From: a virus
Reading direction: 5' to 3' (one strand)
IMG/VR virus record: IMGVR_UViG_3300034356_000219
Location: 1 to 27,856 of that record
Length of the DNA stretch: 27,856 nt
This document shows, one piece after another, positions 1-27,856 of the stretch (its first letter is position 1; each line of letters starts with the position of its first letter). The notes under the pieces are model-generated. The model saw only the letters and a list, made by a program, of their open reading frames with translations, did not search any database and was not told the origin of the DNA. The translations under genes and the position numbers were made by a program.

Positions 1-674
1 CTCGTTCAAACGAAGCCAAGACTGCGGCGGTTGCTTCTTTCCAGAATGGTGGTCCAGCTGGAGTTCTTTTTATGAATGATGATAGGTTTGACCCTATAAG
101 TGGAACACAACAAGCACAAGCACTTAAAAGAGCCGTAAGCGAAAAAGGTGGTTCTGCTAACTTTAATTCAATTGCAGTTAGTGGTTATAAAGTAGATTGG
201 AAACAAATTGGATTAAGTCCTGTTGAATTAGATATTATTGAAAGTGAGAAGTGGGATATGAAAGCACTTTGTAATATTTATGGAGTACCATCTCAATTAT
301 TAAACGATGCTGATAACAAGACTTACAACAACCAAAGAGAAGGAGAGAAAGCATTGACAGTACGTTGCGCTATTCCTTTGTTAGTAGGTATTAGAGATAA
401 CTTGAATAGAAAACTACATTCGGATTGGGGTTATCGTGGAACTGATATTTATGTTGACTTTGACCCAACAGTTTATGGTGAATTAGAAGCTAACAAAGCA
501 GAGCAAGTTGAATGGTTAGATAAGGCTTGGTGGATTGCGCCAAAGCAAAAGATGGATATTATGGGATTAGAGATTCCACCTTACATAGATGAAGCGGAAA
601 TGGAAAAACTATATATCCCTTCAAGTTTACAAAGTCCAGATGAATTTCAACCATTAACATTACCAAATGAATAG
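1..674 (+). CDS. Portal protein, C-terminal part (5' end outside window)
   Basis: The reading frame is open to the window edge (first full codon at base 3) and reads RSNEAKTAAVASFQNGGPAG before the first internal Met at 72, so the gene starts upstream. The segment with CNIYGVPSQLLND followed by NKTYNNQREGEKAL is typical of HK97-family portal proteins, which form the dodecameric ring at the capsid vertex through which DNA passes and to which the terminase docks. The acidic, loosely conserved C-terminal tail ends 8 nt inside the next gene. The large terminase runs off the other end of the window, which fits the usual terminase-portal order. The family call is confident; the N-terminal half is missing here. 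Confidence 0.88.
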   Translation, partial: RSNEAKTAAVASFQNGGPAGVLFMNDDRFDPISGTQQAQALKRAVSEKGGSANFNSIAVSGYKVDWKQIGLSPVELDIIESEKWDMKALCNIYGVPSQLLNDADNKTYNNQREGEKALTVRCAIPLLVGIRDNLNRKLHSDWGYRGTDIYVDFDPTVYGELEANKAEQVEWLDKAWWIAPKQKMDIMGLEIPPYIDEAEMEKLYIPSSLQSPDEFQPLTLPNE

Positions 675-1041
675 TCAAGACATTTTAGACAAGTTATTTG
701 ATTTAAAGGTTGACCTTAAAGCCGACCTTAGCGAGGTTATTGATGAAGTTTACGCAAAGTACCACGATACAGTAAATATGTCTTACTCGGAGTTAAAGGC
801 TTGGAGTGAAACTAAATGCTCACGTTTAGCATCATTAGATAGAAGTCCTGTAAATAGGAACTTAAATCTATTGAGCAAGAAGAAGGCGGATTGGGGTGCA
901 AATGAAGTTAAGTCGGCAAATAGAACGATTAGCTTTGTTAGTAGAATGAAGAATATGGAGCAAGGCAAACCTGTAAACAAAGAGTGTCCATCTAAGAGGG
1001 ATATTTCCTTAAAGAACTGGGCATACAATCCAAATAAATAA
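667..1041 (+). CDS. Hypothetical head-region protein, 124 aa
   Basis: I do not recognise this family firmly. The protein is highly charged: residues 1-35 are acidic and probably helical (repeated LKVDLKADL-type sequence), and the C-terminal half is basic with a conserved-looking end, SKRDISLKNWAYNPNK. It overlaps the portal gene by 8 nt and is followed 2 nt later by the next small gene, so it belongs to the head operon and is likely translationally coupled. Position between portal and minor head protein suggests a role in head assembly, but that is inference from context only. The antisense frame over this gene is open but looks like a shadow. Confidence 0.75.
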   Translation: MNSQDILDKLFDLKVDLKADLSEVIDEVYAKYHDTVNMSYSELKAWSETKCSRLASLDRSPVNRNLNLLSKKKADWGANEVKSANRTISFVSRMKNMEQGKPVNKECPSKRDISLKNWAYNPNK

Positions 1042-1043
1042 AT

Positions 1044-1436
1044 ATGAATAACGTACAAAAGTTCGTAGAGTTAGCTAATCAGTTAATAAGCGAAATAAAG
1101 AAAACAACAGGCATAAATCGTAGTGGTATTACACAAGCTGCTTCATTGATTAGTCAAGGCAAAGTAATTAGTTCAAGAACTTGGAACAGACCAAGCGCAG
1201 CAGAAGAAAACGCATACATTGAGGAAAACGGAATGGCTGCTTATGGTAAGTGGTTTTTAGGCATTGATGCAAACGCTGAAATGGATACGAAAGAACATTG
1301 GCACTACATTTACACAAGTGATTTTGTAAACGTAGATAGAGCAGGACTTATTGCCATTAGACAAAGAGCAGGTCAACAAGGTCAAACAGATGTATTTAAT
1401 GCAGCTGGTAAGTTACTTGAAAAATTAGACGCATAA
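1044..1436 (+). CDS. Hypothetical head-region protein, 130 aa
   Basis: The C-terminal two thirds contain the pattern AAYGKWFLGIDANAEMDTK, then HWHYIYTSDFVNVDRAGLIA and RQRAGQQGQTDV. A similar small module, with YGKWxLG near the start and a RAGQ motif near the end, is one I remember from other phage head-gene clusters, but I cannot name its function. The gene ends in TAATG shared with the next start, so the two are probably translationally coupled. The protein has no membrane segment or catalytic motif that I can see. A role in the capsid is inferred from position only. Confidence 0.75.
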   Translation: MNNVQKFVELANQLISEIKKTTGINRSGITQAASLISQGKVISSRTWNRPSAAEENAYIEENGMAAYGKWFLGIDANAEMDTKEHWHYIYTSDFVNVDRAGLIAIRQRAGQQGQTDVFNAAGKLLEKLDA

Positions 1437-2317
1437 TGATTTGGCAAGATTATAGGAAACTATACTTAAACGCAATAAAAACCTACTCACCTAAGTTCAA
1501 GAAAGAACTACAAAGGCAAGTGGATACTTATTGCGATACCCAAGATTTAAACGCTATTAGCGACAAGAAGATAAAAAAGACCATCCAAAACGTTCATATT
1601 GCAATGGGCGTTAAGATGGCACAAATTGCCGAGAAAAACGTTTCAAAACAAGTGAAAGGTTATTTCGGTCCAGAGGAGTTTAAGAGTAAGCAAACGGACT
1701 TGTTTACTTATGTGATGCTGACTTATTTAGAATTAAAAGGCTTAGATAATATAGCAGCAGAAATAACTCAAACAACTAAAAACCAAATTCAACAATACTT
1801 AATAAGGTCTGTTGATGAAGGTTTAACGCTACAAGAAACAATCAAGCTATTAAGAACGGCTGGGATAACAGATTACAGAGCGGAGATGATAGCAAGAACG
1901 GAAACAGGTAGAGCAGCAAACATAGGCTCAATGGTAGGAACGGCATCAACAGGACTTGTAACTATGAAGGAGTGGATTGCTGCAAGGGATAACCGAACAA
2001 GGCGTGTACCTAGAGATCAGTTTGACCATTTTCACATGGATGGAATAAAAGTAGCTTACGATGAAAAATTTAATGTTAAGACTAAAAACGGAGGTTTTGA
2101 GCAAATGTTACATCCTTGCGACCCAAGTGGAAGTGCTGGCGATGTTATCAACTGCCGTTGTACGTTAGGTTATGAAGCGGTTAGAGGCGAAGATGGAAAG
2201 CCAAAAAGATTACAAGATAACCCACCAATGGGAGATATGGGGTTGGTTTGGAATCTAATTAATAATGTGGCTTTGATGCAAATTTCTAATTTAATAAGAG
2301 ATTTGTTAGCAGATTAA
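1436..2317 (+). CDS. Minor head protein (Mu gpF / SPP1 gp7 family)
   Basis: The C-terminal half carries the family signature: IARTETGRAANIGSM (ARTETG at residues 153-158), then WIAARDNRTR followed by a DHFHMDG stretch, and the cysteine motif DVINCRC at residues 236-242. Proteins of this family are head morphogenesis or minor capsid proteins; SPP1 gp7 binds the portal and influences DNA exit. The N-terminal 130 residues are helical and less conserved, as usual. The Cys/His residues in the C-terminal part (HFHMDG, HPCDPSG, NCRC) could bind a metal, which is inference. The start overlaps the preceding stop by one base (TAATG). Confidence 0.88.
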   Translation: MIWQDYRKLYLNAIKTYSPKFKKELQRQVDTYCDTQDLNAISDKKIKKTIQNVHIAMGVKMAQIAEKNVSKQVKGYFGPEEFKSKQTDLFTYVMLTYLELKGLDNIAAEITQTTKNQIQQYLIRSVDEGLTLQETIKLLRTAGITDYRAEMIARTETGRAANIGSMVGTASTGLVTMKEWIAARDNRTRRVPRDQFDHFHMDGIKVAYDEKFNVKTKNGGFEQMLHPCDPSGSAGDVINCRCTLGYEAVRGEDGKPKRLQDNPPMGDMGLVWNLINNVALMQISNLIRDLLAD

Positions 2318-2339
2318 AAAAAATTAATAACTTTGTTAT
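2302..2339 (+). promoter_or_regulatory. Putative Bacteroidetes-type promoter before the protease gene
   Basis: TAACTTTG at 2328-2335 matches the Bacteroidetes -7 consensus TAnnTTTG, and a TTTG that could be the -33 element lies at 2302-2305, 22 nt upstream. Only 4 nt separate the element from the ATG at 2340, so a transcript made here would begin at or next to the start codon. The match is by eye; no start-site data are available. Confidence 0.45.
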
Positions 2340-3083
2340 ATGAGTAAGATTGAAAACAAAAGCTACAATGATATGATTTTGGATATAGAGCCAGAATCAA
2401 GAACAGTAAAAGCGTGTTGGTCAAGGATTGGAAACGTAGATTTAGACAATGATATTATCGTTGCTGAAGCGTTTACCAAGACTATCAAAGAACGTGGACC
2501 AAAAGGCAAAAATATGATTTGGTCTTTAGTAGATCACAAAGCTGATATGGCACACACTTTAGGGAAGCCTAAAGAGTTATACATAGAAGGCGATATGCTT
2601 GTTGCGGTTACTGACTTAATAGAAACTGAATGTGGCGAAGATGCTATCAAGTTATATGAAGCTGGTTTAATCAATCAACACTCAATCGGTTTTAGTACGT
2701 TAAAGTCGGATGTAAACCAAAAGACTGGTGTGCGTACTATCACGGAATTAAAACTATACGAAGGTTCTGCGGTTCTTTGGGGTGCTAATCCAGAAACACC
2801 AATGTTGGGTTTCAAGGGAGAGTTTAAAGAAACAAAAGAAAATTTATCAATAAGATTAGAAAACTTAATCAAGGCATTTAGAGGTGGTACATTCACAGAT
2901 GACACCTTTGCTTTGATGGAGATTCAAATAAAACAAATACAAGCCGAGTTATTAACTTTGGAGATTACTGAAACAATCACTCAACCCGAGCCATCAGTTG
3001 AGCCGACACCAGTGGTAGAAGAAAAGAATAACGAGGAAGTATTAAAGGCAATTAAGCAATTTAACAATCTATTTAAAAAGTAA
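2340..3083 (+). CDS. Prohead protease (HK97 gp4-like, peptidase S78)
   Basis: This is the maturation protease that removes the scaffolding portion of the capsid protein during head assembly. Visible family features are the catalytic His in WSLVDHKAD (His66), the catalytic Ser in LINQHSIGFS (Ser115) and the strand containing LKLYEGSAVLWGANPETP, whose Glu141 is a candidate third residue. The first 160 residues form the protease domain; residues 165-247 are a charged, partly proline-rich tail (TQPEPSVEPTPVVEEK) ending in LFKK that probably serves as an inhibitor or scaffold part. The major capsid gene follows after 2 nt. Length of 247 residues is normal for this family. Confidence 0.9.
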   Translation: MSKIENKSYNDMILDIEPESRTVKACWSRIGNVDLDNDIIVAEAFTKTIKERGPKGKNMIWSLVDHKADMAHTLGKPKELYIEGDMLVAVTDLIETECGEDAIKLYEAGLINQHSIGFSTLKSDVNQKTGVRTITELKLYEGSAVLWGANPETPMLGFKGEFKETKENLSIRLENLIKAFRGGTFTDDTFALMEIQIKQIQAELLTLEITETITQPEPSVEPTPVVEEKNNEEVLKAIKQFNNLFKK

Positions 3084-3085
3084 AA

Positions 3086-4177
3086 ATGGAAAATTTAATC
3101 AATGAAATGGCTGAGAACCTTAAAGGTTTCCAAGCTAATGCAGAAGCCCAAATCAAAGAGGTGGCTGCACAAGTAACTGTTGTAAAAGACGAGTTACAAA
3201 AGCAAATCGACGGACAATTAGCTACACAAAAGAAAGCAGCTAAGAAAGAAGTTAAATTTATGGATGAAGTTATCATGGAGAAATTAGATGGTAATTTTGA
3301 AGCAATGGAGAAGTCTTTAAAGAATAGCGGAAAATTCCGTTTAGACTTATCTGATGTTAAGACAATGACTTTAAGTGGAAACTTAACTGGTGATTCTCAA
3401 GCAACTTATGCTCCAAACCCAGCTATCCAACCTTCTCAAAGTTTAAACTTTAGAGATTTGATCCCTACTGTTAGAAGCGAAACTGGATTGTATGTTTACT
3501 ATCGTGAGAACGCTGGTTTAACTAACAACATCGCTGCTCAAACTGAAGGTTCTGATAAAGGTGAGAACAACTACTCTTTAACTGAAGTTAAAGTTGTAAA
3601 CGACTACCTTGCTGGTTTCTCTACTTTCTCTAAGCAAATGTTGAAGTCTTTACCTTTCTTGACTCAAACTTTACCGAGAATGTTACAAAGAGATTTCTTT
3701 AAGGCTGAGAACGCTGCATTCTTCTCTACTGTATCTGCTGCTGCAACAGGTTCAACTACAACTGCTGAAACTAACGATTTGTTACAATTAGTAGATTATA
3801 TCGGTAACCAAAAGGCTGCAAACTTTGTACCTTCTTATGCTTTAGTATCTCAACAACAAATGGGTCGCTTATTGAAAGCAACTATTGCTGCTGGTTACTA
3901 TGCTGGTGCTGGTAGTGTTATCGTAAACCCTAATGGTGGTATCACAATCTGGGGTGTTCCAGTTGTATCTGCATCTTGGGTAACTGATGACAAAGTATTG
4001 ATCTTCGATAATAGCTACTTAGAGAGAGTTGAAGTTGAAGGTTTAGCTATCGAGTTCTCTTATGAGAATGGAGATAACTTCCAAAAGAACTTGGTAACTG
4101 CTCGTATTGAGTGTTACGAAGACATCAACTTAATGTTGACTACATCTGCAATCTTTGCTGATATGGGTAACGTATAG
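3086..4177 (+). CDS. Major capsid protein, HK97 fold
   Basis: Residues 1-95 form a charged, coiled-coil-like delta/scaffold domain (NLINEMAENLKGFQANAEAQ), and the mature capsid shell domain begins around residue 100 near LSGNLTGDSQATYAPNPAIQ. The shell contains the E-loop-like stretch YYRENAGLTNNIAAQTEG and the P-domain helices around FLTQTLPRMLQRDFFKAENA, as in HK97-like capsids. The prohead protease encoded just upstream would remove the N-terminal domain; the exact cleavage site cannot be read directly. Codon choice is visibly restricted compared with neighbours (many GCT, ACT, TCT, AAC and TTC codons), as expected for the most abundant phage protein. A strong terminator follows 24 nt after the stop. 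Confidence 0.93.
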   Translation: MENLINEMAENLKGFQANAEAQIKEVAAQVTVVKDELQKQIDGQLATQKKAAKKEVKFMDEVIMEKLDGNFEAMEKSLKNSGKFRLDLSDVKTMTLSGNLTGDSQATYAPNPAIQPSQSLNFRDLIPTVRSETGLYVYYRENAGLTNNIAAQTEGSDKGENNYSLTEVKVVNDYLAGFSTFSKQMLKSLPFLTQTLPRMLQRDFFKAENAAFFSTVSAAATGSTTTAETNDLLQLVDYIGNQKAANFVPSYALVSQQQMGRLLKATIAAGYYAGAGSVIVNPNGGITIWGVPVVSASWVTDDKVLIFDNSYLERVEVEGLAIEFSYENGDNFQKNLVTARIECYEDINLMLTTSAIFADMGNV

Positions 4178-4200
4178 TTCTAAGGATTAGTAAATAATAA

Positions 4201-4227
4201 CCCCTGCCAATTCGGTGGGGGTTTTTT
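4201..4227 (+). terminator. Rho-independent terminator after the capsid gene
   Basis: An 8-bp stem (CCCCTGCC at 4201-4208 with GGTGGGGG at 4214-4221, including two G-T pairs) closes a 5-nt loop AATTC and is followed by six T residues at 4222-4227. It would end the head operon right after the capsid gene. Confidence 0.85.
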
Positions 4228-4243
4228 ATTGGAATAAATTAAG

Positions 4244-4251
4244 TAATTTTG
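4244..4251 (+). promoter_or_regulatory. Putative promoter -7 element for the connector/tail operon
   Basis: TAATTTTG matches TAnnTTTG and lies between the capsid terminator and the ATG at 4264. The leader TAAAAAAAGGAT would be about 5-12 nt. No convincing -33 element is seen at the usual distance; a TTG at 4229-4231 is too close. Confidence 0.5.
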
Positions 4252-4263
4252 TAAAAAAAGGAT

Positions 4264-4806
4264 ATGTCTTATTCTAATTATATTAATGACTTTAGTGCAG
4301 TTCCTATCGCACCAATAGTAGAGCCAGTTACTTTAGCAGAGGCAAAATTATACTGCCGTGTTACAACAAGTGCTGAAGATACCTTGATTACATTGATGAT
4401 TACACAAGCAAGAGAAGCTATCGAAGTCGCAACAGGATTGAGTTTAATACCAAAAGACATCACTACATATTTCAACAATATTAGTGGCAACTTTGATATT
4501 CCTTTCGGTCCAGTTGATATTGATACGTTTGAGTTGTTTGATATGGAGCAAGATGGTTTAGAGATTACAGGAACAAACCTACAATTAATAGGCAATGAGT
4601 TCCCTAAGTTAGTATTCCCAAGATATGCCAATTTTAAAGCTACTTATGAGGCTGGTTATACAACTATCCCTAAAGACCTTAAGTTAGCTATATTAGACCA
4701 AATCAGCTACGATTACGAGAATAGAGGATTAGATGGCGATTCAGGTATTTGTGAGAAGTCTTGGAAAGCGTGTCAAAGATGGACTAGAATATCCCCAATT
4801 TTATAA
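4264..4806 (+). CDS. Head-tail connector protein (HK97 gp6-like)
   Basis: The opening VEPVTLAEAKLYCRV, then EDTLITLMITQAREAIEVAT, is the standard N-terminal helical bundle of gp6-like connector (adaptor) proteins, which form a ring below the portal. The middle contains the usual GPVDIDTFELFD strand region, and the C-terminal ENRGLDGDSG stretch corresponds to the common end of the family. It is the first gene after the capsid terminator and its own promoter-like element, and is directly followed by the head closure protein, which is the expected order. Length of 180 residues is normal. Confidence 0.88.
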   Translation: MSYSNYINDFSAVPIAPIVEPVTLAEAKLYCRVTTSAEDTLITLMITQAREAIEVATGLSLIPKDITTYFNNISGNFDIPFGPVDIDTFELFDMEQDGLEITGTNLQLIGNEFPKLVFPRYANFKATYEAGYTTIPKDLKLAILDQISYDYENRGLDGDSGICEKSWKACQRWTRISPIL

Positions 4807-4807
4807 T

Positions 4808-5149
4808 ATGAAGTTAGGAAAAGCGAAAGCAAATTACGTAGATGCCAACACGATGACTCGTGAGGTCTTAATCTATGCTCCAACAAGGACAAGTGATGGT
4901 CAAGGTGGGTTCACTACGATATTTGCCCTACAAACGACTGTTTGGGGCGATTTAAGACCAGATAATCAAGTTCGTGAGATAGATCAGTCAGAATTACAAT
5001 TTGACCAAAGGAACAGGCTCTATATTCGTTTTGGTGTTAACATAAACGATTCCTACGAGGTTGATGTTGAAGGTTCAAGATATACGATACATTCAATTAA
5101 AAACGTAGAGAACCAAAATAGGTTCTTGGAGTTAATAATTTATAGATAA
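4808..5149 (+). CDS. Head closure / head-tail adaptor protein (SPP1 gp16-like)
   Basis: The protein reads REVLIYAPTRTSDGQGGFTT, then TTVWGDLRPD near its middle and YRDVVSYT-like RYTIHSIKNVENQNRFLELI at the end. This layout (an antiparallel beta barrel with TVWGDLRP in the middle) is typical of gp16-like head closure proteins that seal the connector after packaging. The frame is open 75 nt upstream to an ATG at 4733, but I place the start at 4808 because it follows the previous stop by one base in an AATATG context and gives the normal family length of 113 residues. It overlaps the next gene by one base (TAATG). Confidence 0.82.
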   Translation: MKLGKAKANYVDANTMTREVLIYAPTRTSDGQGGFTTIFALQTTVWGDLRPDNQVREIDQSELQFDQRNRLYIRFGVNINDSYEVDVEGSRYTIHSIKNVENQNRFLELIIYR

Positions 5150-5691
5150 TGCCAAGTTTTACATTTGACATAGGTAATTTATCAGATGTTCTTAAGAAAC
5201 TTGATACTTTAGATGCTAAAGTTCAGCAAGATGTTAAGGATGAAGTAAATGCATCAGCTTTAAATATACAATCAGGAGCAAAAAGATTAGCGCCTGTAAA
5301 CTTTGGTCAATTAAGGAATAGTATTTACTTAAAAGAGCAAAATGTAGAAAAAGGATTTGTTTTTACTGTTGGCGCAAGTGCTTCTTATGCTCCTTATGTA
5401 GAATTTGGAACAGGTGGAAAGGTTTCAATTCCAAAAGGATTTGAGGAATTAGCAAGTGGTTTTAGAGGCAAAAAGGATGGTACTTTTAAAGATATGGTTC
5501 AGGCTTTGACATTATGGGTAAAAAGAAAGGGAATTGGTGGAGGTAACGATAAGTCGATTGCTTATGCAATAGCTATTAACATATTAAGAAAAGGTATGCG
5601 ACCGCAACCATTTTTAATACCAGCTTTTGAAACAGAAAAGCCTAAATTGATTAAGAACATATTAAACGTATTGAAGAATGTTAAATCCTAA
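5149..5691 (+). CDS. Tail completion protein, HK97 gp10-like
   Basis: The motif order is that of the HK97 gp10 family: an N-terminal helix (LKKLDTLDAKVQQDVKDEVN), then SGAKRLAPVNFGQLRNSIYL, then ASYAPYVEFGTGG, and a C-terminal GMRPQPFLIPAFE. Proteins with RLAPVxxGxLRxSI plus APYVEFGT plus QPFLxPA are needed to complete or attach the tail at the neck. The gene sits exactly where expected, after the head closure gene and before the tail terminator. Its stop lies 14 nt inside the next gene, suggesting translational coupling. Confidence 0.9.
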   Translation: MPSFTFDIGNLSDVLKKLDTLDAKVQQDVKDEVNASALNIQSGAKRLAPVNFGQLRNSIYLKEQNVEKGFVFTVGASASYAPYVEFGTGGKVSIPKGFEELASGFRGKKDGTFKDMVQALTLWVKRKGIGGGNDKSIAYAIAINILRKGMRPQPFLIPAFETEKPKLIKNILNVLKNVKS

Positions 5692-6085
5692 TATTGAGAT
5701 AAAGAAGTGGTTTTATACTAACTTGACAAGTGCAAGTGGATTGGTTGTATATGATGGTTTTGCTCCTGAAGGTGCTGGTGATGAGTATATTGTTATGACA
5801 GGTAGAACATCAAGCCAAGATCAAGGCAAAGCAGGTTATACAAATAGTATTAGCATCACAGTTGATATTATTACAAAAAATGCTAACTTTGGTTATAAAC
5901 GTGCTGAAGCTATAAGCGATTTAGTCTTGAACGCAATAAATTCGGACACCAATATAACATTGGCAAACGGATTCACTGCATCAAGTTTAAGTGTTGAAAG
6001 TGTAAGAAACTTAGACGGCTTAAACCCTTTAGATAATGTTTTTAGAGTATTAATAACATATAATATAACCATAACTCAAAATTAA
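5678..6085 (+). CDS. Tail terminator / tail completion protein (gp17-, DUF3168-like)
   Basis: This 135-residue protein sits between the gp10-like gene and the tail tube gene, the normal place for the ring that stops tail tube growth and joins tail to head. It has an N-terminal helix (IEIKKWFYTNLTSASGL), a central strand region ending in VDIITKNANFGYKRAEAISD, and C-terminal strands (NVFRVLITYNITITQ). The helix starting KRAEAISDLVLNAI after the long strands is typical of the family. Sequence identity in this family is low, so the call depends partly on gene order. It overlaps the gp10-like gene by 14 nt. Confidence 0.75.
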   Translation: MLNPNIEIKKWFYTNLTSASGLVVYDGFAPEGAGDEYIVMTGRTSSQDQGKAGYTNSISITVDIITKNANFGYKRAEAISDLVLNAINSDTNITLANGFTASSLSVESVRNLDGLNPLDNVFRVLITYNITITQN

Positions 6086-6096
6086 AATAAAATAAA

Positions 6097-6552
6097 ATGG
6101 CAGAAACAAAAGTAAGCGCAAGAGATTATATCCTCTTAGCTGACATTAACAATGACGGAACATACAAGCCTGTTGCTTGTTTGACTACCAACTCTTTGAC
6201 ATCAACTTTAGGAACGATTGATGCAACTTCTAAATGTGGAGATCAGTACACTCCAAGTCCTTCATTCAATCAATCTTTTGAGTGTGAAGGTTTTGCGATT
6301 GATGAAACAGGAACTCCATCTAAAGATAGTTACCAACAATTATACGATGCTCACGCTGCAAAGACTTTATTTGCAATTAAGATGGGTAGAGCAACTCCAG
6401 TAGCAGGTGATGTTTATTATGGTGGAACTCCTACAAGTTTAGTATTTATTAGCAACTTTAATGTTAATGCTGCTGATAAAGATGATGTTAAATTTACTGC
6501 AACTTTCGTAGTAAGTGTACCACCTATTGCTCAAACTGAAGTACCAGTATAA
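6097..6552 (+). CDS. Major tail (tube) protein
   Basis: The protein starts AETKVSARDYILLADINNDG, has the alternating strand pattern of tail tube subunits, and contains the core FECEGFAIDETGTPSKDSYQ followed by AHAAKTLFAIKMGRATPVAG, which resembles TP901-1-type tube proteins. It precedes the tail-assembly chaperone genes and the tape measure gene, the standard position. Subunits of this family stack as hexameric rings around the tape measure protein to form the tail tube. An AT-rich leader (AAAATAAAATAAA) precedes the ATG and is typical of strongly translated Bacteroidetes genes. Confidence 0.88.
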   Translation: MAETKVSARDYILLADINNDGTYKPVACLTTNSLTSTLGTIDATSKCGDQYTPSPSFNQSFECEGFAIDETGTPSKDSYQQLYDAHAAKTLFAIKMGRATPVAGDVYYGGTPTSLVFISNFNVNAADKDDVKFTATFVVSVPPIAQTEVPV

Positions 6553-6566
6553 TAAAATAAAAAACT

Positions 6567-6941
6567 ATGTTCGAATTAAAGACTAACAACAACACAATCC
6601 ACCTAAAGTGGGGTACTTGGGCAATGCGTGAGTTTACTAAACAAAACAATATCGGTATTGATGAGTACTTTAAAGTTCTTTCAACGGCTCAAACAAGTTT
6701 AGACATAATAGTCCAGCTTGTTTACATTGGTTACAAATCTGCTTGTGTAAGTAATAAACAAGAGGTTGAGTACACTATTGATGATGCTTGTGATTGGATT
6801 GATGAAGTGGGGTCTATTTTTAGCGAAGAAGGTCAAATTATTGACTACATAAAATATATCGTTGAGAATACAGTCCACACCATTACAGGTGTAAAGAAGG
6901 AAGAAGAAAAAAAAAAGCCTAACAAAGCTAAGCTGGGATGA
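6567..6941 (+). CDS. Tail assembly chaperone, G-type (unshifted product)
   Basis: By position, directly between the tube and tape measure genes, this is the short (G) form of the tail assembly chaperone that coats the tape measure during tail assembly. The protein reads WGTWAMREFTKQNNIGIDEY, has a mostly helical middle and ends in a very lysine/glutamate-rich tail encoded by a run of ten A residues at 6907-6916, then PNKAKLG and TGA at 6939. The downstream reading frame that encodes the T part overlaps this end and has no suitable start of its own, so a fraction of transcripts or ribosomes should shift to make a longer G-T fusion. Confidence 0.85.
   Translation: MFELKTNNNTIHLKWGTWAMREFTKQNNIGIDEYFKVLSTAQTSLDIIVQLVYIGYKSACVSNKQEVEYTIDDACDWIDEVGSIFSEEGQIIDYIKYIVENTVHTITGVKKEEEKKKPNKAKLG
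6907..6917 (+). promoter_or_regulatory. Programmed frameshift / slippage site in the tail chaperone gene
   Basis: Ten consecutive A residues (6907-6916) followed by G read as AAA-AAA-AAG in the chaperone frame. The T frame is reached by +1 or -2, not by the usual -1: a -1 shift here gives GCC then a TAA stop at 6920-6922. The T frame is open from 6895 through 7236. Transcriptional slippage that drops one A (or adds two) would have the same effect as ribosomal +1 (or -2) shifting. Confidence 0.7.
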
Positions 6942-7236
6942 TATTCTAGTTAAAGCTGCGGAGTGCGGAATACGACCAAATGAATTTTGGGATATGACTT
7001 GGAAGGACTTTTCCATTATCGTTTTAGGTAAGGAAAGAAACGAGTTAAACGAATGGGCAAGGACTAGAAACCTTGCCTATATTGTATATCTAAGTTCCAC
7101 TACCGAGAAAACTCCTAAAAGTATGAAGGCTTTTTGGAGTATTCCAGATTTGGATGATGCAGATGTTGATGAGGAAAGAGTGTTGATAACTGATGAACAA
7201 CTAGCAAGAACACTTAAATTGTACGGAGTAAATTAA
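6919..7236 (+). CDS. Tail assembly chaperone, T domain (reached by +1/-2 frameshift)
   Basis: In this frame the sequence reads LTKLSWDDILVKAAECGIRP followed by NEFWDMTWKDF and then a helical domain ending TLKLYGVN. A segment of the form SWxxIL...A..GIxPxEFWxMTxxxF is the typical start of the tail chaperone T extension, and it lies upstream of the first ATG in the frame (6994), so it would be lost if the ORF were translated independently. I therefore read it as the 3' half of a G-T fusion, with the junction near the A run at 6907-6916. The exact junction cannot be read from the sequence. The tape measure gene starts 5 nt after its stop. Confidence 0.8.
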   Translation, partial: LTKLSWDDILVKAAECGIRPNEFWDMTWKDFSIIVLGKERNELNEWARTRNLAYIVYLSSTTEKTPKSMKAFWSIPDLDDADVDEERVLITDEQLARTLKLYGVN

Positions 7237-7241
7237 TAAAG

Positions 7242-9197
7242 ATGGCAGACATTTTAGATATAGAAATAAATATTGGTGCTAATACTGAAGATTTATCTGC
7301 TGAATTGCAAAAAGCCGAAAATTTACTTAGTAAATTACAAGCAAAATTAAAGAGATCAACTGATGTTGGTGAAATACAAAAGTTAAACACAAAAATAGCT
7401 AGTGTTGAAGGTTCTATTGGTACATTAAGTTCAAGAATTAATGGTGTTGCAAAACCAACTAATGATGCTACAAATGCCTTATCTAATTTATCAAGGGTTG
7501 CACAAGATGCTCCTTATGGATTTATAGGTATTGCGAATAACTTAAACCCTTTATTAGAATCATTTCAAAGATTACAAACTAAAAGTGGAAGTGCAACTGA
7601 AGCATTGAAATCAATGGCTGCTGGTTTAGTTGGTCCAGCTGGTATTGGTCTTGCTTTAGGTGTTGTATCTTCTTTGGCAGTTACATTTAGTGATGAAATA
7701 GCTGCATTTTTTATTGGTCCAACTGAAAAGTTAAAGAAATTTAGAGAAGAACTTAATAAGTTAAATCAAGATATTTATAAAATAGTTGGTGAAGCTCAAT
7801 CAAATAGAACTGTTGGATTAAATTTAGTTAATATTATTGCAGGAGGAGATGTTAAAAGACAAGAAGAAGCGCTTAAACGATTAAAATCTTTATATTCTGA
7901 TAATGCAGCTATACAAGCAGCTACAATTAAAACTGATAAGGCATATTTAACACATTTAGTTAATGTTGCTGCAATACAACAAGATGCAGCTGGAAAAGAA
8001 AAGAATACACAACAAATCTTATCTGCTGCTTATGCTGAACGAAGAAAAATTGAAGCACAAAGAGATCAAGATTTAAAGAACGCAAAAACTTCATTTGGTG
8101 GTAGTGCTGGGTATAATGAAAATAAAGCTAAAGAAGAAAGAAAAAGAATAAATAACCAATATGCTGGTTTACTCGCATCATTAGATGTTACGATTGCAAA
8201 TGCAAAAACTAAAAATGCAGAGTTACTTAATACTCTAACAAATATTGAAACACCAGATAGTAAAGGTGGTGATAAAAAAGATAAAAAAGACCCTTTTGTT
8301 GAAATTACTAAGGATTTTGATAAATCGTTAAAAGCGCAAGAGGTTTTAAGAAGTAAAGGAATAATAGATCAACAAACATACTTAGATAATGTTTATAAGA
8401 TTTATGAAGATTATATAAAAAAATTAGCTGAATTAGATACTACACAAGCTACTAATAAGATTGAAAACTTATTGCCGAAGTTTGATAAGATGACACTTGA
8501 TAAAAATGCTCAAATTATCAAAAATGGCATTAAGAATATGTTGGATTCTTATGAAGAACCGAAAATGGTTGCGCCAGAAGATAAATATCCAGAAAGTCAA
8601 AAAAGATTAGAAGAAGCTAGAAATAAATATGGAACTTTCTTTCTTGGTATTAGTGAAAAGAAAGTAGAAAAGAAAAATGAAAAAGAAAAAAAGGATATAG
8701 AAGATTTAACTAGAGCGTATGAAGATTTTGGTTATACAATTTCATCAACTGTTACAAGTGCTTTATTTGGTATGTATGATGCAATGCAGCAAGGTCAAAG
8801 TGCTACACAAGCCTTAGGAGATATGTTTACTAGATTATTACGACAAATGGCAGAAATGGTTGTTCAAGCTGCAATATTTGCTGGTATTATGTCTTTATTA
8901 GGTGGTGGTGCAGCTGGTGGTGGAAAAGGCTTTTTTGATATATTTAAAGGTTTACTTGGGTTGGCAGATGGTGGAATTGCAACTGGTCCAACATTAGCGG
9001 TGATTGGAGAGGGTGCTGAAAGCGAGGCGGTGTTACCATTAAGCAAACTTGGAAACATAATGCAATCTTCATTTAATGCTGGTTCAATGAATAGCACAAG
9101 TGGAGGTCAAAATGGTCAATTTGTATTACGAGGACAAGATTTAGTATTAGCAATGCAGCGTTCAAATTCTGCTTTAAATCTAAGGAGAGGTGTATAA
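7242..9197 (+). CDS. Tape measure protein
   Basis: At 651 residues it follows the chaperone genes and has the features of a tape measure: a long coiled-coil N-terminus (residues 15-70, with ENLLSKLQAKLKRS), a hydrophobic segment around 125-157 (AAGLVGPAGIGLALGVVSSL), lysine/glutamate-rich helices in the middle, a second hydrophobic segment around 538-562, and the C-terminal motif LADGGIATGPTLAVIGEGAE with EAVLPLSKLG. Tape measures set tail length and help DNA cross the host envelope; at about 0.15 nm per residue this one would give a tail near 100 nm, an inference from a general rule. The hydrophobic segments could insert into the host membrane. Confidence 0.9.
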   Translation: MADILDIEINIGANTEDLSAELQKAENLLSKLQAKLKRSTDVGEIQKLNTKIASVEGSIGTLSSRINGVAKPTNDATNALSNLSRVAQDAPYGFIGIANNLNPLLESFQRLQTKSGSATEALKSMAAGLVGPAGIGLALGVVSSLAVTFSDEIAAFFIGPTEKLKKFREELNKLNQDIYKIVGEAQSNRTVGLNLVNIIAGGDVKRQEEALKRLKSLYSDNAAIQAATIKTDKAYLTHLVNVAAIQQDAAGKEKNTQQILSAAYAERRKIEAQRDQDLKNAKTSFGGSAGYNENKAKEERKRINNQYAGLLASLDVTIANAKTKNAELLNTLTNIETPDSKGGDKKDKKDPFVEITKDFDKSLKAQEVLRSKGIIDQQTYLDNVYKIYEDYIKKLAELDTTQATNKIENLLPKFDKMTLDKNAQIIKNGIKNMLDSYEEPKMVAPEDKYPESQKRLEEARNKYGTFFLGISEKKVEKKNEKEKKDIEDLTRAYEDFGYTISSTVTSALFGMYDAMQQGQSATQALGDMFTRLLRQMAEMVVQAAIFAGIMSLLGGGAAGGGKGFFDIFKGLLGLADGGIATGPTLAVIGEGAESEAVLPLSKLGNIMQSSFNAGSMNSTSGGQNGQFVLRGQDLVLAMQRSNSALNLRRGV

Positions 9198-9199
9198 TT

Positions 9200-11137
9200 A
9201 TGGCATATAATTTAAAATATAGAATAACAAGCGCAACTCTAAGTGATACTACTTCAGTAGTTGAAATGTATATTGATGAAGCGGTTGCTAGTGTAATAGA
9301 TTATGATGGAGTAAGTGTTCAGTTACAATATATCCCAAGATCAGATGATATTTACGAGCCAATTTATGCGAGTCAATTATCTGTTGTTATGGATGTAACG
9401 GATGACCAAAATAATTTACCAAACTTTGTAAGTCTAAACGATAGAAAGTATTTAGTAAAATTAAAGATTGACGGAGTATATAAGTGGACAGGATGGGCGT
9501 TAAGTGATAATGTTCAATACTCTTTTTCAACAGGCAGAAAGGAATTATCTTTTGATGCCATTGATGGCTTAGGAATATTAGATTATTTCCCTTATCCATT
9601 TGTTGAAACTAATATAGTTTCTAATTTTACTCCTACTAAGATATTAGATTTCTTTGTTACTGCTCTTAATCAAATTGGATTTGAAACAGGGTTAAACATA
9701 TACACGGCTTGTTCTTACTACTCATCAAATATGAGCAATAGAACTGCAAATATTGCAAATGATCCATTTAATCAAGGTTTCTTAAGACATAATTATTTTT
9801 TAAATAATGATGGTACTTATCAAACTTGTTTAGAGGTATTAACTAAGATAATTAAGTCTTTTGGTTGTAGAATATATCAAGCCAATAATAAGTGGAATAT
9901 TGTAGCTATCAATGAGATGGCTTCCGATAGTTATTATTATACAGAGTATTTAGCAAATGGTACTTACTCAACTGCTGGACTTGCATCAATAGTTACAACA
10001 GTTGAAGCGTTTAATGGCAATACAACTGGTTTATATTTCGTAGATAACTCCCAAGTAAAGATATTTAAAAAGGGGTACAATAATTTCGTACAAGATTACA
10101 GATTAGAGTATTCTCCTAATTACATTGGTAATAGCAATTTAAAAGTATTATCTGGTGGCGTTCCTGTTTTATGGACTATATCTTCTGGTGTTACATTAGT
10201 AACTAGGGCAAATGAATCAAGTAATCAATTTCTTATGTCTGTTGGTGCTTTATCTAATGTTTCAATATTGCCAGTAGCTATGGATGGTTTAAAAAATGAT
10301 ACTATTGATATTTCAATTACTTTCTTTAATCAAGATGTAGCTAAAATAAGAGGTCAATTTAGGCTACAAATAACAGGTGCGGGAATGTTTGCTCCAAGTT
10401 ACTATCTAAACGTAGATAAGATATGGCAAGACGCTACTGTTGCGCCATCTGGAAATTATTATTTAATTGATGCAGTTGATGAAAATGTTACTAATAAATT
10501 TACAATAACTACTCCTCCATTGCCTATTGGTGGAACATTATCTTATTTTATAGAGTTGTTTAACAGTCCAACTTATTCTAGTTCCATAACTGTTGGGGAT
10601 TTTAATTTAACATTTAACTCTCCAGTATCAAGTATTAGAACAACATCTATATTAACTGCTGATAATCAATATACATTAGAATTAGATTTACCTTTTGGTT
10701 ATCCTGTTTATTTAGGAGATGGCATTGATAGAAATGTTAATAATTTAGCAATAGGCAATATTTTAGTATTAGATAATAGTGTATATGCGGTTGCTTCAGG
10801 TTGGTATAAATTTAATCGTTCTGGTATATTTCAAGGTTTATCACAATTAATAATGAAAGAGTACATAAACGCTTATAGGAGAAACTTAGTAAACATTGAT
10901 TCTAATATATTTGGTGTGGAAAATGAGGAAGGTACATTTTCAGGGGGGTCGATAATTAAGTTTGACGATACTGACCCTGCTCAAATAAATGTATCTGAAA
11001 AGTATTATATGACTGGGAACATGACTATTGACATAGTTAAGGGCGAAATACAATCAACAGTTTTAGACATATCTAATGTGGCAATAGATAGTACAATAAC
11101 AACTATTTACACAGTAGATGGAATTAATTATAATTAA
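9200..11137 (+). CDS. Distal tail / baseplate hub protein (putative)
   Basis: This 645-residue protein directly follows the tape measure gene, where Dit/Tal or baseplate hub proteins lie. It is beta-rich. Residues 1-140 (YRITSATLSDTTSVVEMYID, then YDGVSVQLQYIPRSDDIYEP and KWTGWALSDNVQYSF) look like a distal-tail-type domain, and the long remainder contains helices (LDFFVTALNQIGF, TCLEVLTKIIKSFGCRIYQA) and Ig-like strands. The CLEVLTKIIKSFGCRIYQANNKW stretch in shorter form recalls hub domains seen in Bacteroidetes siphophages. I cannot assign an enzyme activity. It probably forms the tail tip and attaches the receptor-binding fibre encoded downstream. Confidence 0.65.
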   Translation: MAYNLKYRITSATLSDTTSVVEMYIDEAVASVIDYDGVSVQLQYIPRSDDIYEPIYASQLSVVMDVTDDQNNLPNFVSLNDRKYLVKLKIDGVYKWTGWALSDNVQYSFSTGRKELSFDAIDGLGILDYFPYPFVETNIVSNFTPTKILDFFVTALNQIGFETGLNIYTACSYYSSNMSNRTANIANDPFNQGFLRHNYFLNNDGTYQTCLEVLTKIIKSFGCRIYQANNKWNIVAINEMASDSYYYTEYLANGTYSTAGLASIVTTVEAFNGNTTGLYFVDNSQVKIFKKGYNNFVQDYRLEYSPNYIGNSNLKVLSGGVPVLWTISSGVTLVTRANESSNQFLMSVGALSNVSILPVAMDGLKNDTIDISITFFNQDVAKIRGQFRLQITGAGMFAPSYYLNVDKIWQDATVAPSGNYYLIDAVDENVTNKFTITTPPLPIGGTLSYFIELFNSPTYSSSITVGDFNLTFNSPVSSIRTTSILTADNQYTLELDLPFGYPVYLGDGIDRNVNNLAIGNILVLDNSVYAVASGWYKFNRSGIFQGLSQLIMKEYINAYRRNLVNIDSNIFGVENEEGTFSGGSIIKFDDTDPAQINVSEKYYMTGNMTIDIVKGEIQSTVLDISNVAIDSTITTIYTVDGINYN

Positions 11138-11141
11138 TGGT

Positions 11142-11149
11142 TAAATTTG
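11142..11149 (+). promoter_or_regulatory. Putative -7 promoter element 4 nt before a start codon
   Basis: TAAATTTG matches TAnnTTTG and ends 4 nt before the ATG at 11154. The spacing is the same as at 2328 and 23903. No clear -33 TTG is present upstream, so the assignment is tentative. Confidence 0.35.
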
Positions 11150-11153
11150 TAAT

Positions 11154-11846
11154 ATGGCAGCAGTAATTGGAAAGAACGTAATGTTATATTGGCATAGAAC
11201 CGATGTAGACCCAGAGGTGGATGTCGCTTTTGCGTGTAGTACAAATTGTGCTTTTAATGTAAGCGTAGATCAAAAAGAGGTAACAAGTCAAGCAAGTGCT
11301 TGGTTTAGAGAATATAAGAACGATGTAGCTACTTGGAATGTAACCTGTGATGGGTTGATTACTTTGAGTGGCTTTTCTTATTTGTTTATGTTAGATAAGC
11401 AATTAACAAGAGAACCGATAGAGATTAAATTCGTAGTGGATAATGGCGTTGATGGTTTAACTATTATTAACGGAATTTGTAATATAACAAGTTTATCAAT
11501 AAACGCACCTTATAAGGATGTGGCTACATATAACATTAGTTTACAAGGTAGCGGAGCGTATAATATAACAGGAACAGAGGTAAACCCTGAAGGTGTAATT
11601 ATAGTAGGTGCAAACCCTGTTAAGACAAAAGGTTACACGGCAAGTGGTGGCGAAACATCTATTACATTTGCTGATACAGTTGGTTACACTTGTTTGTATG
11701 TTTCTAGAGGTGGTATTGATGTTCAAGGCATTATTACAAGCGGAACTCCTGTTGATGAAGAAGTTAAGTTTGTGTCAAGTACGGGTGTGTTGACATTTAG
11801 TAGAGCATTAGGAAGTGGAGAATTTGTAAGGGCGCTTTTTCAGTAA
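11154..11846 (+). CDS. Tail tube-like structural protein with C-terminal decoration domain
   Basis: Residues 1-140 resemble a tail tube subunit: GKNVMLYWHRTDVDPEVDVA, then KEVTSQASAWFREYKNDVAT and WNVTCDGLI, a pattern also used by TP901-1-type major tail proteins. Residues 145-230 form a separate domain (TKGYTASGGETSITFADTVG, RGGIDVQGIITSGTPVDEEV) that looks like an Ig- or adhesin-type decoration. Because a tube gene already exists at 6097, this may be a second tube or tail-tip ring protein, or a baseplate subunit that uses the same fold. It lies between the hub gene and the homing endonuclease/fibre genes. Function is inferred. Confidence 0.65.
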   Translation: MAAVIGKNVMLYWHRTDVDPEVDVAFACSTNCAFNVSVDQKEVTSQASAWFREYKNDVATWNVTCDGLITLSGFSYLFMLDKQLTREPIEIKFVVDNGVDGLTIINGICNITSLSINAPYKDVATYNISLQGSGAYNITGTEVNPEGVIIVGANPVKTKGYTASGGETSITFADTVGYTCLYVSRGGIDVQGIITSGTPVDEEVKFVSSTGVLTFSRALGSGEFVRALFQ

Positions 11847-11855
11847 ACAAAAACT

Positions 11856-12326
11856 ATGAAACAAATAAAACAACATCCAGATTATTGTATCACATTAGAT
11901 GGTAAAGTTTTTAGCCTTAAAAGTATGAAGTTTATAAAACCATATTTTGATAGAGATGGGTATGTATTTTATAGAATGAGCAAAAATTCCAAAGAATACC
12001 AAAGAAAGGCTCACAGATTAGTTGCAATGACATATATACCTAATCCTTTAAATAAGTCAGATGTTAATCATATTGACGGCAAAAAAGGTAATAATATAGT
12101 TTTTAACTTAGAATGGAATACAAAAAGTGAAAATGCTAAACACGCTTGGGATAATGGTTTACAAAAAAGAGAACGTAAACACGCTAAGTCGGTAATTGAT
12201 ACAAATACAGGTAAGATATATAGGTCAGTTAAAGATGCTGCAAATTCAATAGGTATGAAATATGACTTGTTAAAAATGAGGTTAAGGGGTCAAACTATTA
12301 ATAATACAAGTTTAAAATATATATAG
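11856..12326 (+). CDS. HNH homing endonuclease with NUMOD4 and NUMOD1 modules
   Basis: The domain order is clear. Residues 7-35 (DYCITLDGKVFSLKSMKFIK) resemble NUMOD4, residues 50-95 form the HNH core with AHRLVA (His53), VNHIDG (Asn71, His72) and NLEWNTKSEN, and residues 112-145 (VIDTNTGKIYRSVKDAANSI) form a NUMOD1 DNA-binding module. Free-standing enzymes of this kind nick or cut a sequence in related phages lacking the gene and spread by repair. It is inserted between the tail tube-like gene and the fibre gene with minimal spacers (9 nt and 1 nt), and does not visibly disrupt a gene. Length of 156 residues is typical. Confidence 0.92.
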   Translation: MKQIKQHPDYCITLDGKVFSLKSMKFIKPYFDRDGYVFYRMSKNSKEYQRKAHRLVAMTYIPNPLNKSDVNHIDGKKGNNIVFNLEWNTKSENAKHAWDNGLQKRERKHAKSVIDTNTGKIYRSVKDAANSIGMKYDLLKMRLRGQTINNTSLKYI

Positions 12327-12327
12327 G

Positions 12328-15300
12328 ATGTCAAATCAAATACAAATAACGAGCGGTGCTAAAGTAAGAAATTTAGAAGGTGTTTTAACAGGTTCTTCTG
12401 GAATTATGTCTTCATTGCCTATAAATACATCTCTTGGTATACCTCAGTTAGATGTAAATGGAAAAATACTTGTAGACCAATTACCTAACTCTATTATGGA
12501 ATATAAGGGTACTTGGAACGCTGCAACAAACACCCCTACTTTAGTAAATGGAACAGGTAATCAAGGCGATGTTTATTTATGTAATGTAGCTGGAACAGTT
12601 GACTTTGGTGCTGGTCCTATTGTGTTCTTTGTTGGAGATCAGGTAATTTATTCAGGTACTATTTGGCAAAGAGCAAGTGGTGCAAGTGGAACAGTTACAA
12701 GCGTTGCGGTTACTGAAACTGGCGATGCATTAACTATAACAGGAAGTCCAATTACTACAAGCGGAACTATAAACATAGGCTTTGCAGGGAATAGTGGTCA
12801 ATACATAAACGGAGCAGGCGGATTGACTAGCTTCCCTTCTTTGACAGGTTTTGTACCTTACACAGGTGCAACAGCAAATGTCGATTTGGGAACATTTAAT
12901 TTAACTGCTGATGTTATTACAGGTGCAACAGGTTCTTTTGCATCAAGCGGTGGTAGTAATACTTTTGATATTAACCATTCAAGCGGCAGCGGCATAGCTT
13001 TAAACATAACTAAAGGAGGTAACGGAGAAGGCTTGTATATTAACAAAACAAGTGGTAGTGGTAACGCTGCAACTATTACAGGCGGTGTAACTTTACTTAG
13101 TGAACTACATTTAACAACTGATTTAGCAGATGCTTACATAGCAAGTGCAGCTACTTGGAACGCAAAGCAGAACGCTATTACATTAACAACAACAGGTACA
13201 AGCGGAGCAGCTACTTTAGTTGGTGCTACTTTAAACATACCACAATATCAAGGGGTTTTAACTAACCCTGTAACAGGAACAGGATTAAATGGTGCAATAC
13301 CTAAGTTTACAACAACAGGAAGTACAATAGGAAGTAGTATTATTTTTGATAGTGGTACACAGATTGGAATAAATACTTTATCACCAAGTTTCACATTAGA
13401 TGTTAATGGTACTGCAAGAGTTAATGGTGTATTAACATTAAGTTCTACAATTAGCAACGGGACTTATACATATACTTTACCAAGTGCAACAGGTACTTTA
13501 GCTTTAACAAGTCAAATTCCTTCTTTAAGTGGTTATGTTCAAGGAACAGGTAATGCAAACTATGTAGCTTTATTTAATGGTACAAGTTCTATTGGGAATA
13601 GTATTATTTATCAAAGTGGAACAAATGTAGGTATAATGAATGCCAGTCCAACTACAACATTAGATGTAACAGGAGGTGGTCAATTCTCTGGTTCAATAAT
13701 CGCATTAAGTTTTATAAAAAGTGGAGGTACATCTGCTCAAATATTAGCTGCTGATGGTTCAGTAATAACTGCTGGAACTAATATTACAATAAGCGGAGGT
13801 ACAATATCTACAACTGGAAGTGGTATTACAGGAAGTGGTACAACAAATTACCTACCAAAGTTTACAGGTGCAAGTTCAATAGGGAATAGTTTAATTTTTG
13901 ATAATGGAACTAACATAGGAATTGGATTGACCAGTCCAAGTTATAAATTAGATGTCCAAGATAATGGTGTTTCAGGAATTGTAGACGTGGCTTCTTTTTC
14001 AGTAACAGGTAATGGGGGATCAGGTAGAGGTGTTGGTATTTTATTAGGTGCAGCAGGAAGTAGTAATAGTGTGCAAGTAGCAAGGTTAGTAGGTTATCAT
14101 GAACTTGCTATATCAAGCGCAGTTGCAGCTTCATTTGCCATTCAAGTAGCAAACTCAAGCGGTACATTAACGGAAAGATTAAGGGTAACTCAAGCTGGTA
14201 ATTTAATAATAGGTACAACAGGAGACGCTGGTGCAAGATTATTAATTTCGGGCGGTTATACGGGATTTCAATATAATAGTGCGGGTGCTTATCCGGCTTA
14301 CAATACTTATTTTGGAGCAATAGGAACTAACTTTTCAAATAGTAATAGTGAATTAGATATATGGAATACTGTTGGCGGTGGATTTGTATTTAGAAAACAA
14401 ACGGGTGCATCGGCTCAAACTGCATTACTTACAATAGCTTCAAGCGGTGCTGCTACATTCTCAAGTAATTCAAATAGTACTATTAGTAACACATTTCAAA
14501 ATACAAATACTACTGATACAAATAGTAGAAACATACTAAATGTAATTGCGGGAAATGTTACAACATCAATTCAGTCAATTCATAATGACCATTCCTATAT
14601 AAACGCTACAAATAATTTATACTTTCAAAGTAGTGGTAGTGTTAAAATGTTAATCTCAAGCGGTGGCAATGTTGGAATCGGAACAACATCGCCAACTGAT
14701 TATGCAGGTTATACTACATTCCATGTAAACGGGAAAAGCGGAAGCGGAAGCGGAGTATTGCGTGTAACTTCTTTTGACGGAACTGCGGGTTTTAATATTT
14801 ATGCTGATAGTGCTGCAAAATTAAATACAACAACTGCAATACCTATTATCTTTCAAACACAAGAGGTAGAACGAATGAGAATCACATCGGGGGGTAATTT
14901 ACTTGTAAATAACACAAGTTCAGTAGGTAGTAAGTTAATTGTAAAAAGTGATGGTACAACTTCTGCATCTTTTGCTTGTATATTTTGGGATTCAGCAAGT
15001 TCGGATTTAATGTATGTTAGAAGTGATGGGTATGGTTATTTAAAAGCATCTGCTTGGGTTTATGGTTCGGATTTAAGAATGAAGGAAAATGTATCAAATG
15101 TAGAGAATGGTCTTGATATGGTACTTAAAATGAAACCTAAACATTTTGATTATATAAATGGTCAAAAAGATAACATAGGATTTATTGCACAAGATATTCA
15201 AAAAATAATACCACAAGCAGTAAGCATAACAAATAAGGAAACAGGAATGTTAGGGTTAAAAACGGATTTCTTAGTTCCTTATATAGCAAAAGCAGTTCAA

Positions 15301-15384
15301 GAACTTAAGTTAGAAAAAGATACTGAAATAGCAGAATTAAAAGCACAAATAGAAGAACTTAAACAATTAATTAAAAATAAATAA
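12328..15384 (+). CDS. Tail fibre with C-terminal S74 intramolecular chaperone
   Basis: This 1018-residue protein is the likely receptor-binding fibre. The N-terminal 55 residues probably attach it to the tail; residues 57-120 (EYKGTWNAATNTPTLVNGTG) form a compact module found in several phage fibres. A long Gly/Ser/Thr-rich shaft follows, with repeats built on the theme SSIGNSxIFxxGTNIGI. The C-terminus has the peptidase S74 signature GSDLRMKENV, then KPKHFDYI, GFIAQDIQKIIP and a terminal coiled coil (AELKAQIEELKQLI). In S74 proteins this domain trimerises the fibre and then cuts itself off at the conserved Ser; here Ser914 and Lys919 are the likely dyad, releasing about 105 residues. Confidence 0.92.
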   Translation: MSNQIQITSGAKVRNLEGVLTGSSGIMSSLPINTSLGIPQLDVNGKILVDQLPNSIMEYKGTWNAATNTPTLVNGTGNQGDVYLCNVAGTVDFGAGPIVFFVGDQVIYSGTIWQRASGASGTVTSVAVTETGDALTITGSPITTSGTINIGFAGNSGQYINGAGGLTSFPSLTGFVPYTGATANVDLGTFNLTADVITGATGSFASSGGSNTFDINHSSGSGIALNITKGGNGEGLYINKTSGSGNAATITGGVTLLSELHLTTDLADAYIASAATWNAKQNAITLTTTGTSGAATLVGATLNIPQYQGVLTNPVTGTGLNGAIPKFTTTGSTIGSSIIFDSGTQIGINTLSPSFTLDVNGTARVNGVLTLSSTISNGTYTYTLPSATGTLALTSQIPSLSGYVQGTGNANYVALFNGTSSIGNSIIYQSGTNVGIMNASPTTTLDVTGGGQFSGSIIALSFIKSGGTSAQILAADGSVITAGTNITISGGTISTTGSGITGSGTTNYLPKFTGASSIGNSLIFDNGTNIGIGLTSPSYKLDVQDNGVSGIVDVASFSVTGNGGSGRGVGILLGAAGSSNSVQVARLVGYHELAISSAVAASFAIQVANSSGTLTERLRVTQAGNLIIGTTGDAGARLLISGGYTGFQYNSAGAYPAYNTYFGAIGTNFSNSNSELDIWNTVGGGFVFRKQTGASAQTALLTIASSGAATFSSNSNSTISNTFQNTNTTDTNSRNILNVIAGNVTTSIQSIHNDHSYINATNNLYFQSSGSVKMLISSGGNVGIGTTSPTDYAGYTTFHVNGKSGSGSGVLRVTSFDGTAGFNIYADSAAKLNTTTAIPIIFQTQEVERMRITSGGNLLVNNTSSVGSKLIVKSDGTTSASFACIFWDSASSDLMYVRSDGYGYLKASAWVYGSDLRMKENVSNVENGLDMVLKMKPKHFDYINGQKDNIGFIAQDIQKIIPQAVSITNKETGMLGLKTDFLVPYIAKAVQELKLEKDTEIAELKAQIEELKQLIKNK
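13270..13960 (+). repeat. Divergent repeats in the fibre shaft
   Basis: Three copies of a motif with SxIGxSxIFxxGT followed by xGI and LDV are centred near residues 332, 420 and 516 of the fibre (DNA near 13321, 13585 and 13873), spaced 88 and 96 codons apart. They share clear DNA similarity, for example AATAGTATTATTTAT versus AGTAGTATTATTTTT. A fourth weaker copy (GNVGIGTTSP) lies near 14665. Confidence 0.7.
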
Positions 15385-15385
15385 T

Positions 15386-15712
15386 ATGAAATACTGGTAC
15401 ATTAATCAATTAGACTGCGTTCCTCAAGATGGAGATTTAACAGACTTTGTCGTTGTAGCACATTGGTCAAGAATCGCAAATGAAACAATCAACGAAAAAG
15501 AGTACACCGCAAGTGTATATAGCACTCAATCCTTCTCAAAGGATGACGTTAGTAACTTTATCCCTTACGAGGATTTAACCTATGACATTGTTTGTGGCTG
15601 GTTAGATGCTTCTATTGATGTAGAGGCTTTAGACCTTAATTTAGATGCTCAAATAGAGAATCAAGTTAACCCGCCGATTGTGGTACTTCCACTCCCATTT
15701 TCTAACCCTTAG
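15386..15712 (+). CDS. Fibre-associated hypothetical protein, 108 aa
   Basis: The gene begins 1 nt after the fibre stop. The protein opens KYWYINQLDCVPQDGDLTDF with VVVAHW, then has FIPYEDLTYDIVCGWLD and ends QIENQVNPPIVVLPLPF. I recall this layout (an N-terminal strand with WxI, a PYxDLTxxxVxGWL helix and a C-terminal INPPxVxLPLPW-like end) as a small conserved phage family found near tail fibre genes, with no known biochemical role. A role as a fibre chaperone or tip protein is inferred from position. Confidence 0.7.
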   Translation: MKYWYINQLDCVPQDGDLTDFVVVAHWSRIANETINEKEYTASVYSTQSFSKDDVSNFIPYEDLTYDIVCGWLDASIDVEALDLNLDAQIENQVNPPIVVLPLPFSNP

Positions 15713-15731
15713 GAAATATAAAGTATTTAAC

Positions 15732-15739
15732 TATATTTG
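15732..15739 (+). promoter_or_regulatory. Putative promoter -7 element for the lysis cassette
   Basis: TATATTTG matches TAnnTTTG and lies 17 nt before the ATG at 15757, leaving an AT-rich leader (ATAAAATAAAAACT) like those in front of well expressed Bacteroidetes genes. No clear -33 element is visible. It sits exactly at the change from tail to lysis genes. Confidence 0.5.
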
Positions 15740-15756
15740 TATATAAAATAAAAACT

Positions 15757-15909
15757 ATGCTACAACTAAACGAAACACAATTAAAGGAATTAGAGGCTTA
15801 CATCAATCAGATACCAACTGCTTACGGACTTCCGTTATTGCAGTTTTTAGGTAAGATTGCACAAGAGCAAAATCCACCACAAGTACAAGAACCACAAACT
15901 GAAGCGTAA
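15757..15909 (+). CDS. Small hypothetical protein, 50 aa
   Basis: The short protein reads MLQLNETQLKELEAYINQIP, then TAYGLPLLQFLGKIAQEQ and a polar tail ending EPQTEA. It has an amphipathic helical look with no membrane segment. The reading frame is supported by the promoter-like element and AT-rich leader in front of it and by the TAATG junction with the next gene. It is common for phages of this group to have such a small helical protein at the start of the lysis region, but I cannot name its function. Confidence 0.65.
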   Translation: MLQLNETQLKELEAYINQIPTAYGLPLLQFLGKIAQEQNPPQVQEPQTEA

Positions 15910-16082
15910 TGGTACATAATAGCAATCAATCGGACTTATTAACTATTGTTAGCGGAACATCCGCATTTATTAGTGTTGCGAACGTGCAACCCATAGTTTC
16001 ACTTATAGCGAGTTTGATTGCTATTGTTTCTGGTCTTTTAGCAGCAAGATATTACATCAAAGCGACTAAAAGATTCAAGTAA
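15909..16082 (+). CDS. Holin-like small membrane protein, 57 aa
   Basis: The protein reads LLTIVSGTSAFISVANVQPI followed by VSLIASLIAIVSGLLAARYY and the basic tail IKATKRFK. It has one strong membrane segment at residues 29-48 and a possible weaker one at 9-24, with a basic C-terminus. Size, position ahead of the endolysin gene and topology fit a holin, which would form the membrane lesions that start lysis. Start (TAATG with the previous stop) and stop (TAATG with the next start) are both coupled. There are three further small membrane proteins in this cassette, so which is the holin is uncertain. Confidence 0.6.
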   Translation: MVHNSNQSDLLTIVSGTSAFISVANVQPIVSLIASLIAIVSGLLAARYYIKATKRFK

Positions 16083-16621
16083 TGAAAGAGGTAGTAATCG
16101 TTCTATTAGTGGCGGTTCTAATCTTTTTCATCGGAAGTGATGCACGATACACCAAAAGTGAACCTATAATTGTAAGCGACACAGTTTACCAACAGAAAAC
16201 TTTTACTAAGTTTATTAAAGGGAAATCTATCCCTTTTGTCATTTTAGACACAATTTACTTAATAGACACAATTAAGGACACAATTACAATCGTAAAGGAT
16301 TACAACCAAGTAAAGGTCTATTCCGATACTATGCGCATAGACTCTTTAGGATACGCATACATACAAGACACAATCAGCCGTAATTCAATCATTGGAAGGT
16401 CATTTAACGCTCAAATTAAGGAGAAAGTGATCTATAAAACGATTACTAATGAGCAAAAGCAAAGAAACCAGCTTTATTTGGGATTTATAGGCGATTTAAG
16501 GCACTTTAACGGACAAATTGGGATAGGAGGTTCAATCGCACTTAAAACGGCTAAAAACACCTTATATACGGCAACTGCAACTATGAACGGATATTCTTTA
16601 GGTTACTATAAAAAGTTCTAA
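16082..16621 (+). CDS. Membrane-anchored lysis-cassette protein, possible spanin-like
   Basis: An N-terminal membrane segment (residues 3-18, EVVIVLLVAVLIFFIG) is followed by a periplasmic-type domain rich in DTI/DTV repeats (SDTVYQ, LDTIYLIDTIKDTITIV, DTMRIDS). The last 50 residues look like outer membrane beta hairpins: LYLGFIGDLRHFNGQIGIGG, then TLYTATATMNGYSLGYYKKF, ending in Phe as many outer membrane barrel proteins do. The gene lies between holin-like genes and the endolysin gene. A protein linking inner and outer membranes would suit a spanin role, but no lipobox is present and the function is inference. Confidence 0.6.
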   Translation: MKEVVIVLLVAVLIFFIGSDARYTKSEPIIVSDTVYQQKTFTKFIKGKSIPFVILDTIYLIDTIKDTITIVKDYNQVKVYSDTMRIDSLGYAYIQDTISRNSIIGRSFNAQIKEKVIYKTITNEQKQRNQLYLGFIGDLRHFNGQIGIGGSIALKTAKNTLYTATATMNGYSLGYYKKF

Positions 16622-16622
16622 T

Positions 16623-16826
16623 ATGAAGTTTAAGCAATTTATTATTTCAATGTTTAGTGATGAGATGGGGTCAATGAGCCACAAAAGGGTTCTGGCTACC
16701 ATTGGTGCTTTGTGCTTATTTACTACGTTTGTTATTAGTAAAAGCGACCATTTAGGGGATTTGGTTTTTTATATGACTATGGCATTTGCAGGATTAACAA
16801 CAATAGATAAATTTACCAACAAATGA
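16623..16826 (+). CDS. Small two-helix membrane protein, possible holin
   Basis: The 67-residue protein has two predicted membrane helices, roughly residues 24-39 (VLATIGALCLFTTFVI) and 46-62 (DLVFYMTMAFAGLTTID), joined by a short polar turn (SKSDHLGD), with a basic N-terminus (MKFKQF) and a C-terminal FTNK. This hairpin arrangement is typical of class II holins and also of small phage membrane proteins with other roles. It starts 1 nt after the previous stop in an AATATG context and overlaps the next tiny gene by ATGA. It is the second holin candidate beside the 57-residue protein at 15909. Confidence 0.65.
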   Translation: MKFKQFIISMFSDEMGSMSHKRVLATIGALCLFTTFVISKSDHLGDLVFYMTMAFAGLTTIDKFTNK

Positions 16827-16909
16827 GAAACAACGAAAGGTTATCATTTAAAGTAGCGTTGCTTTTATGGGTTATTAGCTTAGTTTACTTTATAAAACAA
16901 GTAATATGA
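16823..16909 (+). CDS. Tiny single-pass membrane protein, 28 aa
   Basis: The reading frame encodes MRNNERLSFKVALLLWVISL followed by VYFIKQVI: a short polar, basic N-terminus and one membrane helix. It is supported by ATGA overlaps on both sides (with the stop at 16824-16826 and the start of the endolysin gene at 16906), which leave no spare bases. It may help holin function or only couple translation to the endolysin gene. Confidence 0.55.
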   Translation: MRNNERLSFKVALLLWVISLVYFIKQVI

Positions 16910-17508
16910 TTTCTAAGAAAGCGATTGAAATGATTATCAAGCACGAGGTCGGAGGGCGCTCTGTGTACGAGAAAAGATACCAAAAGCCAATTTGGGCTGG
17001 TGGAGATTCGGGATGTACGATAGGCTTAGGATATGATGTTGGTTATGTAACCGAAAAGCAGTTTTTTAGCGATTGGCAGGGCTTAAATTTAAACTATTTA
17101 AATGCGTTAAGAAAAGTAGTCGGCATTAAAGGAGAGGCGGTTAAATCAATGATGAGAGGGGAAATATTACAAGTTAGGATTCCATACAATTTTGCGTACG
17201 ATGTATTCGTTAATAAGTCGCTACCTAAGTATTACGCTTTGACTAAAGCTATTTATCCTGAATTAGATTCGTTAAACGAAGATACAAGGGGTGCGTTGGT
17301 TTCTATGATTTATAACAGGGGGAACAAATTAGAAGGCGATAGAAGAAAAGAAATGAGAGCCATTGTTGATCTTGTTGCTAAAGCTGACTACGAAGGCATA
17401 GCTGACCAAATAGAAAGAAGCAAAAGACTCTGGGAAAATGTAGGATTAGATGGCTTGGTCAAACGCAGAGAAGAAGAAGCAGATTTGATACTAAACTCAC
17501 TAACCTAA
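16906..17508 (+). CDS. Endolysin, lysozyme-like muramidase
   Basis: The protein begins SKKAIEMIIKHEVGGRSVYE, contains KPIWAGGDSGCTIGLGYDVG and later TRGALVSMIYNRGN. This E...WxGGxSGxTIGxGYDxG pattern is that of T4/pesticin-type lysozymes, with Glu14 as catalytic acid and Asp34/Thr38 as the other likely active-site residues. The enzyme should cut the glycan strands of peptidoglycan at the end of infection. There is no signal peptide, so it would depend on a holin from the genes just upstream. Length of 200 residues is slightly more than T4 lysozyme. ATGA overlap with the preceding tiny gene supports the chosen start. Confidence 0.88.
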   Translation: MISKKAIEMIIKHEVGGRSVYEKRYQKPIWAGGDSGCTIGLGYDVGYVTEKQFFSDWQGLNLNYLNALRKVVGIKGEAVKSMMRGEILQVRIPYNFAYDVFVNKSLPKYYALTKAIYPELDSLNEDTRGALVSMIYNRGNKLEGDRRKEMRAIVDLVAKADYEGIADQIERSKRLWENVGLDGLVKRREEEADLILNSLT

Positions 17509-17517
17509 AATAAACCT

Positions 17518-18558
17518 ATGACAACAACAAAAAAAAGAGGCGGAAGCAAAACCACAATGAGTGGTCAAATAGTCTTGGACTACTTAGCCAAATATCCTCA
17601 ATGGATGCCATCTAACACTTTAGCCTCTTTGATTATGAAGGAGCAAAGCGCACACTTTGACAATCAAGAAAATGTACGTTATTTGGTACGTTATTACAGA
17701 GGAAAGACTGGCGAAGGAAAAAGTACAAGAAACACTAACAAACAATTTATAGAAGATTTTAAGCGTACTGCTTCAAACTTTGTTCAACCGCCTACTTGGG
17801 TTGAGGAAAAGGTTGTTTATTGTTTGCCAATAGGAATTAAGAAGATGGGATTTATTTCTGATCTACAAGTCCCATTCCACGATCCAAAGGCTATTGATGT
17901 TTGCTTTAAATACTTAAACGAACAAAAGATTGATTCATTATTTATCAATGGCGATTTAGTTGACTTTTATCAATTAAGCGACTTCCAGAAAGACCCAAGA
18001 GTAAGAAAGTTTGATGAGGAATATGAGGCGATAATTGAGATGTTAGGATTTATAAGAGCAACTTTTCCTTTAATTCCTATTTACTACAACTTAGACGCAA
18101 ATCATGAATTTCGCTATGAAAGGTATATGAGAACCAAAGCGCCTGAATTATTAGGGTTAAACGGCAAATTTAACATTGAGGAAATCTTAATGCTAAATAC
18201 TTTTAACATTATAGGAATTAAAAATATAGATCACGTTAAGTTCGGCAAATTACCTATCATTCACGGAGATACTACATTTAGAAGGGGAAGCGGTGTAAAC
18301 CCAGCTAAAACGCTTTACGATAGGGTTAAGCAAAGCGCAATAGCTTCGCACGTTCATCAGGTACAATCTTATACAACTAAGAATCAATTTGATGAAGAAG
18401 TCTTTACTTGCTGGACCACAGGACATCTTATGCATCCAAACGTAGAATATTGTAAGCACGTTGACAATTACTCACAAGGCTTTGCTATATTAGAAAAAGA
18501 TGTTGAAGGTTACTATTCGGTTCAAAACAAAAGAATCTATAAAAATAAAATATTTTAA
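17518..18558 (+). CDS. Calcineurin-like metallophosphoesterase with N-terminal DNA-binding-type region
   Basis: Residues 108-285 carry the phosphoesterase motifs in order: SDLQVPFHD (Asp115, with Gln117 in place of the usual His), INGDLVD (Gly145, Asp146, Asp149), DANHEFR (Asn195-His196-Glu197), IIHGD (His249) and ASHVHQ (His278, His280). The enzyme should bind two metal ions and cleave a phosphoester, with substrate unknown. The first 90 residues, basic and helical (SGQIVLDYLAKYPQWMPSNT), look like a winged-helix module, so nucleic acid is a likely target. Similar genes are common after lysis genes in these phages. The DxH to DxQ change in the first motif is noted below. Confidence 0.82.
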   Translation: MTTTKKRGGSKTTMSGQIVLDYLAKYPQWMPSNTLASLIMKEQSAHFDNQENVRYLVRYYRGKTGEGKSTRNTNKQFIEDFKRTASNFVQPPTWVEEKVVYCLPIGIKKMGFISDLQVPFHDPKAIDVCFKYLNEQKIDSLFINGDLVDFYQLSDFQKDPRVRKFDEEYEAIIEMLGFIRATFPLIPIYYNLDANHEFRYERYMRTKAPELLGLNGKFNIEEILMLNTFNIIGIKNIDHVKFGKLPIIHGDTTFRRGSGVNPAKTLYDRVKQSAIASHVHQVQSYTTKNQFDEEVFTCWTTGHLMHPNVEYCKHVDNYSQGFAILEKDVEGYYSVQNKRIYKNKIF

Positions 18559-18559
18559 T

Positions 18560-18751
18560 ATGAGATACCCTAAAAACTTTGCAAAATTGACAACATTACA
18601 ACAAGAACAATGGCTGGTTTCTAAGCTACAAGAAATACACCAATTAGAACAAGAAATAAAAATTACATTAGGTAAGATCAGAGGTGGAGAAGTATTAATA
18701 TTTAAAGAGATTGATAGACCAGATTTAGCACTAATGAAAGATGAAAATTAA
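18560..18751 (+). CDS. Small helical protein, 63 aa
   Basis: The protein reads RYPKNFAKLTTLQQEQWLVS followed by KLQEIHQLEQEIKITLGKIR and ends LALMKDEN. It is almost all helix and probably a short coiled coil. I set the start at 18560 (AATATG, 1 nt after the preceding stop) rather than at the in-frame ATG at 18500 that lies inside the phosphoesterase gene. It overlaps the metalloprotease-like gene by 11 nt. I do not recognise a function. Confidence 0.65.
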   Translation: MRYPKNFAKLTTLQQEQWLVSKLQEIHQLEQEIKITLGKIRGGEVLIFKEIDRPDLALMKDEN

Positions 18752-19010
18752 AGTAATACATAGGAAATTAGGAAGGGAACAGGCTCACGGCATTGCTGAA
18801 AGTGATGGTGTTGTTTATATTGACTCACGACTAAAAGGCAAAAAGCATCTTGAAATCCTGTTGCACGAGTGCTTACATATCCTCAATCCAATGGATGAAG
18901 AAGAAGCCATTATTGAGAAAAGCGTAACTTTATGTAAGGTTCTTTGGCAGCAAGGATACCGAATGGTTGACAATTCTAACGATACGCCATTACAAGATGG
19001 TTCTAAATAG
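18741..19010 (+). CDS. Small HEXXH-motif (minigluzincin-like) protein
   Basis: The 89-residue protein contains LLHECLHILNP, a complete HEXXH zinc motif (His42, Glu43, His46), and a following acidic helix EEEAIIEKSVTLC that could supply the third zinc ligand (Glu56 or Glu59). The N-terminal half forms strands (KVIHRKLGREQAHGIAESDG, VVYIDSRLKG) as in compact single-domain metalloproteases. Such small phage proteins have no well known substrate. The gene ends the late block and is followed by terminators at 19027 and 19092. The zinc site is visible; protease activity is inferred. Confidence 0.72.
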   Translation: MKIKVIHRKLGREQAHGIAESDGVVYIDSRLKGKKHLEILLHECLHILNPMDEEEAIIEKSVTLCKVLWQQGYRMVDNSNDTPLQDGSK

Positions 19011-19026
19011 TTGTTGGTTCATAGTT

Positions 19027-19054
19027 CCCCAGTCCTAAAAAGCTGGGGTTTTTT
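19027..19054 (+). terminator. Terminator 1 after the late gene block
   Basis: CCCCAG (19027-19032) pairs with CTGGGG (19043-19048) around a 10-nt loop and is followed by six T residues. It lies 16 nt after the last late gene. Confidence 0.8.
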
Positions 19055-19057
19055 ATA

Positions 19058-19065
19058 TATATTTG
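19058..19065 (+). promoter_or_regulatory. Possible promoter element between two terminators
   Basis: TATATTTG matches TAnnTTTG but overlaps the T-rich tail of terminator 1, and no -33 element is seen. A transcript from here would end at terminator 2, giving an RNA of only about 50 nt. Confidence 0.25.
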
Positions 19066-19091
19066 CAGTTCATATTGGAGAACTTAGGTTT

Positions 19092-19123
19092 AAGCCCCTT
19101 TTAGTCTTATTAGGGGCTTTTTT
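19092..19123 (+). terminator. Terminator 2, possibly bidirectional
   Basis: AAGCCCCT (19092-19099) pairs with AGGGGCTT (19112-19119), an 8-bp perfect stem with a 12-nt loop, followed by TTTTT-rich sequence. It backs up terminator 1 and separates late from early genes. About 80 nt of AT-rich sequence without a recognisable gene follow before the early promoter. Confidence 0.8.
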
Positions 19124-19180
19124 ATGCCATTTATCCCTATTATTTGCCGTTCATCACATTTATTTAAAATAATTGCTTTG

Positions 19181-19214
19181 TTTGATAAAGTTATATGTTT
19201 ATGCCCTATCTTTG
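19181..19214 (+). promoter_or_regulatory. Likely early promoter (TTTG ... TATCTTTG)
   Basis: TATCTTTG (19207-19214) is a perfect TAnnTTTG, and TTTG (19181-19184) lies 22 nt upstream, within the range for Bacteroidetes -33 elements; another TTTG sits at 19177-19180. It is in the largest gene-free gap of the window, after two terminators and 24 nt before the first early gene. Transcription would start near 19219. Confidence 0.7.
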
Positions 19215-19238
19215 ATTTCATAAACCAAAACAACCAAT

Positions 19239-19367
19239 ATGAACAGGCTAAAAACCCAACAAGAAAAGGCAAACGAGCGTTACGCTCAAGAAAGCATTAA
19301 ACCAATGTATGCATTTATCATTGTATGCGTGGCATTTTTAATTACTGCAATCCTTCAAAACATTTAG
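19239..19367 (+). CDS. Small membrane protein, 42 aa
   Basis: The first gene after the early promoter encodes a polar, charged N-terminus (MNRLKTQQEKANERYAQESI) and one membrane helix near the C-terminus (YAFIIVCVAFLITAIL). The ATG lies in the AATATG context used by many genes here, and the next gene starts 1 nt after its stop. The function is unknown; position as first early gene suggests an interaction with the host membrane, such as superinfection exclusion, but nothing in the sequence shows that. Confidence 0.6.
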   Translation: MNRLKTQQEKANERYAQESIKPMYAFIIVCVAFLITAILQNI

Positions 19368-19368
19368 T

Positions 19369-19539
19369 ATGACACCAATTCAACTTTACATCAACACTTT
19401 AGAAACTAAAATATTAACTATGCCTAATGATGGCTATGTAAAAGAAACAGTACAAGCCTGTTTAGACTTAGCAAAAGGCATTAATGAAATCTATGAAAAC
19501 ACTTATTACAACGCTAGTCAGCCAACAGATCAAGACTAA
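19369..19539 (+). CDS. Small hypothetical protein, 56 aa
   Basis: The protein reads TPIQLYINTLETKILTMPND, then GYVKETVQACLDLAKGINEI and ends in a polar tail NASQPTDQD. It looks like a small helical protein with no motif I recognise. It begins 1 nt after the previous gene and its 3' end overlaps the ribbon-helix-helix gene in another frame by about 50 nt, which is characteristic of the dense early block here. Confidence 0.6.
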   Translation: MTPIQLYINTLETKILTMPNDGYVKETVQACLDLAKGINEIYENTYYNASQPTDQD

Positions 19540-19717
19540 TTTACAAACCGAAGCCGACACTAAAGGTATCACTTTAAGTAAGTTGGTTTACAAAATACTA
19601 AAACAATATGAGCAATCTAATTTATCAGGAGAAACAACTAAAGCTGCACAAAAGAGCAACAATATTACTGGAACTGCTAAAACAAGCACAGGGAAGGCAA
19701 AATCTATTCGAGGCTGA
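19484..19717 (+). CDS. Ribbon-helix-helix (CopG/Arc-type) protein
   Basis: Residues 4-45 have the ribbon-helix-helix pattern: a strand (KTLITTLVS), a helix (QQIKTNLQTEADTKG), the turn ITLSK and a second helix (LVYKILKQYEQ). Such proteins dimerise to bind DNA as small repressors, so this is a candidate regulator of the early genes. The remaining 30 residues are low-complexity (Ser/Thr/Lys/Gly). The start could be ATG 19484 or ATG 19493, three codons later. It overlaps the preceding gene by 56 nt and shares 110 nt with the next gene in another frame, where the polar tail is encoded. Confidence 0.65.
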   Translation: MKSMKTLITTLVSQQIKTNLQTEADTKGITLSKLVYKILKQYEQSNLSGETTKAAQKSNNITGTAKTSTGKAKSIRG

Positions 19718-19904
19718 CCTTGCTGAATGGAGGCGTGGACTTGATGACACAAGGACAATGATTAGCGAAGAAGACTTGTTAATTAAGATAGCAAGGATGA
19801 ATGACATCCAGCGTAGAATCCTTAAAAGCTACCATTATTTGATCCTTGACCTTTATACCTTAACGGAGGACTTTATGTTACCAATAAACCTTTTACATTT
19901 CTAA
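19608..19904 (+). CDS. Hypothetical protein, 98 aa, overlapping the RHH gene
   Basis: The protein has a basic helical first half and a second half EADLAEWRRGLDDTRTMISE then EDLLIKIARMNDIQRRILKS with YHYLILDLYTL. The ATG at 19608 is in an AATATG context and the stop forms TAATG with the next start, so both ends fit the local style. Its first 110 nt also encode the tail of the ribbon-helix-helix protein. I do not recognise its family. Confidence 0.6.
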   Translation: MSNLIYQEKQLKLHKRATILLELLKQAQGRQNLFEADLAEWRRGLDDTRTMISEEDLLIKIARMNDIQRRILKSYHYLILDLYTLTEDFMLPINLLHF

Positions 19905-20341
19905 TGAGAGAAGTACACAAAACATATATGGCAGAACTTGAAATAGAAGTTTTGCGAGATAAGAACAAAAAATTAAAGCAAGAGATAAATCAATTAAAGG
20001 ATTTATTAGACAAACATTTAAACATAAAAACAATAAGAATGGACAAGGAACAACAAAAGGAGTATGCAGTTGAAATAGCCGAAAAGGTGTGCAATTACTA
20101 CCAAATTAAGTACGGACAAATGATGTCTAAATACAGGGGTGAAGAAGTTACTTTGGCAAGGCAAATGACTATGTATTTCACTAAGGAAAAGACCGAGTTA
20201 AATGGCGAGGAAATAGCAAAATTGTTTAATAGGGATAGAACCACAGTCTTACACTCAATCTCTAAAATCAAGGGTCAGCTATCAAATAAGTTCGACGATA
20301 CCATAAAAAATGACATTTTCAACTTAAATGTGCTACTTTAA
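19904..20341 (+). CDS. DnaA domain IV-like DNA-binding protein
   Basis: Residues 8-40 form a coiled coil (ELEIEVLRDKNKKLKQEINQ). Residues 50-135 match the C-terminal, origin-binding domain of DnaA: a helix with LARQMTMYFTKEKTELNGEE, then the signature-like IAKLFNRDRTTVLHSISKI (RTTVLHSISKI at 112-122). DnaA uses this part to bind 9-bp boxes in the chromosomal origin. The ATPase domain is absent, so this protein can bind DNA but cannot act alone as an initiator. It may recognise the phage origin, or host boxes. It is coupled to the preceding gene by TAATG. I found no clear cluster of DnaA boxes in the window. Confidence 0.82.
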   Translation: MREVHKTYMAELEIEVLRDKNKKLKQEINQLKDLLDKHLNIKTIRMDKEQQKEYAVEIAEKVCNYYQIKYGQMMSKYRGEEVTLARQMTMYFTKEKTELNGEEIAKLFNRDRTTVLHSISKIKGQLSNKFDDTIKNDIFNLNVLL

Positions 20342-20392
20342 TTAGGTTATTAACACTAAATTAGTTAATTTTAAACTCTAAAACCAACCAAT

Positions 20393-21112
20393 ATGAGCGA
20401 ACAACAACTGGCTAAAAAGCCACAACTTTCGTACACGAAAGATCAAGTAGAGTTAGTAAAATCACAGATTGCTCCAGAGGCAACAGTTGATGAACTAAAA
20501 CTATTTCTTTATCAAGCCCAAAGGACAGGACTTGATGCGTTATCAAGACAGATTTATTGCATCCACAGGAACGTAAAAACTGCAAACGGATGGAGTAAAA
20601 AAATGACAATCCAAACAAGTATTGATGGCTTCCGAGTAATCGCTGAAAGAAGCGGAAATTACGGAGGTCAAAGCGAACCTATCTTTGTAGAACAAGATGG
20701 TAAATTAATATCTTGTAAGGTTTCAGTATTTAGGTTTCACGGAGAAACAAGGTATGAAGCAGCCGTTGGAGTTGCATACTGGGATGAATATTGCCAAAGA
20801 ACAAACGATGGCAAACCGATGGGTTTATGGGCTAAGATGCCACATACAATGCTAAGTAAGGTTGCAGAGGCATTAGCTTTGAGAAAGGCTTACCCACAGG
20901 ATTTGAGCGGACTTTATACTGGAGATGAAATGGCTCAATCAACCGATGAAACCCCAGCCTACATTAAGACACACGATAACGTAGAGGACTTGGAATTAGC
21001 TATTGATTTGTGCATAAATACTACCGAATTAAGCCAACTTTACGCACTAAATAGCGAACTTGCAACTAAAGATGTAACTAAATTATTTACCAAGAAAAAA
21101 GAATCTTTATGA
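20393..21112 (+). CDS. bet: Bet-type single-strand annealing recombinase
   Basis: The sequence has the lambda Bet family features: YTKDQVELVKSQIAPEATVD, then LKLFLYQAQRTGLDALSRQI followed by YCIHR, MTIQTSIDGFRVIAERSGNY, and the C-terminal core LWAKMPHTMLSKVAEALALR with KAYPQDLSGLYTGDEM. Such proteins anneal complementary single strands during phage recombination and usually work with a 5'-3' exonuclease. No exonuclease gene is recognisable here. The C-terminal 60 residues are less conserved and may contact the host or phage single-strand binding protein. The gene overlaps the next by ATGA and is preceded by 51 nt of AT-rich sequence with no clear promoter element. Confidence 0.92.
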   Translation: MSEQQLAKKPQLSYTKDQVELVKSQIAPEATVDELKLFLYQAQRTGLDALSRQIYCIHRNVKTANGWSKKMTIQTSIDGFRVIAERSGNYGGQSEPIFVEQDGKLISCKVSVFRFHGETRYEAAVGVAYWDEYCQRTNDGKPMGLWAKMPHTMLSKVAEALALRKAYPQDLSGLYTGDEMAQSTDETPAYIKTHDNVEDLELAIDLCINTTELSQLYALNSELATKDVTKLFTKKKESL

Positions 21113-21354
21113 CACCATTAAGCAGATTATGGGATTTAAGAGAGGAAGTTAAGTTTTGGAATTACAAAGTAGATACAAGCTATCCGCAAAACGCATCGGA
21201 AATGATTAATCAATTAAACGCAGCTAAGTATAAACTTAAATTACATAAACAATTACACTTCCCAGAGTTATTAGAGCAACCTAAAAGGGATTACATTCCT
21301 TATCAAATGTTAGCTGATAAATTTGAAGTATTTGAAAACTATTTAAACGATTAA
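21109..21354 (+). CDS. Hypothetical protein, 81 aa
   Basis: The protein reads TPLSRLWDLREEVKFWNYKV, then ASEMINQLNAAKYKLKLHKQ and a tail YQMLADKFEVFENYLND. It looks all-helical and charged, with no known motif. The ATGA overlap with bet suggests translational coupling, so a role beside recombination or replication is possible, but that is position only. Two nucleotides separate its stop from the next start. Confidence 0.65.
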   Translation: MTPLSRLWDLREEVKFWNYKVDTSYPQNASEMINQLNAAKYKLKLHKQLHFPELLEQPKRDYIPYQMLADKFEVFENYLND

Positions 21355-21356
21355 TT

Positions 21357-21524
21357 ATGCCTTATTCAACTTGCTGCGGAGCGCATACCACAATGGAGGA
21401 AATAGACATTTGTCCTGATTGTATGGAACATTGCGATTGGGAAGAAGAAGAAGACGAGGAAGAATTAGAACAGGATAGACAAAATGAAATAGCATTAGAA
21501 CAACAACAATTAAATAAACATTAA
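21357..21524 (+). CDS. Small zinc-finger-like protein, 55 aa
   Basis: The protein begins MPYSTCCGAHTTMEEIDICP and continues DCMEHCDW before an acidic tail (EEEEDEEELEQ). The CCG...CPDC pattern with a nearby Cys/His is a compact zinc knuckle, a form common among small phage proteins. It starts 2 nt after the preceding gene. The very acidic C-terminal half could mimic DNA or serve as a protein contact. Function unknown. Confidence 0.65.
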   Translation: MPYSTCCGAHTTMEEIDICPDCMEHCDWEEEEDEEELEQDRQNEIALEQQQLNKH

Positions 21525-21534
21525 ACTAAAAACA

Positions 21535-21807
21535 ATGATTGTATTAAACATTTGCAAAGAGGACATTAACTGGAAAGAAGCTAAGAACGGCAAAAACTAC
21601 GCAAACGTAGCTACCGACTTCTTAAAAGAACCAGATGACAAAGGAAACACGCACACAGTATGGAACAACCAAAGCCAAGAGGAAAGAGCAGAAAAGGCTA
21701 AGAAAAACTATTGTGGTAGAGGTAAGCAAGTTTCTTATAACGCACCAACAGGTAAAAAAGAATTTGCCGTAAACCAACAAGAAAGCGAGGATGACTTGCC
21801 CTTCTGA
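21535..21807 (+). CDS. Small protein with SSB-type acidic tail (DDLPF)
   Basis: The last residues, QQESEDDLPF, are the C-terminal tip typical of bacterial and phage single-strand DNA-binding proteins, through which SSB recruits replication and repair proteins. The rest (VLNICKEDINWKEAKNGKNY, then KKNYCGRGKQVSYNAPTGKK) is only about 75 residues, shorter than a classical SSB OB fold of 110, yet basic and aromatic enough to bind DNA. Its place between the Bet recombinase and replication genes fits a single-strand binding role. Whether it is an OB fold cannot be decided by eye. Confidence 0.65.
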   Translation: MIVLNICKEDINWKEAKNGKNYANVATDFLKEPDDKGNTHTVWNNQSQEERAEKAKKNYCGRGKQVSYNAPTGKKEFAVNQQESEDDLPF

Positions 21808-21860
21808 TATTAACCCCTCGTTGGGCGATAACGTAAAGCGCAAATTTAAAACCTACAACT

Positions 21861-22055
21861 ATGAGCCAAACAACACAAATCGCAAACTATCTAAATAAAG
21901 GTAGAAAATTAACTCCTATTGATGCTTTAAACAAGTTCGGATGCTTTAGATTAGCAGCACGAATAGCTGAACTTAGAAACGATGGTATGAACATAAAAAC
22001 TACCATTGTTAAGCTAAAAAATAAGAAACAAGTAGCACAGTATTCGGTTAATTAG
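21861..22055 (+). CDS. Small helix-turn-helix protein, 64 aa
   Basis: The protein reads SQTTQIANYLNKGRKLTPID followed by ALNKFGCFRLAARIAELRND and a wing-like basic end (IKTTIVKLKNKKQVAQYSV). The order, two helices, a recognition helix (CFRLAARIAELR) and a beta wing, is that of a small winged helix. This type is widespread in phages beside replication genes. It could regulate the promoter and RNA leader that follow it at 22058, which is inference. A 53-nt gap with no convincing promoter lies in front of it. Confidence 0.72.
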   Translation: MSQTTQIANYLNKGRKLTPIDALNKFGCFRLAARIAELRNDGMNIKTTIVKLKNKKQVAQYSVN

Positions 22056-22057
22056 CT

Positions 22058-22065
22058 TATCTTCG
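22058..22065 (+). promoter_or_regulatory. Putative promoter element (TATCTTCG) for the RNA leader
   Basis: TATCTTCG differs from TAnnTTTG at one base. It ends 4 nt before the first base (22070) of the hairpin that begins the structured leader, so a transcript would start right at that hairpin. A -33 TTG is not visible. The assignment is tentative but its spacing to the RNA structure supports it. Confidence 0.4.
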
Positions 22066-22069
22066 TGCA

Positions 22070-22157
22070 AAGGTGTCGGATACCTTATACTAACTTATTG
22101 GCTCAAAGCTGAAACCCTAATCCGACTGGGGTGGAAGCCGAGAGCCTTTTTTATTTT
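22070..22157 (+). ncRNA. Structured 5' leader with complementary hairpin loops and U-tract
   Basis: Hairpin A pairs AAGGT (22070-22074) with ACCTT (22082-22086) and has the 7-nt loop GTCGGAT. Hairpin B has three nested stems, GGCTC/GAGCC (22100-22104/22142-22146), GCT/AGC (22108-22110/22136-22138) and ACCC/GGGT (22114-22117/22129-22132), separated by two 3x3 internal loops, the inner one GAA/GGA. Its apical loop contains ATCCGAC (22120-22126), the exact complement of loop A. A run of T residues (22147-22152) follows hairpin B directly, and the start codon is at 22158. This resembles a kissing-loop or pseudoknotted control element with a built-in terminator. I do not recognise it as a named class. 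Confidence 0.55.
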
Positions 22158-22868
22158 ATGGCAATATTTAGAAAAGTCCACGTTACATTTTGGCGTGATG
22201 AATTTGTAGAAGGATTAACTCCAGAGCAAAAGTTTTTTTACTTGTATCTTTTAACTAATGACAGGACAACTCAATGTGGTATCTATGAGATTACTACAAA
22301 GCAAATGTGCTATGATACAGGATACAATGAGGACACAATTAAAAAGCTAATTAGCTTCTTTATTGAAATTGGTAAGGTAAAATACTCAACAAGCACAAAG
22401 GAGATGGCTTTGAAGAATTGGGGTAAGTATAACGATTCAAATAGTCCAAAGGTTCGTTCTTGTATTGAAAAGGAGTTATTAAAGGTAAAAGATAGAGTAT
22501 TGATACAGTATATATACAGTATGGATACACATACGCAAGAAGAACAAGAACAAGAAGAAGAACAAGATAAAGAACAAGAACAAGTAAATATAGACTTTGA
22601 GTGGTTTTGGGTTGAATATGATAAAAAGATAGGAGATAAGCAAAAGTTAAAAAAGAAGTGGAATAAATTAACTGATGAAGAAAGGCAAAATGCCATGAAT
22701 TATCTTGATCTTTACAAGCAATCAGTACAAGACAAACAATTCCGTAAAAACCCTGAAACCTTTTTAAATAACAAATCTTGGAACGATGAAATCATTAACC
22801 GAAATAATACCCCAAGCAATAAACTCTCTTACACAGAGCGAGAAGCTATTGCACTTAGAAATTTATAA
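22158..22868 (+). CDS. Replication initiation protein (DnaD-like organiser)
   Basis: The protein begins MAIFRKVHVTFWRDEFVEGL, then TPEQKFFYLYLLTNDRTTQC and GIYEITTKQMCYDTGY with a winged-helix pattern at residues 15-75, typical of phage replisome organisers. Residues 125-145 are a Gln/Glu tract, and the end (FEWFWVEYDKKIGDKQKLKK, then KNPETFLNNKSWNDE) is a DnaD/DnaB2-like helical tail of the kind that loads the host helicase. I choose ATG 22158 because the upstream in-frame GTG (22131) lies inside the RNA leader. The frame's last 83 nt overlap the next gene. Confidence 0.8.
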   Translation: MAIFRKVHVTFWRDEFVEGLTPEQKFFYLYLLTNDRTTQCGIYEITTKQMCYDTGYNEDTIKKLISFFIEIGKVKYSTSTKEMALKNWGKYNDSNSPKVRSCIEKELLKVKDRVLIQYIYSMDTHTQEEQEQEEEQDKEQEQVNIDFEWFWVEYDKKIGDKQKLKKKWNKLTDEERQNAMNYLDLYKQSVQDKQFRKNPETFLNNKSWNDEIINRNNTPSNKLSYTEREAIALRNL

Positions 22869-23520
22869 TAGACTTGAGCCTGATGAATTAAAAGTTTATA
22901 GTGCTTTAGAAACAATGAGTGTAGGCAGATGTTCGGCTATTGAGGTAAAAGAACATTTAAAGACCTGTATTGCTTTAAGCGGATGCCAAACACCTACGAT
23001 AGAGTTGTTTCAGTTTCTATGCGAATTTGTTATAAAGAACTATTGTAACTATAAACTAAAAGAACTAGGTGTAGCTTTTGAACTTTACGCAATGGGGAAA
23101 TTATCAGTTGACAAGGCGATAACTTTTAACCCTAAATTCTTTGGGGATGTGATGGCAGCGTATAAACCAATAGCAGTTCAAGTAAGAAACAAGACACATA
23201 CCGAGCCACCGCCAGTAGATATACCAAAAATCAATGATGATGAAGTAATTGAGGCATTGTACCAAAATTGGGAGAAATCGGCTAAAAAGGACTGGAAGCT
23301 ACTTAACACAATGGCTTTTGATATACTCTGGAAGCGTAAAGATTTAAACACTACTAATCTATCTAAGGAAGTGGCTGAAAAGATAAAAGCTAAGGTTATT
23401 GCTTATTACAAGGTCAACGCTAAAACCGAGAAAGAATTAGAAAGATTAATGGATGAAACTTTAATTAAAAACGAGTGTAAAAGATATTCTTTGTACCTAT
23501 ATTTACAAAACCAATTATAG
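22786..23520 (+). CDS. Hypothetical replication-region protein, 244 aa
   Basis: The protein starts MKSLTEIIPQAINSLTQSEK and has a conserved-looking middle (FLCEFVIKNYCNYKLKELGV, then AFELYAMGKLSVDKAITFNP), followed by basic helices. Gene order right after the DnaD-like protein suggests a helicase-loader or accessory role, but no ATPase motif is present and the function is unknown. The overlap of 83 nt with the previous gene is long, yet the N-terminal residues encoded there look like true protein sequence and no later ATG fits as well. A hairpin followed by T residues comes after its stop. Confidence 0.7.
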   Translation: MKSLTEIIPQAINSLTQSEKLLHLEIYNRLEPDELKVYSALETMSVGRCSAIEVKEHLKTCIALSGCQTPTIELFQFLCEFVIKNYCNYKLKELGVAFELYAMGKLSVDKAITFNPKFFGDVMAAYKPIAVQVRNKTHTEPPPVDIPKINDDEVIEALYQNWEKSAKKDWKLLNTMAFDILWKRKDLNTTNLSKEVAEKIKAKVIAYYKVNAKTEKELERLMDETLIKNECKRYSLYLYLQNQL

Positions 23521-23580
23521 CTACCCCATTTAAAATATTAATAACCTGATAGTAATTAGTGAAACTTGGGGTGGCTTTTT
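23521..23580 (+). terminator. Possible terminator with a long loop
   Basis: CTACCCCA (23521-23528) can pair with TGGGGTGG (23567-23574), 8 bp with one G-T pair, followed by C and five T residues. The loop is long (38 nt, AT-rich), so the strength is uncertain. Confidence 0.5.
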
Positions 23581-23586
23581 AAACTT

Positions 23587-23727
23587 ATGAAACAATTAAC
23601 ATTTATTTACGAACTACTAAAGTTTACGCTCATTAGTGTTCCTTTAGCTTGCTGCATTTATTTAACGGCACATTTATACTTTGAATTAAAACGATTGATT
23701 AATGACAGGAATAGACAACAACATTGA
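23587..23727 (+). CDS. Small membrane protein, 46 aa
   Basis: The frame encodes MKQLTFIYELLKFTLISVPL followed by ACCIYLTAHLYFELKRLIND and a polar tail. It has one membrane helix (residues 12-32) with a basic, polar C-terminus. It overlaps the NUMOD-like gene by 26 nt. Coding is supported by its uninterrupted frame right after the terminator-like hairpin and by the tight overlap; no function can be assigned. Confidence 0.5.
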   Translation: MKQLTFIYELLKFTLISVPLACCIYLTAHLYFELKRLINDRNRQQH

Positions 23728-23899
23728 AGTAAAATTGATTTATTTAGATACAAAAGAGGAGATATGGTTTAGATCAATAGCAAAGGCAATAAGGTTTTTA
23801 GGTACTGACTATAAAACGATTATGACCTATATGAACCCAATAAACAAAAAAAGATACAAGCACAATGACCGACTTTGTGTTGTTAGATTGAAAAAGTAA
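23702..23899 (+). CDS. Free-standing NUMOD1-like DNA-binding module, 65 aa
   Basis: The sequence IEVKLIYLDTKEEIWFRSIA followed by KAIRFLGTDYKTIMTYMNPI resembles the NUMOD1 module at the end of the HNH enzyme at 11856 (VIDTNTGKIYRSVKDAANSI): a short strand, a helix with SIAKAI and a second helix. The last part (YKHNDRLCVVRLKK) is basic. There is no nuclease domain, so it is either a remnant of a homing endonuclease or a small DNA-binding protein in its own right. The next gene starts after a promoter-like element. Confidence 0.65.
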   Translation: MTGIDNNIEVKLIYLDTKEEIWFRSIAKAIRFLGTDYKTIMTYMNPINKKRYKHNDRLCVVRLKK

Positions 23900-23902
23900 C
23901 CC

Positions 23903-23910
23903 TAATTTTG
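23903..23910 (+). promoter_or_regulatory. Putative -7 promoter element 4 nt before ninG
   Basis: TAATTTTG matches TAnnTTTG and ends 4 nt before the ATG at 23915, the same spacing as at 2328 and 11142. A TTTG lies upstream at 23874-23877 (25-nt gap), longer than usual. Confidence 0.4.
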
Positions 23911-23914
23911 CATA

Positions 23915-24274
23915 ATGCCATTGATACCTTTACCCAAGTTGTTAGAAAAGACCCAAAAGGTAGTTAATGCGTACATAAGAAAAAGAGATGAAGGGTTACC
24001 TTGTATTAGTTGCGGAAGCTACAATGGTAATCAAGCTGGGCATTATTTTGCGGTTAAAGGGTTTAGTGCTTTAAGGTTTAACGAATGGAATATCCATTTA
24101 CAATGTGCTGGGTGCAATATGTTTAAACACGGCAATCAAGCAATGTACCGAATAGGACTTGTTGAAAGGATAGGTGAAAAGGCGGTGAAAGAGTTGGAGT
24201 TTGAGGCGGTTAACAATAGAGTAAAGAAATGGCAAAGAACAGAATTAATAGAACTAATTGATAGATACAAGTAA
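23915..24274 (+). CDS. ninG: NinG/Rap-like recombination nuclease
   Basis: The protein reads LLEKTQKVVNAYIRKRDEGL, PCISCGSYNGNQAGHYFAVK, then LRFNEWNIHLQCAGCNMFKH and GNQAMYRIGL. The CxxC pair (Cys30, Cys33), His43, the HLQCAGC pair (His61, Cys64, Cys67) and KHGN (His72) match NinG (lambda Rap), a structure-specific endonuclease for recombination intermediates. It is somewhat shorter at the N-terminus than lambda NinG, as is common in Bacteroidetes phages. It would process recombination products made by the Bet-type recombinase. Confidence 0.87.
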   Translation: MPLIPLPKLLEKTQKVVNAYIRKRDEGLPCISCGSYNGNQAGHYFAVKGFSALRFNEWNIHLQCAGCNMFKHGNQAMYRIGLVERIGEKAVKELEFEAVNNRVKKWQRTELIELIDRYK

Positions 24275-24425
24275 CATATTCGCAACGTGCAAAGAGGAAC
24301 AAATAGCAGGATATTCTTGTTATTCTTTTGTCATTGATGGATGTACCCACTATGTATTTGGCGAAACACAAGAACAAGCATTTGATTATTTAGCAGACTT
24401 AATAAATAAATATGGCGAAAGTTAG
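24258..24425 (+). CDS. Possible small protein with a TTG start, 55 aa
   Basis: This frame lacks an ATG but reads as plausible protein: NIFATCKEEQIAGYSCYSFV followed by IDGCTHYVFGETQEQAFDYL and ADLINKYGES. The only normal alternative start is TTG at 24258, which overlaps the ninG end. Base use and length fit a real gene, but a non-ATG start and the absence of homology evidence keep confidence low. It overlaps the next small gene (start 24412) by 14 nt. Confidence 0.4.
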   Translation: MIDTSNIFATCKEEQIAGYSCYSFVIDGCTHYVFGETQEQAFDYLADLINKYGES

Positions 24426-24531
24426 TAACGGCAACAAGGTAAGTTTTGGGCGAAGGAAAACAGGAAAGTACAAAAAAACATCTGGTCCAAAGGATAAGCC
24501 AGTTAAGCCATATCAAAGACAGGGTAGATAA
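24412..24531 (+). CDS. Small, very basic protein, 39 aa
   Basis: The protein is MAKVSNGNKVSFGRRKTGKY followed by KKTSGPKDKPVKPYQRQGR, with about one third Lys/Arg and no acidic cluster. Small basic proteins with FGRRKTGKxKK and an end like YxxQGR are something I recall from related phages, with no known function; nucleic acid binding is likely. It starts in the AATATG context and ends 5 nt before the tRNA-Leu-like gene. Confidence 0.65.
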   Translation: MAKVSNGNKVSFGRRKTGKYKKTSGPKDKPVKPYQRQGR

Positions 24532-24536
24532 AATAT

Positions 24537-24652
24537 AGTCAGTTGGCGGAATGGTTGTAGACGCAGTGGTAAGCGAGGTGTACCACGTTAGAATAAAGGC
24601 GGGAGCGCTCCAACGTCTCTAACATTTACAGGTTCGAATCCTGTACTGACTA
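24537..24652 (+). tRNA. Class II tRNA-Leu-like gene with odd anticodon loop and giant variable arm
   Basis: AGTCAGT (24537-24543) pairs with ACTGACT (24645-24651) as a 7-bp acceptor stem. The D arm, GCGGAATGGTTGTAGACGC (24546-24564), is of the Leu type, and the T arm ACAGG TTCGAAT CCTGT (24628-24644) is standard. The anticodon stem GTGGTA/TACCAC (24566-24571/24581-24586) has a 9-nt loop (11 nt if the stem is taken as 5 bp) with GAG at its exact centre, which would read Leu CUC/CUU, but there is C in place of U33. The variable arm (24587-24623, closed by GTTAGA/TCTAAC) is 37 nt, far longer than normal. No CCA is encoded. It may be a modified or decaying tRNA. Confidence 0.6.
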
Positions 24653-24692
24653 CTCGTGGGCATCAAAACATATGTGAGCAAGATGCATCTGG

Positions 24693-24766
24693 ACTTGCTT
24701 TTAAAACGACTGATGAAGCCTGAAATGGTGGAAACTGAAAAGTCTCGTGGAGTTACCCCTGCAAGT
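24693..24766 (+). ncRNA. Hammerhead-like ribozyme core (type I arrangement)
   Basis: The conserved bases are all present in order: CTGATGA (24710-24716), GAA (24731-24733), A15.1 (24734), and AGTC with U16.1 (24743) and C17 (24744). Stem III is ACT/AGT (24734-24736/24741-24743) capped by a GAAA tetraloop. Stem I is ACGA/TCGT (24706-24709/24745-24748) and continues, after an internal loop, with ACTTGC/GCAAGT (24693-24698/24761-24766). Stem II is GCC/GGT (24718-24720/24727-24729). The predicted cut is after C24744. The weak point is the A-G pair next to the core in stem II (24717/24730), where natural hammerheads usually have G-C. Activity is untested. Confidence 0.55.
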
Positions 24767-24795
24767 GAATAACTGGTAACCACTCGCATATTGAC

Positions 24796-24819
24796 TGATA
24801 GGAAAGACTATCACTTTTT
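24796..24819 (+). terminator. Terminator of the tRNA/ribozyme transcript
   Basis: TGATAG (24796-24801) pairs with CTATCA (24808-24813) around a GAAAGA loop and is followed by C and five T residues. It would end the non-coding stretch 24532-24820 just before the next gene. Confidence 0.65.
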
Positions 24820-24830
24820 AAAACTAAACT

Positions 24831-25022
24831 ATGAAAGATACATACGGAAAGAAGCTATATACCTGTAAATGTGGTACAATTACCGAAGGCTATGTATGGT
24901 TCGGTAAGATAAAAGAAACCCAATTTGAATGTACTAAGTGTGGCAAATGGGTTGGATATGACAATTTAGAAAAGAAAGTAGATAGTATTATTTCAATACG
25001 AACACCAACAAAAAACCGATAA
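24831..25022 (+). CDS. Zinc-ribbon protein, 63 aa (Com-like candidate)
   Basis: The pairs CKCG (residues 12-15) and CTKC (residues 34-37) flank a strand-rich middle (TITEGYVWFGKIKETQFE), forming a zinc ribbon. It is the first gene of a short block with ParB-like and Mom-like genes. In phage Mu the small zinc-finger protein Com is needed for translation of mom, and this protein has similar size, a similar metal site and a similar place upstream of a Mom-like gene. That parallel is inference; I see no direct sequence similarity beyond the cysteine pairs. Its stop overlaps the next start (TAATG). Confidence 0.7.
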   Translation: MKDTYGKKLYTCKCGTITEGYVWFGKIKETQFECTKCGKWVGYDNLEKKVDSIISIRTPTKNR

Positions 25023-25606
25023 TGAACATCAACGAAATCAAACCTAATCCTAACAATCCAAGAATTATAAAGGATGACAAGTTTAAAAAGCTGGTTAAGT
25101 CAATCCAAGACTTCCCACAAATGCTTGAACTTAGACCTATTGTTATAGATGAAAATAATATTGTTTTAGGTGGAAATATGAGGCTAAAGGCTTGTATTGA
25201 AGCTGGGTTAAAAGATGTGCCTGTAAAACAAGCTAAAGACCTAACCGAAGAACAAAAGAAAGAGTTTATTGTAAAGGATAATGTAGGTTTTGGCGAATGG
25301 GATTGGAGCGACCTTGCTAATAATTGGGAAACCGAAGAATTAGAGGAGTGGGGTTTGGATATAATAGGTTTTAGCAATGTAGATGATTTAGGAGAAGGTT
25401 TTACTTTGCCAGATGGCGATAAATCACCTTTTCAACAAATGACATTTACTTTAGCAGATGAACAATGCGTCCAAATTAAAAATGCCATTGAGGAAATTAA
25501 ACGCACAGAAGAATACAAATATGCTGAAACAATGGGTAACGAAAATTCAAATGGTAACGCTTTATACTTAATAATAATGCAATGGGCAGAGCAAAAGAAA
25601 TCTTAG
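25022..25606 (+). CDS. ParB/Srx-fold domain protein
   Basis: Residues 1-95 have the ParB N-terminal domain layout: IKPNPNNPRIIKDDKFKKLV, then LRPIVIDENNIVLGGNMRLK with the GGNMR box at residues 50-54, and VPVKQAKDLTEEQKKEFIVK. Phage proteins with this domain act as CTPases or nucleases or as partners of DNA-modifying enzymes. The second half (WDWSDLANNWETEELEEWGL, then FTLADEQCVQIKNAIEEIKR) is typical of the longer phage ParB-like proteins often found next to methylase genes. Here it overlaps the Mom-like gene by 25 nt, so a joint role in DNA modification is plausible. Confidence 0.85.
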   Translation: MNINEIKPNPNNPRIIKDDKFKKLVKSIQDFPQMLELRPIVIDENNIVLGGNMRLKACIEAGLKDVPVKQAKDLTEEQKKEFIVKDNVGFGEWDWSDLANNWETEELEEWGLDIIGFSNVDDLGEGFTLPDGDKSPFQQMTFTLADEQCVQIKNAIEEIKRTEEYKYAETMGNENSNGNALYLIIMQWAEQKKS

Positions 25607-26316
25607 TAAAAGTTATACCGAGCAAAGTTGCTAATGAGTTTGTTAAATTAAACCATTATTCTGGTAAGGTAGTACAAAATAGTAATTTACATTTTGGATG
25701 TTTTTTAGATAATAAATTACATGGAGTATTAAGCTATGGTAGTCCTTTAGATAAGCGTAAAATATTACCAATGGTTGAAAATACAGGTTGGAATGATATG
25801 TTAGAACTTAATAGAATGGCATTTGATGAATATTTGCCGAAATATAGTGAAAGTCGTTGCATTGCAATAAGCATTAAACTAATAAAAAAAAATGCTCCAC
25901 AAATAAAATGGATATTAAGTTTTAGTGATGGAACTCAATGTGGCGATGGTACTATATATAGAGCAAGTGGATTTCTTTTAACAGGTATTAATCAAAATAC
26001 AAATACTTGTCGTTTAAATGATGGGAGTGTAATACATAAAATGACATTAGAAAGTAACCCTACCCAAAAAAGACCTGAACTAAATAATAGAAGTTATTAT
26101 GATTTGACAGGTGGTAAGTATGATTTTAAAAAATATGTAAATGAAGTTAAAGGCGAAATTTTAATAGGATTTCAATTACGATATTTATTATTAATAGATA
26201 AAACTTGCAAAATAACAGTACCTATATTACCTTTTTCAAAAATAGATGAACTTGGAGCAGGTATGTATAAGGGTAATAAGGTAACTTTGGCATCAAGACA
26301 AGCGGGAGAAGCATAA
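25582..26316 (+). CDS. Mom-like DNA-modification acyltransferase (GNAT fold)
   Basis: The protein contains ANEFVKLNHYSGKVVQNSNL, HFGCFLDNKLHGVLSYGSPL, ELNRMAFDEYLPKYSESRCI and LSFSDGTQCGDGTIYRASGF. The NHYSG box, the GVLSYGSP strand, the ELNRMA segment (residues 75-80) and the SxxDGxxGxxYxxxGF segment are those I associate with Mu Mom-type proteins. Mu Mom, an unusual GNAT-fold enzyme, converts adenine in phage DNA to a carbamoylmethyl form that blocks many restriction enzymes. Clustering with ParB-like and zinc-ribbon genes fits DNA modification. The last 15 bases are also the acceptor arm of the tRNA-Gly-like gene. Assignment by recalled motifs only. Confidence 0.72.
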   Translation: MGRAKEILVKVIPSKVANEFVKLNHYSGKVVQNSNLHFGCFLDNKLHGVLSYGSPLDKRKILPMVENTGWNDMLELNRMAFDEYLPKYSESRCIAISIKLIKKNAPQIKWILSFSDGTQCGDGTIYRASGFLLTGINQNTNTCRLNDGSVIHKMTLESNPTQKRPELNNRSYYDLTGGKYDFKKYVNEVKGEILIGFQLRYLLLIDKTCKITVPILPFSKIDELGAGMYKGNKVTLASRQAGEA

Positions 26317-26372
26317 AAGTAATGCGTTAGTCATTCCAGACTAAAGAAGGGGTGCAATACCACCTTCCCGCT
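26302..26372 (+). tRNA. tRNA-Gly(UCC)-like gene with 8-nt anticodon loop
   Basis: The sequence folds as a cloverleaf: acceptor GCGGGAG/TTCCCGC (26302-26308/26365-26371), D stem GCAT/ATGC (26311-26314/26322-26325) and anticodon stem TTAGT/ACTAA (26327-26331/26340-26344). The order GCGGGAG...GCGTTAGTC...TTCCA...GACTAA recalls bacterial tRNA-Gly. The loop is C-A-T-T-C-C-A-G, one base longer than the normal seven, with anticodon TCC. The T arm is weak (two mismatches) with loop TGCAATA, and the D loop lacks the usual GG. Discriminator T followed by CA, no encoded CCA. It overlaps the 3' end of the Mom-like gene by 15 nt. Confidence 0.55.
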
Positions 26373-26398
26373 CAAATACAACGAGAAATCAACGAAGT

Positions 26399-26746
26399 AT
26401 GGCAAATGAAGAAAATTTAAAGGCATTCCCAAAAGGGGTAAGCGGAAACCCTAACGGCAGACCTAAAGGAGTCCCTAATAGCAAGACAAGACTTTTACGT
26501 TTATTGGAGTTGGTTACTAAGGTACGCAACCCAGTAACAGGTGAAGATGAGGAGTTTACAATAGCGGAGCAATTAGATATGCAAATCATAGCAAAGGCTA
26601 GGAAGGGGGATTTAAAGGCTTATGAGATACTATTAGACAGATTAGAGGGCAGACCAAAACAAACAACCGACATAACCGCTGACATAAAGGGTAATGTGCA
26701 AATCACAATAGAACCAGATGCAGATTGTCAACCAATTAAAGATTAA
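26399..26746 (+). CDS. terS: Small terminase subunit-like protein (GNPNGRPKG type)
   Basis: The N-terminus, FPKGVSGNPNGRPKGVPNSK, carries the GNPxGRPKG motif common in DUF5681-type phage proteins and small terminases of this group. It is followed by a helical region (IAEQLDMQIIAKARKGDLKA, YEILLDRLEGRPKQT) and an acidic tail. It lies immediately before the large terminase gene with a 29-nt overlap, as expected for a subunit that selects the DNA packaging site and regulates the motor. Length is 115 residues, short for the family but typical of these phages. The call rests on the motif and gene order. Confidence 0.78.
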   Translation: MANEENLKAFPKGVSGNPNGRPKGVPNSKTRLLRLLELVTKVRNPVTGEDEEFTIAEQLDMQIIAKARKGDLKAYEILLDRLEGRPKQTTDITADIKGNVQITIEPDADCQPIKD

Positions 26747-27856
26747 GGCTACACCTGTCTTTTATGCTAATAAAAAGGCATACGAAGAAGGTTATCCTAT
26801 AATATGCAATGAAGGTGGGTCAAGATCAAGTAAAAGCTATTCTGTTGTTCAGTTACTAATACACATAGCAATAAGCAATCCCAACATAAGGATTTCAATG
26901 GTATCTCACTCACTCCCACATATTAAGCGTGGAGTTTACAGGGACTTTAAAAATATACTTGAGCAATGGAACATCTGGGATGAAAAGGATTTCCGATATA
27001 CGGATTTCATTTATACGTTTAAGAACGGATCATACATTGAGTTATTTGGATTAGAAGACCCTGACAAAGCAAAAGGACCAGCAAGGGATATATTATTCGT
27101 AAACGAGGCAAACCTTATTAGTAAGGCTTTATTTGACCAGCTTTTAATTCGTACTACTGGACAATCATTCTTAGACTGGAATCCTGCTGACTTTATTTCT
27201 TGGGTTTATGAAGTAGCTGATAACCCAAAAAATAAGCGCATACATTCAACCTACCTAAATAACATAACCAATCTAAGCGATAGCCAAATAAGAAACATTG
27301 AGCAGTACAAAGATTTGCCTGATGACTTTATGTGGAAAGTTTATGGCTTAGGAGAACGAGGGTCAGCAAAGGAAATTATTTATACTCAATGGAAACAATA
27401 TGATGAAGCGCCTGATGGGGATGTATTCTATGGATTGGACTTTGGTTATGTTCACCCAGCTGCTTTAGTTAAGGTTACGCACTATGAAGGACAAAACTAC
27501 TTTGAGGAAATAGTTTATCAAAGCGGACTGACTCTTAGTGATCTATCAAGATTGATTAAAGAGAAGCTACCAGAGAGAGCAACAATCTATGCGGATGCTG
27601 CCGAACCTAAGTCTATTGAGGAACTTTACCGACAAGGGTTTAACATTAAACCAGCGCAAAAGGATGTATGGGCAGGAATAGTAAAAATGAAATCTTATCC
27701 AATAAACTTGCACTACAATAGCAAAAACTTAAGAAGGGAGTTTATGTCTTACAAATGGAAAAAGGATAAAAACGATAACGTAATAGAAGAACCTGTAAAG
27801 GCAAATGATGACTTGATGGATGCTTGTAGGTATGCCGTGTTTACGCATTTAACCAA
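26718..27856 (+). CDS. terL: Large terminase subunit (3' end outside window)
   Basis: The start ATG at 26718 gives MQIVNQLKIKATPVFYANKK and overlaps the small subunit gene. The ATPase part has a Walker A-like GGSRSSKS (residues 33-40), a Walker B-like ILFVNEA (Asn129-Glu130) and the coupling stretch SFLDWNPADF (150-159). The nuclease part has GLDFGYVHPAAL (Asp241), IYADAAEP (Asp292) and NDDLMDACRYA (Asp368), the acidic triad of headful-type terminases. It packages and cuts the genome at the portal. At 379 residues it is nearly complete; probably only the last few dozen residues are missing. The portal gene at the other window end is its natural neighbour. Confidence 0.92.
   Translation, partial: MQIVNQLKIKATPVFYANKKAYEEGYPIICNEGGSRSSKSYSVVQLLIHIAISNPNIRISMVSHSLPHIKRGVYRDFKNILEQWNIWDEKDFRYTDFIYTFKNGSYIELFGLEDPDKAKGPARDILFVNEANLISKALFDQLLIRTTGQSFLDWNPADFISWVYEVADNPKNKRIHSTYLNNITNLSDSQIRNIEQYKDLPDDFMWKVYGLGERGSAKEIIYTQWKQYDEAPDGDVFYGLDFGYVHPAALVKVTHYEGQNYFEEIVYQSGLTLSDLSRLIKEKLPERATIYADAAEPKSIEELYRQGFNIKPAQKDVWAGIVKMKSYPINLHYNSKNLRREFMSYKWKKDKNDNVIEEPVKANDDLMDACRYAVFTHLT

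Follow-up and report, generated by a model that had tools for sequence, protein, structure and literature searches.

A phage RNA very probably of hammerhead type, set in a pseudoknotted fold directly behind a tRNA-like element

The stretch of viral DNA analysed here (hereafter the window, 27,856 nucleotides) carries a short unit made up of a tRNA-like element, an RNA with a hammerhead core and a 3' hairpin; genes in its neighbourhood specify a NinG endonuclease, proteins of ParB-like and Mom-like type and a large terminase. A first-pass annotation had suspected a self-cutting RNA beside a tRNA-like gene at this place, and from the sequence comparisons described below this is very probably a real phage RNA of hammerhead type, there being no data on cleavage itself. 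Other loci are referred to by L numbers, and the features of the window are as follows:

24532-24830, + strand: the cassette of tRNA-like element, hammerhead RNA and 3' hairpin, 299 bp, delimited by blastn against close relatives
24537-24652, + strand: tRNA-like element whose anticodon loop is non-standard and whose variable arm is long (Rfam RF00005, cloverleaf fold)
24654-24659, + strand: X strand TCGTGG, which repeats the post-cleavage strand TCGTGG of 24745-24750 (blind column scan, pair counts)
24660-24686, + strand: P1 hairpin, GCATC 24660-24664 with GATGC 24682-24686 (helix search, pair counts)
24670-24678, + strand: PK1 5' strand ATATGTGAG, pairing with 24783-24791 in a helix that covaries in relatives
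24693-24698, + strand: P2 (outer stem I) 5' strand ACTTGC, pairing with GCAAGT 24761-24766
24706-24709, + strand: inner stem I 5' strand (Z) ACGA, pairing with TCGT 24745-24748
24710-24716, + strand: hammerhead core CUGAUGA (C3-A9; DNA CTGATGA), from the sequence and the core pattern
24717-24730, + strand: stem II, GCC 24718-24720 with GGU 24727-24729, loop UGAAAU, mispair A24717·G24730 (10.1·11.1)
24731-24733, + strand: core GAA (G12 A13 A14), read from the sequence
24734-24743, + strand: stem III ACU-GAAA-AGU (ACT 24734-24736, AGT 24741-24743), read from the sequence and covarying in relatives
24744-24745, + strand: predicted cleavage site C17/N1.1, C24744/T24745, inferred from the hammerhead family
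24745-24750, + strand: stem I 3' strand, which is the post-cleavage strand (Y), TCGTGG, from the sequence and relatives
24752-24757, + strand: PK2 5' strand GTTACC, pairing with 24775-24780
24761-24766, + strand: P2 3' strand GCAAGT, partner of ACTTGC 24693-24698
24775-24780, + strand: PK2 3' strand GGTAAC, partner of 24752-24757
24783-24791, + strand: PK1 3' strand CTCGCATAT, partner of 24670-24678
24797-24819, + strand: 3' hairpin GATAG-GAAAGA-CTATC followed by a T-run, read from the sequence and unscored as a terminator

The tRNA-like gene proposed upstream of the core holds up, as the element reaches 35.5 bits with RF00005 (cut-off 29) and folds into a cloverleaf, though it is not called by ARAGORN. 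The arms of its 6-bp anticodon stem are separated by 9 nt, so that a 7-nt loop with U33 is lacking, and it is for the absent ARAGORN call and the 9-nt loop that we label it only "tRNA-like". Among 20 members of the window's subtype a script finds a T-arm and acceptor ending equally far before X in three, the window, Mycobacterium phage Gaia and L213, all with cloverleaf folds directly upstream that do not have a 7-nt anticodon loop; Arthrobacter phage Constance is a fourth bearer, recognised by eye and without a cloverleaf fold, and L180 has an unconvincing tRNA-like match 102 nt away. The element of Gaia is annotated as tRNA-Ser(cga) and is not called by ARAGORN. Other subtypes have looser upstream elements, in L127 without a cloverleaf and in L167 with a cloverleaf and a 7-nt loop that lacks U33. 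The RNA of this family can be found directly 3' of a tRNA look-alike.

At the other end of the unit, the terminator that had been proposed as its last part is weak, consisting of a 5-bp AU-rich stem and five T, and a consensus scan of 24400-24900 finds no intrinsic terminator. A GGAAAGA hairpin lies at the equivalent place in several other relatives. Separately, a GAC-stem-GGAAAGA hairpin is found immediately 5' of plain hammerheads in L124 (504), L148 (5805) and L165 (94), on the + strand, and may as such be an independent phage RNA motif.

The limits of the cassette come from relatives that have none. In L005 and L084 both flanks align (86-90% identity by blastn) and are contiguous from 24531-24533 to 24828-24831, and L083 is likewise contiguous from 24531 to 24831 by blastn. 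Judging from these alignments the 299-bp unit may either have been inserted in the window or been cleanly lost from these three; insertion is favoured because none of 80 loci surrounding relatives of the window's neighbouring ParB-like gene is matched by R1, a covariance model built from 15 relatives with the window left out. One loose core match among the neighbour-gene loci, L076, is not a hammerhead. In several loci the RNA lies before what we take, from the sequence alone, to be terminase, portal or lysis genes and in others in presumed replication regions, and since the gene neighbourhoods differ in this way no role in antitermination or packaging is claimed.

Hammerheads share the nucleotides C3 U4 G5 A6 N7 G8 A9, G12 A13 A14, the pair A15.1-U16.1 and H17. 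Positions 24710-24744 of the window, the full span of the core, meet this consensus at every listed nucleotide, with the three stems I, II and III around them. The same core nucleotides are given in PMC3088659. The CTGATGA, GAA and AGT-C parts, the stems and the outer helix ACTTGC/GCAAGT are all where the first-pass annotation had put them. A strict core pattern has a single match in the window, where 100 shuffles give 0.02 on average. Stem II has merely 3 bp (one of them G-U) besides the mispair, and stem III has 3 bp; the Watson-Crick pair at 10.1-11.1 that is typical of hammerheads, without defining them, is replaced by A24717·G24730. The energy z-score of the window is weak (-0.16), and the unconstrained minimum-energy fold is without the scaffold described below, by a method that cannot show pseudoknots.

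A search with the Rfam hammerhead models, which had been proposed as a check, a missing match being counted as a refutation, gives no match to the window even at E 10. Nor is there a hammerhead above the gathering threshold in two sets of 15 and 8 loci scanned (L155 being in both and L139 being a non-member), and a scan of 7 loci at E 1 gave one hammerhead match, L257, at 28.7 bits where 34 are needed. As L257 has a canonical core and still falls below the type I cut-off, the absence of an Rfam match is weak evidence and says little about the window; the results suggest instead that some phage hammerheads, as a group, escape the Rfam hammerhead models. A SNORD74 match in the window at E 3.9 is put down to chance.

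Relatives were collected by core patterns, none of which contained any scaffold letters. An exact 19-base piece of the core leads to three viral contigs, L002, which is identical to the window across 3,101 bp, and L001/L003 of another phage, with different stems I and III that still pair. A broader core pattern that left stem II free gave 55 stretches and a pattern that fixed A10.1...A11.1 with stem III free gave 94, with 70 distinct core matches over all the loci then collected; viral contigs supply relatives, and so do phages of Klebsiella, Mycobacterium, Arthrobacter and Enterobacter. Other searches were less productive: CATATGTGAG together with CTGATGA gave 39 stretches in viral contigs (38, plus L111), of which only L002 and L001/L003 look real, a scan of a genome collection gave 2 matches, both within apparent coding sequence, and the pattern CTGATGAANNNTGAAANNNNGAAAC gave 2 that are apparently coding.

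While the first-pass description of the core was correct, the RNA is larger and pseudoknotted, and only its middle part had been described. The whole fold takes up ~140 nt, 24652-24792, and adds to the core the hairpin P1, the outer stem I (P2) and a pair of pseudoknots: PK1, where the loop strand of the upstream P1 pairs with the 3' flank, and PK2, where the internal loop of stem I pairs with a stretch behind P2. In many loci all four of these helices lie at similar distances from the core. A helix finder detects the complete scaffold in 44 of the 70 distinct core matches and none in the other 26, many of which resemble coding sequence. The scaffold of the window scores 62.8 against a maximum of 54.8 in shuffles of its own flanks (0/100 as good), and 0/100 is the result for 43 of the 49 sequences tested, the six exceptions being L218 and L199 (1 shuffle in 100 each), the permuted L155 (6), L222 and L243 (10 each) and L211 (36).

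From the 49 scaffolded sequences an alignment of 41 was made. The eight left out were L178, L211, L222 and L243, which have no stem I, a weak scaffold or both (L178 was excluded because its stem I is without any pair, though it beats its shuffles at 0/100), the permuted L155, and L001, L203 and L229, which are identical to or near copies of others. L131 (PK2 of just 4 bp), L143 (permuted) and L161 (at a contig end) have an incomplete scaffold in the finder and are in no pair count. With the 41 aligned blind to structure, PK2 is paired in 92.7% of cells and there are two-sided changes in all five of its pairs. The window's subtype is represented by 16 sequences, counting the window; in these P1, P2 and PK2 are 99-100% paired and stem I 97%, with PK1 paired in just 45.7% of aligned cells because the alignment is shifted there. 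Once the window is taken out, each of the six helices holds in the remaining 15 sequences, where 97.2% of 464 cells are paired and the covariation is 0.672 versus 0.186 (0/500 shuffles); the compensatory stem changes that were to be looked for in related phages are thus present, in 108 cells. These pair counts are helped by selection, as the aligned relatives, Gaia and Constance excepted, had been kept for scaffold helices detected by the finder, an effect for which the shuffling of each sequence's own flanks (43/49 at 0/100) is the control. Comparison of the relatives shows the core, stems I and III, P1, P2, PK1 and PK2 to belong to a single conserved fold.

The covariance model R1 finds the window at 85.2 bits (E 4.2e-23), a score that derives in part from core letters by which the relatives had been chosen. 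In a search of 20 sources 13 match R1 and 7 do not, these 7 being the other hammerhead loci L122, L124, L126, L139 and L148 and the empty-site relatives L005 and L084. In a further search R1 has no match in the chance core matches L205, L210, L220 and L231. It does match six later loci in which position 17 is not C or is shifted, five of them at 34 to 130 bits and L308 at 28. The claim that a hammerhead-type core lies 3' of a phage tRNA-like element is thereby supported by comparative evidence. Plain hammerheads also form a separate group on phage contigs (L122, L123, L129, L134 and others), lying just before apparent ribosome-binding sites; their stem II loop and 3' flank seem to be complementary in sequence. 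Another hammerhead-like string, at 3721-3755 (-) of L139, has the same UGAAAU stem II loop and lies directly behind a tRNA-Gln on a contig with 12 tRNAs and a tmRNA; as it has no scaffold and no R1 match it was left out of the family.

Similarity searches with two relatives place the RNA in six Klebsiella phages (seven records, Magnus being present twice), the Arthrobacter phages Constance and Karkharias, Mycobacterium phage Gaia and Enterobacter phage SDFMU_EhYP. R1 matches 10/10 records tested, of which six are independent, Magnus and EhYP among them; L213, L224, Constance and Gaia were part of R1 by construction and hence are not independent. No ribozyme is annotated in the five isolated-phage regions that were inspected, and the hammerhead core within a larger knotted fold apparently constitutes an unrecognised family of phage RNAs. 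Three members, L257 (EhYP), L155 and L143, match R1 twice and are permuted, with the 5' part of P1/PK1/P2 lying behind a core whose own order is unchanged; the permuted pairings were checked by eye.

Several other RNA-like features were seen in the course of this work. The Magnus record L254 has an STnc100 sRNA match above cut-off (52.9 bits) at 3817-4031 (+) and weak tmRNA-like matches at 1905-2106, and L151 has an int-alpA RNA match (RF02996) at 2579-2645 (+), ~330 nt behind its scaffolded hammerhead; a closing helix of similar look, AGAGCACTG...CAGTGCTCT, surrounds the permuted hammerhead of EhYP (L257). An apparent 18-bp closing helix encloses the scaffolded hammerhead of L226 at 6040-6230 (+). 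A further common module, ACTAACACGCATGAG ... TGTTGGTA, can be seen by eye near the hammerhead RNA in L127 (upstream of 3770), L164 and L212.

Signs of catalysis were sought at three places in the core. Two scans jointly permitted all four bases at position 17, and the members with a full scaffold among 85 non-redundant core matches have C in 37 and U in 6 (Magnus included), with no A and no G, near copies being counted separately; Constance, which falls outside the scan pattern, has A17. Two apparent exceptions, L182 as G17 and L301 as A17 (both with a high scaffold score and not the full set), are register artefacts that both read as C17. In the scaffolded members the base before the predicted cut is thus C or U, once A and never G, as catalysis would require. 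In phage Gaia the pair C3-G8 is replaced by U3-A8 (TTGATAA), a covariation reported to be active in hammerheads in section 8 of PMC3088659. Both constraints, that H17 is not G and that C3-G8 can be replaced, are met in relatives.

The A-G pair in stem II was regarded in the first-pass annotation as a concern, and the mispair is certainly there. For the pair 10.1-11.1, 17 loci were picked by eye from the search that leaves stem II free, and in the 14 that are scaffolded in the ordinary order it is A·A in 11, A·G in 1 (the window) and G-C in 2 (L138, L121). The conserved CTGATGA, A10.1 and A11.1 of later relatives are no evidence, since most were found by patterns that fix them. As far as these sequences can tell, the mispair of the window fits the family and need not be a flaw. 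A mispair at 10.1-11.1 is nevertheless expected to lower activity; in section 8 of PMC3088659 U·U is the best tolerated mispair, a natural U·U variant is accepted in that paper, and the section does not name A·G or A·A as active.

When the alignments were scanned blind, the 5' strand of stem I proved to have another partner besides Y, the strand X just before P1. In the 41 sequences 86.2% of cells in the X columns (3-5/70-72) are paired, the first pair being G-C in 24, U-A in 9, C-G in 4 and something else in 4. In the window's subtype X and stem I are paired in 93.8% of cells, with 0/500 shuffles as good for cells paired and for covariation, and 499/500 and 425/500 for the two measures based on numbers of pairs and of types. 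If the register is kept strict, X and the post-cleavage strand have the same first base in 34/41, and the X pairing is weak when any register is permitted, 29/2000 permutations being as good. It is suggested, by inference, that X may form a competing helix on stem I, where it could displace the post-cleavage strand; if so, cutting or the release of product would probably be switchable, which we offer as a proposal. A tandem or rolling-circle reading was set aside, as there is no hammerhead site before X.

The reading that best explains the whole, to which we give a probability of roughly three in four, is that of a phage-borne cassette in which a type I hammerhead core sits in a doubly pseudoknotted scaffold and serves as a self-cutting module for transcript processing. 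The scaffold is inferred to keep stems I and II in the active arrangement, such that the RNA would cut itself between C24744 and T24745 despite its weak, A·G-mispaired stem II, giving a 5' product with the tRNA-like domain, P1 and the core that ends in a 2',3'-cyclic phosphate, and a 3' product that begins with a 5'-OH. It had been predicted that a cut after C24744 would release the tRNA side, which the cut alone probably would not do, by inference from the 9 bp of PK1, the 6 bp of P2 and stem I, which can keep the two halves joined; the products would remain paired through PK1 and P2 until rearranged. The tRNA-like domain would most likely be a handle for RNase P or tRNA 3'-end enzymes and not a decoding tRNA, with the unit as a whole carried as a movable cassette.

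That the hammerhead-like string arose by chance in AT-rich DNA would agree with the missing Rfam match and the weak energy z-score, and can be practically discounted in the face of the independent model match (E 4.2e-23) and the covariation in relatives. It is harder to dispose of a structural RNA that does not cut, in which the hammerhead fold has been kept as a junction of a protein- or RNA-binding phage RNA and catalysis has been turned off by A·A or A·G. The pair 10.1-11.1 is indeed mispaired in most scaffolded members found without fixing it (12/14), and any products would be kept together by PK1, P2 and stem I. We nonetheless think a non-cutting RNA unlikely, because base 17 is C, U or A and never G, U3-A8 covaries in Gaia, and a canonical G-C is found at 10.1-11.1 in L138, L121, Constance and EhYP within the same or a permuted scaffold.

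The echo of Y in X, and its covariation with stem I, could also be understood if the RNA were a ligase or strand-exchange element in which X replaces Y on stem I and a circular or chimeric RNA is formed; the products are kept together, which would favour ligation, and an X-like strand is kept in the permuted members, as judged by eye. Such an element is very improbable, since there is no consistent U16.1-H17 before X, and so no hammerhead site there, and no known source of a 5'-OH before X. The self-cutting cassette can itself be extended to a more general proposal, which we hold only tentatively and at somewhat less than even odds: that these are widespread unannotated phage RNAs in which a hammerhead broken by A·A or A·G is rescued by two pseudoknots and gated by X, a copy of the post-cleavage strand, with an optional non-decoding tRNA mimic, forming a self-cutting switch that exists in ordinary and domain-permuted orders.

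The role of bacterial and phage hammerheads was called unclear in 2011 (PMC3088659, section 6), and among the matches listed in the open PMC literature there is nothing that settles it. Likewise no paper on the scaffolded-hammerhead architecture is among the matches listed from that literature, subscription papers being outside its scope. What is now available is a large set with a fixed architecture, a putative switch that can be tested and, in some members, a tRNA mimic. The set includes the isolated phages Klebsiella phage Magnus, Mycobacterium phage Gaia, Arthrobacter phage Constance and Enterobacter phage SDFMU_EhYP, and with these the question of hammerhead function becomes experimentally approachable in ordinary phage-host laboratory pairs.

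Of the known systems, the type I hammerhead (RF00163; PMC3088659) shares the core CUGANGA...GAA...A-U H17, an open stem I and a short stem III, and bacterial hammerheads are stated in section 6 of the same source to be often near prophage genes. The RNA described here differs in the 10.1-11.1 mispair (A·G in the window, A·A in 11/14), in the P1, PK1 and PK2 scaffold outside stem I with its optional tRNA-like domain, and in that the window RNA is not reported by the Rfam model. Theta ribozymes are, like it, small self-cutting ribozymes 3' of phage tRNAs (PMC10879173); they are HDV-like and their cut is often adjacent to the tRNA, whereas here the ribozyme is of hammerhead type and the cut is predicted 92 nt past the tRNA-like end, so that the predicted cut is not adjacent to a tRNA 3' end as in theta ribozymes. 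A search of that paper for the term "hammerhead" finds none. A hammerhead core combined with a pseudoknot has been described in PMC11300833, where a pseudoknot and an extra stem-loop substitute for stem II; in the window stem II is a closed hairpin, and the pseudoknots link the internal loop of stem I and the loop of the upstream hairpin to the 3' flank. Finally, the permuted hammerheads SGC and CSG (PMC10085705) are, like the permuted members found here, natural rearrangements of hammerhead RNA; in that source it is the core segments that are rearranged, whereas in L257, L155 and L143 only P1 and the 5' strands of PK1 and P2 move to the 3' side.
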